From an uncultured Candidatus Melainabacteria bacterium (GTDB taxonomy: Bacteria; Cyanobacteriota; Vampirovibrionia; Gastranaerophilales; Gastranaerophilaceae): a DNA stretch of 46,257 bases. Made by a program: the position numbers and the translations under genes. Shown here piece after piece: positions 1-46,257 of the stretch. The stretch lies in NCBI GenBank assembly GCA_947090755.1, contig CAMUPF010000013.1, positions 1 to 46,257 of the forward strand, read 5' to 3'. The number at the start of each line of letters is the position of its first letter. Position 1 is the stretch's first letter. A model generated the notes under the pieces. That model was not told the DNA's origin. It saw only the letters and a list, made by a program, of their open reading frames with translations, and searched no databases.

Positions 1-899
1 TGATAACGCTTCCGTCACTTACAGGCAACATTAACGAACGCACCTGGAATACGCAAAGAAAAGCTTTGTACGCGCGTATGTCACAGGCCATAGCATTAAT
101 GCCGGCGTTAAACGGCTATGGAACTTTGACAAAAGCAAACGGGTCTACGTCAGCCGTCGACACAGCCGCTGAAACCTTTATCACAGAAGGCCTTTCAAAA
201 GTTCTCAAAATTAACAACATCTGTGACTCGGAACACCTTGCGGATTGTGGAATCGTAACCTCTTATACGAATATGCTTGGCAGCCAAAAGACAATTCCTC
301 TGACATTGTATTCATTACATAAAGCCTTTTCACTTACATCAGCCGCAGGTTGTTCTTATAAGACGGAAGATACAAAAGCCGCTGCCTTTGAAACACAGAA
401 TGGTGAAAGCATTGTTGCTTATTATAACCGGGGGTGTCGTACGGAATACTTAAATCAAGAGTCGTTGACCCCAGGAGGTAATGTATTTGGGTTTACTGTA
501 TCCAATGCGTGTCTCAATTTTATTTATGACTTAAATGGAAATAAAGGACCGAATACTGTAGGTAAAGATATTGGCGTCATAACGGTATTTAATGCGACAG
601 ACTCTGTTGTAGTCGCTCCGATGCCGCTATCGTCTAAACAGGCTGACGCAACTGGTATAGAGTGGGCTGCGGGCGCAAGAACCTGCACTTCTCTTGATAG
701 TGAGGCACGAATGCCAAATATTCAGGAATTGAGTTCCATGCTGATTAATAGAGATTTAGTAGGGTTGTCTGCTCCGTATCACTATTGGTCAAGCACTAGA
801 TATGACTCAGAGAAAGCCTGGGGACTTAATCCGGATAATGGATTTAGATCTACCGGTGGTATTGGTGATAAGAATCGGGTTAGATGTATTCGTCGCTAA
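1..899 (+). CDS. Pilin-like variable adhesin, copy A (5' truncated by window)
   Basis: The reading frame is already open at base 3 and the leader and first helix residues lie outside the window, so the ATG at 66 is an internal methionine, not the start. The visible N-terminus (ITLPSLTGNINERTWNTQ) is the same pilin stem found in seven other copies here. The middle carries the conserved pair of cysteines (NNICD.. and ADCG), then a variable stretch, the block NFIYDLNGNKGPNTVGKDIG, and a C-terminal region with the pattern EARMPNIQEL ... YWSS ... VRCIRR typical of Lcl/DUF1566-type adhesin domains. By family it is a type IV pilin or pseudopilin exported to the cell surface; binding activity is inference. 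Whether it is in the ON phase cannot be judged because its poly-G tract is outside the window. Bases 2-67 are identical to the matching part of copy B. Confidence 0.85.
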   Translation, partial: ITLPSLTGNINERTWNTQRKALYARMSQAIALMPALNGYGTLTKANGSTSAVDTAAETFITEGLSKVLKINNICDSEHLADCGIVTSYTNMLGSQKTIPLTLYSLHKAFSLTSAAGCSYKTEDTKAAAFETQNGESIVAYYNRGCRTEYLNQESLTPGGNVFGFTVSNACLNFIYDLNGNKGPNTVGKDIGVITVFNATDSVVVAPMPLSSKQADATGIEWAAGARTCTSLDSEARMPNIQELSSMLINRDLVGLSAPYHYWSSTRYDSEKAWGLNPDNGFRSTGGIGDKNRVRCIRR

Positions 900-906
900 T
901 ATAGAT

Positions 907-934
907 AAAAGCGGGTGTTTTAACACCCGCTTTT
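907..934. terminator. Bidirectional terminator between copy A and the Fe-S gene
   Basis: Stem AAAAGCGGGTG / CACCCGCTTTT with a short loop lies between two converging stop codons (899 and 941). A-tract on one side and T-tract on the other allow termination in both directions. Confidence 0.8.
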
Positions 935-940
935 GCTATA

Positions 941-1984
941 TTAAATGTTAGTGATATTGTCCGCGTGTGACAGGAAATCTATTAAGTTTAAGACTTTTAT
1001 ATTTTTCCCCAATAGCGCCTTTTTCAAGCCGATGACGCACGCGGGGCAGGAAGTTAGAACAATTTCTGCACCGCCGCAAATGATTTCTTCGGCGCGCTTT
1101 TGGGCGATTTGGTTTGCTATTTCGGGCTTCTTTATGAAAAATTCGCCCGCTAAGCCGCAGCAGGTTTCGGGGATTTCAATAAATTCAACGTTCTCACAGT
1201 TTGCCATAAGTTTTTGTAAAAAATCTGTGTTTTCAAGGTGGCAGGGCTTATGAAACGCGACTTTGTAATGCTTTTTGAATTTGAATTTCAAATCAAGTTT
1301 GGCGATAAGAGTTTCTGCGTTGACAAAATTTTTATTAATTGTTCCGTAACTTTTTAATGTACTTTCACAGCTTGCGCAGTCTGTGAGAATTGTGTCTGCC
1401 CCGGAGGCGTTTATAAGTTCGCTGTTGCGTGATTTTACATCATCAAAACTCTCAAGGTTTCCGGCAGAGAAAAACGGCAGGCCACAACAGGAAAAGTCCG
1501 CGTCTGTAAGTTTTATGTCTGAATGGCTGAGGATTTTTTTTAGTGCATTTTCGGTTTTGGGATAAATTTTGTTTACACAGCCTTTAAAATAAAGGATTTC
1601 ACGGGTGCCTGAGGATTTTGCGCGGAATGGACTGCGGCAACGGCGTATAATAGTGTCGAAAAGCTTATGAAAAATTTTTAATATTTTGAAAAAAGGTTGT
1701 TTTGAAATGTATTCGTATTTTGCGGTCTGGAGAATTTCGCAAACATTTATTCCGGCAGGGCAGAATTCTGAACACTTGCCGCATTTTGTGCATAGATCGA
1801 GGTATGAATTTATGTTTTTGTTAAGTTGTAAATCGCCCTTGAGTACCCCTGAAAGCATGACAAATTTGCCTTTGGATACAGCGCATTCATTGCCGGTAAG
1901 TTTGTAAATCGGACAGGCGCCCTGACAGAGGCCGCATTTTGAACATTTATTTATCTCTTTTTCAAAATCTTTCAGTTTCTTCAT
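941..1984 (-). CDS. (Fe-S)-binding oxidoreductase subunit, GlcF/LutA/GlpC-like
   Basis: A 347-residue protein with two 4Fe-4S ferredoxin motifs near the N-terminus (CSKCGLCQGACP and CTKCGKCSEFCP) followed by two CCG domains (CCGLP around residue 160; PCHLEN ... CCGLAG near 250-280; SCPAC near 310). This is the layout of the iron-sulfur subunit of glycolate oxidase (GlcF), lactate utilisation protein LutA and glycerol-3-phosphate dehydrogenase subunit C, which pass electrons from a flavoprotein partner to the quinone pool. No flavoprotein gene (GlcD-like) is present in the window, so the substrate is unknown. I chose the ATG at 1984; an in-frame TTG at 2002 is possible. No good Shine-Dalgarno is visible, but an AATAAT box ends 6 nt before the ATG. 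The start region is divergent from the ABC permease promoter. Confidence 0.8.
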   Translation of the reverse strand: MKKLKDFEKEINKCSKCGLCQGACPIYKLTGNECAVSKGKFVMLSGVLKGDLQLNKNINSYLDLCTKCGKCSEFCPAGINVCEILQTAKYEYISKQPFFKILKIFHKLFDTIIRRCRSPFRAKSSGTREILYFKGCVNKIYPKTENALKKILSHSDIKLTDADFSCCGLPFFSAGNLESFDDVKSRNSELINASGADTILTDCASCESTLKSYGTINKNFVNAETLIAKLDLKFKFKKHYKVAFHKPCHLENTDFLQKLMANCENVEFIEIPETCCGLAGEFFIKKPEIANQIAQKRAEEIICGGAEIVLTSCPACVIGLKKALLGKNIKVLNLIDFLSHADNITNI

Positions 1985-2010
1985 ATTTCTATTATTGCAC
2001 AAATTTGATG

Positions 2011-2025
2011 TATAATCATGGAATG
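2011..2025 (+). promoter_or_regulatory. -10 box (TATAAT) 6 nt before the permease ATG
   Basis: TATAAT at 2011-2016 would place the transcription start at or next to the ATG at 2023, implying a leaderless mRNA. No convincing -35 box was seen. Confidence 0.5.
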
Positions 2026-2838
2026 AGAAAGATTGTTGGATATTTTTTGCTCTATGCGATGGCGTTTAGCATGCTGTACCCGTTTTTTGCAATGCTGAAT
2101 CTGTCCTTTGCGGATAATGCGGATTTTTTTTCGAATCCGGGGCAATTTATACATCTTGATTTAAGTCTTGATAATTATCGGCGTCTTTTTGCCGATATTC
2201 CGATTTTAAGATATTTTTTGAACAGTTTGTTTGTTGCGCTGGCGGCGACTTTTGGTCAGGTGGTTCTCTCCGCTCTTGCGGGATATGCGTTTGCACGGTT
2301 TAACTTTCGCGGCCGTGACCTTGTGTTTTTGATAATTCTTATTACAATGATGATTCCGCCGCAGGTGAATATTATTCCGCTGTTTTTTATGATGAGAGAA
2401 TTGCATTTGATAAATACTTATTCTGCATTGATTCTGCCTGCGATGTTTGGCGGGTTCGGGATTTTTATGATGAGGCAGTATTTTCTGGCCTTCCCTAAAG
2501 ACTTAGAAGAGGCCGCGAGGATTGACGGGTGTAATTATTTCCAAACATTTTTTAAAATTGTTCTTCCGCTTGCGCTTCCTGTGATTGCGACGCTTGCGAT
2601 TTTTACGTTTGTTTCAACATGGAATAGTTTTATGTGGCCGCTGATTTCAACGAATACCGAGGCTCTCAGAACGCTTCCGGTCGGGCTTGCTATTTATAAA
2701 GGAAGCTTTCGTGAACTTACGCAATGGGGTGAACTTCTTGCCTGCGCGGCAATTTGTACGATTCCTGTGGTTGCAGTGTTCATTATCGGTAAGAAATATT
2801 TTATAAACGATATTTTGCTTGGCGGGGTGAAGGAATAG
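2023..2838 (+). CDS. Carbohydrate ABC transporter permease, MalG/UgpE type
   Basis: A 271-residue inner-membrane protein with about six hydrophobic segments, an N-terminal segment followed by LDLSLDNYRRLF (typical of MalG-family permeases) and the EAA loop EEAARIDGCNYFQTFFKIVLPL that docks onto the ATPase. Family role: one half of the channel of a sugar, glycerol-3-phosphate or polyol importer. It is alone: no partner permease, ATPase or binding protein lies in the window, so its partners are presumably encoded elsewhere. Start chosen at ATG 2023, which fits the leaderless promoter and gives the usual short cytoplasmic N-terminus (MRKIVGYFLL); ATG 2008 is an in-frame alternative. It converges on pilin copy B with a shared palindromic terminator. 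Confidence 0.85.
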   Translation: MRKIVGYFLLYAMAFSMLYPFFAMLNLSFADNADFFSNPGQFIHLDLSLDNYRRLFADIPILRYFLNSLFVALAATFGQVVLSALAGYAFARFNFRGRDLVFLIILITMMIPPQVNIIPLFFMMRELHLINTYSALILPAMFGGFGIFMMRQYFLAFPKDLEEAARIDGCNYFQTFFKIVLPLALPVIATLAIFTFVSTWNSFMWPLISTNTEALRTLPVGLAIYKGSFRELTQWGELLACAAICTIPVVAVFIIGKKYFINDILLGGVKE

Positions 2839-2842
2839 AGGA

Positions 2843-2868
2843 AGGCGCCAGCCGGCCGGCTGGCGCCT
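2843..2868. terminator. GC-rich palindromic terminator shared by permease and pilin B
   Basis: A perfect palindrome of 26 nt (AGGCGCCAGCCGG and its complement) sits between converging stops at 2838 and 2878. The core GCGCCAGCCGG is reused at 6853-6880 after pilin C. T-tract is poor, so it may act as an RNA-stabilising hairpin as much as a terminator. Confidence 0.6.
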
Positions 2869-2877
2869 AAGGTTCTG

Positions 2878-3840
2878 TTATCTTTTTATGCAGTGCACAT
2901 AATAATTCCCTCCACCGCTGAGAGAATCACTTATTTGATGACCGGTACTCATACTTTGATTCCATTGCGCACCCTGACTGTTTTTGCTTGAGGTTAGAAT
3001 TATACCATGCCATATTTGTGTATCAGTTGTCGAGGCTTTTAAGAGTGATATGTTGGTAAACATTGACATTGCCTCATCACGATTAGGCAACCTGCTTTCC
3101 GGATCCTGCGCTTTGCACAATCCTATTGCGCTATGCAAATTTTGTGCACTGGTATTAGCCCGCCGATTTAATGGCATTGGCGCTACAACAATAGGGTCTG
3201 ATGGGTTGAGTGCAGTAATAAAACCAATGTCTTTGCCGACAGTATTTGGGCCTTTAGAGCCGTTTAAATCGTAGACAAAGTTTGCACACATTTTGGGTTG
3301 AGTATAAGACCAGCCGGTATCATATATTACAGGTTGGCAGTTTGGATTGTAATATACAAGAATGGATTCTCCGTTTTGGGTTTCAAACGCGGCAGCTTTA
3401 GTATCTTTTTGGTTATAACTATAAACAGTGTCAGCCGCAGACCCCCATCCGGAATGAGAAAAAGAACCATTGAACATTTTGTTAAACGTAGCCAGAGTCC
3501 TATAATTGCTTGTAAAGCTATCTAATAGCCCGCCTTCCATCGTTGTGATTTTATCCGGAATTCCGCAGTCAGTGAGGTGGTCTGCGTCACATATGTTGTT
3601 GATTTTAAGCACTTTTGCTAATCCTTCCGTGACAAAAGTTTCAGCGGCTGTATCGTTTGTGTCGTCTAACGTTCCATATCCGTTAAGTGATGGCATAAGT
3701 GCTATCGCCTGACTAAAACGGGCATATAAAGCTTTTCTTTGCGTATTCCAGGTGCGTTCGTTAATGTTGCCTGTAAGTGACGGAAGCGTTATCGCCGCGA
3801 CTACACCAATTATTGTGAGCGATAACAGGATTTCCGCCAT
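2878..3840 (-). CDS. Pilin-like variable adhesin, copy B (phase OFF)
   Basis: Codes for the conserved pilin helix MAEILLSLTIIGVVAAITLP, a variable centre and an Lcl/DUF1566-like C-terminus (SRLPNRDEAMSMF ... VHCIKR). The ATG at 3840 is inside the cleavage motif AFTMAE and has no Shine-Dalgarno, so it is unlikely to be the real start. The likely start is ATG 3916 (GGAGG 4 nt upstream), giving a leader MNIKKSETPCSKALMSR followed by glycines from the G run. With 12 G the leader frame is +1 relative to the pilin and ends at a TAA at 3763-3761 after 51 codons; with 11 G it would read ...YRA|FTMAE without interruption. Its first 66 coding bases match copy A exactly and bases 3541-3750 match copy C with only four differences, so it looks like a recombinant. 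Confidence 0.88.
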   Translation of the reverse strand: MAEILLSLTIIGVVAAITLPSLTGNINERTWNTQRKALYARFSQAIALMPSLNGYGTLDDTNDTAAETFVTEGLAKVLKINNICDADHLTDCGIPDKITTMEGGLLDSFTSNYRTLATFNKMFNGSFSHSGWGSAADTVYSYNQKDTKAAAFETQNGESILVYYNPNCQPVIYDTGWSYTQPKMCANFVYDLNGSKGPNTVGKDIGFITALNPSDPIVVAPMPLNRRANTSAQNLHSAIGLCKAQDPESRLPNRDEAMSMFTNISLLKASTTDTQIWHGIILTSSKNSQGAQWNQSMSTGHQISDSLSGGGNYYVHCIKR

Positions 3841-3855
3841 TGTAAACGCACGATA

Positions 3856-3867
3856 CCCCCCCCCCCC
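3856..3867 (-). repeat. Poly-G tract (12) in the leader of pilin B
   Basis: Twelve C on the + strand (G on the coding strand) between the leader start at 3916 and the pilin helix. 11 or 14 G would fuse leader and pilin in frame; 12 leaves them out of frame, so the locus reads as OFF. Confidence 0.9.
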
Positions 3868-3937
3868 GACTCATCAGGGCCTTACTACAAGGGGTTTCAG
3901 ACTTTTTGATATTCATGATACCTCCATTTCTATTTTG

Positions 3938-3966
3938 ATTTTAAACTATTTTTTGAACGCTGTCAA
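3938..3966 (-). promoter_or_regulatory. Promoter of pilin B
   Basis: TTGACA (3966-3961), 17-nt spacer, TAAAAT (3943-3938). The same arrangement with the words TTGACAGCG and AATAGTTTAAAAT is found before pilin C. Confidence 0.75.
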
Positions 3967-3969
3967 TAT

Positions 3970-4001
3970 AAAAAACGGCCTGACGTGCGTCAGACCGTTT
4001 T
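3970..4001 (-). terminator. pckA terminator
   Basis: Coding-strand hairpin AAAACGGTCTGACG / CGTCAGGCCGTTTT followed by a T run, 20 nt after the pckA stop codon. The promoter of pilin B starts immediately downstream. Confidence 0.8.
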
Positions 4002-4021
4002 CCACTTTATAATCTTTCAGA

Positions 4022-5620
4022 TTAAACGTTAGCAACTGCTTTAGGACCAGCGTTAACGATTTCTGATGGCATATTAGGATATTTGCTAGAGAAGTTATCT
4101 GCAAACATTTGTGCCAATTTGTTAGCTGATGCGTCATAAGCTGATTTGTCAGCCCACATTCCGCGTGCGTCAAGCATTTCATCAGGAACGCCAGGGCAAG
4201 ATGTAGGATAATCAACGTTGAATACATCGTGATGTTTGAATTCGATTGAATCGAATGAGCCGTTAAGAGCTGCTGTAACCATAGCACGAGTGTAAGCAAG
4301 TTTCATACGTTTTGCACCCATTGAAGCGCTTCCGCCTGCCCAACCGGTGTTAACTAAGTAAACTTTAGTACCGTATTGGTCAAGTTTGTCACCCAACATT
4401 TTAGCGTAAACAGAAGCGTCCATTGGCATGAACGGTTCGCCGAACAATGTTGAGAATGTAGGTTGTGGTTCTGTAACGCCGCGTTCAGTACCTGCAAGTT
4501 TAGATGTGAAACCTGTTACAAAGTGGTACATAGCTGCGTTTTTGTCCAATCTTGAAATTGGAGGCAATACACCGAACGCGTCAGCTGTTAAGAAAATAAC
4601 AACTTTCGGAATTCCGCCCATTGAAGGGATTTGAGCGTTATCGATGTATTCGATAGGGTAGCCTACACGTGTGTTTTCTGTTAATGAACCGTCATTGAAA
4701 TCGAATTCACGGGTTTCAGGGTCCATAACAACGTTTTCGATTAATGAACCGAATTTGATAGCGTTGAAGATTTCCGGTTCGTGTTCTTTTGAAAGGTTGA
4801 TACATTTAGCGTAGCAGCCGCCTTCAAAGTTGAATACGCCGTCTGGTGACCAGCCGTGTTCGTCGTCACCGATTAATTTACGGTTAGGGTCTGCTGATAA
4901 AGTTGTCTTACCTGTTCCTGAAAGACCGAAGAATACAGCAGTTTCGCCTGTTGCTGGGTCCATGTTAGCAGAGCAGTGCATAGGCAATACGTTTTTCTTA
5001 GTCATAACGTAGTTCATTGTAGCGAATACAGATTTTTTGATTTCGCCGGAGTATTGAGAACCACAGATGATGATTTCGTGTGCTTCGTAGTCGATAGCGA
5101 TGCAAGCTTCTGAGTTTACGCCGTCAACTTCAGGGTCGCATTTGAAACCAGGAGCACAAAGAATTGTGTAATCAGCTTCACCGTAGTTAGCCAATTCTTC
5201 TGCAGTTGGTCTGATTAATAATTGGTGAATGAACAAGTTTTGGCTTGCCATTTCGTTGATAACTCTGAATTTTTGAGTATATTTTTTGTCAGCGCCTGCA
5301 AAACCGTCGAAGATAAATACTTCTCTGTTTTGTAAGTAAGCAGCGATTTTACCCTTGATAGAGTTGAATGCTTCTCTGCTGATAGGGCGGTTAACTTTAC
5401 CCCATGCGATATCGTTGTGAATAGATTCAGTATCAACGATGAATTTGTCTTTAGGAGAACGTCCTGTGTATTTTCCTGTTGTAACAACAAGAGCACCTGT
5501 ATTAGATAATGAACCTTCACCTAAGCGTAATGCAGCTTCTGTCAATTGAGCCGGAGTCAAATTGCGGTAAACTGCTTTTGGTCCTATAATACCAAATTTT
5601 TCGATTCCATAAGTTTCCAT
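4022..5620 (-). CDS. pckA: Phosphoenolpyruvate carboxykinase (ATP)
   Basis: 532 residues, the usual length of the ATP-dependent enzyme (EC 4.1.1.49), which interconverts oxaloacetate + ATP with PEP + CO2 + ADP. Visible signatures are the N-terminal TGKYTGRSPKDKFIV block, the PEPCK kinase-1a P-loop GLSGTGKTTLSADPNR, the metal-binding IGDDEHGWS segment just after it, and ENTRVGYPIEYIDNA. In a fermentative gut bacterium it may run toward oxaloacetate formation, which is inference. The start at 5620 is preceded by a very good Shine-Dalgarno (AGGAGG, 10 nt upstream). It appears to be a single-gene transcript with its own terminator before pilin B. Confidence 0.97.
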   Translation of the reverse strand: METYGIEKFGIIGPKAVYRNLTPAQLTEAALRLGEGSLSNTGALVVTTGKYTGRSPKDKFIVDTESIHNDIAWGKVNRPISREAFNSIKGKIAAYLQNREVFIFDGFAGADKKYTQKFRVINEMASQNLFIHQLLIRPTAEELANYGEADYTILCAPGFKCDPEVDGVNSEACIAIDYEAHEIIICGSQYSGEIKKSVFATMNYVMTKKNVLPMHCSANMDPATGETAVFFGLSGTGKTTLSADPNRKLIGDDEHGWSPDGVFNFEGGCYAKCINLSKEHEPEIFNAIKFGSLIENVVMDPETREFDFNDGSLTENTRVGYPIEYIDNAQIPSMGGIPKVVIFLTADAFGVLPPISRLDKNAAMYHFVTGFTSKLAGTERGVTEPQPTFSTLFGEPFMPMDASVYAKMLGDKLDQYGTKVYLVNTGWAGGSASMGAKRMKLAYTRAMVTAALNGSFDSIEFKHHDVFNVDYPTSCPGVPDEMLDARGMWADKSAYDASANKLAQMFADNFSSKYPNMPSEIVNAGPKAVANV

Positions 5621-5701
5621 AAACTAGCTTTCCTCCTTTTTTAAGCACTTGTTTATATACATGATGATTGTATTACAAACACTCATAAAAAGCAACTTTG
5701 T

Positions 5702-6127
5702 TTAATCTATTTCAATTGAGCAAATTTCGGGATTTTGAAGGTATTTTGTCCAGCCTGTGACAACGGATGTGGATTCCACCTGTGTGAAGTCGTTAAGGTC
5801 GATTTTCTTATTGCCGGCATCTTTTTCAAAATCTTCCATGATTTGAACAAGTTCTTTCACGTTGTCTTTTGAGAGCATGCACTTCACGCTGTAGCTGGAA
5901 TCCTTTGTCGCTATTGTTTCCTGATATGAACATTTCTCGCCTTTTAGTCCGTGGATTTGTTTTGTTGTCGTAAGTTTTATGTCATTAAGTTCAATAGTTT
6001 GACTGCCGTAGTATTCCGAGCAGTTTTTAAGATTTTCGGTGAAGCTGCTGCTGTCGTTTGCCAGTACCGTCGAAAGCCTTGCGGCACAAAAGATTAAAGC
6101 TAATGCAAAAATTATTCTGATTTTCAT
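5702..6127 (-). CDS. Small secreted protein of unknown function
   Basis: 141 residues. The N-terminus MKIRIIFALALIFCAARLSTVLA is a clear Sec signal peptide with probable cleavage after VLA, so the protein is exported. The mature part has four cysteines (NCSEYY, KCSYQE, KCMLS, EICSIE), which could form two disulfides. I recognise no family. The ATG at 6127 has GAGG about 5 nt upstream. It is divergent from the gene at 6231 and lies upstream of pckA on the same strand, with an 81-nt gap and no obvious terminator between. Confidence 0.7.
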   Translation of the reverse strand: MKIRIIFALALIFCAARLSTVLANDSSSFTENLKNCSEYYGSQTIELNDIKLTTTKQIHGLKGEKCSYQETIATKDSSYSVKCMLSKDNVKELVQIMEDFEKDAGNKKIDLNDFTQVESTSVVTGWTKYLQNPEICSIEID

Positions 6128-6230
6128 ATATCCTCATCATGATTTGTAACAGTTTGTTAAAATAATAGTCCAAAAGTTAAAGTTTGTCATCAACAAGTAC
6201 GATAAAAATTTTACAGCAAAGGAGTTGATT

Positions 6231-6674
6231 ATGGCAAATACATCTTACCCGAAGGAAAAAATATTTGTTCCTGTGGATTGTAAAAAGGCGGCATGTTTTG
6301 AAGAAATTTCGTTGCAGGACGCGATGGCTGACATTAAGGATATAAATATTGAGGCCTTCAAAGACAATATTGAGATTAACGAGGTTGAAACACTGAATGT
6401 ACTTGAAACATTACTTGATGACTTTTCGTGCGTTGATTTGAAAAAAGAAGTAATCGATTTACGAAATATCGTGGGCAAACCGCATAAGAAAAAATCGTTC
6501 AAGAAACGAATTATAAATCTTTTGAACACGGATGTATCTGCGCCGTTGGGTGAAATTTTAAATACCGACGTATCGGCACCGTTGCAGGAATTAATGGCCG
6601 TAGACTTTACTGCGCCATTGCAAGACGTTTTCGACAACCTAATCACTATGATATCAACTAATAAACAGGAATAA
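6231..6674 (+). CDS. Hypothetical protein with three C-terminal TDVSAPL repeats
   Basis: 147 residues starting at ATG 6231, chosen because AAAGGAG lies 6 nt upstream. The first 90 residues are acidic and probably helical (SLQDAMADIKDINIEAFKD), followed by a basic patch GKPHKKKSFKKRI. The last 45 residues hold three imperfect repeats of about 12-13 residues: NTDVSAPLGEIL, NTDVSAPLQELM and AVDFTAPLQDVF. No signal peptide or membrane segment is visible, so it is probably cytoplasmic. I do not recognise a family; the short repeats suggest a binding module. Confidence 0.65.
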   Translation: MANTSYPKEKIFVPVDCKKAACFEEISLQDAMADIKDINIEAFKDNIEINEVETLNVLETLLDDFSCVDLKKEVIDLRNIVGKPHKKKSFKKRIINLLNTDVSAPLGEILNTDVSAPLQELMAVDFTAPLQDVFDNLITMISTNKQE

Positions 6675-6811
6675 TTCAGTTTATTTAGACAGCGGAGTCG
6701 CGGGTTGGCCTGCGTGAGCAGGACAAGCAGGCGACGAAGAACTGCTTTTAATTAGGTTCGAGGTTTTACTTATATAAACTCCACATTACACACTTCCTTT
6801 ATGACACATTT
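6675..6811 (+). other. Intergenic stretch with a short hairpin, no gene seen
   Basis: Between the 6231 gene and its probable terminator. It holds a small stem GCCTGC / GCAGGC near 6710-6735 and AT-rich sequence. I see no ORF, tRNA or known RNA in it; a long 3' UTR or small RNA is possible. Confidence 0.3.
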
Positions 6812-6844
6812 CCTCCGACTAGGTATACTACTCGGAGTTTTTTT
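6812..6844 (+). terminator. Rho-independent terminator
   Basis: Stem CTCCGACTAG / CTACTCGGAG (one mismatch) with loop GTATA followed by seven T. Confidence 0.8.
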
Positions 6845-6852
6845 ATAGGAAC

Positions 6853-6880
6853 AATGCGCCAGCCGGCCGGCTGGCGCATT
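6853..6880 (-). terminator. Palindromic terminator of pilin C
   Basis: A perfect 28-nt palindrome (AATGCGCCAGCCGG and complement), ten bases after the pilin C stop. It shares its core with the hairpin at 2843-2868. Confidence 0.6.
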
Positions 6881-6890
6881 ATCTCTAACA

Positions 6891-8060
6891 TTATCGTTTA
6901 ATGCATTGTAAATAACCATTAGCGGTTCTGCTGTTTTCAGGTACCCATTGGTGGCCTGTCGCAAGTGATTGAGTCCAGAAATTTCCGGTGTCGTTCCGGC
7001 TGGAGGTTATAATCATACTTCCCCAGTGCTGTGATCCGTTGTATCCGCCCAGAAGTTCTTTGTTACAAAATAATGCGGCAGCTTCTTCTCTATTAGGCGG
7101 TCTGCTTTCAGAATCTTGTGCCATACAGGCTGAGGCCGCTTGTAAATATTGAACAGAATTGTTTTTCCATTTCCCAATAGGTAGTGGGGACACAATAACA
7201 GAATCAGATGGGTAAAGCGCGGTTATAAACCCGATGTCTTTACCTACGGTGTTAGGCCCTTTGTTGCCATTCAAATCATAAACAAAATTTGCGCAAATTT
7301 TGGGCTGTATAAAATGCCAGTTCGTTTGGTTGTAATCCTGTTGGCAATGTGGATTGTAGAATACAAGAATGGATTCCCCATTTTGGGTTTCAAATGCAGC
7401 GGCTTTAGTGTCGCTTTGGCTATATGAAGTCACGTTGTCTTCAGCAGAGCCCCAACCTGAATGGGAATACGAGCCATTGAACATATTGTTGAATTTTGCC
7501 ATGGTATTATGATTGTTTGTGAAGTTATCTATTAGATTCCCTTCGGTCGTTGTGATTTTATCCGGAATTCCGCAGTCAGTGAGGTGGTCTGCGTCACAGA
7601 TGTTGTTGATTTTAAGCACTTTTGCTAACCCTTCAGTGACAAAAGTTTCAGCGGCTGTATCGTTTGTGTCGTCTAACGTTCCATATCCGTTAAGTGATGG
7701 CATGAGTGCTATCGCCTGACTAAAACGGGCATATAAAGCTTTTCTTTGCGTATTCCATGTTCTTTCGTTAATGTTGCCTGTCAAACTAGGCAATGTAATC
7801 GCCGCGACCACACCAATGATTGTTAAAGATAACAAAATTTCCGCCATGGTAAAGGCCAAGCCGAGCAGAGCCACGGAGCAAGGCTTGCCTTGCGAAGAGA
7901 CGAGCGTGCGACGGTCAAGACCGCGCTCTTGACCGCTAACGCGAGCGGTGGCGTTTAACGCGAGGCGCAGTACCGGCGTTGCGTTAGCGTGCTCGCCTTG
8001 CCCCCCCCCCCGTCTGTTCAGGCCCTTACTACAAGGGTTTTCAGGTTCAAAACTTATCAT
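6891..8060 (-). CDS. Pilin-like variable adhesin, copy C (phase ON, full leader)
   Basis: 389 codons from ATG 8060, with AAGGA 6 nt upstream. The leader of about 70 residues begins MISFEPENPCSKGLNRRGGG, runs through a repeat element, and ends at LGLA|FTMAE, the predicted prepilin peptidase site with Glu at +5. The mature protein has the conserved helix, the NNICDADHLTDCG cysteine pair, a variable middle, the MCANFVYDLNG-like block (ICANFVYDLNGNKGPNTVGKDIG) and an Lcl/DUF1566-like end (SRPPNREEAAALF ... LQCIKR). The tract has 11 G, so leader and pilin are in frame: this is one of two intact, ON copies. The leader is far longer than the 6-30 residues usual for prepilins. Confidence 0.92.
   Translation of the reverse strand: MISFEPENPCSKGLNRRGGGQGEHANATPVLRLALNATARVSGQERGLDRRTLVSSQGKPCSVALLGLAFTMAEILLSLTIIGVVAAITLPSLTGNINERTWNTQRKALYARFSQAIALMPSLNGYGTLDDTNDTAAETFVTEGLAKVLKINNICDADHLTDCGIPDKITTTEGNLIDNFTNNHNTMAKFNNMFNGSYSHSGWGSAEDNVTSYSQSDTKAAAFETQNGESILVFYNPHCQQDYNQTNWHFIQPKICANFVYDLNGNKGPNTVGKDIGFITALYPSDSVIVSPLPIGKWKNNSVQYLQAASACMAQDSESRPPNREEAAALFCNKELLGGYNGSQHWGSMIITSSRNDTGNFWTQSLATGHQWVPENSRTANGYLQCIKR
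7863..7983 (-). repeat. Palindromic repeat element in the pilin C leader (inverted relative to copy D)
   Basis: Read on the + strand it runs GAGCAGAGCCAC ... AAGACCGCGCTCTT ... GCGCAGTACC, the same order of words found in the leader of pilin D on its coding strand; here the element lies antisense to the gene. It contains stems GCAAGGC / GCCTTGC and GGTCAAGA / TCTTGACC. It stays open in this gene's reading frame. Confidence 0.7.
8001..8011 (-). repeat. Poly-G tract (11) in the leader of pilin C
   Basis: Eleven C on the + strand. Leader start 8060 and pilin are in frame with 11 G, giving Arg-Gly-Gly-Gly. Confidence 0.9.
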
Positions 8061-8085
8061 ACAGTATCCTTTCTTTTATATTTTT

Positions 8086-8114
8086 ATTTTAAACTATTTC
8101 CCCGTCGCTGTCAA
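8086..8114 (-). promoter_or_regulatory. Promoter of pilin C
   Basis: TTGACA (8114-8109), 17-nt spacer, TAAAAT (8091-8086), nearly the same words as the pilin B promoter. Confidence 0.75.
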
Positions 8115-8117
8115 GGT

Positions 8118-8144
8118 AAGGCGCGGAGCGTAGCTCCGCGCCTT
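8118..8144 (-). terminator. Terminator of the 8146 gene
   Basis: Perfect hairpin AAGGCGCGGAGC / GCTCCGCGCCTT with a 3-nt loop, directly after the stop codon. The -35 box of pilin C begins 4 nt beyond it. Confidence 0.7.
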
Positions 8145-8145
8145 A

Positions 8146-8445
8146 TTATGCATTAATACAATTATTCAAAAACTCAATTGTATTGATTTTTTCATCGTAG
8201 AGATATTTTATAAATTTTAAATATGCATCGTCAAAGGAGGTTACTACGATATTAATCTCAAACCCCTCCGTGCAGAAAGGTTCGTAATCGTAGACCACAT
8301 AACTGTTATATTTGCTTTTCCATTCTTTACGCTCGATGCGTCCGTTGTTTTCGTCAATAATATCTTCAAGCCATAAAACAATGTCTTTGTCGACGTTTTT
8401 TAGTTCTATTCTATTATATCTGTTGCAATCGTGACTCATTAACAT
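8146..8445 (-). CDS. Small hypothetical protein
   Basis: 99 residues from ATG 8445 (GGAG 6 nt upstream); a GTG at 8457 would extend it by four codons. The sequence is acidic and mixed alpha/beta in appearance (MLMSHDCNRYNRIELKN ... VLWLEDIIDENNGRIERKEW ... EINIVVTSFDDAYLKFIKYL). It lacks a signal peptide or membrane segment. I recognise no family. It is a single-gene unit with its own GC-rich terminator. Confidence 0.55.
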   Translation of the reverse strand: MLMSHDCNRYNRIELKNVDKDIVLWLEDIIDENNGRIERKEWKSKYNSYVVYDYEPFCTEGFEINIVVTSFDDAYLKFIKYLYDEKINTIEFLNNCINA

Positions 8446-8551
8446 AAGATACTCCACATAAATAACTATTGTTGTATTATTATTCTAATAGACCCGTGTT
8501 GTAAAAAGATTACCCCTAAGCGTTAAAAAATATAAGCATTTTCGGGGATTT

Positions 8552-9772
8552 TTACTTATGAGAAACCATATTATTAAGGATGTTCTTGGCAGTCGCGAGT
8601 TGTACGTCGTTTTGATTTTTTAGGTCATTTATCGTAAATTCAACTTTATAATCGGGCTCAATGCCTTTTTGATTAATATCACTGCCTTTCGGGGTAAGGT
8701 ATTTGGCGATGGTAAGGTTTAGTCCTGTGTCGTTTTGAAGCGGGATGATTTTTTGAACCATGCCTTTGCCGTAAGTTTTTGTTCCTAAGAGAACGGCTTT
8801 TTTGTAGTCTTTAAGCGCACCGGATAGAATTTCGCTGGCACTTGCGGAATTTCCGTCTACAAGAAGAACAAGGGGTTTGTTGATTTTGAAATCAAGGTTT
8901 TGTGCGGCAATGTCGAACTTGTACCCGTCACGTCCGACGATACTTACGATATTGCCTTCAGGGATAAATAAGTTTGCGATAAATACGGCGTTTGGAAGTA
9001 AGCCGCCGGTATTCCCGCGCAAATCTATGATTAAACCGTCTGTGTCCTGAGTTTTTTCAAGCGCTTCAAGGAAGTCGTTCGGAGTTGAAACGCTTACAAA
9101 CGTCGAAATTTGAATATAACCGATATTTTTGTCGATTGAGGATTTGACGGTTTTAATTTTTATTTCTTTTCTGACGATTTTTTTGTTGATTTTTTCGTTG
9201 TTTCTTAGGATTGTGATGTCAACGGTTGAATTTTCTTTACCTTTGACAAGGTTTGCGACTTCAGCGATAGGCATACCGCTGATTTCTTTGCCGTCAACGG
9301 CGTAGATTATGTCGTTGGCTTGAAGATTAGCGCTTTGGGCCGGAGAACCGTCCATAACATTAATTACTGTTATTTTACCTGAAACTGAGGCGATATTGAC
9401 GCCTATTCCGACTATTTTGGAGGCTATGGAAGAATTTTGTTCGGAGTATTCTTCTTTGTCCATGTATTTGGAATAAGGGTCGTTAAGGCTGGCGAGCATT
9501 GTGTCGATTGCGACTTTTGCATCGGCTTCGGTTTTAATTTTGCCGCGGTAATGCTCTTTCCATCTGTACCAGATTTGGCTGTTCAGGCTTGCATCGTAAT
9601 AATTGTCTTTGATTTCAGCCCATGTATTATCGAAAAGTTTCTGATAAGAAACATGGTCGTGGTTGTGTTCAAGTTCTTCGATTAAGCGCGAGTTGTCGTT
9701 TGAATACTCGATAAATGCGACATTCAAGACAACAAGTAAAAATAATGTAATTGCGAATAACCATTTTTTCAT
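8552..9772 (-). CDS. Carboxyl-terminal processing protease (S41 family, CtpA/Prc-like)
   Basis: 406 residues from ATG 9772. An N-terminal membrane anchor or signal (MKKWLFAITLFLLVVLNVAFI) places the protein in the periplasm. Then come a helical region, a PDZ domain at about 95-180 (GIGVNIASVSGKITVINVMDGSPAQSA is its start) and the S41 peptidase core with GNTGGLL, the nucleophile serine in DGNSASASEIL and the catalytic lysine in TYGKGMVQ. The family cleaves C-terminal tails of periplasmic or lipoprotein substrates. The start is not certain because the Shine-Dalgarno is weak; a TTG 18 nt upstream is in frame. It lies directly downstream of tlyA on the same strand with a 68-nt gap. Confidence 0.92.
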   Translation of the reverse strand: MKKWLFAITLFLLVVLNVAFIEYSNDNSRLIEELEHNHDHVSYQKLFDNTWAEIKDNYYDASLNSQIWYRWKEHYRGKIKTEADAKVAIDTMLASLNDPYSKYMDKEEYSEQNSSIASKIVGIGVNIASVSGKITVINVMDGSPAQSANLQANDIIYAVDGKEISGMPIAEVANLVKGKENSTVDITILRNNEKINKKIVRKEIKIKTVKSSIDKNIGYIQISTFVSVSTPNDFLEALEKTQDTDGLIIDLRGNTGGLLPNAVFIANLFIPEGNIVSIVGRDGYKFDIAAQNLDFKINKPLVLLVDGNSASASEILSGALKDYKKAVLLGTKTYGKGMVQKIIPLQNDTGLNLTIAKYLTPKGSDINQKGIEPDYKVEFTINDLKNQNDVQLATAKNILNNMVSHK

Positions 9773-9840
9773 ACAACCATTTAACCCCAATGGTATTTTT
9801 TAATCAATATACTTTTAGAGTAGCGCTTTGAAGTATTAAA

Positions 9841-10656
9841 CTAACCATTCAAATTTAAAAATGCGTCGTCTACGATGGCTTTAATGTCGGAATTCCGGGC
9901 ATTTGTGTGGTCTGTTGAAAGCCAGACGAGGTATTCAATGTTTCCTGACGGGCCTTTGATTGAGGAATACGTCAGCCCGTTGATGGCATAACCAAGTGAA
10001 ACTGCAAAATCCAAAACATTTTTGATAACTTCTTCGTGCGTAGATTTGCTTCTTACAACGCCGCCTTTTTCAATTTTGTCCTTGCCGGCTTCAAATTGAG
10101 GTTTTATCAGACAAATCATTTCGTGAAAATCCGGTGCAAGAAGTTTTTTAAGGTTTTCCAGAACTTTGGTGAGTGAAATAAATGACAGGTCGCTTACAAG
10201 CAGGTCGGCAACGGGTTCGTTTTCTGCGTAAATTTCTTCATAGCCGGCGATTTTGAGGTTTGTGCGTTCGATTGTTTTAACCTGCGCGCTGGAGCGGATT
10301 TTCCAGTCTAACTGCCCGTAACCGACGTCCACCGCGTAGACAAATTTCGCGCCGTGCTGTAAAAGACAGTCCGTAAATCCGCCGGTCGAAGCGCCAGCAT
10401 CAAAACAAATTCGCCCCTCTGCATCAATTGGAAATGTTCTTAGTGCTTTTTGAAGCTTGAATCCGCCCCGGGATACGAACGGCATTTGTTTTACGAGAAT
10501 GTCGTGTTCTTTTTCTATATTAATTTGATATCCTGCTTTTGTGATATATTCGTCGTTAATTTTGACGTCACCCGCCAGAATCGCGGCAGAAGCTTTACTT
10601 TTTGTTTCAAAAAATCCTAAATCAACAAGGTATTTATCCAGCCGTTCTTTTTTCAT
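9841..10656 (-). CDS. tlyA: TlyA family rRNA 2'-O-methyltransferase / hemolysin-like
   Basis: 271 residues with an N-terminal S4 RNA-binding domain (RLDKYLVDLGFFETKSKASAAI, about 5-65) and an FtsJ-like methyltransferase domain with the SAM motif FDAGASTGGFTDCLL and the catalytic-tetrad region (KPQFEAGKDKI). TlyA proteins methylate 16S and 23S rRNA cytidines in other bacteria; a role in haemolysis is doubtful. The ATG overlaps the tatD stop codon by one base (TAATG), so the two genes are translationally coupled. Confidence 0.93.
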   Translation of the reverse strand: MKKERLDKYLVDLGFFETKSKASAAILAGDVKINDEYITKAGYQINIEKEHDILVKQMPFVSRGGFKLQKALRTFPIDAEGRICFDAGASTGGFTDCLLQHGAKFVYAVDVGYGQLDWKIRSSAQVKTIERTNLKIAGYEEIYAENEPVADLLVSDLSFISLTKVLENLKKLLAPDFHEMICLIKPQFEAGKDKIEKGGVVRSKSTHEEVIKNVLDFAVSLGYAINGLTYSSIKGPSGNIEYLVWLSTDHTNARNSDIKAIVDDAFLNLNG

Positions 10657-11429
10657 TAAATTTCTCCGAGGTTGTAGATTTGATGGGCGTTGCGGGTGGT
10701 TTGCAGTGCCACTTCTTCAAGACTGATTCCGCGCAAATTCGCGATTTCTTCCGCCACAAGCCGTGTGTAAGCAGGTTGATTTTCTTTGCCGCGGAACGGA
10801 ACCGGAGTCAGGTACGGTGCGTCGGTTTCAAGAAGAAGTTTGTCAAGTGGAATTTTTTGCGCGACTTCTTTTGGTTTGAGGGCGTTTTTAAATGTTACGA
10901 TGCCGCCCAGTGCTATGTAAATCCCTTCTTTCAGGCATTCGTGCATAAATTCAACGCTGCCTGAAAAACAGTGCATAACGACTTTGGAGCCACGATTGTG
11001 CTCTTTTAAAATAGTTAGCGTGTCCAGATGTGCTTCGCGGTCGTGAACGCAAATCGGTAGATTTAATTCGTTTGCAAGTGCAATTTGCTTTATAAAAACT
11101 TCTTTTTGAATATCGTTGAAAGACTTATCCCAGTAGTAATCAAGCCCAATTTCGCCAATGCCTGCGATTTTTGGGTTTGCGTCAACTATTGCGCGGATTT
11201 TGTCGATTAAATCGTCATTCCAGTCGCGTGCTTCTGATGGATGAACGCCTAAAAGTCCATAAAGTTCCTTGTGTTTAAGCGTAAGTTCGTTAATTTTGTC
11301 AATGTCGTGCGGGTAAGCGCAGGGTACAATAATCTTATTAACGCCTGCGTCGTGTGCGTTTGCAATAACCTCATCAAGCGATAGGTTTTCAATCATATCA
11401 ACATGCGAATGTGTGTCTACAATATTCAT
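10656..11429 (-). CDS. tatD: TatD family metal-dependent DNase
   Basis: 257 residues from ATG 11429. The metal ligands of the amidohydrolase fold are visible: VDTHSHVD at the N-terminus, GEIGLDYYW, ICVHDREAH, VMHCFSGS and LLLETDAPYLTP. The family has 3'-5' exonuclease activity and is linked to DNA repair and quality control. The start is set by a TATAAT box ending 6 nt before the ATG (leaderless), rather than the longer in-frame extension to 11447. First gene of the tatD-tlyA operon. Confidence 0.94.
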   Translation of the reverse strand: MNIVDTHSHVDMIENLSLDEVIANAHDAGVNKIIVPCAYPHDIDKINELTLKHKELYGLLGVHPSEARDWNDDLIDKIRAIVDANPKIAGIGEIGLDYYWDKSFNDIQKEVFIKQIALANELNLPICVHDREAHLDTLTILKEHNRGSKVVMHCFSGSVEFMHECLKEGIYIALGGIVTFKNALKPKEVAQKIPLDKLLLETDAPYLTPVPFRGKENQPAYTRLVAEEIANLRGISLEEVALQTTRNAHQIYNLGEI

Positions 11430-11435
11430 AAAACT

Positions 11436-11466
11436 ATTATATATCAAAACTTGACCCGCCGGTCAA
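11436..11466 (-). promoter_or_regulatory. tatD promoter, leaderless
   Basis: TTGACC (11466-11461), 19-nt spacer, TATAAT (11441-11436), then 6 nt to the ATG at 11429. Confidence 0.55.
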
Positions 11467-11505
11467 GGCGGTTTCTTAATTGTGACCCGTGCGTATGTAC
11501 AACGG

Positions 11506-11534
11506 TTGACATATTAAAAAACATGCTGCATAAT
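11506..11534 (+). promoter_or_regulatory. Promoter of pilin D
   Basis: TTGACA (11506-11511), 17-nt spacer ending in CATGCTG, CATAAT (11529-11534). The word AACATGCTGCATAAT recurs before pilins E, F and G at the same place. Confidence 0.8.
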
Positions 11535-11555
11535 TAATGTATACAGAAAGTGAGG

Positions 11556-11600
11556 CCGCCTGAGGCGGTTCTACAATCGAACCCGAGTGAAACTTGGGAG
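11556..11600 (+). repeat. Palindromic element in the pilin D 5' UTR, related to the F/G leader element
   Basis: CCGCCTGAGGCGG hairpin followed by TTCTACAATCGAACCCGAG. Copies F and G have CCGGCTGAGCCGG followed by TTCTATATACGGGTTCCGAG inside their leader; the stem bases differ in a compensating way. Confidence 0.55.
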
Positions 11601-11640
11601 AAAGGAATTTATGAAAGACAATATTGTAAGTATTTACGCA

Positions 11641-11653
11641 GGGGGGGGGGGGG
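11641..11653 (+). repeat. Poly-G tract (13) in the leader of pilin D
   Basis: Thirteen G between the leader ATG at 11611 and the pilin helix. With 13 the leader ends at TGA 11698; with 12 the frame is open all the way into FTMAE. Confidence 0.9.
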
Positions 11654-11661
11654 AGCAAGCT

Positions 11662-11806
11662 GAGCAGAGCCACGAGCATAACTCCGCGAGCGACCATTGA
11701 ACTGCGGAGTTATGCGAGAGTCGAGCGCGCGACGCGGAAGACCGCGCTCTTTCGCGCAAGCGCGAGCGTTGGCGTTTTACGCGAAGCGCAGTACCCACGT
11801 TACGCA
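11662..11806 (+). repeat. Palindromic repeat element in the pilin D leader
   Basis: Same word order as the inverted element in pilin C (GAGCAGAGCCAC ... AAGACCGCGCTCTT ... GCGCAGTACC), but sense to the gene. Stems ATAACTCCGC / GCGGAGTTAT and CGCGGAAGA / TCTTTCGCG replace different sequences in C while keeping pairing. Confidence 0.65.
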
Positions 11807-11812
11807 TTTACG

Positions 11813-12727
11813 ATGGCCGAAATCCTTTTATCCCTAACAATCATCGGTGTAGTCGCGGCGATAACGCTTCCGTCGCTAACAGGTAATATTAACGAACGCA
11901 CATGGAACACGCAGAGAAAAGCGCTTTATGCGCGATTTTCACAGGCAATAGCGCTCATGCCGGCATTAAATGGTTACGGAACCCTAAACGATACAGAAGA
12001 CACAGCGACTGAAACCTTTATTACTGATGGACTGAGTAAAGTTCTAAAAATTAACAATATTTGCGATAACGACCACCTTGCTGACTGTGGAATACCGGAT
12101 AAAATTATAACTATTGACGGCGCAGCCAGTTTATCTCGTGACACTAATTTGAAGACGCTGGTAAATTATAATTCTGCGTTTCAGGCTTCTTATGTAACTC
12201 CGGATGGGTATGTGTTCAAATATTCACAGGTTAATACAAAATCCGCAGCGTTTGAAACCGCGAACGGTGAAAGTGTCGTCGTTTTTTATAACCCTAATTG
12301 TAAACCTTCAATGGGGGAAAATAGTTTTTATTATTCCCAGTCTAAAATGTGCGCCAATTTCGTTTACGACTTAAATGGCACTAAAGGTCCGAATACGGTT
12401 GGTAAAGACATAGGGTTCATTTCTGCATTATATCCCACAGATTCTGTTGTTGTTGCACCTATGCCGATAAAAAGATCATTAACAAGTTCTCATTATGATT
12501 TAGCGAAAACTTGCCGGACGCTTGATTCTGAAAGCAGGGTGGCAAATGTTCACGAAGCTATATCGATGTTTTATAATAGGGATTTACTCAATAATCAAAA
12601 TGATATATGGACATCTACGGTATATAGTGGGGATTTAACGCGCGCCTGGTTGGTCAGTTCATTTCTGGGATATGTACAAAATTGGCCAAGAGATAGAGTG
12701 GGAATGGTTATATGTGTTAAACGATAA
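11813..12727 (+). CDS. Pilin-like variable adhesin, copy D (phase OFF)
   Basis: The ORF from the ATG at 11813 encodes the pilin helix, the cysteine pair (NNICDNDHLADCG), a variable centre, KMCANFVYDLNGTKGPNTVGKDIG and a C-terminus SRVANVHEAISMF ... MVICVKR related to the Lcl/DUF1566 pattern, here with IWTSTVYS in place of YWSS. The true start is ATG 11611 (AAAGGA 4 nt upstream), leader MKDNIVSIYAGGG. With 13 G the leader is out of frame and stops at 11698 after 29 codons; removing one G gives an uninterrupted frame ending ...RYA|FTMAE. So the locus is OFF but intact. It is followed by its own terminator. Confidence 0.88.
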   Translation: MAEILLSLTIIGVVAAITLPSLTGNINERTWNTQRKALYARFSQAIALMPALNGYGTLNDTEDTATETFITDGLSKVLKINNICDNDHLADCGIPDKIITIDGAASLSRDTNLKTLVNYNSAFQASYVTPDGYVFKYSQVNTKSAAFETANGESVVVFYNPNCKPSMGENSFYYSQSKMCANFVYDLNGTKGPNTVGKDIGFISALYPTDSVVVAPMPIKRSLTSSHYDLAKTCRTLDSESRVANVHEAISMFYNRDLLNNQNDIWTSTVYSGDLTRAWLVSSFLGYVQNWPRDRVGMVICVKR

Positions 12728-12750
12728 AAAGGAGCAATATGCTCCTTTTT
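12726..12750 (+). terminator. Terminator of pilin D
   Basis: AAAAAGGAGC / GCTCCTTTTT hairpin starting at the stop codon. Confidence 0.85.
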
Positions 12751-12766
12751 GTGTTATTCTTATAGT

Positions 12767-13840
12767 ATGAGAATAACAGATGAAACCGGAAAGCTTTTTT
12801 ACGTTGGCGGTGTGGTTCGCGATGAACTTCTTGGCCGCGAAAGTTTTGATGTGGATATTGTTTTTGAAGGCAACGCAATTGAACACTGTTCAAAGTTTGG
12901 TGAAGTCGTTCGTGTTAACCCTGATTTCGGAACCGTTAGAGTTAATGTTGAAGGCGTTGAAATAGATTTTGCTTCCACCCGAAGCGAAACTTATCCGCGT
13001 GCCGGCCACCTTCCAGTTGTGGATAAAATTGGATGTTCGCTGAAAGAAGATGTTTTGCGCAGGGATTTTACCGTAAATGCGCTGGCAAAATCCGTTAAAA
13101 CCGGCGAAATTGTTGATTATAGCGGAGGTCTTAATGATATAAGGGCAGGCTTGTTAAGGGTTTTACACGATGGAAGTTTTATTGATGATCCGACCAGAAT
13201 TATTCGTGCGCTGAAGTTTTCTGTGCGTTTCGGGTTCGTGCTGGAAGAAAATACCCGCAGATTGCAAGAGGAGTATCTTGCAAATATTAATTACGATACC
13301 TGTTATAAGCGTATAAAAAAAGAAATTATGGAAACTTTTAACCTTAATTCACAAGAGGCTTTTGAACGTTTTTATGATGAAGGAATCTATAAACTTGTAT
13401 CGCCTGTGGCGATTGAGCGTCCGGAGGTAAATGTTCCTGAAATTGTTGCGGCGGTTGGGGTTCAAGTTCCATGGATGGTTTACGTCGGCGGTATGGATTT
13501 GTCGCGGCTGGAACTTACAAAGCAGGAACAACGAGTGTTAAATGATTTTGAAACATTGAAAAACACGCCGCTTGATGATGATTTTGAAATTTATAAAGCG
13601 TTTGACGGTACCGCGCCGGAAACCCTTGCGTTATATGCGGTTTGGGCTGAACGTAGACCTGTTGAACGTTATTTGCAGATTAAGGATATTAAGATTTCTA
13701 TTACGGGCGATGACCTTTTATCGCTTGGAATTAAACCGTCTAAGCAGTACGCCGAAATTTTCGACGCGGTTTTAAAAGAAAAGTTGAAAAATCCACTAAT
13801 GTCAAAGGACGAAGAGGTGAGATTTTTACTTACCCTTTAA
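12767..13840 (+). CDS. tRNA nucleotidyltransferase / poly(A) polymerase family protein
   Basis: 357 residues from ATG 12767. The class II nucleotidyltransferase head is clear: FYVGGVVRDELLGRESFDVDIVFEG with the two catalytic aspartates in DVD, then EVDFASTRSETYP-like sequence (EIDFASTRSETYP), EDVLRRDFTVNALA and the nucleotide-recognition segment DDPTRIIRALKFSVRFGF. The family adds CCA to tRNA 3' ends or poly(A) to RNA; in cyanobacterial relatives separate CC- and A-adding enzymes occur, so the exact activity cannot be read from sequence. The start was chosen to follow a TATTCT box by 6 nt; an upstream in-frame start at 12749 overlaps the pilin D terminator. Its 3' end overlaps the convergent gene at 13826 by 15 nt. 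Confidence 0.88.
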   Translation: MRITDETGKLFYVGGVVRDELLGRESFDVDIVFEGNAIEHCSKFGEVVRVNPDFGTVRVNVEGVEIDFASTRSETYPRAGHLPVVDKIGCSLKEDVLRRDFTVNALAKSVKTGEIVDYSGGLNDIRAGLLRVLHDGSFIDDPTRIIRALKFSVRFGFVLEENTRRLQEEYLANINYDTCYKRIKKEIMETFNLNSQEAFERFYDEGIYKLVSPVAIERPEVNVPEIVAAVGVQVPWMVYVGGMDLSRLELTKQEQRVLNDFETLKNTPLDDDFEIYKAFDGTAPETLALYAVWAERRPVERYLQIKDIKISITGDDLLSLGIKPSKQYAEIFDAVLKEKLKNPLMSKDEEVRFLLTL

Positions 13841-14134
13841 TGCATTCTCGAGTGCTTTTTCAAGCGTTTGGATTTTGGCCTCTAAAACTTTTACTTTTGC
13901 CTGACTTTCGGTTGAATTTATAGCGTCTTTTTCCTGTTTACGCTCGATTGCGGAAATTTTACCCGCCTGATTTTTGAGATTGTTGGCGACAAGCGCTATG
14001 CCCCAGATTACGCCGGTAAAGCATTCGGCCGCTCCGTATAAGATATGTGCGGTTCCGTTCTGGTAATAGTACCAGCCCCAAAAAGCCACAAGCGCTAATG
14101 CTAAAATTTGTATTAATGTTAAAAATGCTTTCAT
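13826..14134 (-). CDS. Small membrane protein with coiled coil
   Basis: 102 residues. Two hydrophobic segments at about 4-25 (FLTLIQILALALVAFWGWYY) and 31-50 (ILYGAAECFTGVIWGIALVA), then a charged C-terminal half with heptad-like spacing (KVKVLEAKIQTLEKALENAL) that probably forms a coiled coil. No family recognised. It starts 3 nt after the rluD stop, so it is the last gene of the secreted protein-lspA-rluD operon, and its end overlaps the convergent nucleotidyltransferase gene. Confidence 0.65.
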   Translation of the reverse strand: MKAFLTLIQILALALVAFWGWYYYQNGTAHILYGAAECFTGVIWGIALVANNLKNQAGKISAIERKQEKDAINSTESQAKVKVLEAKIQTLEKALENALKGK

Positions 14135-14136
14135 TT

Positions 14137-15045
14137 TTACCCCTTATTTTTTAAATAATTTAGTACTTTAGTAAGTTTTTCATCCGGCGGAATTTCCACC
14201 TCTATTATCTCATCAGAAAACGGTTTTGTAAACTTTAGACGGAATGACTGTAAAACCTGTTCTTGCGTAGCGGCTTTGCCTGTTCCGCCGTAAAGTGTGT
14301 CGTTGTAAACCGGATGTTTTTTATGCGCCAGATGTACACGAATCTGGTGAGTGCGGCCGGTAATCAGCGTTAATTCTAAGTAGGTTGCGTCTTTGAAGCG
14401 CTCCAGAACTTTTACAATTGTACGGCTTTCTTTGCCCTCCGGTACTACTGCCATTTTGTGGGTAACTTTCGGGTGGCGGCCAATAGGAAAATCCAGAATC
14501 TCATAATCCTCTTTGTAGTTGCCGTTTACGATTGCGCGATATTTCTTTTCTATTGTATGGTTTTTAATTTGTTCGGCCAGAAATTCGTGTGCCGCGTTGT
14601 TTTTGGCAATCATCAAAAGTCCTGATGTGTTTCTGTCTAGCCGGTGTAAAATCCCGCGGCGCAAATCTCCGTTTACGTCAGAAAGATTATCCCCGAATTT
14701 AAACAAAAGCGCGTTGACAAGTGTTCCGGTGCGTTCTTGTATTGTCGGATGGGTAAGCATTCCGGAAGGTTTGTTTACGACAGCCATATTCTCGTCGTCC
14801 CAGACGATTTCCAGCGGGATGTTTTCCGGCTCAATTTTTATTTCTTCAACTTCCGGAAGCGTAAGTGTGATTACGTCGTTTTCGCGCAGGGTGTAAGAAG
14901 GTTTTTTCTCTGCGGCGTTAATCTTTACCGCGCCGGATTTGATTAATGTTTGAATCTTTGAACGTGAAAAGTCCGCGCATTCTTCTGCCAGAAATGTGTC
15001 AAGCCGTTTACCTTCATTGTTCTCATCAACCGTTAGAGTAATCAT
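14137..15045 (-). CDS. RluA/RluD family pseudouridine synthase
   Basis: 302 residues with an N-terminal S4 domain (KRLDTFLAEECADFSRSKIQTLIKSGAVKIN) and the catalytic RluA core with the active-site motif GILHRLDRNTSGLLMIAKN (nucleophile Asp), plus GRTHQIRVHLAHKKHPV. The family makes pseudouridines in large-subunit rRNA or tRNA; RluD (23S helix 69) is the closest by layout, but specificity is inferred. The ATG follows the lspA stop codon without a gap, so the genes are co-translated, as in many bacteria where lspA and rluD are neighbours. Confidence 0.94.
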   Translation of the reverse strand: MITLTVDENNEGKRLDTFLAEECADFSRSKIQTLIKSGAVKINAAEKKPSYTLRENDVITLTLPEVEEIKIEPENIPLEIVWDDENMAVVNKPSGMLTHPTIQERTGTLVNALLFKFGDNLSDVNGDLRRGILHRLDRNTSGLLMIAKNNAAHEFLAEQIKNHTIEKKYRAIVNGNYKEDYEILDFPIGRHPKVTHKMAVVPEGKESRTIVKVLERFKDATYLELTLITGRTHQIRVHLAHKKHPVYNDTLYGGTGKAATQEQVLQSFRLKFTKPFSDEIIEVEIPPDEKLTKVLNYLKNKG

Positions 15046-15507
15046 TTAGCGAACCTTTTTGAATAAAATGGTTATGACAAGCACCGCAACGCTAGCATTA
15101 ATCATTATGTCCGAAATATTAAAAACAGGAAAGTTTATAAATGTAAGTTCAAAAAAGTCGCGAACACAGCCGATTTCGATGCGTTCGTGCATATTCCCGA
15201 ACGTACCTGCACATAGCATCGCAATCCAGAATAAAGTTGAAGCCCCAAGGCGTGAAAGGTTTTTGAACACATATACGAATAGCAATGTGATTGCGCTGCA
15301 AGAAAAAATTATCAAGGCCTCGCGTGCATTACGTAAAATATTAAACGCCGCGCCTGTGTTTTCAAGGTAATGAAGCTTTAATACCGGTGTTGAAAAATGC
15401 AGTCCGTGCGCCATACTGTTTACAAGCAGGTTTGACAAAAACAAATCGACGATAATTAAAAAGACAAAAAGGCTTATAAAATAAAGTGTTTTAGTCGTGT
15501 TGTTCAT
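15046..15507 (-). CDS. lspA: Lipoprotein signal peptidase (signal peptidase II)
   Basis: 153 residues with four hydrophobic segments. Family motifs are present in order: LENTGAAFNIL, GTFGNMHERIEIGCVRDFFEL with the first catalytic Asp in VRDF, and FNISDIMIN with the second. The usual GN..DR reads GNMHER, a Glu in place of a conserved but non-catalytic Asp. The enzyme removes signal peptides from prolipoproteins in the inner membrane. It overlaps the upstream secreted-protein gene by 17 nt. Confidence 0.93.
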   Translation of the reverse strand: MNNTTKTLYFISLFVFLIIVDLFLSNLLVNSMAHGLHFSTPVLKLHYLENTGAAFNILRNAREALIIFSCSAITLLFVYVFKNLSRLGASTLFWIAMLCAGTFGNMHERIEIGCVRDFFELTFINFPVFNISDIMINASVAVLVITILFKKVR

Positions 15508-16402
15508 CTGTTCCCTCTTTTACTCTTTCGTAATGCGTGTTTTCCGGAATTACATTAACTCTTGTCATCAGGAATGCAAGCCCGCTCATGTAAAGTTTTA
15601 CTCCGCCGTTTGGCCGCGGCTGCCCGCGTGTAATCGCGATTGAGGAGATATTGTATTCGTTAATATTTTTCTTGTTTGCGATAAAAATTCTCTCCAGTTC
15701 AATATCTTCAAGCACACGGAACGCGTCGTCATCCTCTTCTTTTAACGGGAAAATCGCGGGTGATTGGGTTATTGAACCCATCAATAAAGCCTGACGCGGA
15801 AGGTTATTTATTTCAACTTTTGATGTATAGCTTTCTCCTGCCGGAATTATCAGCGGCGCAGTAAGCTTAAAGTCAAGATATTTTGCTTCGCCAAAGATAA
15901 TAGAATTGTTTTCCTCAATGGCTTGTTCTGCGGTAATAAGCCATTTGCCGTTGAAGTTTTCCATATAATAAATTGTATGTGCAAACGCTTCTAAATCTCC
16001 TGTCAATTCAACATCTTCGCGTTTCAGGTTAGAAGCCTGCGCGTATTCATAAACGTCAATTGTTGCATATTTGCCGTTTATGTTGATATTGTTAATTTTA
16101 GTAGTCATTTTCAAATCAGGATAAAGCTCGTAGTTTTCTTTGATGATTTGAAAAGTCGTATTTTTATCGAACGCGTCAGAATTACGGTAGTTTTCTGAAT
16201 AGAAATCTTTTAATTTTTCGTATTCGTGATTGTTTGAATAAAGCGTTTGCTGTGCGAAACTGTTTTTGATAGCTTTTTCGGTTAATTTAAGTTCTTTTTT
16301 TGCTGCGGCGTTTTCTTTCCATTGAGCAACCATGCCGGCATGTGCGGTCTGAATGCTGAGAGCCAACCCTATAATCAATATTAATAAAAACTTTTTCTTC
16401 AT
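15491..16402 (-). CDS. Secreted protein, NTF2-like region, unknown function
   Basis: 303 residues. MKKKFLLILIIGLALSIQTAHA is a clear signal peptide. Residues 30-170 have the look of an NTF2/SnoaL-type fold (repeated YSENYRNSDAFDKN, KYATIDVYEYAQ, FNGKWLITAE segments), and the C-terminal part (FKLTAPLIIPAGESYTSKVEI) is beta-rich. I cannot assign a family with certainty. First gene of the operon with lspA and rluD. The ATG at 16402 follows a TATAAT box by 6 nt, implying a leaderless transcript. Confidence 0.7.
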   Translation of the reverse strand: MKKKFLLILIIGLALSIQTAHAGMVAQWKENAAAKKELKLTEKAIKNSFAQQTLYSNNHEYEKLKDFYSENYRNSDAFDKNTTFQIIKENYELYPDLKMTTKINNININGKYATIDVYEYAQASNLKREDVELTGDLEAFAHTIYYMENFNGKWLITAEQAIEENNSIIFGEAKYLDFKLTAPLIIPAGESYTSKVEINNLPRQALLMGSITQSPAIFPLKEEDDDAFRVLEDIELERIFIANKKNINEYNISSIAITRGQPRPNGGVKLYMSGLAFLMTRVNVIPENTHYERVKEGTDEQHD

Positions 16403-16408
16403 GATTAA

Positions 16409-16438
16409 ATTATAGGATAAAAGCCTACTCTACGTCAA
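16409..16438 (-). promoter_or_regulatory. Promoter of the lspA operon, leaderless
   Basis: TTGACG (16438-16433), 18-nt spacer, TATAAT (16414-16409), 6 nt to the ATG at 16402. The -35 lies in the last codons of the upstream small gene. Confidence 0.7.
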
Positions 16439-16610
16439 TAGTGACAGCGTCTTCGATATCTTTGTTGGCGATATGCTGTAAGCAAAATATGGTGTAAAGA
16501 TTGCTTTGGATTTCGCAAAGAGCGTCAAAAAGGCTTCCCAGGCTTTCTAATGAAGCTTCAAGTCTTTGATTAATTCTTTTGGTTAATTCTTTTTTTGTGT
16601 TGATGTCCAT
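16425..16610 (-). CDS. Small hypothetical protein (61 aa)
   Basis: MDINTKKELTKRINQRLEASLESLGSLF... is a mostly helical, soluble small protein. Start ATG 16610 has GAAAGG about 10 nt upstream. It is divergent from the XRE regulator gene (91 nt between starts), so the two might be functionally linked, but no family is recognised. Confidence 0.5.
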   Translation of the reverse strand: MDINTKKELTKRINQRLEASLESLGSLFDALCEIQSNLYTIFCLQHIANKDIEDAVTIDVE

Positions 16611-16688
16611 AGTTTATACCTTTCTTGTTATAGATTAAAATCCATGCAACATGTATTATAATCTATTCTATAAGTGCTGTCAACCATG

Positions 16689-16703
16689 TATAATGCAAAT
16701 ATG
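16689..16703 (+). promoter_or_regulatory. -10 box 6 nt before the XRE gene ATG
   Basis: TATAAT at 16689-16694, then 6 nt to ATG 16701. This decides for 16701 over the earlier in-frame ATG 16686, which would lie upstream of the box. Confidence 0.5.
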
Positions 16704-16922
16704 GATGTAAAAAATTATTATATAGAATTTTGCAACAACGTTAGGGCTGAAAAAGCTCGTAAAGGTTTAACTCGCCAGCAACTTGCTGAAAAAGCTGGAA
16801 TTTCAATAGATACAATGGGCCAAATTGAACGTGGAGAAGGAAATCCTCAATTTAATACAATAGTTTCAATAGCTCTTGCACTTGATGTTGATTTAAACAC
16901 CCTTTTACCGCTTAAAAAATAA
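16701..16922 (+). CDS. XRE family helix-turn-helix regulator (single domain)
   Basis: 73 residues consisting of one HTH_3 domain: RAEKARKGLTRQQLAEKAGISIDTMGQIERGEGNPQFNTIVSIALALDVDLNTLL. The second helix and recognition helix (RQQLAEKAGISIDTMGQIE) match the lambda-repressor-like fold. No extra sensor domain. Such small regulators often control neighbours; here the neighbours are the divergent 61-residue ORF and the RNA/peptide locus downstream. ATG 16686 is an alternative start (78 residues). Confidence 0.85.
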   Translation: MDVKNYYIEFCNNVRAEKARKGLTRQQLAEKAGISIDTMGQIERGEGNPQFNTIVSIALALDVDLNTLLPLKK

Positions 16923-16937
16923 GTTTGTATAACCCAC

Positions 16938-16966
16938 TTGAAATATTTTATGACATGGTTTATAAT
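16938..16966 (+). promoter_or_regulatory. Strong promoter of the 16973-17077 RNA
   Basis: TTGAAA (16938-16943), exactly 17 nt, TATAAT (16961-16966). It lies just after the XRE stop codon. Confidence 0.8.
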
Positions 16967-16972
16967 AAAAAC

Positions 16973-17077
16973 ATAGGGAGCCGGTCAGGCTTGTACCAGC
17001 CCAACCGACTTTATCACACCCTATATGAATTCAGAAATAATTGTTAAGAAAAGTCCTATTAGCCGTAGGACTTTTTT
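16973..17077 (+). ncRNA. Candidate small RNA, possible antisense antitoxin
   Basis: A perfect promoter upstream and a clear terminator (AGTCCTA / TAGGACT plus six T, 17052-17077) delimit a transcript of about 105 nt. Its 5' half folds well: ATAGGG (from 16973) pairs with CCCTAT (17019-17024) and encloses CGGT..GGCT / AGCC..ACCG. The 3' half is antisense to the 23-codon ORF on the other strand. It contains no convincing protein gene (an ATG at 17025 opens 23 codons without a Shine-Dalgarno). It matches no RNA class I know by eye (not SRP RNA, tmRNA or RNase P). Confidence 0.55.
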
Positions 17078-17092
17078 AATTACTTCCCTCAT
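17021..17092 (-). CDS. Candidate small hydrophobic peptide (23 aa), toxin-like
   Basis: ATG 17092 is preceded by TAAGGAGG ending 5 nt upstream, the strongest Shine-Dalgarno in the window. The 23-residue product starts MREVIKKVLRL, continues with a hydrophobic run (IGLFLTII) and ends SEFI: a basic N-terminus and a short membrane-prone helix, as in type I toxins. The ORF spans the terminator hairpin of the opposing small RNA. It is downstream of dnaB on the same strand; I see no certain promoter of its own. A regulatory leader peptide or chance ORF remains possible. Confidence 0.45.
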   Translation of the reverse strand: MREVIKKVLRLIGLFLTIISEFI

Positions 17093-17170
17093 ATGAGCCT
17101 CCTTATCTGCCCCTTATTATCACATTACAAGGGTGTGTGGCTTTCGGAGGTTCGGGGCGTTACCCTATGT
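17093..17170 (-). promoter_or_regulatory. Structured 5' region that can sequester the peptide's Shine-Dalgarno
   Basis: On the minus strand AGGGT pairs with ACCCT to form a hairpin whose loop holds GCCCC and CCTCC; these can pair with GGGGC and the Shine-Dalgarno GGAGG downstream. Such anti-SD or pseudoknot pairing is common in type I toxin mRNAs and translational riboswitches. Pairings were found by eye only. Confidence 0.35.
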
Positions 17171-17211
17171 TTAAATTTCAAAGTTCTGATTCCTGATGAA
17201 GTCAGTGTGTT

Positions 17212-18606
17212 TTAAAACGCATCAGTCTTAATCGGGTTTTTGAATTTTGTAATATTGCCCTGGAATAAGAGTTTAACGTTGCCGACAGGGCCGTTTCTGT
17301 GTTTTGCAATTATGATTTCGGATTCGCCGTTGGCGGATTTTGCCGCCGCTTCTTCGCCCTCTTCTTCAACTTTTTTATAATAATCGTCACGATAAATAAA
17401 CATTACAATATCGGCGTCCTGTTCGATTGCGCCGGATTCACGAAGGTCTGAAAGCATCGGGCGTTTGTCCGTTCTGCTTTCTACCGCACGGGATAATTGC
17501 GAAAGCGCAATTACCGGAACATCAAGTTCTCTTGCAAGTACTTTCAAGCCGCGCGAAATCGCAGAAATCTGCTGCATACGGTCTTCGCGGCCGGAACCTT
17601 CCATCAATTGCAGGTAGTCGATTACGATGAGGCCTAAATTCTTTTCTTTCATTTTTAAACGTCGGCATTTTGCACGTAAGTCGGTAATTGTACAGCCGCT
17701 TGTATCGTCGATATAAATTGGTGCCTGTGAAAATTCGTTCATTGCGTTTGCGAGTTTTTCCCAGTCTTTACTTTGCATATTGCCGGTTTTCAGACGTTGT
17801 GTGTCAACTTCCGCTTCCGAACACAACATACGCTGCATTAACTGTTGTTTTGACATTTCAAGCGAGAAGATTGCGACAGGAACTTTTGACTGAATCGCGA
17901 CATTTTGTGCAATGTTCAGAGCGAACGCTGTTTTACCCATTGCAGGGCGGGCTGCGATAATGATTAAGTCTGATTTATGAAGGCCGTTTGTCATTGCGTC
18001 AAGTTCGTAGAATTTAGTAGCAACGCCGGTTAGTTCGCCCTTGTGTTCGTAGTTGTATTCAATACGTTGATAGGTATCAAGAACGATATCTTTTACGTGA
18101 ACAAGGTCTGTGGTGGATTTTTTTGAGGCAATATCAAAGATTAAACGTTCGGCGCTGTCTAAAGCTTCGTCGACGGTAACCTGTTTTTCGTAGCCGCTTG
18201 CAACGATTTCGGAACCCGCGCTGATTAAGGAACGTTTAATCGCGTTTTCCATGATGATTTTTGCGTAGTATTTAACGTTTGCGGTTGTAACTGTGTTTGC
18301 AAGCAGGTCGTTAATATACGCGCGGCCGCCAACGCTTTCCAGTTTGGAATTATAGTTTAAGGTTTCTGAAACCGATACGATGTCGATGTTTTCGTTCGAA
18401 TCGTACAGGTGTTTCATTGCCTCATAAATATGTCTGTGTGCAGGCATGTAAAAAGATTCCGGACGCAGCATTTCAACGACTTTGTTTAGTACATTCGGCT
18501 GTTTTAATATCGCGCCGAGAACGGCTTCTTCGGCCTCAATACTTTGCGGCGGTAATGTATCCGGATTAACGTTTTTAAAATCTTTTCTTTCTTTTGTGAA
18601 TGCCAT
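17212..18606 (-). CDS. dnaB: Replicative DNA helicase
   Basis: 464 residues, normal length for DnaB and without an intein. N-terminal domain PPQSIEAEEAVLGAIL, linker, then the RecA-like ATPase with Walker A ARPAMGKTAFALNIA, SLEMSKQQLMQRML, Walker B LGLIVIDYLQLM and the C-terminal LRESGAIEQDADIVMFIYRDDYY. It unwinds DNA as a hexamer at the replication fork and is loaded through DnaA, whose gene is 3 kb away. The ATG at 18606 has AGGGG about 11 nt upstream. Confidence 0.97.
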   Translation of the reverse strand: MAFTKERKDFKNVNPDTLPPQSIEAEEAVLGAILKQPNVLNKVVEMLRPESFYMPAHRHIYEAMKHLYDSNENIDIVSVSETLNYNSKLESVGGRAYINDLLANTVTTANVKYYAKIIMENAIKRSLISAGSEIVASGYEKQVTVDEALDSAERLIFDIASKKSTTDLVHVKDIVLDTYQRIEYNYEHKGELTGVATKFYELDAMTNGLHKSDLIIIAARPAMGKTAFALNIAQNVAIQSKVPVAIFSLEMSKQQLMQRMLCSEAEVDTQRLKTGNMQSKDWEKLANAMNEFSQAPIYIDDTSGCTITDLRAKCRRLKMKEKNLGLIVIDYLQLMEGSGREDRMQQISAISRGLKVLARELDVPVIALSQLSRAVESRTDKRPMLSDLRESGAIEQDADIVMFIYRDDYYKKVEEEGEEAAAKSANGESEIIIAKHRNGPVGNVKLLFQGNITKFKNPIKTDAF

Positions 18607-18746
18607 GCTAAAATTTCCCCTTTATAATAAATTAGTCGAAACATTGGCGATTTTCTACATTCTTTAACAAATGTTAAAAGTTTGCCCGAAATACTAGCCT
18701 TAAATTTTATATTGTTCTATGATTAATGGAAATGAGGGAATTTTAC

Positions 18747-19226
18747 ATGATGGACGAAATTTTGGAAGATAAATCAGGGTTGGATTTAACCAAGCGCAGT
18801 GCGTTTTCTTATGCTGATGATGTGTTTACGTCGCGTTCTTTTTCAGCGTTGATTGCCAAAAATAATATTCCGTTCTCTCATAAAAAACTTGCTGATAATT
18901 ATGTAATTATTAAGCGCGTTTTCAGGTTTCAGGCCGTCAGCGGCAGAATAACCAAAACTGAAAAAGCGTTGCTTGATAAATATGATTTTAATACGTTAGA
19001 ATATACGACTGTAAAACAAATGTTTGAAGAACTTGCTCTTTTGCAAAAATGGTCTGCAAGCCCTGACGCTAAACTTCGTTCTGACGCTGATGAAATCCTT
19101 GAAATCAGAACCAAAGAATTAAAGTTCCTTTCTGCGAACCATTATGTAAATCTTTCCAACGAAATCTACCGCGGCTACGTTGCGCTTGAAAATTATTTCG
19201 TTGAGATTAGTAAGTATAAATATTAA
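18747..19226 (+). CDS. Hypothetical protein, helical
   Basis: 159 residues from ATG 18747, chosen for GAGGG 8 nt upstream; an earlier in-frame ATG at 18726 lacks one. The protein is soluble, charged and mostly helical (LTKRSAFSYADDVF ... AEKALLDKYDF-like stretches, LRSDADEILEIRTKELKFL, a C-terminal NEIYRGYVALENYFVEISKYKY). No family recognised. It is divergent from dnaB and its last 20 nt overlap the convergent comEC end. Confidence 0.6.
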   Translation: MMDEILEDKSGLDLTKRSAFSYADDVFTSRSFSALIAKNNIPFSHKKLADNYVIIKRVFRFQAVSGRITKTEKALLDKYDFNTLEYTTVKQMFEELALLQKWSASPDAKLRSDADEILEIRTKELKFLSANHYVNLSNEIYRGYVALENYFVEISKYKY

Positions 19227-21579
19227 CGAACTTTCTACGTGTAGAATTATACGTATAAGTCTTAATCGTTTTGCCGTCGGTTGAAATCTTTACCGCGTGG
19301 TCGTAATCTGTTCGGAAAACTTTTACCTCCTGCACACGAAGATTCTCTAAAGTCTGTTTGGACGGATGGCCAAAACGGTTTAATCCCGTTGAAATAATCG
19401 CAATTTTAGGGTTGATTCTCTGAAGCATTTCAGCGCTGGTGACGTTTTTCGCGCCGTGGTGGCCGACTTTTAGAACGTCAATATCGGCCGGAAGGAATCC
19501 TTTGACCGCTTCAAACCCTTTTACTCCGGCGTCACCGGTGAAAAGTACGTCAAAATCTTTATAGGTCATAAGGGTTTGGATTGAATTTTCGTTGTCACTG
19601 CCGTATATTCCGGAGCGCAAAAGTTTTATTTGTAAACCGTCACTTTCGATAATACTGTTGTTTTGCGGAATTTCAAACGGGGTTCCGGTAATATCTAGTG
19701 CTTGAAAAAGTGTTGTTGCGGTGGCGGTTTTTTGTTCGGTTGAATTAACGTAGACTCTGCCGACTTTGAAGTTTTCGACAATATAAGCCGCACCGCCGGC
19801 GTGGTCGTTATCAAAGTGTGTTACAATCAGCGCTTTGATTTTGCGAATTCCGTTGTCCTTCATATACTTTCCGATTATCATCGCGGCCTGCGGGTTGGTG
19901 CTGCGGTAGGAGAATTTACCCGTATCAATGACGTAATAATCGTTTTTAGGAGTTTTTACCAGAAAACAATCTGCGTTTTGTACATCAAACGCTATGATTT
20001 CAAAGTTGTTTGACGGGAGTTTTACAAATGTCAGGCAAACTGTCAGAAAGAGTGCAGCACCTGTGATGGCAAGCTTTTTGTTTAGACCGTTTTTAATTAT
20101 TAATGTAATAACTCCGAGAAGTAAGTAGTATAAAATTATCGCCAGAACCGGAGGTTTTGATGTGGTAATAAGCGAGTGCGGAAGTGCAGAAAAGAAATTT
20201 GAAATGCTTACGATTACAGAGATAAACAGGTTTAGAACGAAATCAATCGCAAGACACAAATATTTTGTAAACGGATAGAAAATCGCAAGGATTGAACTTA
20301 TAAATCCGCCGAAGCTTATAACGCAAAGAAACGGGATTATTGCAATATTTGCAAATACCGAATAAGGTGCAAATGTGTTGAAGTAGAACATTTGAGTCGG
20401 AGCGACCCAGCTTTGTGCAACAATCGGAATCGCCAAATCTCCTTTAATGGCTTCGGGAAGTTTAACAGTTTTCATGCGCAGATGTGCGGCCTGACCGGTT
20501 GTCAGAATCCCGAGTGTCGCGACAAATGACATCTGGAATCCGATGTCGTTTAGATATGCAGGATTATAAATTAGCATTAACAGTGCCACAAAAGATAAAA
20601 GTGAAACGCTATGTGCGTCACGGTCAAAGAGTTTTCCGACAAGTACGAACGTAAGCATAAGCGCTGCTCTGACAACCGACGCACCAAGTCCGGTCATAAG
20701 TGTATAAAGAATTACAAGAAAAATTCCTGAAACAAGCGTAATTCTGTATTCCACGCGCAGCCTTCTCATAAAGAAAAACCAGAAGCCCCAGATGAACGCA
20801 ACGTTCATCCCCGACGCAGCCAGAATATGGAGCAGGCCGGAATTGATAAACGAACTTTTGATATGTTCGGGCGGGGCAACAGCGTCGTCACCGAAAACTA
20901 CACCGCCTAGAATCTCAAGGTTTGGAGATTTCAGGTATTGTCGGTGAATCTTTAGAATTCTTCCCCGTAAATTGTTGAGTTTTTGCAGAAAAAGCCATTT
21001 AGGTGTGAGTTTTATGTCTAAAAGGGCGCAGTTTTCAGGTGTCGTATAAATTATTGAATATGCGCCGTGATTTTGCAAAAATCTTGCATAATTGAATTGT
21101 GACGGGTTGCTTACCTGCTGTGGACGGCGAAGACTTCCTTTGATTTCTACATGGTTCCCAACTTTGAAATCCTCAAACCTTCTTTGTTTATCGTTAACCC
21201 AGACTAAGACTTTACCCTTAGGGGCGTCGCTTTGCATATAAAATTTGCTTGTTTGTCCGTTTGTATCGGGAATGCTTACAATCCGGCCGCTGATTGTCAT
21301 TTGCGCCGGAGCCATCAGAGCAAGTTCGTCAAAATCCTTTATGCGCAGGCAGGAATTGAAAAATCCCAGATAAAACATAACCACTGTCAGTATCGCAATT
21401 TTTCGTGAAATAACCCTTGATAATGACAGGCCGATTGCCGCAAGCGTTACAAAAATTGCAATAAGAATTTCCGAGCCGTTATAAAAAGATATTACACCCA
21501 GAATGAATGCACACGTAACGGTGAACATTATAATGTTCTTGTTTTCCAGCAGTGTCGCTGCCTTATCTCTTAATTCCAT
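19207..21579 (-). CDS. comEC: ComEC/Rec2-type DNA uptake channel
   Basis: 790 residues with the three parts of full-length ComEC: N-terminal membrane segments with an OB-like DUF4131 domain (about 30-190), the competence channel with the signature GLLHILAASGMNVAFIWGF (about 245), and a C-terminal metallo-beta-lactamase-like domain with THFDNDHAGG and VGHHGAKN (about 575-760). In competent bacteria it transports single-stranded DNA across the inner membrane; the pilin family in this window could supply or resemble the uptake pilus, which is inference. Start ATG 21579; a TAAATT box ends 6 nt before it. Divergent from dnaA. Confidence 0.94.
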   Translation of the reverse strand: MELRDKAATLLENKNIIMFTVTCAFILGVISFYNGSEILIAIFVTLAAIGLSLSRVISRKIAILTVVMFYLGFFNSCLRIKDFDELALMAPAQMTISGRIVSIPDTNGQTSKFYMQSDAPKGKVLVWVNDKQRRFEDFKVGNHVEIKGSLRRPQQVSNPSQFNYARFLQNHGAYSIIYTTPENCALLDIKLTPKWLFLQKLNNLRGRILKIHRQYLKSPNLEILGGVVFGDDAVAPPEHIKSSFINSGLLHILAASGMNVAFIWGFWFFFMRRLRVEYRITLVSGIFLVILYTLMTGLGASVVRAALMLTFVLVGKLFDRDAHSVSLLSFVALLMLIYNPAYLNDIGFQMSFVATLGILTTGQAAHLRMKTVKLPEAIKGDLAIPIVAQSWVAPTQMFYFNTFAPYSVFANIAIIPFLCVISFGGFISSILAIFYPFTKYLCLAIDFVLNLFISVIVSISNFFSALPHSLITTSKPPVLAIILYYLLLGVITLIIKNGLNKKLAITGAALFLTVCLTFVKLPSNNFEIIAFDVQNADCFLVKTPKNDYYVIDTGKFSYRSTNPQAAMIIGKYMKDNGIRKIKALIVTHFDNDHAGGAAYIVENFKVGRVYVNSTEQKTATATTLFQALDITGTPFEIPQNNSIIESDGLQIKLLRSGIYGSDNENSIQTLMTYKDFDVLFTGDAGVKGFEAVKGFLPADIDVLKVGHHGAKNVTSAEMLQRINPKIAIISTGLNRFGHPSKQTLENLRVQEVKVFRTDYDHAVKISTDGKTIKTYTYNSTRRKFVNIYTY

Positions 21580-21678
21580 ACTTCAAATTTACAATAAAAG
21601 TTTGAAAACTTCAAAAATATTTACAATAAAAATCGTTACAAATGAAAACATATCGCTCTAAACATTTTCCTTTTGTTG

Positions 21679-21694
21679 TAAAATTTTGTCTATG
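21679..21694 (+). promoter_or_regulatory. dnaA -10 box, leaderless
   Basis: TAAAAT at 21679-21684 followed by 7 nt and the ATG at 21692. No clear -35. No cluster of DnaA boxes was seen in the 112-nt comEC-dnaA gap. Confidence 0.4.
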
Positions 21695-23131
21695 AGTTTG
21701 GGTTTTAGCATAACAAATAAAGATAAAGTTGATTATACAGGGAGTGTGGATTTCGTAATGTTATGGGCGGAAGCCTCAGCACTTTTGCGCAACGTCATTC
21801 CGGATAATGTTTATTATTCGTGGCTTACAGCTGTTGCGGCCAATAGTTTTGAACATAACAAATTTTATCTTGTGACGCCACACCAGTTTGCCGTTGCACT
21901 TTTGAAGGCTAATCATAAAGAGATTAAAGAAGCCTTATGCAAGGTTTGCGGTAAAGATGTGGATTTTGAGTTGAATTTTGATGCGGAATATGCAAAAAAA
22001 TATAACGAAATTCAGAAAAAAGAGGCGTCCAAACAGCGTCCGTCGCTTGAAGATCCGGTAAAAAAAGAACAGGCTATGGCCGAAGGCACAGCGCAAATGC
22101 GTCCTGAGGTTAATCTTAATCTTAAATATAAATTTGAAAATTTTGTAGTAGGTGAAAATTCGCGGATGGCATACGCTGTTGCAACCGCTGTTGCACAAAA
22201 ACCTGCACAAAAATACAACCCGCTTTTTATCTACGGTGCTTCAGGGCTTGGTAAAACCCACCTTATGCAGGCAATCGGCCACCATATTTTATTTAATAAA
22301 CCGAAACTTCGTGTGAAATATGTTAAAACAGAAGAATATATTAATGAGGTTATTTCAAGTATTCAAAAAGGCGGCGACAGGGTTTCAAGAATGGATAAAT
22401 TCCGCCAGAAATTCCGTAATGTAGATGTGCTTTTGATTGATGATATTCAGTTTATAGAATCAAAAGAGCGTACGATGGAAGAAATTTTCCACACTTTTGA
22501 ATCGCTTCATAATAACGGCAAACAAATCGTAATCACTTCCGACCGTCTGCCTAAAGACATACCGACTCTTCCCGACAGACTCAGAACCCGTTTTGAAATG
22601 GGCATTATGGTTGAACTTACACCGCCGGAGTTTGAAACTCGTATTGCGATTCTGCGCAATCTGGCCGAAAAAGACGGACTTCATATTCCGTGTGATGTGT
22701 ATGATTTAATCGCTAAGAGTTATAAAAATAATGTTCGGGAACTTGAAGGCGCTTATAACAGAATCAGTGCGTTTGCAGAAATAGACGGTGCAGAACTCTC
22801 TGTTGAGTATGTCAAAAAGGTTTTGAATTGTTCAGAAGATTCCGATGAACTTACAATGGAATCAATTGCACAGGCAATCGCGCAATACTACGGCGTTACG
22901 GTAGAAGACTTCCTGAGTCCGGCAAGAAGCCAGAAGATTTCAGCGCCGCGTCATATCGTTGTTTACTTGATTCGTGAGCTTCTGGGCGCAAGTTTTGAAT
23001 CAATTGCCGGCTTTTTGCACAAAAAACATACGACAATGCTTTATTCATACGAAAAAGTTCGTGACGAAATGAAAACAAACCGCGACTTACAGCACGGTGT
23101 CGAAGAAATTAAAGGTAATCTGGGAGTTTAA
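21692..23131 (+). CDS. dnaA: Chromosomal replication initiator protein DnaA
   Basis: 479 residues. Domain I LWAEASALLRNVIPDNVYYSWLTAV, a short linker, AAA+ domain with Walker A GASGLGKTHLMQAIGHH and Walker B VDVLLIDDIQFI, and domain IV with the DNA-binding signature SAPRHIVVYLIREL ... HKKHTTMLYSYEKV. It binds DnaA boxes at the origin and loads DnaB. ATG 21692 is my choice; ATG 21758 region (MLWAEAS) would give the more usual short N-terminus. It is followed after 2 nt by ruvA, an unusual partner; the typical dnaN is absent. Confidence 0.97.
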   Translation: MSLGFSITNKDKVDYTGSVDFVMLWAEASALLRNVIPDNVYYSWLTAVAANSFEHNKFYLVTPHQFAVALLKANHKEIKEALCKVCGKDVDFELNFDAEYAKKYNEIQKKEASKQRPSLEDPVKKEQAMAEGTAQMRPEVNLNLKYKFENFVVGENSRMAYAVATAVAQKPAQKYNPLFIYGASGLGKTHLMQAIGHHILFNKPKLRVKYVKTEEYINEVISSIQKGGDRVSRMDKFRQKFRNVDVLLIDDIQFIESKERTMEEIFHTFESLHNNGKQIVITSDRLPKDIPTLPDRLRTRFEMGIMVELTPPEFETRIAILRNLAEKDGLHIPCDVYDLIAKSYKNNVRELEGAYNRISAFAEIDGAELSVEYVKKVLNCSEDSDELTMESIAQAIAQYYGVTVEDFLSPARSQKISAPRHIVVYLIRELLGASFESIAGFLHKKHTTMLYSYEKVRDEMKTNRDLQHGVEEIKGNLGV

Positions 23132-23133
23132 AC

Positions 23134-23748
23134 ATGTACGATTATATAAAAGGAGTTATTACCGCAAAATCAGCACTTCCACGCGGTTTTTTCGTAACGG
23201 TTGAAGCTTTCGGGTTAGGGTATTTGCTGGAAGTAACGGCAAGAGATTTTAACCATATTGAAAACGGTGAGGCTAAAGTTTATACGGTTTTACTTCACAA
23301 AGAAGACAAAATGTCACTGTGCGGATTTGTCAGAAAAGAAGACCGCGATATTTTCAATGTTTTAACCTCTGTTTCGGGCGTCGGTTCAAAAATGGCGCTC
23401 ACACTTCTTGATAAATTCTCGGCTTCTGAACTTATCGGGCTTGTTATCGAAGGCAATTATAAGGAATTAACGCTTGCCAAAGGCGTCGGCCCTAAATTGG
23501 CGCAAAAAATTATTCTTGAACTTAAAGATAAATTGATTAACTATCAAAAAGACTGGTCAGCGCCTAATTTTGTGGAAAAAATCAGGGAAGAAAATTCAAA
23601 CCTTGTAGACGCGCAGTCAGTATTGTTGTCGCTGGGATATGAGAAAAACGAGATTAAAACTGCGTTTGCGAAACTTGCACCGGAACTTGGCGATAGCGCG
23701 AGCGCGGAAGAAATTCTCCAAGCTGCGTTGAAGTTATTGTCATTCTAA
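23134..23748 (+). CDS. ruvA: Holliday junction branch migration protein RuvA
   Basis: 204 residues, the usual length. N-terminal OB domain (MYDYIKGVITAKSA ... FGLGYLLEVTA), tandem helix-hairpin-helix motifs (LTSVSGVGSKMALTLL and LTLAKGVGPKLAQKIILELKDKL) and the C-terminal RuvB-contacting domain (DAQSVLLSLGYEKNEIKTAF). It binds Holliday junctions as a tetramer and recruits the RuvB motor. Starts 2 nt after dnaA, clearly co-transcribed. ruvB and ruvC are not in the window. Confidence 0.96.
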   Translation: MYDYIKGVITAKSALPRGFFVTVEAFGLGYLLEVTARDFNHIENGEAKVYTVLLHKEDKMSLCGFVRKEDRDIFNVLTSVSGVGSKMALTLLDKFSASELIGLVIEGNYKELTLAKGVGPKLAQKIILELKDKLINYQKDWSAPNFVEKIREENSNLVDAQSVLLSLGYEKNEIKTAFAKLAPELGDSASAEEILQAALKLLSF

Positions 23749-23815
23749 GCAGGCCGCCTTGATTTTTTCTTAAAATTATTGTATTCTTATAGATAAGAAA
23801 AGGAGCGAGGGAGAC

Positions 23816-24103
23816 ATGTTGTTTAAACGCTGGTATGATGTAGATCCGACGGTTAGTAAGGCTATTGCCACACTGGAAAAGATGAGTGAAGATATGCAGG
23901 TTCGCTGCGCTGACCATATTATTGATAAACTCAAGGATTTTGATTTTGATATTGAAATGTCTTTGGACGACCAGTATAACTACATTATGCGCCGCTGGTA
24001 TGACAAAAACGTCAAGGTTTCGCATGCTATGGAATATCTAAAAAAAGCTCCGGATGAAATCAGAAAACAACTGGCTCTTGAGATTATTAATTACTTGAAG
24101 TAG
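23816..24103 (+). CDS. Small hypothetical protein (95 aa) before the radical SAM gene
   Basis: MLFKRWYDVDPTVSKAIATLEKM... carries an internal duplication: RWYDVDPTVSKAIATLEKMSEDMQ and RWYDKNVKVSHAMEYLKKAPDEIR, each followed by a helix ending in II..LK. So it is two copies of an approximately 45-residue helical module. Start ATG 23816 has a purine-rich GGAGCGAGGGAG upstream. It is only 15 nt from the radical SAM gene, so probably the first gene of that operon. No named family recognised. Confidence 0.7.
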   Translation: MLFKRWYDVDPTVSKAIATLEKMSEDMQVRCADHIIDKLKDFDFDIEMSLDDQYNYIMRRWYDKNVKVSHAMEYLKKAPDEIRKQLALEIINYLK

Positions 24104-24118
24104 TAGGTTTACACAAAA

Positions 24119-26629
24119 ATGACATGTTTTTTTAGAAAGTACCACGAGGCACTGTTTAAGGCGAATAAGCCTTATCAGTATGTTGGTGATGAGTTTTTGT
24201 CGGTTAAGAAAGATTTTGATGCGGCGAAAGTAAGATTTGCGCTTGTTTTTCCTGACAAGTATGAAATTGGGATTAGTAATTTAGGTTTACGCGTATTATA
24301 TAATTGTCTGAATGACCGCGAAGAGTTTATGGCGGATAGGGCTTACGCGCCGGAGAAAGATTTTCAGCCGGAAACGCTTTATGGCCTTGAGAGTAAGCGG
24401 CCGTTGAGGGATTTTGACGCAGTGGGATTTTCGCTGCAGTATGAATTGTCTTACCCGACAGTACTGAAAATGCTTGAAATGAGTGGGATTCCTTACAGGA
24501 ATGACGAACGGGGTGAGGATGACCCGATAATTATGGCGGGCGGTCCTTGTACGTTTAACCCGTTGCCGATGGCGGATTTTATTGATGTTTTTATGATAGG
24601 TGACGGCGAGGACAGTATTGTAGAGGCGTGCGAAATTTTGGAACGCACAAAGGGTTTGCCGCGTGCAGAACGCATAAAAGCTCTTGTTGAGGGTGAAAAT
24701 TCCGGCAGGTGGAGTGCGTCAGTCGGCGGCGGGGTTAAAAAACGTATTGCGCAATTGAAATACGAAACAGCCCCAAAAACTTATCCGATACCGTTTTCAT
24801 CATCCGTTCAGGACCGTGCAGTGGTGGAAATTCGTCGCGGCTGCGGCAGAATGTGCCGTTTTTGTCAGCCGGGGCATGTAACTTTGCCTATTCGTGAGCG
24901 CACCGGTGAAGAAATCGTCAAAATTACGCGCGAACTCGTTAATAATACCGGTTATGATGAGTATTCGCTCCTGTCGCTTTCATCAAACGATTATTCTAAT
25001 ATTAAAGAGGTTATCAAGGAACTTGCAGTTGATTTTGACGAGCGAAAAATTTCTGTTTCGCTTCCGAGCCAGCGTATTGACGGGTTTAATCTGGAACTTG
25101 CAATCCTCGTTCAGAGCGTTAGAAAATCAACGATGACGCTTGCGCCCGAGGCCGGAAGTCAGCGGCTCAGAAACGTTATCAAGAAAAATATTTCAGAAGA
25201 ACAGATTTTGAACGCTGTTTTGACCCTTTATGAAAATGGCTGGTCACGTGTTAAATTTTATTTTATCTGTGGGCTTCCGACCGAAACTCTTGAAGATATG
25301 GATGAGTTGGCCGAACTTTTGAACAAAATTAAGTATCGTTCAAAACTTATCAAAAAAGAAAAAGGGCTTTTACACTCGTTGGATTTGACCTGCACACTTT
25401 CGATTTTTGTGCCGAAACCGTTTACTCCGTTCCAGTGGTGCGGCCAGATGAATTTGGACAAAGTCACCGAACACATTCACTATTTGAAAGACAAAACAAA
25501 ACATATTAAAGGCTTAAAAATAAACTACCACGAAAAATATGTGTCTGAAATCGAAGCTGTTTTGACCCGCGGGGATACAAAACTCTGTGATTATATTGAA
25601 GCGCTTTACAAAAAGGGCTGTTATTTGGACGCGTGGGGTGAAAATTTTGACAAAAATGTCTGGAAAGAAACTGCGGAAGAACTCGGGTTCTCGTTGTCAG
25701 ACCTTGCACAGAAAACTTATTGCGTAAACGAACCTTTGCCGTGGGATTTCCTTGATATCGGGGTAAATAAAGAGTGGTTTGCAAACGAATATAACGCTGC
25801 GATGTCAGAAACTTCAAACGAGTTTCATCTGACTCCGACATGCGAACACAAATGCGTTGGCTGCGGTGTTTGTCCGAACTTGAATACCCGTAAGGTTCTG
25901 GCATCTAAATATGAAAACGCGGACAAAATCGTCGCCAAAACACCGCGAAAACCGCAAGAACACAATGCGGTTCCGTTCCGGTTCCGTTTAAAGCTTACAA
26001 AGTGCGGAATATTGAAGTATTTTTCACATCTTGACTGGCAAAATACATTCCTGAAATCACTTTCAAGAAGCGGCCTGAACATGGCATTTTCATACGGATT
26101 TAACCCGACGATGCGTGTTTCTATGGGCGTTGCGCTTCCGTTGTTCTCTGAAAGTATCTGCGAACTTGTTGATATTGACATCTGGGACGACTTAACGCCT
26201 GATGAAGTCAAACTAAAGTTGGAAAAAGTTTTGCCGTCCGGATGTGAAATTGTGGAAATTAACAAGATTGACAGAAGTCTTAAATCCATTGACAACACTG
26301 CGCAATGGGCAGAATACAAAGTGGAAATTTTCAACAAAGACCTTTACGATTTTGAAACTTTGTGCTATAATACAAACAAAGTTTTGACTTCTCACGAGAT
26401 TTTTATTGAGAAGAAAAACAAAAAAGGTTTACTTAAAAAAACAGATATTAAAAATTCAATAAAATCATACAGGTTTGAGAATGGCTGTCTGTTCATAATC
26501 TTAAAAACCGGTCAGGGAAGCGAAATTCCGGCGGTAAGAGCGGATGTTGTAATGCAATTAATCGCACCGGATGTGCAGTTTAATATTACACGCATTGCTT
26601 TCTTTGACGAAAATATGAAAAGTTTATAG
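24119..26629 (+). CDS. Radical SAM protein, TIGR03960 type, fused to DUF2344 (TIGR03936)
   Basis: 836 residues. The N-terminal half is a B12-binding-like plus radical SAM enzyme with the cluster motif RGCGRMCRFCQPG (C-x3-C-x2-C) near residue 240, then SLSSNDYSNI and LAPEAGSQRLRNVIKK. A cysteine cluster CEHKCVGCGVCPN is near 575. The last 230 residues (RFRLKLTKCGILKYFSHLDW ... SYGFNPTMRVSMGVALPL) are the DUF2344 domain, separate in some Firmicutes and fused in others. Substrate unknown. The gene directly precedes rne, a conserved arrangement that suggests a link to RNA or ribosome modification. The ATG has only a weak Shine-Dalgarno. Confidence 0.9.
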   Translation: MTCFFRKYHEALFKANKPYQYVGDEFLSVKKDFDAAKVRFALVFPDKYEIGISNLGLRVLYNCLNDREEFMADRAYAPEKDFQPETLYGLESKRPLRDFDAVGFSLQYELSYPTVLKMLEMSGIPYRNDERGEDDPIIMAGGPCTFNPLPMADFIDVFMIGDGEDSIVEACEILERTKGLPRAERIKALVEGENSGRWSASVGGGVKKRIAQLKYETAPKTYPIPFSSSVQDRAVVEIRRGCGRMCRFCQPGHVTLPIRERTGEEIVKITRELVNNTGYDEYSLLSLSSNDYSNIKEVIKELAVDFDERKISVSLPSQRIDGFNLELAILVQSVRKSTMTLAPEAGSQRLRNVIKKNISEEQILNAVLTLYENGWSRVKFYFICGLPTETLEDMDELAELLNKIKYRSKLIKKEKGLLHSLDLTCTLSIFVPKPFTPFQWCGQMNLDKVTEHIHYLKDKTKHIKGLKINYHEKYVSEIEAVLTRGDTKLCDYIEALYKKGCYLDAWGENFDKNVWKETAEELGFSLSDLAQKTYCVNEPLPWDFLDIGVNKEWFANEYNAAMSETSNEFHLTPTCEHKCVGCGVCPNLNTRKVLASKYENADKIVAKTPRKPQEHNAVPFRFRLKLTKCGILKYFSHLDWQNTFLKSLSRSGLNMAFSYGFNPTMRVSMGVALPLFSESICELVDIDIWDDLTPDEVKLKLEKVLPSGCEIVEINKIDRSLKSIDNTAQWAEYKVEIFNKDLYDFETLCYNTNKVLTSHEIFIEKKNKKGLLKKTDIKNSIKSYRFENGCLFIILKTGQGSEIPAVRADVVMQLIAPDVQFNITRIAFFDENMKSL

Positions 26630-26651
26630 TTATTAGTAAAAGGATTTTATC

Positions 26652-28484
26652 ATGGCAAATGACAAATTTAGACACAATAATAATTCTAACCCTGAAAAAA
26701 GAATTATTATAGCTGAGCGCGACAACATCGCGGCTGTTCTTGAAAACGGTAAAGTTTCAGACTTTTTTATTCACAAAGGCGACATTTTATTAGGTGATGT
26801 TTACCTCGCCCGCGTTGACAATATTTTACCAAGTATTGATGCGGCGTTCGTTGATGTAGGTTCTGACAAAATGGGATTCCTTCACGCTCAGGACGTTATG
26901 GGCAAAGGCGCGTTGAAAGACAAACTTTCACCTAACCAAAAACTGGTTGTTCAGGTTGTAAAAGAACCTACAGGACACAAAGGCCCGCGCGTTACAACCG
27001 AAATCAGCCTTCCTGGAAGATTTTTGGTTCTTATCCCGCACGAACCGGGGATTAACGTTAGTAAAAAAATCGAAAATTCAAAAGAACGTGCTCGTCTGAA
27101 ATCAATCGTAAGCTTGATTAAACCTGTCGGAGTCGGCGTAATTATCCGAACAGAGGCAGAGGGCCAATCAGAAGCCGACATTCAAGAGGATTTGGAAATC
27201 TTATTGGAAAAATGGAATAATATTATTACTTCTGCAGAAAGCCTTACACCGCCAAACTTGATTTATCGTGATCAAGACCTTTTGTATCGTGTAATCCGTG
27301 AAGCTTGCACGGACGATGTTCGTGAAATCGTTGTGGATACTGCATTTGCAATGACACGTGTTCAAAATATTCTCCAGAACTGGCACATGAATAAAAACAT
27401 TCAGGTAACGCTCTACAAAGGCACGGAACCGCTTTTAATCGCCGAAGATATTCACAAAGAAATTAAAGCGGCTCTGAACGTTAAAGTTAACATGCCATCC
27501 GGCGGCTACCTCTTTATCCAGCAGACAGAAGCGCTTACCGTAATTGATGTTAACAGCGGTAAATTCACAAGTTCTTCCACTCAGGATGAAACGATTCTCA
27601 AAACTAATATTGAAGCGGTTCATGAAATCGCGCGTCAGTTACGCCTCAGAAACATCGGTGGTATGATTATTATCGACTTTATCGATATGCTTTCCCGCGC
27701 AGACAAACTCGCTATTATGGAGGAAATGGAACTTGCGCTTGAACCTGATAAAGCGAAACCGCAGGTCGGCCAGCTTTCTGATTTAGGACTTGTCGAACTC
27801 ACACGTCACCGTCAAGGTCAAAGTTTGTCAGAAATTTTCACAAAAAAATGTCCGCACTGTCAGGGCAGCGGTTACTTTATGAACGAGTTTAACTTTGCAA
27901 CACCGTCAGCCGAAGCAGAAATGAAAGCAAAAGTTGCCAAGGCAAAAATGCCTATCGCGACTTTCAATAAAAAATCAAACAACAACAAAAATAACAACAA
28001 TAATCAAGAGGTTGCAGAAACTGTTGAAACCGTACAGGTTGAAGAAAATGCAAGTGTTGAAGAAAATAATTTCGACAGAAAAAATAACAAGAAAAATCGT
28101 CGTAATAAATTCAACAAACGTAACAGAAACAATCGGTACCGTGAAGATGGCGAAACGACACCGGAAGCAGAGGTTTTAGCGCAAATCGAAGAGACTCCGG
28201 TAGTTGAGCCCGTAGTAGCACCGGAACCGGTTGTCGTTCAAGAGGCACCGGCCGAAGCCGTTGTTGAAGAGCCTAAAAAGAAACCGGCGAAACGTGGCAG
28301 AAAATCAACTAAAGCCAAAGAAGAAGCTGCAGTTGTTGTGACTGCGGAACCGGTTGCAGAAGAAGTTCCGCCGGCAGCAGAAACCGTTGAGGCCGCAGAA
28401 GAAAAACCAAAACGCCGTCCAAACCGCGGTTCTTCTAAAACTACCCGCAAACCTAGAACTAAAAAAACAGAAGATGAAGCTTAG
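26652..28484 (+). CDS. rne: Ribonuclease E/G
   Basis: 610 residues. S1 RNA-binding domain near the N-terminus (KGDILLGDVYLARVDNILPSIDAAFVDVG), the RNase H-like/DNase I-like catalytic core with the two metal aspartates in TVIDVNSGKF and IIIDFIDM, and the Zn-link CPHCQGSGYF that joins dimers. Residues 430-610 are a low-complexity tail: Asn/Lys-rich (NKKSNNNKNNNNNQ), then alternating acidic Pro-Glu-Val and basic segments, ending in an Arg/Lys-rich stretch (KRRPNRGSSKTTRKPRTKK), likely for RNA or protein binding. It degrades and processes mRNA and rRNA. ATG 26652 has AAAGGA 9 nt upstream. Confidence 0.96.
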   Translation: MANDKFRHNNNSNPEKRIIIAERDNIAAVLENGKVSDFFIHKGDILLGDVYLARVDNILPSIDAAFVDVGSDKMGFLHAQDVMGKGALKDKLSPNQKLVVQVVKEPTGHKGPRVTTEISLPGRFLVLIPHEPGINVSKKIENSKERARLKSIVSLIKPVGVGVIIRTEAEGQSEADIQEDLEILLEKWNNIITSAESLTPPNLIYRDQDLLYRVIREACTDDVREIVVDTAFAMTRVQNILQNWHMNKNIQVTLYKGTEPLLIAEDIHKEIKAALNVKVNMPSGGYLFIQQTEALTVIDVNSGKFTSSSTQDETILKTNIEAVHEIARQLRLRNIGGMIIIDFIDMLSRADKLAIMEEMELALEPDKAKPQVGQLSDLGLVELTRHRQGQSLSEIFTKKCPHCQGSGYFMNEFNFATPSAEAEMKAKVAKAKMPIATFNKKSNNNKNNNNNQEVAETVETVQVEENASVEENNFDRKNNKKNRRNKFNKRNRNNRYREDGETTPEAEVLAQIEETPVVEPVVAPEPVVVQEAPAEAVVEEPKKKPAKRGRKSTKAKEEAAVVVTAEPVAEEVPPAAETVEAAEEKPKRRPNRGSSKTTRKPRTKKTEDEA

Positions 28485-28779
28485 ATTATTCATATTAACG
28501 TTAATAGTATTTGGCGTTTCGCAAATCGGATTTTGCGAAACGCTTGATACTGCAGCGCAGCCGCAGAATAATGAATTGGTTTCAGCGATTATTAAATTTG
28601 CAACCGTAATGTTTGCGGTAATGATTTCATCATTTGTAATTTATCTGGGGCTTGCCGTCTGGAATGCTATACTGAATCGTTCACGCCGTAAAACTATTGA
28701 TTATGAAGCAACGCTAAAAACTCCGCAATCAATTGATGAAGCTATTTTGTTGTTTATACAGAAAAATAAGTTGAAATAG
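28474..28779 (+). CDS. Small membrane protein overlapping the rne end
   Basis: 101 residues from ATG 28474, inside the last codons of rne (11-nt overlap), so translation is probably coupled. MKLRLFILTLIVFGVSQIGFC looks like a signal peptide; a second hydrophobic segment at about 38-62 (IIKFATVMFAVMISSFVIYLGLAVW) is followed by a basic stretch NRSRRK. The size and layout resemble OadG-like small subunits but there is no sequence proof; I leave it as unknown. The pilin E promoter starts 6 nt after the stop. Confidence 0.6.
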   Translation: MKLRLFILTLIVFGVSQIGFCETLDTAAQPQNNELVSAIIKFATVMFAVMISSFVIYLGLAVWNAILNRSRRKTIDYEATLKTPQSIDEAILLFIQKNKLK

Positions 28780-28784
28780 GAGCC

Positions 28785-28813
28785 TTGACTAAACTAAAAA
28801 CATGCTGCATAAT
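28785..28813 (+). promoter_or_regulatory. Promoter of pilin E
   Basis: TTGACT (28785-28790), 17-nt spacer with CATGCTG at its end, CATAAT (28808-28813). Confidence 0.8.
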
Positions 28814-28863
28814 TAAAATAAAGAAAGGATAATGAAATGAAAAAGAATCTATTAAGTTTATGC

Positions 28864-28875
28864 GGGGGGGGGGGG
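28864..28875 (+). repeat. Poly-G tract (12) in the leader of pilin E
   Basis: Twelve G after MKKNLLSLC from ATG 28837. The leader is in frame with the pilin, but a TAA at 28897-28899 intervenes; other tract lengths do not connect the frames. Confidence 0.9.
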
Positions 28876-28908
28876 AGTTTTATTAGCCGCCCATCCTAAG
28901 CATTCACC

Positions 28909-29868
28909 ATGGCGGAGATATTATTATCTCTCACAATCATAGGTGTAGTAGCCGCGATAACGCTTCCGTCATTGACCGGTAACATAAACGAGCGTACATG
29001 GAACACGCAAAGAAAAGCGCTTTATGCGCGAATGAGTCAGGCAATAGCTTTAATGCCTGCGTTGAATGGTTACGGGACGCTGACAGAAGATGAAAACCAC
29101 AGCGTCACGGCCGACACTGCGGCTGAAACCTTCGTTACAGAGGGCTTGGCAAAGGTTCTAAAAATCAACAATATCTGTGACAGCGACCACCTTGCGGATT
29201 GCGGAATCCCTGACAAGATAACTCCTTTCGCCGGTTCTACTCTTAATAACTTTACAACTTCTTATAATACTTTAGTTAAGTATAATAATATGTTTAACTC
29301 GTCTTACGGGGTTGGATGGGCAAATTTTGCGTATTCTGCAATTGATACCAAAGCCGTTGCGTTTGAAACTGTCAATGGTGAGTCTATTATTGCATACTAT
29401 AATCCAAGATGTACTTCTTTTATGCCTTTCCCTTTAAGTGAAGTAACTTTATATTCTAACTATTCACAAAACAATATGTGTGTGAATTTTGTGTATGATT
29501 TAAACGGTACCAAGGGCCCTAATACAATGGGGAAAGATATTGGCTTTATGTCCGCGCTTTATCCGACCGATTCTGTAGTGGTGGCGCCGGTTCCCCTGCA
29601 CGAAGCTTCCGGCTGGACAACTTTGCCAGGCGGAAGTCCGTTTTGCAGGCAAGTTGATTCTGATAGCCGGCTGCCTAACCTGCCTGAAGCAATGTCCATG
29701 TTTTACAATTTCAGGCTGATTGATTCTAACCTTACAGAAAATAATTATATCTGGACTTCAACAAAACTCGATAATTCCTATGAGTGGGGATGGGTTATGT
29801 ATCTAAAAGCAGGCAGAGCAACCACATATCGTGTAGGTTCAAAGCAAAGAATATGGTGCGTAAAATAA
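28909..29868 (+). CDS. Pilin-like variable adhesin, copy E (leader has a stop codon)
   Basis: 319 codons from the ATG inside FTMAE. Conserved helix, cysteine pair NNICDSDHLADCG, variable middle, MCVNFVYDLNGTKGPNTMGKDIG and an Lcl/DUF1566-like end (SRLPNLPEAMSMF ... YIWTSTK ... IWCVK, with the usual final arginine missing). The leader starting at ATG 28837 (AAAGGA 7 nt upstream) is in frame but reads TAA just before GCA-TTC-ACC-ATG; copy D has TAC at this position, so a single base change probably created the stop. The copy can be made only by reinitiation at 28909 or by reversion, so I regard it as silenced. It could still donate sequence to other copies. Confidence 0.85.
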   Translation: MAEILLSLTIIGVVAAITLPSLTGNINERTWNTQRKALYARMSQAIALMPALNGYGTLTEDENHSVTADTAAETFVTEGLAKVLKINNICDSDHLADCGIPDKITPFAGSTLNNFTTSYNTLVKYNNMFNSSYGVGWANFAYSAIDTKAVAFETVNGESIIAYYNPRCTSFMPFPLSEVTLYSNYSQNNMCVNFVYDLNGTKGPNTMGKDIGFMSALYPTDSVVVAPVPLHEASGWTTLPGGSPFCRQVDSDSRLPNLPEAMSMFYNFRLIDSNLTENNYIWTSTKLDNSYEWGWVMYLKAGRATTYRVGSKQRIWCVK

Positions 29869-29891
29869 AAGCGGGCAATGCCCGCTTTTTT
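29867..29891. terminator. Terminator between pilin E and the 29902 gene
   Basis: AAAAGCGGG / CCCGCTTTTTT hairpin between converging stops; usable in both directions. Confidence 0.85.
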
Positions 29892-29901
29892 AATTTTATT
29901 A

Positions 29902-30588
29902 TTATATAACTGGAATATCAATCGGTTCAACAAGGATTACGTTTATTACGTCGTTGGTTTTCAGGTTGACGTCTTTGCCTCTGGCGAACAGTGAGTAAAC
30001 ATCTGCGCCTACTGTATAGAACCCGCCCGCGATTCCGCCTGCAAGTGCTGAAACCGGAACTGTTAGGATTCTAAACCAGCCGCCTGCAAAGTCTTCAAAG
30101 GTTTCGTTTCCCCACTCTGTTGTGGTTTTTGTTATATCAACGGTCTTATCCCAGTTTTCTTTTACAGCCTGTTTGTAACCTTGTGATGCCGCGATTCCGC
30201 CGTCATAAGTCATATCTGAACGGCCCACAATGGAAAGACTCAACGGAATCTGGCGGCCGTTTGGCGTTACAATATGGTCGAAATCAAGATACAAAATTGC
30301 ACCGCGGGAAAGTTTTTTCGCCGGAACGATTTTTTTGATTGAACCCCTGATTAATGAACCCATTGGAAGAATTACGTCATTATCCTGTGTCTGGTCGGTT
30401 AACAAAATTGCCTGAAAATCCTGTCCTTCAAGGTTCGTTGCTGTTGAAACAGGGTTCATAAGCTTTAATTCAAACTTTGTACCTGCCGTAATTCTTTTTG
30501 TTTTAGCGTTTGCGTTAAATGGCGCAGCCATTACTGATTGTGTTAAAAATAGTGCTAATATTAAAAACGAAATTATTTTTTTCATCAT
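29902..30588 (-). CDS. Secreted protein of unknown function
   Basis: 228 residues. MMKKIISFLILALFLTQSVMAAP is a signal peptide with cleavage near VMA. The mature protein begins with a beta-rich domain (KRITAGTKFELKLMNPVSTATNLEGQ) that resembles TrbI/conjugal-type or general secreted beta-barrel domains (LPMGSLIRGSIKKIVPAKKL, IPLSLSIVGRS), and contains a glycine-rich hydrophobic stretch (VPVSALAGGIAGGFYTVGADV) that might insert in a membrane. No firm family. Start at 30588 or 30585; GAGGG lies 4 or 7 nt upstream. Confidence 0.65.
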   Translation of the reverse strand: MMKKIISFLILALFLTQSVMAAPFNANAKTKRITAGTKFELKLMNPVSTATNLEGQDFQAILLTDQTQDNDVILPMGSLIRGSIKKIVPAKKLSRGAILYLDFDHIVTPNGRQIPLSLSIVGRSDMTYDGGIAASQGYKQAVKENWDKTVDITKTTTEWGNETFEDFAGGWFRILTVPVSALAGGIAGGFYTVGADVYSLFARGKDVNLKTNDVINVILVEPIDIPVI

Positions 30589-30644
30589 ATTTCCCTCTCT
30601 TTTACATTTCTATTCTAACCAATTTGTGAACATTTTGCAATACG

Positions 30645-30673
30645 TTGAAACATATTAAGTTGTTTATTATAAT
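30645..30673 (+). promoter_or_regulatory. Promoter of the TPR-clpP operon, leaderless
   Basis: TTGAAA (30645-30650), exactly 17 nt, TATAAT (30668-30673), then 6 nt to ATG 30680. The best example of the leaderless layout in this window. Confidence 0.8.
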
Positions 30674-30679
30674 TATTAT

Positions 30680-31606
30680 ATGTCAGATTTGGAAAAAATA
30701 GAAAAATTACAGAACCTTTTGCGCACCGATAAGTCAAATTTTCAGGCGCGGCGCCAGTTAGCTATGCTATTGCTGGATAACGGGTATAAGGAAGAAGCGC
30801 TTGCTCATTTTTTACATCTGGTTGAAATCTTCAAAGAGGATAGCGAATTATATTATAATATTGGTATTGTTTATGAAAAGTTAAAAGATTTAAACAATGC
30901 AGAGCAGGCGTATTTAAACGCTGTGAAGTTTGCGCCTGAGGATGTAGACGCTTATTATAATCTGGGACTTGTTTATACTGATAAGGCTCAGTATGACAGG
31001 GCTGTTGAGTGTTTTGAAACTGTTCTTGATTCTGATAATGAAGATTCAAATACTTATTTTAATATAGGTTTCTGTTATTTTAAACAGGAAAAATATGAGC
31101 CTGCAAAATATTATTTTGAGCGCACTATCGAGTTGAACCCTGAAGATTTATATGCGCATTTTTATCTGGGAAATATTTTTAAGATTTCCGGCGATGTTGA
31201 CTCTGCCCGCAGAGAATTTGAGAAAGTTCTTGAGATTTCCCCTGATTATAGCTGGGCATATTATAACCTTGCGGCGATTGATTTTGAGTCCGGCGATATT
31301 GCCGCCACGCTTGAAAATTTAAGCCAAACCGTAACCTATAATCCTAAAGACGTCGACGCGTACAAAGTTTGGGCAAAAGTACTTTTTAAACAGAATTTGT
31401 ATAATGATGCGGTAGATGTTTTGTCGCACTCACTTAAAAAATGCGGTGAAAACGGGGATTTGTACTATATACTCGGCGAAGCGTTTACAAAAACAGGTGA
31501 CACCCAAAAAGCCGCTGATTCGTATTCATCCGCGCTTAAAAACTATAGTACGCTTACGTTTGACGTCAATTCTGTCAAAGAAAAATTAAACAGACTGCAT
31601 ACTTAA
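30680..31606 (+). CDS. Tetratricopeptide repeat protein
   Basis: 308 residues made of about eight TPR units of 34 residues, for example DVDAYYNLGLVYTDKAQYDRAVECFETVLDSD, DSNTYFNIGFCYFKQEKYEPAKYYFERTIELN and DLYAHFYLGNIFKISGDVDSARREFEKVLEIS-type blocks. No signal peptide, so probably a cytoplasmic scaffold for protein contacts. It is followed after 39 nt by clpP, so it may be co-transcribed. Partner unknown. Confidence 0.88.
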   Translation: MSDLEKIEKLQNLLRTDKSNFQARRQLAMLLLDNGYKEEALAHFLHLVEIFKEDSELYYNIGIVYEKLKDLNNAEQAYLNAVKFAPEDVDAYYNLGLVYTDKAQYDRAVECFETVLDSDNEDSNTYFNIGFCYFKQEKYEPAKYYFERTIELNPEDLYAHFYLGNIFKISGDVDSARREFEKVLEISPDYSWAYYNLAAIDFESGDIAATLENLSQTVTYNPKDVDAYKVWAKVLFKQNLYNDAVDVLSHSLKKCGENGDLYYILGEAFTKTGDTQKAADSYSSALKNYSTLTFDVNSVKEKLNRLHT

Positions 31607-31645
31607 AATTTTTGTGTTAGAATGATTTTAAAGGAGAGTTTTAAT

Positions 31646-32254
31646 ATGAATCAAGAAACATATATGAAAATAATGGGTTATGTACCGACTGTTGTTGAAG
31701 CGTCTTCACGCGGCGAACGCTCATTTGATATTTTTTCAAGACTGTTGAGAGAAAGAATTATTTTCTTAGGGTCTGAAATTGACGATGAAGTTGCTAATTC
31801 AATTGTTGCGCAATTATTGCTTCTGGACAGCGAAAATTCTGAAAAAGACATTATGTTATATATCAACAGTCCTGGCGGTGTTATCACAGCGGGTCTGGCT
31901 ATTTATGACACAATGAACCTTATAAAATCTGATGTTTGTACGATTTGTCTGGGTGAAGCAGCGTCCATGGGTGCGTTTTTGCTTTCTGCCGGAACAAAAG
32001 GCAAACGTATGGCATTACCGGGTGCAAGAATTATGATTCACCAGCCTCTTGGCGGTGCAAAAGGTCAGGCAACTGATATCGAAATCGAGGCTAAAGAGAT
32101 TTTGAGAATGAAAGAAATGTTAAACGGCATTCTTGCTCAAAATAGCGGTCAATCAATTGAAAAAATAAAGGAAGATACCGAACGCGACCACTATATGTCA
32201 GCGCAGGAAGCCTGTGATTACGGATTGATTGATAAAGTTGTTACAAAAATATAA
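31646..32254 (+). CDS. clpP: ATP-dependent Clp protease proteolytic subunit
   Basis: 202 residues from ATG 31646 (AAAGGAG 8 nt upstream); an in-frame start at 31622 would lie before the Shine-Dalgarno. Family motifs: [42 protein letters not shown], the nucleophile in [16 protein letters not shown], the histidine in [14 protein letters not shown] and the aspartate near the end ([18 protein letters not shown]). ClpP forms a tetradecameric barrel fed by ClpX, ClpA or ClpC. clpX is not adjacent, unlike in many bacteria. Confidence 0.97.
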
Positions 32255-32258
32255 TTTA

Positions 32259-32285
32259 AAGCCCCTGTAAAGGGGCTTGATTTTT
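32259..32285 (+). terminator. clpP terminator, overlaps pilin F promoter
   Basis: AAGCCCCT / AGGGGCTT hairpin with GATTTTT tail. The -35 box TTGATT of pilin F is made from the base of this hairpin and its T tail. Confidence 0.85.
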
Positions 32286-32305
32286 GTCGTAACATGCTGC
32301 ATAAT
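32277..32305 (+). promoter_or_regulatory. Promoter of pilin F
   Basis: TTGATT (32277-32282), 17-nt spacer ending in CATGCTG, CATAAT (32300-32305). Confidence 0.75.
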
Positions 32306-32325
32306 AAGGGTAAAAGGAGGATGAA

Positions 32326-33405
32326 ATGAAAGATATAGTAAACATGTCAGCAGGGGGGGGGGGGCCGGCTGAGCCGGTTCTATATACGGGTTCCGAGCTT
32401 GCGGACGACGTGAAATTTAACGCGAAGGGCGGAGAGCCGGCGAGTCATGGTTTTACTATGGCAGAAATATTACTGTCATTAACAATAATCGGCGTAGTCG
32501 CGGCCATAACTTTACCGTCGCTTACGGGTAACATAAACGAACGTACGTGGAATACGCAACGCAAAGCACTCTATGCAAGATTCTCTCAGGCTATCGCTTT
32601 AATGCCCGCGTTAAATGGCTACGGAACCTTGACAGAAGATGAAAACCACAGCGTTACAGCCGACACCGCCGCAGAAACCTTCGTTACAGAGGGCTTGGCA
32701 AAGGTTCTAAAAATTAACAACATTTGTGACAGCGAACATCTTGCTGATTGCGGGATTCCGGATGTGATTACACCATTAGGAACTGCCGCGCAAATAAAGC
32801 GTGATGACATAAAAACTCTTGTCAGTTTAAACGATATGTTTAACGGCTCTTTTGTATGGACAGAAGCAACATCTTATTCTCATTCACAGATTGACACTAA
32901 GGCTGCTGCATTTGAAACCCAGAATGGCGAAAGTGTTTTGGCTTATTATTATCCATACTGTACACAGAAAAATTCAGGTGATGGCCAGTATTATACCCAG
33001 CCTAAAATGTGTGCGAACTTTGTTTTTGATTTAAATGGAAGTAAAGGGCCAAATACTGTGGGCAAGGATATTGGATTTATTACAGTATTTTATCCATCGG
33101 ATTCAGTGGTTGTTTCTCCTTTACTGGTTTATAATAATGCCGGACGAAGTGCCCAGCCGTCGGCGTCTTCTTTATGTACCGCACAGGATTCAGAAACCCG
33201 TTTGCCTAATAGGGAGGAGTTGGCTTCCATATTTGTGAATAAAAACTTATGGGGATTCGCGAAAAGTGATGTAAATGGCGATCCTTATTTCTGGTCTTCT
33301 GAATTGTATTCAACAACACTTGGTTATGCGGTTAATCTTTTTGCAGGTGCTGTTTGGCCGTATTCGCGGGATGAACGATTTCAGGTGCGTTGTGTAAGAC
33401 GATAA
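32326..33405 (+). CDS. Pilin-like variable adhesin, copy F (phase ON, full leader)
   Basis: 359 codons from ATG 32326 with GGAGG 5 nt upstream. The 44-residue leader reads MKDIVNMSAGGGGPAEPVLY, goes on through KFNAKGGEPASHG and ends at the ideal prepilin site G|FTMAE. Mature part: conserved helix, cysteine pair (NNICDSEHLADCG), variable centre, KMCANFVFDLNGSKGPNTVGKDIG, and a well-formed Lcl/DUF1566-like C-terminus (TRLPNREELASIF ... YFWSSELYS ... FQVRCVRR). With 12 G leader and pilin are in frame; this copy is ON and is the best template for the intact architecture. Confidence 0.93.
   Translation: MKDIVNMSAGGGGPAEPVLYTGSELADDVKFNAKGGEPASHGFTMAEILLSLTIIGVVAAITLPSLTGNINERTWNTQRKALYARFSQAIALMPALNGYGTLTEDENHSVTADTAAETFVTEGLAKVLKINNICDSEHLADCGIPDVITPLGTAAQIKRDDIKTLVSLNDMFNGSFVWTEATSYSHSQIDTKAAAFETQNGESVLAYYYPYCTQKNSGDGQYYTQPKMCANFVFDLNGSKGPNTVGKDIGFITVFYPSDSVVVSPLLVYNNAGRSAQPSASSLCTAQDSETRLPNREELASIFVNKNLWGFAKSDVNGDPYFWSSELYSTTLGYAVNLFAGAVWPYSRDERFQVRCVRR
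32353..32364 (+). repeat. Poly-G tract (12) in the leader of pilin F
   Basis: Twelve G encode four glycines in frame with both leader start and pilin (ON). Confidence 0.9.
32365..32455 (+). repeat. 91-nt leader element shared by pilins F and G
   Basis: From the end of the G run to the cleavage site, F and G differ at only one or two bases (CGAGTCATGG versus CGGGTCATGG). It begins with the hairpin CCGGCTGAGCCGG. Confidence 0.85.
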
Positions 33406-33683
33406 TTTGAAAAAGGGGAAGATTCCATTACGGACTTCCCCTTATATATGGCTGTATAACTTCGGAGTCGTACCGATCCGAAACAGCCCCGCTTCCCTTA
33501 TACCCGCCGCTGGTTGTGTACGGTCCAAACTATCTGGACTTAATCCGGCTTTAAATAATTATGGGTACAGAAAAGCGTTTGACCCGCAAAGAATCTCATG
33601 TTTACCGGCCCCGGCACAATTGATTATTGACCGGCCTGCGTTTAACAAATGATACTTTACAAGTCCGTGAAACTCGATATTTT
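33406..33683 (-). ncRNA. Structured intergenic region, possible minus-strand RNA or long 3' UTR of hsp20
   Basis: No convincing gene here (the 81-codon + strand ORF from TTG 33407 has no Shine-Dalgarno or family). The stretch contains nested stems GGCTGT..TTCGGA / TCCGAA..ACAGCC (33451-33487), GTCCA / TGGAC (33523-33539), and GGCCGG repeats near 33606-33635. A hairpin at 33413-33443 has its T tail on the minus strand. It may be the end of the hsp20 transcript or a separate RNA; I cannot match it to a known class. Confidence 0.3.
33413..33443 (-). terminator. Terminator, T tail on the minus strand
   Basis: AAGGGGAAG / CTTCCCCTT stem; five A before it on the + strand make a T tail for leftward transcripts. 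It may also end pilin F, whose stop is 8 nt away. Confidence 0.65.
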
Positions 33684-34160
33684 TTAATTTATATCAAGTT
33701 TCTTAGGTTTACTTTCTTTTACATCTTGTTTCGGCACCGTTATCATCAAAACGCCGTCTTTGTATTCCGCATGGCTGTCCTCGGTTTTCACCGGTTCATC
33801 GAAAGAAATTGTTCTTTGATATCTGCCATAACGAAATTCGCAGGTATGGTAACGTTCATTTTTTTCTTGTTCTTCTTTCTGTTCTTTTTCTTCCTGAATT
33901 TCTGCGGTAATTGTCATAAAATCATTGTCTAATTCTACTTCAATATCGTCTTTTTTTACGCCGGGAAGCTGAACTTTTACTTTATAATTTTTGTCTGTTT
34001 GTTTAACTTCAATCGCGGGACGCCATATTGAATTTTTCTTTATATTTAGCGGATTTGCTACTGCGTGCGTCAGGAATGTATCTCTTAAAAAATTATTTAA
34101 CTCCTGATGGATACTGTCGAAGTACAAATCGGGTTCTCTTATTATTAAATCGTGTTTCAT
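33684..34160 (-). CDS. Hsp20 / alpha-crystallin family small heat shock protein
   Basis: 158 residues. N-terminal arm (MKHDLIIREPDLYFDSIHQELNNF), alpha-crystallin domain about 50-145 with VKVQLPGVKKDDIEVELDNDFMTITAE and the conserved GVLMITVPK, and a short charged tail. A charged insertion EEKEQKEEQEKNERYHTCEF lies in the usual loop of the domain. It is an ATP-independent chaperone that holds unfolding proteins. GGAG lies 9 nt before the ATG. No CIRCE-like operator was recognised upstream. Confidence 0.93.
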   Translation of the reverse strand: MKHDLIIREPDLYFDSIHQELNNFLRDTFLTHAVANPLNIKKNSIWRPAIEVKQTDKNYKVKVQLPGVKKDDIEVELDNDFMTITAEIQEEKEQKEEQEKNERYHTCEFRYGRYQRTISFDEPVKTEDSHAEYKDGVLMITVPKQDVKESKPKKLDIN

Positions 34161-34319
34161 TTTGTTGAACTCCTTTCGTTCGTACTTTCAAGATACGATT
34201 TTTTGAGGGGTTGTTCATTGTCTGTGAGGGCGATTTTTTGATGTGCGGAATATTACTCTTTCGTCTGATGTTTTTGTTAAATATTCGGGGAATATTGTGG
34301 GCAAAAGGAGTTTTTGCGA

Positions 34320-35348
34320 ATGTCTATAGATATGTTCTTATTTGATTACAGAAAACCTGAAGAGAAGTTTTTTGAGGCGTTTGATACATCGTGTTTTAAT
34401 ATAAAGTTTTTTAAAGAAAGTTTGAATGAAACGACAGTTGATAATATTGCGCCTGAGGTTTTGGAAAATGTTACGGTTATAAGTGTGTTTATTGATTCTG
34501 TTGTTAGTGAGTCGGTAATAAAAAAGTTTAAAAATTTGCGTATAATCGCAGCGCGTTCCACCGGTGTTGATCATATTGATACCGAATATTGCCGTAAAAA
34601 TAGAATCGCGGTTACAAATGTTCAGAACTATGGTGCAACAACTGTTGCACAGTATACATTTACATTAATCCTTGCTCTTATTAGAAAATTAATCCCTGCT
34701 TTTACTTATATTAAAAAAGGAGAGAGAGAAAGCCATTTATTTTTGGGCCGCGATTTGACGTCTTTAACTCTGGGTGTTATTGGTACCGGCGCAATAGGCG
34801 GAAGTGTTTGTCAGCTTGCGCATGCTTTTGGTATGAAGGTGCTGGCATACGATGTTGTTCCCAAAGAAGAGCTTATTGTGAAGGCAGGGGTTAACTATGT
34901 TGATATGGCGGATGTCTTGGAACAGGCAGATATTATAACTTTACACCTGCCGTATACAAATGAAAATTATAATATGATTTCGATGCCAATGTTTGAACAG
35001 ATGAAGCAAAAACCTTATTTTATTAATACTTCGCGTGGTGAACTTGTGAATCTTAGAGATTTAAAGACTGCACTTGATAAAGGGATTCTTGCCGGTGCTG
35101 CGTTAGATGTTTTGACCTGTGAATCCTATACTTTCAGGTGTGAGGCACACTGTCCGGCGGTAGAAATCTGTCAGGCAGGTTGCCTTGATGAACTTGAAAT
35201 AGTTAAAGAGATTGTAAACTACGAGAATGTTATTATAACGCCGCATATTGCTTATGAAACGCAGGAGGCAATAGATTTTATACTTGAAACCTCTATGAAC
35301 TCTATAAGAGATTTTTTCAAAGGCGGAAATAACGACCGCGTAGTGTAA
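34320..35348 (+). CDS. D-isomer-specific 2-hydroxyacid dehydrogenase, D-lactate dehydrogenase-like, with Cys-rich loop
   Basis: 342 residues from ATG 34320 (GGAG 9 nt upstream). N-terminal substrate domain, then the NAD-binding fold with LGVIGTGAIGGSVCQLAHAFGMKVLAYD, the catalytic Arg in INTSRGELVN and the catalytic His in ITPHIAYET. Family reaction: reversible reduction of a 2-keto acid such as pyruvate with NADH, an electron sink in fermentation; the exact substrate is not certain. Between ALDVLTCE and the catalytic His region is a segment with five cysteines, spaced C-x6-C-x3-C-x5-C-x3-C, which typical family members lack as far as I know. That could bind a metal or an Fe-S cluster. Confidence 0.88.
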   Translation: MSIDMFLFDYRKPEEKFFEAFDTSCFNIKFFKESLNETTVDNIAPEVLENVTVISVFIDSVVSESVIKKFKNLRIIAARSTGVDHIDTEYCRKNRIAVTNVQNYGATTVAQYTFTLILALIRKLIPAFTYIKKGERESHLFLGRDLTSLTLGVIGTGAIGGSVCQLAHAFGMKVLAYDVVPKEELIVKAGVNYVDMADVLEQADIITLHLPYTNENYNMISMPMFEQMKQKPYFINTSRGELVNLRDLKTALDKGILAGAALDVLTCESYTFRCEAHCPAVEICQAGCLDELEIVKEIVNYENVIITPHIAYETQEAIDFILETSMNSIRDFFKGGNNDRVV

Positions 35349-35372
35349 GAAAAGCAGTTCTCCGCCGCCTGT

Positions 35373-35493
35373 TTGGCAAACGCGGTTTGCCAATCCGCGT
35401 ACCTCTCACAAACGATACTCAATCGTTTGTTCGGCAGAGTGCTGTCTAATACGCCAGTCCTGATTTTCGCTCACGTTCTTTATCGCGAAAATC
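35373..35493. repeat. Three consecutive perfect hairpins before the DUF4127 gene
   Basis: Perfect 9-bp stems: TTGGCAAAC / GTTTGCCAA (35373-35393), ACAAACGAT / ATCGTTTGT (35408-35430) and GATTTTCGC / GCGAAAATC (35462-35493). They fill the 177-nt gap together with a TATAAT box. None has a T-rich tail. Confidence 0.6.
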
Positions 35494-35509
35494 CCTCGGG
35501 CGGTTTATG

Positions 35510-35528
35510 TGCTATAATATTTCCTATG
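35510..35528 (+). promoter_or_regulatory. Extended -10 promoter of the DUF4127 gene, leaderless
   Basis: TGCTATAAT (35510-35518) then 7 nt to ATG 35526. The extended TGn motif can compensate for the missing -35 box. Confidence 0.6.
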
Positions 35529-36851
35529 AGAATAGGATTTATACCAATAGATAACCGGCCGGTTTGCTATACGTTACCGGCGCTGACAGCAGAGATTGAC
35601 TCCTCTGTTGAACTTTTTATGCCCCCGCGTGAACTTTTAGGGGATTTAAAAAAGTGTGCGGATGTCGATGGGATTATGGCATGGCTAAGAGGGCTTGATA
35701 ATATTGACGCATTTGTGATTTCGCTGGATACCATTGCATACGGCGGACTTATTCCTTCCAGAAGAAGTTCTGATTCTTTTGAACAGATTCTTAAACGGCT
35801 TGAAAACCTTAAAACTTTTTTGAGCGGCAAAAAAGTTTATGCATTCTCAAGTATAATGCGAATTTCTAATAATAATATCAATCAAGAGGAAAAATCCTAC
35901 TGGGATAGATGGGGGAAGAAAATTTTTCAATACTCCTGGAATCGTCATAAGGAAAACAACTGCGTTACGGAGGTTCCGGATGAAATCCTTGAGGATTATC
36001 TGGCAACGCGCAGCCGAAATTTTGAGATTAATAAGGTTTATTTAGATTGGCAAAAAGATGGTATTTTTGACACACTTATTTTTTCAAAAGATGATTGCGC
36101 TGAATTTGGCTTGAATGTTCTGGAGGCAAACGAATTAAAATCCCTCGGAGCGACTGTTAAAACCGGTGCGGATGAAATCCCGCTTACATTATTAGCAAGG
36201 GCACTTGAGGCAAATTATAAAATTCATCCGGTATTTTTAGAGGAGTCACAAAAAAATCTTATTTCAAATTACGAAGATATTCCGTTGGCGGAATGCGTTC
36301 GCAGCCAGATAGAACTTGCAGGCATGCAGGTAGCACAAAATGCGGATTGTGAGCTTTATGTTAATAATTTTATTGAGCGGCAGGGTGAAATTGTTATGAA
36401 GGTTTACACAGAACCTTTTTCAGAACATTGGGCTGAGCCGCAATTACCATGCGTAGTTGCAGATGTTCGTTTCGCGAATGGAAGTGATAATGCCTTTGTT
36501 GGGTCTTTGTTTGAGGCGGGTATTGAAAATCTTCTTGGATATTCTGCGTGGAATACATCGGCTAATACGCTCGGAAGCCTTCTTTTAGCACTCAAAATCA
36601 CTTTAAATGCACAGAAAAATGGAACATTTAACAAAGACGCATTTAACAGGTTGATGTTAACCAGATTTTTAGACGATTGGGCCTATCAGGCTAATGTCCG
36701 CCAATCGCTTGCAGTTCCGGACGTTACTCTTTTGCAGGAAAGAATGCGCCCGTTTGAAAATTTTTTATTAAAGCTTTTTCCGTGCAATAATTGTATAAGA
36801 TATAAATTCCCGTGGGATAGATTATTCGAGGTGGAAATTGACTTTAATTGA
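35526..36851 (+). CDS. DUF4127 family protein
   Basis: 441 residues beginning MRIGFIPIDNRPVCYTLPAL, the typical N-terminus of DUF4127, followed by the MPPRELLGDLKKCADVDGIMAWL and FVISLDTIAYGGLIPSRRS blocks of the family. Function of DUF4127 is not established; the N-terminal fold resembles alkaline-phosphatase-like or glycosidase-like proteins only loosely. No signal peptide. I chose ATG 35526 from the promoter position and the family start; the frame is open upstream to 35373 but that part crosses hairpins. It overlaps mntP by 14 nt. Confidence 0.87.
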   Translation: MRIGFIPIDNRPVCYTLPALTAEIDSSVELFMPPRELLGDLKKCADVDGIMAWLRGLDNIDAFVISLDTIAYGGLIPSRRSSDSFEQILKRLENLKTFLSGKKVYAFSSIMRISNNNINQEEKSYWDRWGKKIFQYSWNRHKENNCVTEVPDEILEDYLATRSRNFEINKVYLDWQKDGIFDTLIFSKDDCAEFGLNVLEANELKSLGATVKTGADEIPLTLLARALEANYKIHPVFLEESQKNLISNYEDIPLAECVRSQIELAGMQVAQNADCELYVNNFIERQGEIVMKVYTEPFSEHWAEPQLPCVVADVRFANGSDNAFVGSLFEAGIENLLGYSAWNTSANTLGSLLLALKITLNAQKNGTFNKDAFNRLMLTRFLDDWAYQANVRQSLAVPDVTLLQERMRPFENFLLKLFPCNNCIRYKFPWDRLFEVEIDFN

Positions 36852-37380
36852 AATAATATTTTTATCAATAGCGCTCGGGATGGACTGTCTTGTTGTGTCT
36901 TTTTCTCAGGGGCTTCTCGTTCGTTTTAAACGACGTAAAATATCAAATATTCTTGCACTGATAATGGGGCTTTTTCAAGGCGGAATGCCTGTGATTAGTT
37001 ATTTTTTGACGGGAATTGTATATGATTATATAGCGCCGTTTGCAAAATCTCTTGTATTTGGAATATTTATGTTTTTAGGCGGGAAATTTATTATCGAGGC
37101 TCTTAAACCTGATGAAAAATCACACAATACGCGGCTGGGGTTCAGGGTATTTTTATTGCTTGGAATCGCAACAAGTATTGATGCGTTAGGTGCAGGAATT
37201 TCACTGAAACTCACCGAAACGCCCCTTTTGCTTTCCTGCGGAATAATCGCAGCGGGGTCATATTTAATGTCTTTGGGCGGCTTCTGGGGTGGATGTTTCC
37301 TGAAAAAGTTTGATACTAAATATCTTGAAGTTTGTGCGGGATTAATACTCATTCTGCTGGCGTTAAAAGCGTTGTTATAA
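36838..37380 (+). CDS. mntP: MntP family putative manganese efflux pump
   Basis: 180 residues, six predicted membrane helices. Signatures SIALGMDCLVVSFSQGL, GLFQGGMPVISYFLTG and the paired second half GIATSIDALGAGISL match MntP (DUF204), with the conserved aspartates of GMD and SID that export Mn2+. It starts at TTG 36838 with GAGGTGG just upstream and overlaps the DUF4127 stop (TGA 36849-36851), so translation is coupled. Metal specificity is by family only. Confidence 0.88.
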   Translation: MTLIEIIFLSIALGMDCLVVSFSQGLLVRFKRRKISNILALIMGLFQGGMPVISYFLTGIVYDYIAPFAKSLVFGIFMFLGGKFIIEALKPDEKSHNTRLGFRVFLLLGIATSIDALGAGISLKLTETPLLLSCGIIAAGSYLMSLGGFWGGCFLKKFDTKYLEVCAGLILILLALKALL

Positions 37381-37410
37381 GAAAGGCGCGGGCTTGAGCC
37401 CGCGCCTTTC
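37381..37410. terminator. Bidirectional terminator
   Basis: Perfect hairpin GAAAGGCGCGGGC / GCCCGCGCCTTTC between converging stops 37380 and 37414. Confidence 0.8.
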
Positions 37411-37413
37411 TTA

Positions 37414-37953
37414 TTATTGTTCTTGTTTTTCTCCTTTTTTAATTTTACGTTTTTGAATCGCTTCGTTATCTGTGTTTATTGAATCCGCCGCCGTTGCGTC
37501 AGCGGTTTCGGAGGTTGGTTCATCCGCCCCTTCTTCTGCAACAAGATTTGTTTTAGCCTGTGCGTTAGGGTCATTTGCAGTTGCGGCTTCAGCTTTATTT
37601 TCTTCATCAGCCGCTTCATCAATATCGCCAACTTCAGGTTCTTCCTCTTCCGGCGGAACCTCATCGGCTTTGCCAATACCTTCAACGTCTTCCGGCGGAG
37701 CGTCTTCCGGTTGCTCTTCTACAGGTAGTCCATTCTGTGTGATGGCTTCAAGTTCGGCTGTAAACTCTTCAATAGAGCCGCCGGCCATATCATACGTTAC
37801 ATTATCAGGCACATTCGCAACAGCTGACATTGCCTGTGCCCATTTCGCACAATCCGAATCTTCTTCCTGTACAACATCTAAATTATTAACTAATTCTTTT
37901 AGCGGCTTAGCACGCCAGTTTTCTGCATTAATACCGATTCCGTCAATAGCCAT
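37414..37953 (-). CDS. Acidic low-complexity protein of unknown function
   Basis: 179 residues. A short ordered N-terminal part (MAIDGIGINAENWRAKPLKE ... WAQAMSAVANVPDNVTYDMAGGS, about 1-75) is followed by a disordered tail rich in Glu, Asp, Pro and Ala (PPEEEEPEVGDIDEAADEEN), ending in a basic KRKIKKGEKQEQ. No signal peptide. ATG 37953 has AGGAG about 4 nt upstream. I recognise no family; such tails often act as flexible linkers. Confidence 0.65.
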   Translation of the reverse strand: MAIDGIGINAENWRAKPLKELVNNLDVVQEEDSDCAKWAQAMSAVANVPDNVTYDMAGGSIEEFTAELEAITQNGLPVEEQPEDAPPEDVEGIGKADEVPPEEEEPEVGDIDEAADEENKAEAATANDPNAQAKTNLVAEEGADEPTSETADATAADSINTDNEAIQKRKIKKGEKQEQ

Positions 37954-38127
37954 ATATTACTCCTATCTAATATTTTACCGTTTTGTTATCGGAATGTTTT
38001 TATTAAAACTTTAGCTTTGTTACAAAAACTTAATACTTTATATATAAATCATATTGAAAAAGGCAATAATTTTCTTCTCGAATTGTTTATATAAATACAG
38101 AGAGATTAAAGAAAAAGAGAGGTTTAT

Positions 38128-38307
38128 ATGCAAGAGATGTTATTATTTTCAACAACAGTAAGCGATTTGTATAAAGAAACATCAGAAGCTGTAAACAGTA
38201 AAGATTTACAAAACCGTACGGTTATAAAAAAATCCTTAAGCGGATTGTTGAAACAATCATTCTTTCACGGTGCAAGCCGCTTTGGAGCAACAAATTTTAT
38301 CGCATAA
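38128..38307 (+). CDS. Short ORF, 59 aa, hypothetical
   Basis: ATG 38128 has GAGAGG 5 nt upstream; the product begins MQEMLLFSTTVSDLYKETSE, contains a basic helix-like stretch VIKKSLSGLLKQSFFHG and ends ATNFIA. It is flanked by an AT-rich upstream region with a TATATA box near 38088 and a strong terminator 45 nt downstream, which together suggest a real single-gene transcript. No family recognised and no signal peptide. Confidence 0.5.
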   Translation: MQEMLLFSTTVSDLYKETSEAVNSKDLQNRTVIKKSLSGLLKQSFFHGASRFGATNFIA

Positions 38308-38351
38308 TATAAGTTATGCACGTCGGATTAGAATAGGAAAAAAGGAATTTA

Positions 38352-38383
38352 ATGGCACGCTAATGCGTGCCATATTTTTTTTT
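38352..38383 (+). terminator. Terminator of the 38128 ORF
   Basis: ATGGCACGC / GCGTGCCAT stem followed by nine T. Confidence 0.9.
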
Positions 38384-38412
38384 AAATCAACCGTTTAGAC
38401 GAGCCGTTTTTA

Positions 38413-38441
38413 TTGACAGCGGAAGCGCAATTTGTTAAACT
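38413..38441 (+). promoter_or_regulatory. Promoter of the large TPR gene
   Basis: TTGACA (38413-38418), 17 nt, TAAACT (38436-38441). A second TATAAT at 38455-38460 lies closer to the gene. Confidence 0.6.
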
Positions 38442-38484
38442 TTATTTATATTGGTATAATTGATACTTAGAAGAGGTAGCGATA

Positions 38485-40671
38485 ATGAAAAAAGATAAGT
38501 TTTTGGCTGCGTTAGTAATAACATCCTGTATGCTAAGCGTAAGTATGTTATGTGCAGCGCCTGCAGTTGCAGAGTATACAATGGATCAGCAAGCAGAAAT
38601 CACATTGTGGACTGATTATATTCGCGATTATGCAAATGATTCGTTCGGATATATAAGCAGAGCAAATATTCACATGGACGCGAGAGAGTTTAAAAATGCA
38701 ATTGCTGACTATGACGCTGCTTTAAAATTGGATCAGTATAATACAGACGCTTATCTGAAGCGCGGTACTGCTAAGTATCAACTTCAGGATTTTGAAGGTG
38801 CGATGAAAGATTTCGCAGTCGCACTTGAGATTAATCCTTCATTGTATGAAGCAAGATTTAATATCGGCAGAATTTATTATAAAAATCAAGATTATAATAA
38901 CGCCGTTGAAAATATGCGCTCAGCCATCAGGTTTGCTGATGAACGCTCTGACTATCACTTTGAACTTGCAAGGGCAGAGTATAAAGCCGGTATGTATAAG
39001 GACTCTTATGTGAACTTTTCAAGAGCGGCAGATTTGAGAGAAGACTATTTTGATGCATATTACGGTAAAGGTTTGGCCGCAATGAATGTTGCAGAATACG
39101 AATCTGCAATCAATTCTTTTGAAAAAGTTCTAAAATCAAACTATAAGTATGAAAATTCAAACTATTATAAAGGTGTTGCCGAATATCAGTTAGGCCGCTA
39201 CGAAGCCGCGATTAAAGACTTTGACGCTGCTTTGGAAGATAATCCGGATGATGGACTTGTTTATAACTTTAGAGGAAAAGCTTATGAGCTATCGGGTAAT
39301 AAAAACGCCGCGAAAAAGGATTATAAAGTCGCAAAATCTTTAGGTGTTGTAACTGTCGGCCTTGCCCCAACAGAAAAAGCCGCTGCAGTACAGGAGACAC
39401 CTGCCGAAAAACCTGTTAAGACTGCGGCACGTGATGAAAAAATTGCTGATAAAGTTACAGATAAAGTCGCAGATAAAGTTACTGCGCCTGCAAATGATGT
39501 GTTAAAGCCGGCTGAAAAACAGATTCTTGATGTAGAAGTTGCAAAACGTCTTGCCGCAGAAAAAATTGCAACCGGAGATGTGTATTCTGCCGTTGCGTTT
39601 TATGATTCAGTTGTAAGCAATGATCCTTCTAATACTGCAAACCTTGTCGAACGCGCTGCATTGAAGTTAAAAGTTGAAGACTTTGACGGTGCAATCAGGG
39701 ACGCAGAAATGGCATTAAAAATGGACGCGGATAAAGCACATGCATACTTCGTTGAAGGCTGTGCGTTTGAAGGTAAAGGAAACCCTGCTTATGCATATCG
39801 TGCATTCTCACTTGCGTTAAGAGCCGATTCTGATAACTCTGAATACAGATATAGATTTGCTGATTCAGCGCTTAATGTTGGCCGATTCGCAGAGGCAAAT
39901 GAAGTTTATACCCTTTTAATCGATACTGATTCTGCTGCTTATCCTAAATCTTATCTGGGCAGAGCAAAAGCAAGATACAATATGGGTGAATACTATTCTG
40001 CAATCGCGGACGCGTCAAAATATTTGTCAGTAAAACCTAAAAAAGAAAAAGCGCCTGAAGCGTATTTCTATCGTGGAATGTCAAAAATGGCACTGAAAAA
40101 TTACACGGATTCCATTGAAGACTTGAAGCTTGCAATTGAGCAGGATAAAGATAACGTAGAATACCACTTCTATCGTGCACAAGCATACTCACAACTTGGT
40201 GAATTTGATAAAGCCTCAAATGATTACAAAAAAATTGTAGCTATCAAGAAAGATTCAGCAACCAGCGATGATCATTTGAAAGTAGCAGAGATGGAAGTTC
40301 GCGGTGAAAATCCTAAAGAAGCGCTTGTTTACTACGATTCAATTATTAAAAAAGATAAATATAACGATGATGTTTATCTGGATAGAGCCAGAATTTATCA
40401 AAAATTAGGTAAAAATTACGATGCGGTAGGCGATTATTCAACGGTATTGCGCCTGAACCCTGATAAGAGGGTTGTTTATAAAGAGCGCGGAATCCTGTTT
40501 GTAAACATTCATTCTTACCGTAAAGGTATACTGGATCTAGATGAAGCAATCAAAGATGAACCGCAAAACGGTAAATTATATTACTACCGTGCTATTGCGA
40601 AACAAGGCGCCGGCCGTCAAGAAGAGGCACTTGAAGATTTTGATATGGCAAAAAGATTCGAAAATCTGTAA
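38485..40671 (+). CDS. Large secreted TPR repeat protein
   Basis: 728 residues. MKKDKFLAALVITSCMLSVSMLCAAPAVA is a signal peptide; LCAAP could alternatively be a lipobox-like site. Two TPR arrays are visible: about 35-285 (for example NTDAYLKRGTAKYQLQDFEG and DAYYGKGLAAMNVAEYESAI) and about 365-725 (DKAHAYFVEGCAFEGKGNPA, VYLDRARIYQKLGKNYDAVG). They are separated by a Lys/Asp/Ala-rich linker (ADKVTDKVADKVTAPA). Probably a periplasmic or surface scaffold for assembly of envelope complexes, possibly pili, but nothing here proves it. ATG 38485 has AGAGG 8 nt upstream. Confidence 0.88.
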   Translation: MKKDKFLAALVITSCMLSVSMLCAAPAVAEYTMDQQAEITLWTDYIRDYANDSFGYISRANIHMDAREFKNAIADYDAALKLDQYNTDAYLKRGTAKYQLQDFEGAMKDFAVALEINPSLYEARFNIGRIYYKNQDYNNAVENMRSAIRFADERSDYHFELARAEYKAGMYKDSYVNFSRAADLREDYFDAYYGKGLAAMNVAEYESAINSFEKVLKSNYKYENSNYYKGVAEYQLGRYEAAIKDFDAALEDNPDDGLVYNFRGKAYELSGNKNAAKKDYKVAKSLGVVTVGLAPTEKAAAVQETPAEKPVKTAARDEKIADKVTDKVADKVTAPANDVLKPAEKQILDVEVAKRLAAEKIATGDVYSAVAFYDSVVSNDPSNTANLVERAALKLKVEDFDGAIRDAEMALKMDADKAHAYFVEGCAFEGKGNPAYAYRAFSLALRADSDNSEYRYRFADSALNVGRFAEANEVYTLLIDTDSAAYPKSYLGRAKARYNMGEYYSAIADASKYLSVKPKKEKAPEAYFYRGMSKMALKNYTDSIEDLKLAIEQDKDNVEYHFYRAQAYSQLGEFDKASNDYKKIVAIKKDSATSDDHLKVAEMEVRGENPKEALVYYDSIIKKDKYNDDVYLDRARIYQKLGKNYDAVGDYSTVLRLNPDKRVVYKERGILFVNIHSYRKGILDLDEAIKDEPQNGKLYYYRAIAKQGAGRQEEALEDFDMAKRFENL

Positions 40672-40676
40672 AATTT

Positions 40677-40702
40677 AGGGGCTTCGGCCCCTTGATTTTT
40701 TG
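40677..40702 (+). terminator. Terminator of the large TPR gene, overlaps pilin G promoter
   Basis: AGGGGCTTCGGCCCCT tetraloop hairpin with TTGATTTTTT tail; the tail supplies the -35 box of pilin G. Confidence 0.88.
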
Positions 40703-40720
40703 TAAAACATGCTGCATAAT
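40692..40720 (+). promoter_or_regulatory. Promoter of pilin G
   Basis: TTGATT (40692-40697), 17-nt spacer ending in CATGCTG, CATAAT (40715-40720). Confidence 0.75.
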
Positions 40721-40781
40721 AATGGTAAATGAAAGGAAGGGTAAATATATGAAACCGAATAGCAGTGTAATAATATTGACA

Positions 40782-40794
40782 GGGGGGGGGGGGG
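40782..40794 (+). repeat. Poly-G tract (13) in the leader of pilin G
   Basis: Thirteen G after MKPNSSVIILT from ATG 40749. With 13 the frame hits TGA at 40800; with 12 it joins the pilin. Confidence 0.9.
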
Positions 40795-40885
40795 CCGGCT
40801 GAGCCGGTTCTATATACGGGTTCCGAGCTTGCGGACGACGTGAAATTTAACGCGAAGGGCGGAGAGCCGGCGGGTCATGGTTTCA
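40795..40885 (+). repeat. Leader element of pilin G, copy of that in F
   Basis: Same length and almost the same sequence as 32365-32455, placed directly after the G run. Confidence 0.85.
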
Positions 40886-41811
40886 CCATGGCTGAAATCC
40901 TGTTATCCCTAACAATCATCGGAGTGGTCGCGGCGATAACGCTTCCGAGTTTGACCGGTAACATTAACGAACGCACGTGGAACACGCAAAGAAAAGCACT
41001 TTATGCACGTATGTCGCAGGCAATAGCCCTAATGCCTGCATTGAATGGCTATGGAGCTTTCTCTGCAGGTACTGATTCAACATCAGCTATCGACACCGTC
41101 GCCGAAACTTTCGTTACAGATGGTCTTAGTAAAGTACTAAAAATAAATAATATTTGTGACGCCGACCACATTTCTGATTGTGGAATTGCAACAAGTTTTA
41201 CTAATTTAGCTGGTAGTAATGTTAGTAGTTTTCCTACGACACTCGGAGAAATGAATCGTCTTTTTATAGAAGTTGGAGCAGCAGGTTATTTAAACCCGCA
41301 AAAAGATATTAATACTAAGGCAGCAGCGTTTGAAACTCAAAACGGAGAATCTATAATCGTCTATTACAATCCATATTGCGAAAGTGATATGCAAGAAATA
41401 AATGCCTATTATGCCCAACCTAAAATGTGTGCGAATTTTGTATATGATTTAAATGGAAATAAAGGGCCTAATACTGTTGGTAAGGATATTGGATTTATTA
41501 CTGCTTTGTATCCTACGGATTCTGTTGTTGTTGCTCCTCAACCTCTTGCAACAAACGCTTCAAATTCAGGATCGTGGACCAATACAAATTCTCTTTGTAA
41601 AAATCAGGATACAGAAAGTAGGGCTCCAAACCGTGATGAACTATCTGCAATGTTTTACAATATGAAATTTATAGGTATTAATAATGGGTTATACTGGTCT
41701 TCGGCTGTAATATCCAGTACTAATAATTTGTGGCATCAAAGTTTTGATACGGGACGTCGTTATCTTGGAGCGCCGGGAAGTGCTGCTTTTATCAGGTGTG
41801 TAAAACGTTAA
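40840..41811 (+). CDS. Pilin-like variable adhesin, copy G (phase OFF)
   Basis: The frame from ATG 40840 encodes MKFNAKGGEPAGHG|FTMAE, the pilin helix, NNICDADHISDCG, a variable middle, KMCANFVYDLNGNKGPNTVGKDIG and a Lcl/DUF1566-like end (SRAPNRDELSAMF ... YWSSAVIS ... FIRCVKR). ATG 40840 has no Shine-Dalgarno; the likely start is ATG 40749 (GGAAGG 8 nt upstream). With 13 G the leader terminates at 40800-40802; with 12 it would read through as in copy F. So the gene is intact but OFF by one base. Its 3' end overlaps the convergent asparaginase gene by 20 nt, with no hairpin between. Confidence 0.9.
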   Translation: MKFNAKGGEPAGHGFTMAEILLSLTIIGVVAAITLPSLTGNINERTWNTQRKALYARMSQAIALMPALNGYGAFSAGTDSTSAIDTVAETFVTDGLSKVLKINNICDADHISDCGIATSFTNLAGSNVSSFPTTLGEMNRLFIEVGAAGYLNPQKDINTKAAAFETQNGESIIVYYNPYCESDMQEINAYYAQPKMCANFVYDLNGNKGPNTVGKDIGFITALYPTDSVVVAPQPLATNASNSGSWTNTNSLCKNQDTESRAPNRDELSAMFYNMKFIGINNGLYWSSAVISSTNNLWHQSFDTGRRYLGAPGSAAFIRCVKR

Positions 41812-42742
41812 TTTCGCCGATTTTTTCGCCGTGGAGGGTTCTTATTGAATAATCTGCGGCGATTTTTCCCAAACCTAATCTATTAATGTAATCTATGACT
41901 ACAAGTTCACGTGTTTTCATATCACAGTCGGAAATTTTTACGACAAAACCTTCTTGTTTTTCACGGTTCACTACGATACAAAGCCCGCCGGCGCCGACTT
42001 TGCATAAAAGGCCGCTTTCCTGAATAATTTTAGTGTCGGTTCGGTCTTCGCCGCCGTAAATGTAGGGATTATGTAAAATAGCGGTTGTGAGTCTTTCGTA
42101 GCGCGGATCGCAGAAAAGATTTAAATAACCGATGACCATATTTTTTAGCGGCATTGACATAACAGGCACCCCGCAGCCGTCTTTGGTAATCGGGTAAGTG
42201 TCTGATAATTCGCAAAGTCCGCTAACTTTTTTTATAATTAGTTGTTGCAGTGGATGTTCAAGTTTATCATAATTTGCTTGCGGCAAACCGAGTTTTCGAC
42301 AGAGCGCGAGCATCGTAAGGTGTTTGCCAACGCAATTGTTGTGGAAAACATCTTCTGTTTCGCCGTTAAGAAGCATTTCAGCCTGACGGGTTTTAGAAAG
42401 CGGTTTGTGCACGCCGCATTTTAAATCCTCAGCCTTAATGCCGAATTTTTCAGCAAATCCGCGTGCTGTTTCATAATGGCATTTTTCTCCGGCGTTTGAA
42501 CCACAGGCAAGCGCCAGTTCTTCTTCCGTCAAATCAAGTCCGTAATAAATGGCAAGGCTTGCTTGAAGCGGTTTTTCGCAGGAGCGAAGGTAAAAGGGTT
42601 CTCCGGCGTCGTCACCAAAAGTTTCTAATACCTCGCCGGTTTTTGAAACTCTTGTGATAAAGCCGAAATGTTCTTCTTCAATTAAACTATCCCTGCTCTG
42701 ACGGGTCAGGAGCGTTGGTTTTTGGTTTAGATTTTTTAGCAT
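41792..42742 (-). CDS. L-asparaginase II family protein (PF06089)
   Basis: 316 residues from ATG 42742 (GAAGG 5 nt upstream); an in-frame extension to 42817 would run deep into the upstream gene. Family features: EEHFGFITRVSKTGEVLETFGD near the N-terminus, YLRSCEKPLQA, ACGSNAGEKCHYE, HNNCVGKHLTML and DGCGVPVMSMPL. The family is related to Rhizobium etli AnsA and hydrolyses asparagine to aspartate and ammonia; activity of this copy is inferred. It overlaps the upstream membrane protein gene by 56 nt, so they form an operon. Confidence 0.88.
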   Translation of the reverse strand: MLKNLNQKPTLLTRQSRDSLIEEEHFGFITRVSKTGEVLETFGDDAGEPFYLRSCEKPLQASLAIYYGLDLTEEELALACGSNAGEKCHYETARGFAEKFGIKAEDLKCGVHKPLSKTRQAEMLLNGETEDVFHNNCVGKHLTMLALCRKLGLPQANYDKLEHPLQQLIIKKVSGLCELSDTYPITKDGCGVPVMSMPLKNMVIGYLNLFCDPRYERLTTAILHNPYIYGGEDRTDTKIIQESGLLCKVGAGGLCIVVNREKQEGFVVKISDCDMKTRELVVIDYINRLGLGKIAADYSIRTLHGEKIGEINVLHT

Positions 42743-44420
42743 TTTTACCTTCAAGTTTTTCTTTTTCGGCTTCTTCTGCCTCAATAGCCTCGTGGTCCAT
42801 TTTTTCCATAAGCGCATCTATTTTGTGATACGTCTTTTTCGTGACAGGGAAACAGTGCCAGCCGCTGAACATGCAGTAATCTTCCATATCCTGCTTTTGA
42901 ATCTTTCTTGCAACGCGCGGCCATTTTTTGTCGGTTTTGTCGAAATCTTCAGGAATTCTGGTGACAACAATAAACTCATTGTGCGGATTTTCTTTTGACG
43001 TAAAGTAGTCCATATCTGTCACAATTTGAATATTCGCGTCATCGTTTGTATAAAGAATTACCTCTGAAGTCGCATAAATCGGGAAGTTTTTATCATTCTT
43101 AAAATAAATCGGAAGTTTAGATTCCAGTAAAGGTTTCATGTGTCCGAAATTGAAGTGTGCGAAATAAATGAATGACGCTACGGGTTTTGGTATAAAGTGA
43201 AGCGTGAGCGGCATTGAGTATACGACATACAAAAGCCCGAAAATAAAACTCCAGATTTTTGAGTCGAGGTTTACAATCAGCCAGATTACAGCCATTGCCA
43301 TAATCGGGTACCCTGCCATTACATATCTCATATAGTCAAGGTGTGAAATAAATATGATTACATAACTCCAGATTGCTGCCAGTAGGGCCGGAAGAAGTAA
43401 GAAATTATATTTTGTATTTTGAAAGCTTTTGAATTTTTTCCAGTTTAATGCGGCAGCGAGCGCGCCTAAAACAAGTGTCGGGCAGTAGAACAGGGATTTA
43501 TACATGAATCCGTTGTTTTTAACGAACCTGTCCCAGACTCTTTTAAGGTTAAACGGTGTGTCCTGAGGGAAGTCGTGGGTTCCGATAAAGTTGAAAAATC
43601 CCCAGTACAGGAGTTTTGCAAGAATCAGGTGGCCGATGAAAACCGTTACAAGCGCGATAATCCAGTCTGTGCGCTTCGCTTTCCACGATTTAAACAATAA
43701 ACAACCGCCCAGAATTGCAATGTAAACTTCCGAATAATACGCAGAAAGTACAAACAGCGTCAAACCTAGTGTGCATAAAAAGAGGTTCCAGCCGTTATAA
43801 AGTTCTTCTTTATTTTCGATTGAATAGTAGATTCTTGTAAAAATATAGGTTGCAAGGATGAAAAATATCATTTGCAGCTGGTATTCACGCACAAACATTG
43901 TACACGAAATAGCACCGGCGTTGAGGAATGAAATTAGCATCGCTAACGGTATATGTTTGTCCTCTTTCAATATAAACCTTAGCAGTTTGAACATTACAAG
44001 ATACGCAAACAACGACAGGAATATGTTAAACATTATACCGAAAATCTTCATAAATGACGGGTTAAAATCGTCTAAGCCGGAGTTATAAATTCTAAATAAT
44101 GTATAGTAGAAATTTGAGTGGCCGTCGTCTTTGACAGATTTCCACATCATTCCTAAGTCTTTACCGAGTGACCCAGGGTTTGGCTTGAAGAAAATTTCTT
44201 TTAAATATCTGCCTTTGTATGTTTTGTTTGCTTTCAGACGGAAATAGTTCCATTTCTTTTTGAAAACTTCTCCGCTGTCATTGAGGTTAGAAGGCGTTGA
44301 TACACTGTATGAAAACGGCTCATCTCCGACGATATTCCCTCCGAAAAGCCCCCAGTAAAATCTTACAAAAACTGCAAAAAGCAGTACCAATAATAATAAA
44401 ATAATCTTTTTTGTACTCAT
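42687..44420 (-). CDS. Membrane glycosyltransferase-like protein (GT-C / GT39 type)
   Basis: 577 residues from ATG 44420. An N-terminal membrane helix (KKIILLLLVLLFAVFVRFYW) is followed by NIVGDEPFSYSVS, whose Asp-Glu in the first periplasmic loop fits GT-C enzymes such as PMT/ArnT, and about nine more hydrophobic segments. The C-terminal part is soluble and ends in a Lys/Glu/Ala tail (AEEAEKEKLEGKNAKKSKPK). These enzymes transfer sugars from polyprenyl phosphate to protein or lipid; substrate unknown, pilin glycosylation would be speculation. An extension to 44453 crosses the likely promoter. Confidence 0.75.
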   Translation of the reverse strand: MSTKKIILLLLVLLFAVFVRFYWGLFGGNIVGDEPFSYSVSTPSNLNDSGEVFKKKWNYFRLKANKTYKGRYLKEIFFKPNPGSLGKDLGMMWKSVKDDGHSNFYYTLFRIYNSGLDDFNPSFMKIFGIMFNIFLSLFAYLVMFKLLRFILKEDKHIPLAMLISFLNAGAISCTMFVREYQLQMIFFILATYIFTRIYYSIENKEELYNGWNLFLCTLGLTLFVLSAYYSEVYIAILGGCLLFKSWKAKRTDWIIALVTVFIGHLILAKLLYWGFFNFIGTHDFPQDTPFNLKRVWDRFVKNNGFMYKSLFYCPTLVLGALAAALNWKKFKSFQNTKYNFLLLPALLAAIWSYVIIFISHLDYMRYVMAGYPIMAMAVIWLIVNLDSKIWSFIFGLLYVVYSMPLTLHFIPKPVASFIYFAHFNFGHMKPLLESKLPIYFKNDKNFPIYATSEVILYTNDDANIQIVTDMDYFTSKENPHNEFIVVTRIPEDFDKTDKKWPRVARKIQKQDMEDYCMFSGWHCFPVTKKTYHKIDALMEKMDHEAIEAEEAEKEKLEGKNAKKSKPKTNAPDPSEQG

Positions 44421-44479
44421 AATATAACATTTTATCACGCAGTGTGCGGGCATGTCTGTAAATTTTTGTAAAAATTTGC

Positions 44480-44494
44480 TATAATAGGAAGGTG
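44480..44494 (+). promoter_or_regulatory. -10 box of the 5-FCL gene, leaderless GTG start
   Basis: TATAAT (44480-44485), then 6 nt to GTG 44492. The AGGAAG between them touches the start codon and is too close to serve as a normal Shine-Dalgarno. Confidence 0.5.
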
Positions 44495-45022
44495 GAAAAA
44501 ACTGATTTAAGGAAAAAAGCTAAAGTAATGAGACGCAGGCTGGATATTCAGGTGTTGAGCAGCACTGCGACGGCGAAAATCCGTGTTATGCCCGAGTTTT
44601 TGAGGGCGAAAAATGTTCTTTTATACTATCCGCTTGCGGATGAATTTGATTTTCTGGAGCTTTGTGATTGTGATAAAAACTTTTATCTTCCGCGCATTGA
44701 CGGTGAAAATCTTCTTGTATGCCCTTATTCCTGCGGTTGTGAATTGCAGACATCGAAATTTAGAACCCTTGAGCCTTGTTCAGAACCCGTAGCCCCGCAG
44801 ATTATAGATTTTGCCATAATTCCTTGCCTTATGGCGGATAAGAAAGGATTTAGATTAGGTTATGGCGGCGGGTTTTATGACAGATTTATCCCGTCATTAG
44901 GTGGGGATTGTGTGAAAGTGGTCGCGGTACCGCAAATGTTGCTTGTTGATGAATTGCCGGTTGAAAAGTTTGATTGCTGTGTTGATAAGGTTGTTGTGTT
45001 GCCGGCGATTACCTCACGATAG
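44492..45022 (+). CDS. 5-formyltetrahydrofolate cyclo-ligase
   Basis: 176 residues from GTG 44492. Signatures: the N-terminal helix TDLRKKAKVMRRRLD, VLLYYPLADEFDF, and the nucleotide/substrate motif RLGYGGGFYDRF near residue 125. The enzyme converts 5-formyl-THF to 5,10-methenyl-THF using ATP, in one-carbon metabolism. In many bacteria the homologue (ygfA) is the neighbour of 6S RNA; here a structured region with a terminator follows. Single-gene transcript. Confidence 0.92.
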   Translation: MEKTDLRKKAKVMRRRLDIQVLSSTATAKIRVMPEFLRAKNVLLYYPLADEFDFLELCDCDKNFYLPRIDGENLLVCPYSCGCELQTSKFRTLEPCSEPVAPQIIDFAIIPCLMADKKGFRLGYGGGFYDRFIPSLGGDCVKVVAVPQMLLVDELPVEKFDCCVDKVVVLPAITSR

Positions 45023-45133
45023 AAGCTACTGCTCGGCGAGAATTTGACTTTTTAAAAAGATATTCCATACTGTTGGTGATGTCTCTTTTACTGATAAAAC
45101 TTTTCGGGTAGACCTATCCCGAGAAGAACCATT
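45023..45133 (+). other. Intergenic stretch with a possible small RNA
   Basis: Between the cyclo-ligase stop and a strong terminator. CTCGG near 45033 can pair with CCGAG near 45119, closing an internal AT-rich region. A TTGACT lies at 45048-45053 without a convincing -10 box. Either a long 3' UTR or a small RNA. Confidence 0.25.
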
Positions 45134-45166
45134 AACCGCCTTTCGACTCCTTAGGCGGTTTTTTTT
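45134..45166 (+). terminator. Rho-independent terminator
   Basis: AACCGCCT / AGGCGGTT stem with a T run of eight. Confidence 0.88.
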
Positions 45167-45185
45167 ATTATTGCTACATAAAAAG

Positions 45186-45210
45186 AGGCGCGGAGCAACG
45201 CTCCGCGCCT
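45186..45210 (-). terminator. Terminator of pilin H
   Basis: Perfect hairpin AGGCGCGGAGC / GCTCCGCGCCT with a 3-nt loop, after the pilin H stop. It uses the same stem as the hairpin at 8118-8144. Confidence 0.65.
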
Positions 45211-45232
45211 TGTAGTATTATTTAGAACGTAA

Positions 45233-46257
45233 TTAACGTTTAACACAACGAACATTGTCGCTACCTGACCGCGTGTGTGGGAAGCGGTTGCCCGTATTGA
45301 AACTCTGGCGCCATGCTGTGCCAGACTCTCCAGAAGAAATGACAGAGCCGGACCAAAAACCACCGGACGCAATCCCAATAAGCTCTTTGTTGTAGAACAT
45401 TGCGGAAAGTTCATCAATATTAGGAAGTCTGGATTCCACATCCATTTCGGTGCATGCTTCGCCGGCTTCAAATTGTTTTTTGGCAGCTGATATGTTTCAA
45501 GTTAACGGTACCGGAGCAACTACAACTGGATCAGAAGAATATATCGCAGTAATGAACCCAATATCTTTACCAACGGTGTTTGGCCCTTTGTTGCCGTTTA
45601 AGTCATAAATAAAGTTAGCACACATTTTGGGTTGAGCATAGTGCCAAACTGTTTCTTGCATATCGCTTTGGCAGTTCGGGTTGTAGTAAACTGCAATAGA
45701 TTCCCCGTTCTGCGTTTCAAACGCCGCAGCAAAGGTGTCAATATTTTTTTGTGGATTTGTATAATTTGTTCCACCGCTACCGTTCGGGCCATCATTGAAT
45801 GTTCCTGTAAACATACTGTTCAATTCACTTAATTTAGTCGGCCAAACTTTTTGGCTTCCGGCAAGGTTTGTGTAAGAAGTAACGATACCACAGTCTTCTA
45901 AATGGTCGTGGTCACAAATGTTGTTAATTTTGATAACTTTTGATAATCCTTCTGTAACAAAGGTTTCAGCGGCAGTGTCCTGCGCGCTTGTGGAATTACC
46001 TTCTGCGTCAGTTCCGGCAAGTTTGTACGTTCCGTAACCACCTAATGATGGCATTAACGCAAGTGCTTGAGAAAATCTTGCGTATAAAGCTTTTCGTTGT
46101 GTATTCCATGTTCTTTCGTTAATGTTGCCGGTCAAACTCGGCAATGTTATTGCGGCTACCACGCCGATAATTGTTAGTGATAGTAGTATTTCGGCCATTG
46201 TGAAGGCCAAGCCGAGCAGAGCCACGGAGCAAGGCTTGCCTTGCGAAGAGACGAGCG
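45233..46257 (-). pseudogene. Pilin-like variable adhesin, copy H (nonsense mutation; 5' end beyond window)
   Basis: The frame enters from the right window edge, runs through the leader end ...LLGLA|FTMAE, the pilin helix, NNICDHDHLEDCG, a variable middle and KMCANFIYDLNGNKGPNTVGKDIG, then meets TGA at 45499-45497. The same frame continues in register past it (NISAAKKQFEAGEACTEMDVESRLPN) to the normal end NVRCVKR at 45233. A single base change in the TGA codon would restore the whole protein. The truncated product lacks the C-terminal adhesin-like domain. Its leader matches copy C closely in the last 55 nt; the poly-G tract is outside the window. Confidence 0.85.
46214..46257 (-). repeat. Leader repeat element of pilin H (truncated by window)
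   Basis: GAGCAGAGCCACGGAGCAAG onward matches the element in pilin C at 7863 in the same orientation. Confidence 0.65.

Follow-up and report, generated by a model that had tools for sequence, protein, structure and literature searches.

We found that a palindromic element lies in opposite orientations in the leaders of two prepilin genes, C and D, of an uncultured gut bacterium and that it belongs to a dispersed repeat, named E1 here, present in dozens of copies. We think it probable that such repeats lodge in the part of the prepilin that is cleaved off, that stop-free versions in register survive there, that gene conversion spreads them among pilin genes, and that poly-G slippage switches those genes. 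The assembled sequences themselves display the architecture, copy number, orientation, open frame, register, −1 residue, cassette sharing, and one conversion tract on which this model is built. The window, which is the whole 46,257-nt stretch of DNA analyzed, is contig C13 of a 1.78-Mb genome in 53 contigs, and relatives of its pilin genes are in MAGs of Candidatus Gastranaerophilales, gut Melainabacteria. The whole data set consists of genome assemblies. Table 1 gives the features of the window.

TABLE 1 Pilin genes, poly-G tracts, leader cassettes, and E1 copies in the window
Feature	Position	Strand	Details
Pilin A	2878..3867	-	Poly-G 3856-3867; 9-nt leader insert; mature start 3846
Prepilin gene C	6891..8060	-	389-aa ORF; mature part from FTMAEILL at 7853
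Leader cassette of pilin C	7854..8000	-	147 nt, open in pilin frame; 99% common to two other pilin genes
E1 in pilin C	7863..7971	+	Reversed relative to gene C; E1 model 1-109, E 1.3e-29
Poly-G of pilin C	8001..8011	-	11 G, in frame (ON) as assembled
Prepilin gene D	11611..12727	+	From ATG; mature pilin 11807-12727; model has a C-type-lectin-like domain at its C terminus
Poly-G of pilin D	11641..11653	+	13 G; OFF (out of frame) in the assembly
Leader cassette of pilin D	11654..11806	+	153 nt, open in pilin frame; 100% identical to that of one other pilin gene, flanks diverged
E1 in pilin D	11662..11792	+	Same direction as gene D; E 3.7e-24
Pilin E	28837..29868	+	Poly-G 28864-28875; 27-nt insert with in-frame stop; mature start 28903
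Pilin F	32326..33405	+	Poly-G 32353-32364, 12 G, ON; 87-nt insert, another repeat type; mature start 32452
Pilin G	40749..41811	+	Poly-G 40782-40794, 13 G, OFF; 87-nt insert matching the one in F at 99%; mature start 40882
Pilin H leader, cut by contig end	46204..46257	-	Reversed E1, partial, at 46214-46257

The genome contains 115 poly-G tracts of at least 9 G, versus the one or two that simple arithmetic predicts at 40% GC. Prepilin leaders hold about 92 of the 105 tracts examined, counting leaders cut by contig ends. We sampled the regions around poly-G tracts and element matches, and G lengths in these may be off by one base. These prepilins have the mature start FTMAEILLSLTIIGVVAAITLPSL in common (exact in 67 of 73, with near variants in the others), and a variable insert separates it from the G tract. 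Genes of the main class consist of ATG plus about 9 to 11 codons, poly-G (usually 11 to 13), a leader cassette, and the invariant mature N terminus. Tract lengths vary from 9 to 14 among paralogues, and some genes are in frame and others out. A long G tract inside the coding sequence therefore sets the frame, which is what marks a poly-G contingency locus. Main-class genes are in frame with 12 G and out of frame with 13 G, which is the commonest length, so most of these genes are OFF in the assembly. Poly-G tracts are also present in non-pilin genes of this genome (L073:1001, L074:1001 and 2112, L043, L042, and L100), among which we recognized by eye an acyltransferase-like membrane protein, a hexapeptide acetyltransferase, and a capsule-type protein. 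Surface sugars may therefore be phase variable too.

Several genomes of the genus, each assembled separately, show the same leader architecture. Many G tracts also occur in several other genera of the family, and some of these tracts lie within prepilin leaders. In contrast, G005, of the same genus, has zero G tracts of 10 or more G and 16 pilin matches, and most of its leaders that we read are short and plain (e.g., MKKFA ahead of FTMAEIL). This contrast suggests that the poly-G tract, the repeats, and the expansion of the pilin family go together. Loci from JAMPIJ01 (L159, L161, L163, and others) carry pilins and leaders that match Gastranaerophilales, and their title, Fusobacterium sp., is probably a mislabel.

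The original prediction placed the element in a part of the prepilin that a peptidase would remove. In agreement with this, the genome has a prepilin peptidase gene (PF01478), and the proteins show the other marks of type IV prepilins, namely, a class III signal with G or A at −1, a hydrophobic stretch, and E5. The last leader residue (−1) is always G or A, which fits the prepilin processing rule, for which Gly has been named at this site (PMC6497953). The leaders are presumably translated and cleaved. An AlphaFold model of D has a mean pLDDT of 84, with a low-confidence N-terminal helix. Its C-terminal domain resembles the C-terminal domain of Legionella Lcl, a C-type-lectin-like fold (Foldseek E value, 1.5e-4), and weak profile matches agree with that fold. 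From the model, our guess is that these pilins might bind ligands or serve in surface adhesion.

The likeness between C and D proved real. In a whole-genome search, the two segments matched at 82% over 92 nt on opposite strands (E value, ~6e-19), and a reversed copy was found in H as well. Chance similarity is ruled out by an E value of ~1e-19 and the dozens of copies. E1 is ~105 to 130 nt long and rich in hairpins. Searching the genome for more copies, as had been proposed, brought the total to 27, with 24 in leaders (18 in gene direction and 6 reversed) and 3 between genes. Every one of the 24 sits between the poly-G tract and the invariant mature start. The element had been said to lie right after the G run; it does follow the run, but after a gap of 8 nt in D and 29 nt in C. 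Placement in leaders had been expected of all copies, and most copies in this genome do lie there, in both orientations. However, copies outside pilin genes do exist, both in this genome (the 3 noted above) and in related genomes, where about half of the copies are intergenic.

These genome-wide counts come from similarity searches that scored ~40 candidates per genome. A strict test places 31 of the E1 matches that we fetched from the genus in leaders; a minimum of 3 others are in longer leaders, and the remainder lie elsewhere, a tally in which a few loci are counted twice since two fetches overlapped. Of 6 other genomes of the genus, 5 have strong E1 matches, and weak matches occur in a few further genera. 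One copy, in G006 (L242:1462-2673), lies in an open stretch just before a gene that by eye resembles a ketol-acid reductoisomerase; it is possibly an in-frame extension of a non-pilin gene.

Folding supported the claim that the element is palindromic. An alignment of 20 copies gave a conserved series of hairpins, with compensatory double changes in 10 of 18 consensus pairs. The first hairpin varies in sequence among copies while its pairing is kept; MAFFT plus RNAalifold missed it, and single folds revealed it in most copies. We also found that intergenic copies have the same hairpin structure as leader copies, which makes this structure a property of E1 and not of the leader. Among the copies listed, many intergenic ones come after a terminator-like T-run, begin after AGCC or GCGCC, and end near GAGGCGC. 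We looked for target duplications, a check attached to the original prediction, and at intergenic copies found direct repeats at chance level (4.35 nt versus 4.22 ± 0.19 nt in shuffled sequence). Terminal inverted repeats averaged 4.17, versus 3.77 ± 0.16 when shuffled, with short GCGCC/GGCGC ends in some copies. Searches for a transposase and for a clean empty site found neither, and how E1 first moves is something that we infer. The genome gave 0 matches to RAYT (Y1_Tnp, PF01797), for which five control genomes were positive, and this rules out a RAYT-borne REP. The window gave zero Rfam matches at the gathering threshold, and we set aside a known RNA family as an explanation on this basis.

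E1 is not the only repeat in these leaders. Other palindromic families occur there, for example, those encoding HPELVSES..DRSRNKFGMT and CHCEERSDVAIQ, and repeats nest to give leaders of up to 603 nt, or 201 codons. In one leader of this genome (L079), a smaller palindrome is nested in E1 in frame, with a net 39 nt, or 13 codons. An intergenic GC-rich, repeat-like stretch of the window (6680-6760) looks by eye like another leader repeat family (GCGTGAGCAGGACAAGCAGGCGACG).

We examined the reading frames of the inserts. Because related cassettes are not independent, though the families are several, the frame counts overstate the number of events: inserts of at least 60 nt were stop-free in the pilin frame in 37 of 39 cases in this genome and in 49 of 52 in relatives, and the other two forward frames were open in 0 of 39 and 0 of 39 and in 4 of 52 and 0 of 52, respectively. 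Cassettes read out of frame contain 4.6 to 6.4 stops per 100 codons. The leaders of D and L041 use different forward frames of E1, and that of C reads it in reverse. As claimed, the C and D inserts are both stop-free in the pilin frame. However, gene D read from its ATG at 11611 terminates at a TGA within E1; because 13 G puts this ATG out of frame, D is coding only in the downstream frame, from E1 onward. Main-class insert lengths are all multiples of 3, although the length of E1 itself varies modulo 3. This does not support the idea that G-tract slippage offsets inserts of any length. It also leaves register with the tract in the main class unexplained by tolerance alone, as slippage could repair other lengths.

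Tolerance would mean that the cassettes are merely put up with. Alternatively, they may be functional and kept because, as leader peptides or as hairpins in RNA, they adjust expression, export, or recombination. The compensatory changes that maintain E1 pairing are consistent with this, as are the out-of-frame stops, which would make OFF states tight, and the long cassette that some genes have in common at 100%. We nevertheless think function unlikely. Intergenic copies retain the same hairpins, unrelated repeat families occupy the same place, paralogues in this very genome manage with inserts of 1 to 15 nt, and the pilins of G005 carry short, plain leaders. Among the short inserts of this genome, that of pilin E (28876-28902) is the only one with an in-frame stop.

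We then compared genes that carry the same cassette. Such pairs differ by 1.0% in the insert, whereas over the 72 nt that open the mature part they differ by 18%. Past the insert, the first mismatch usually comes after no more than a few bases, and most pairs have diverged upstream of the G tract too. The shared cassettes include identical non-E1 flanks. In a related genome, G001, the leader segment of L272 is identical to that of its paralogue L172 over ~300 nt, extending ~31 nt into the mature part, and on either side of this segment L272 follows its G003 orthologue, L292. By sequence comparison, the segment passed from L172 to L272 is a conversion tract. It follows that many E1 leader copies probably descend from few insertions. 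The original prediction spoke of insertion events; many leader copies are instead whole cassettes passed between pilin genes. Mantel correlations among the upstream leader, insert, and mature part are low but significant (0.09 to 0.16). This rules out fully free assortment of the three parts and points to mosaicism with residual linkage. At several loci of relatives (L172, L174, L191, L201, L214, L218, and L231), the mature start (FTMA or FTMT) occurs a second time farther upstream, and a new leader comes after this extra copy, as in FTMAARLSRSTES...RRMAFTMAEILL; these have the appearance of cassettes added in series just before the mature part.

Could each leader copy instead be an independent E1 insertion at a preferred target next to poly-G, with little gene conversion? 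Cassette identity does usually stop a few bases from the mature start and at the G tract, as this would predict. We hold it to be quite improbable, since shared cassettes carry the same non-E1 flanks, the L172/L272/L292 tract runs into the mature part, and reversed E1 always stops ~10 nt before the mature start across several species, as if from one ancestral event. An assembly artefact, in which collapsed or chimeric repeats and unreliable homopolymers make the pattern, is scarcely credible. Several of the contigs end within pilin leaders and homopolymer lengths are error-prone, but separately assembled genomes have the same architecture, and random joins would not yield stop-free inserts ending in G or A. 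A simple chimera is hard to reconcile with L272 because it would need two joints inside one contig.

The model that we favor, conversion-spread repeats in a discarded leader, would work as follows. E1 is a non-autonomous palindromic repeat, dispersed in this Gastranaerophilales genus, that is found between genes and in cytoplasmic prepilin leaders. A cut by prepilin peptidase at G or A before F should remove the leader. Because of this, leader sequence should hardly matter if it is stop-free and in register, and several palindromic families could therefore accumulate there, in either orientation and sometimes nested. Only stop-free, in-register versions would survive. Gene conversion would then copy a cassette to paralogous pilin genes, with one joint near the G tract or in shared repeats and the other in the first mature codons. 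Poly-G slippage, as it may occur in living populations, would switch each gene in and out of frame. A bolder version strikes us as rather unlikely: that the G tract and first mature codons are the two joints of a cassette exchange system by which about a hundred lectin-tipped, phase-variable pilins have their leaders shuffled, with palindromes recruited as recombination homology and as stop-rich cassettes that tighten OFF.

Antigenic variation at pilE/pilS of Neisseria works by gene conversion between pilin paralogues, around an N-terminal part that is conserved, and the conversion that we describe is similar in this respect. Unlike in Neisseria, the part that we saw move here is the leader, which is discarded, and full genes act as donors rather than silent partial cassettes.

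By architecture rather than by sequence kinship, the arrangement seems to work like in-frame Rickettsia palindromic elements (RPE) combined with poly-G contingency loci. RPE are palindromic repeats of ~100 to 150 bp in several families, found between genes and open in frame within protein genes (PMC10969869, PMC3733652). E1 is like them in being palindromic, 105 to 130 nt long, dispersed, one of several families, and both intergenic and in frame in coding sequence, where translation is presumed. RPE, however, occupy many unrelated genes and are kept in the finished protein (PMC10969869, PMC3733652), whereas the coding copies of E1 that we found are almost all in the leader, expected to be cleaved, of one expanded gene family (L242 is a possible exception), in both orientations and more than one frame. 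In the sortase pili of Bifidobacterium breve, poly-G phase variation of pilus genes includes measured slippage (PMC9187656). There too, a G tract of ~9 to 13 near the coding start sets the frame of pilus genes in a gut commensal, but B. breve has one or two loci per genome versus about a hundred here, sortase pilins versus type IV prepilins, and slippage that was measured versus deduced (PMC9187656). E1 also resembles REP/RAYT elements and MITEs, being short, dispersed, hairpin-forming, and non-autonomous (PMC3733652, PMC10969869). It differs from REPs in its greater length and in a genome that lacks a RAYT-type transposase, and it differs from MITEs in lacking target-site duplications beyond chance level. 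The open-access literature that we searched held no published report of palindromic repeats in poly-G prepilin leaders.

These leaders would be a clear natural case of selfish repeats that survive in protein genes where the peptide is discarded. Coding and intergenic copies of one repeat can be compared directly, and the origin and spread of in-frame palindromic elements are therefore testable. The findings also suggest that an understudied gut lineage possesses a very large repertoire of pilus adhesins switched by slippage, with about a hundred of them in 1.8 Mb.
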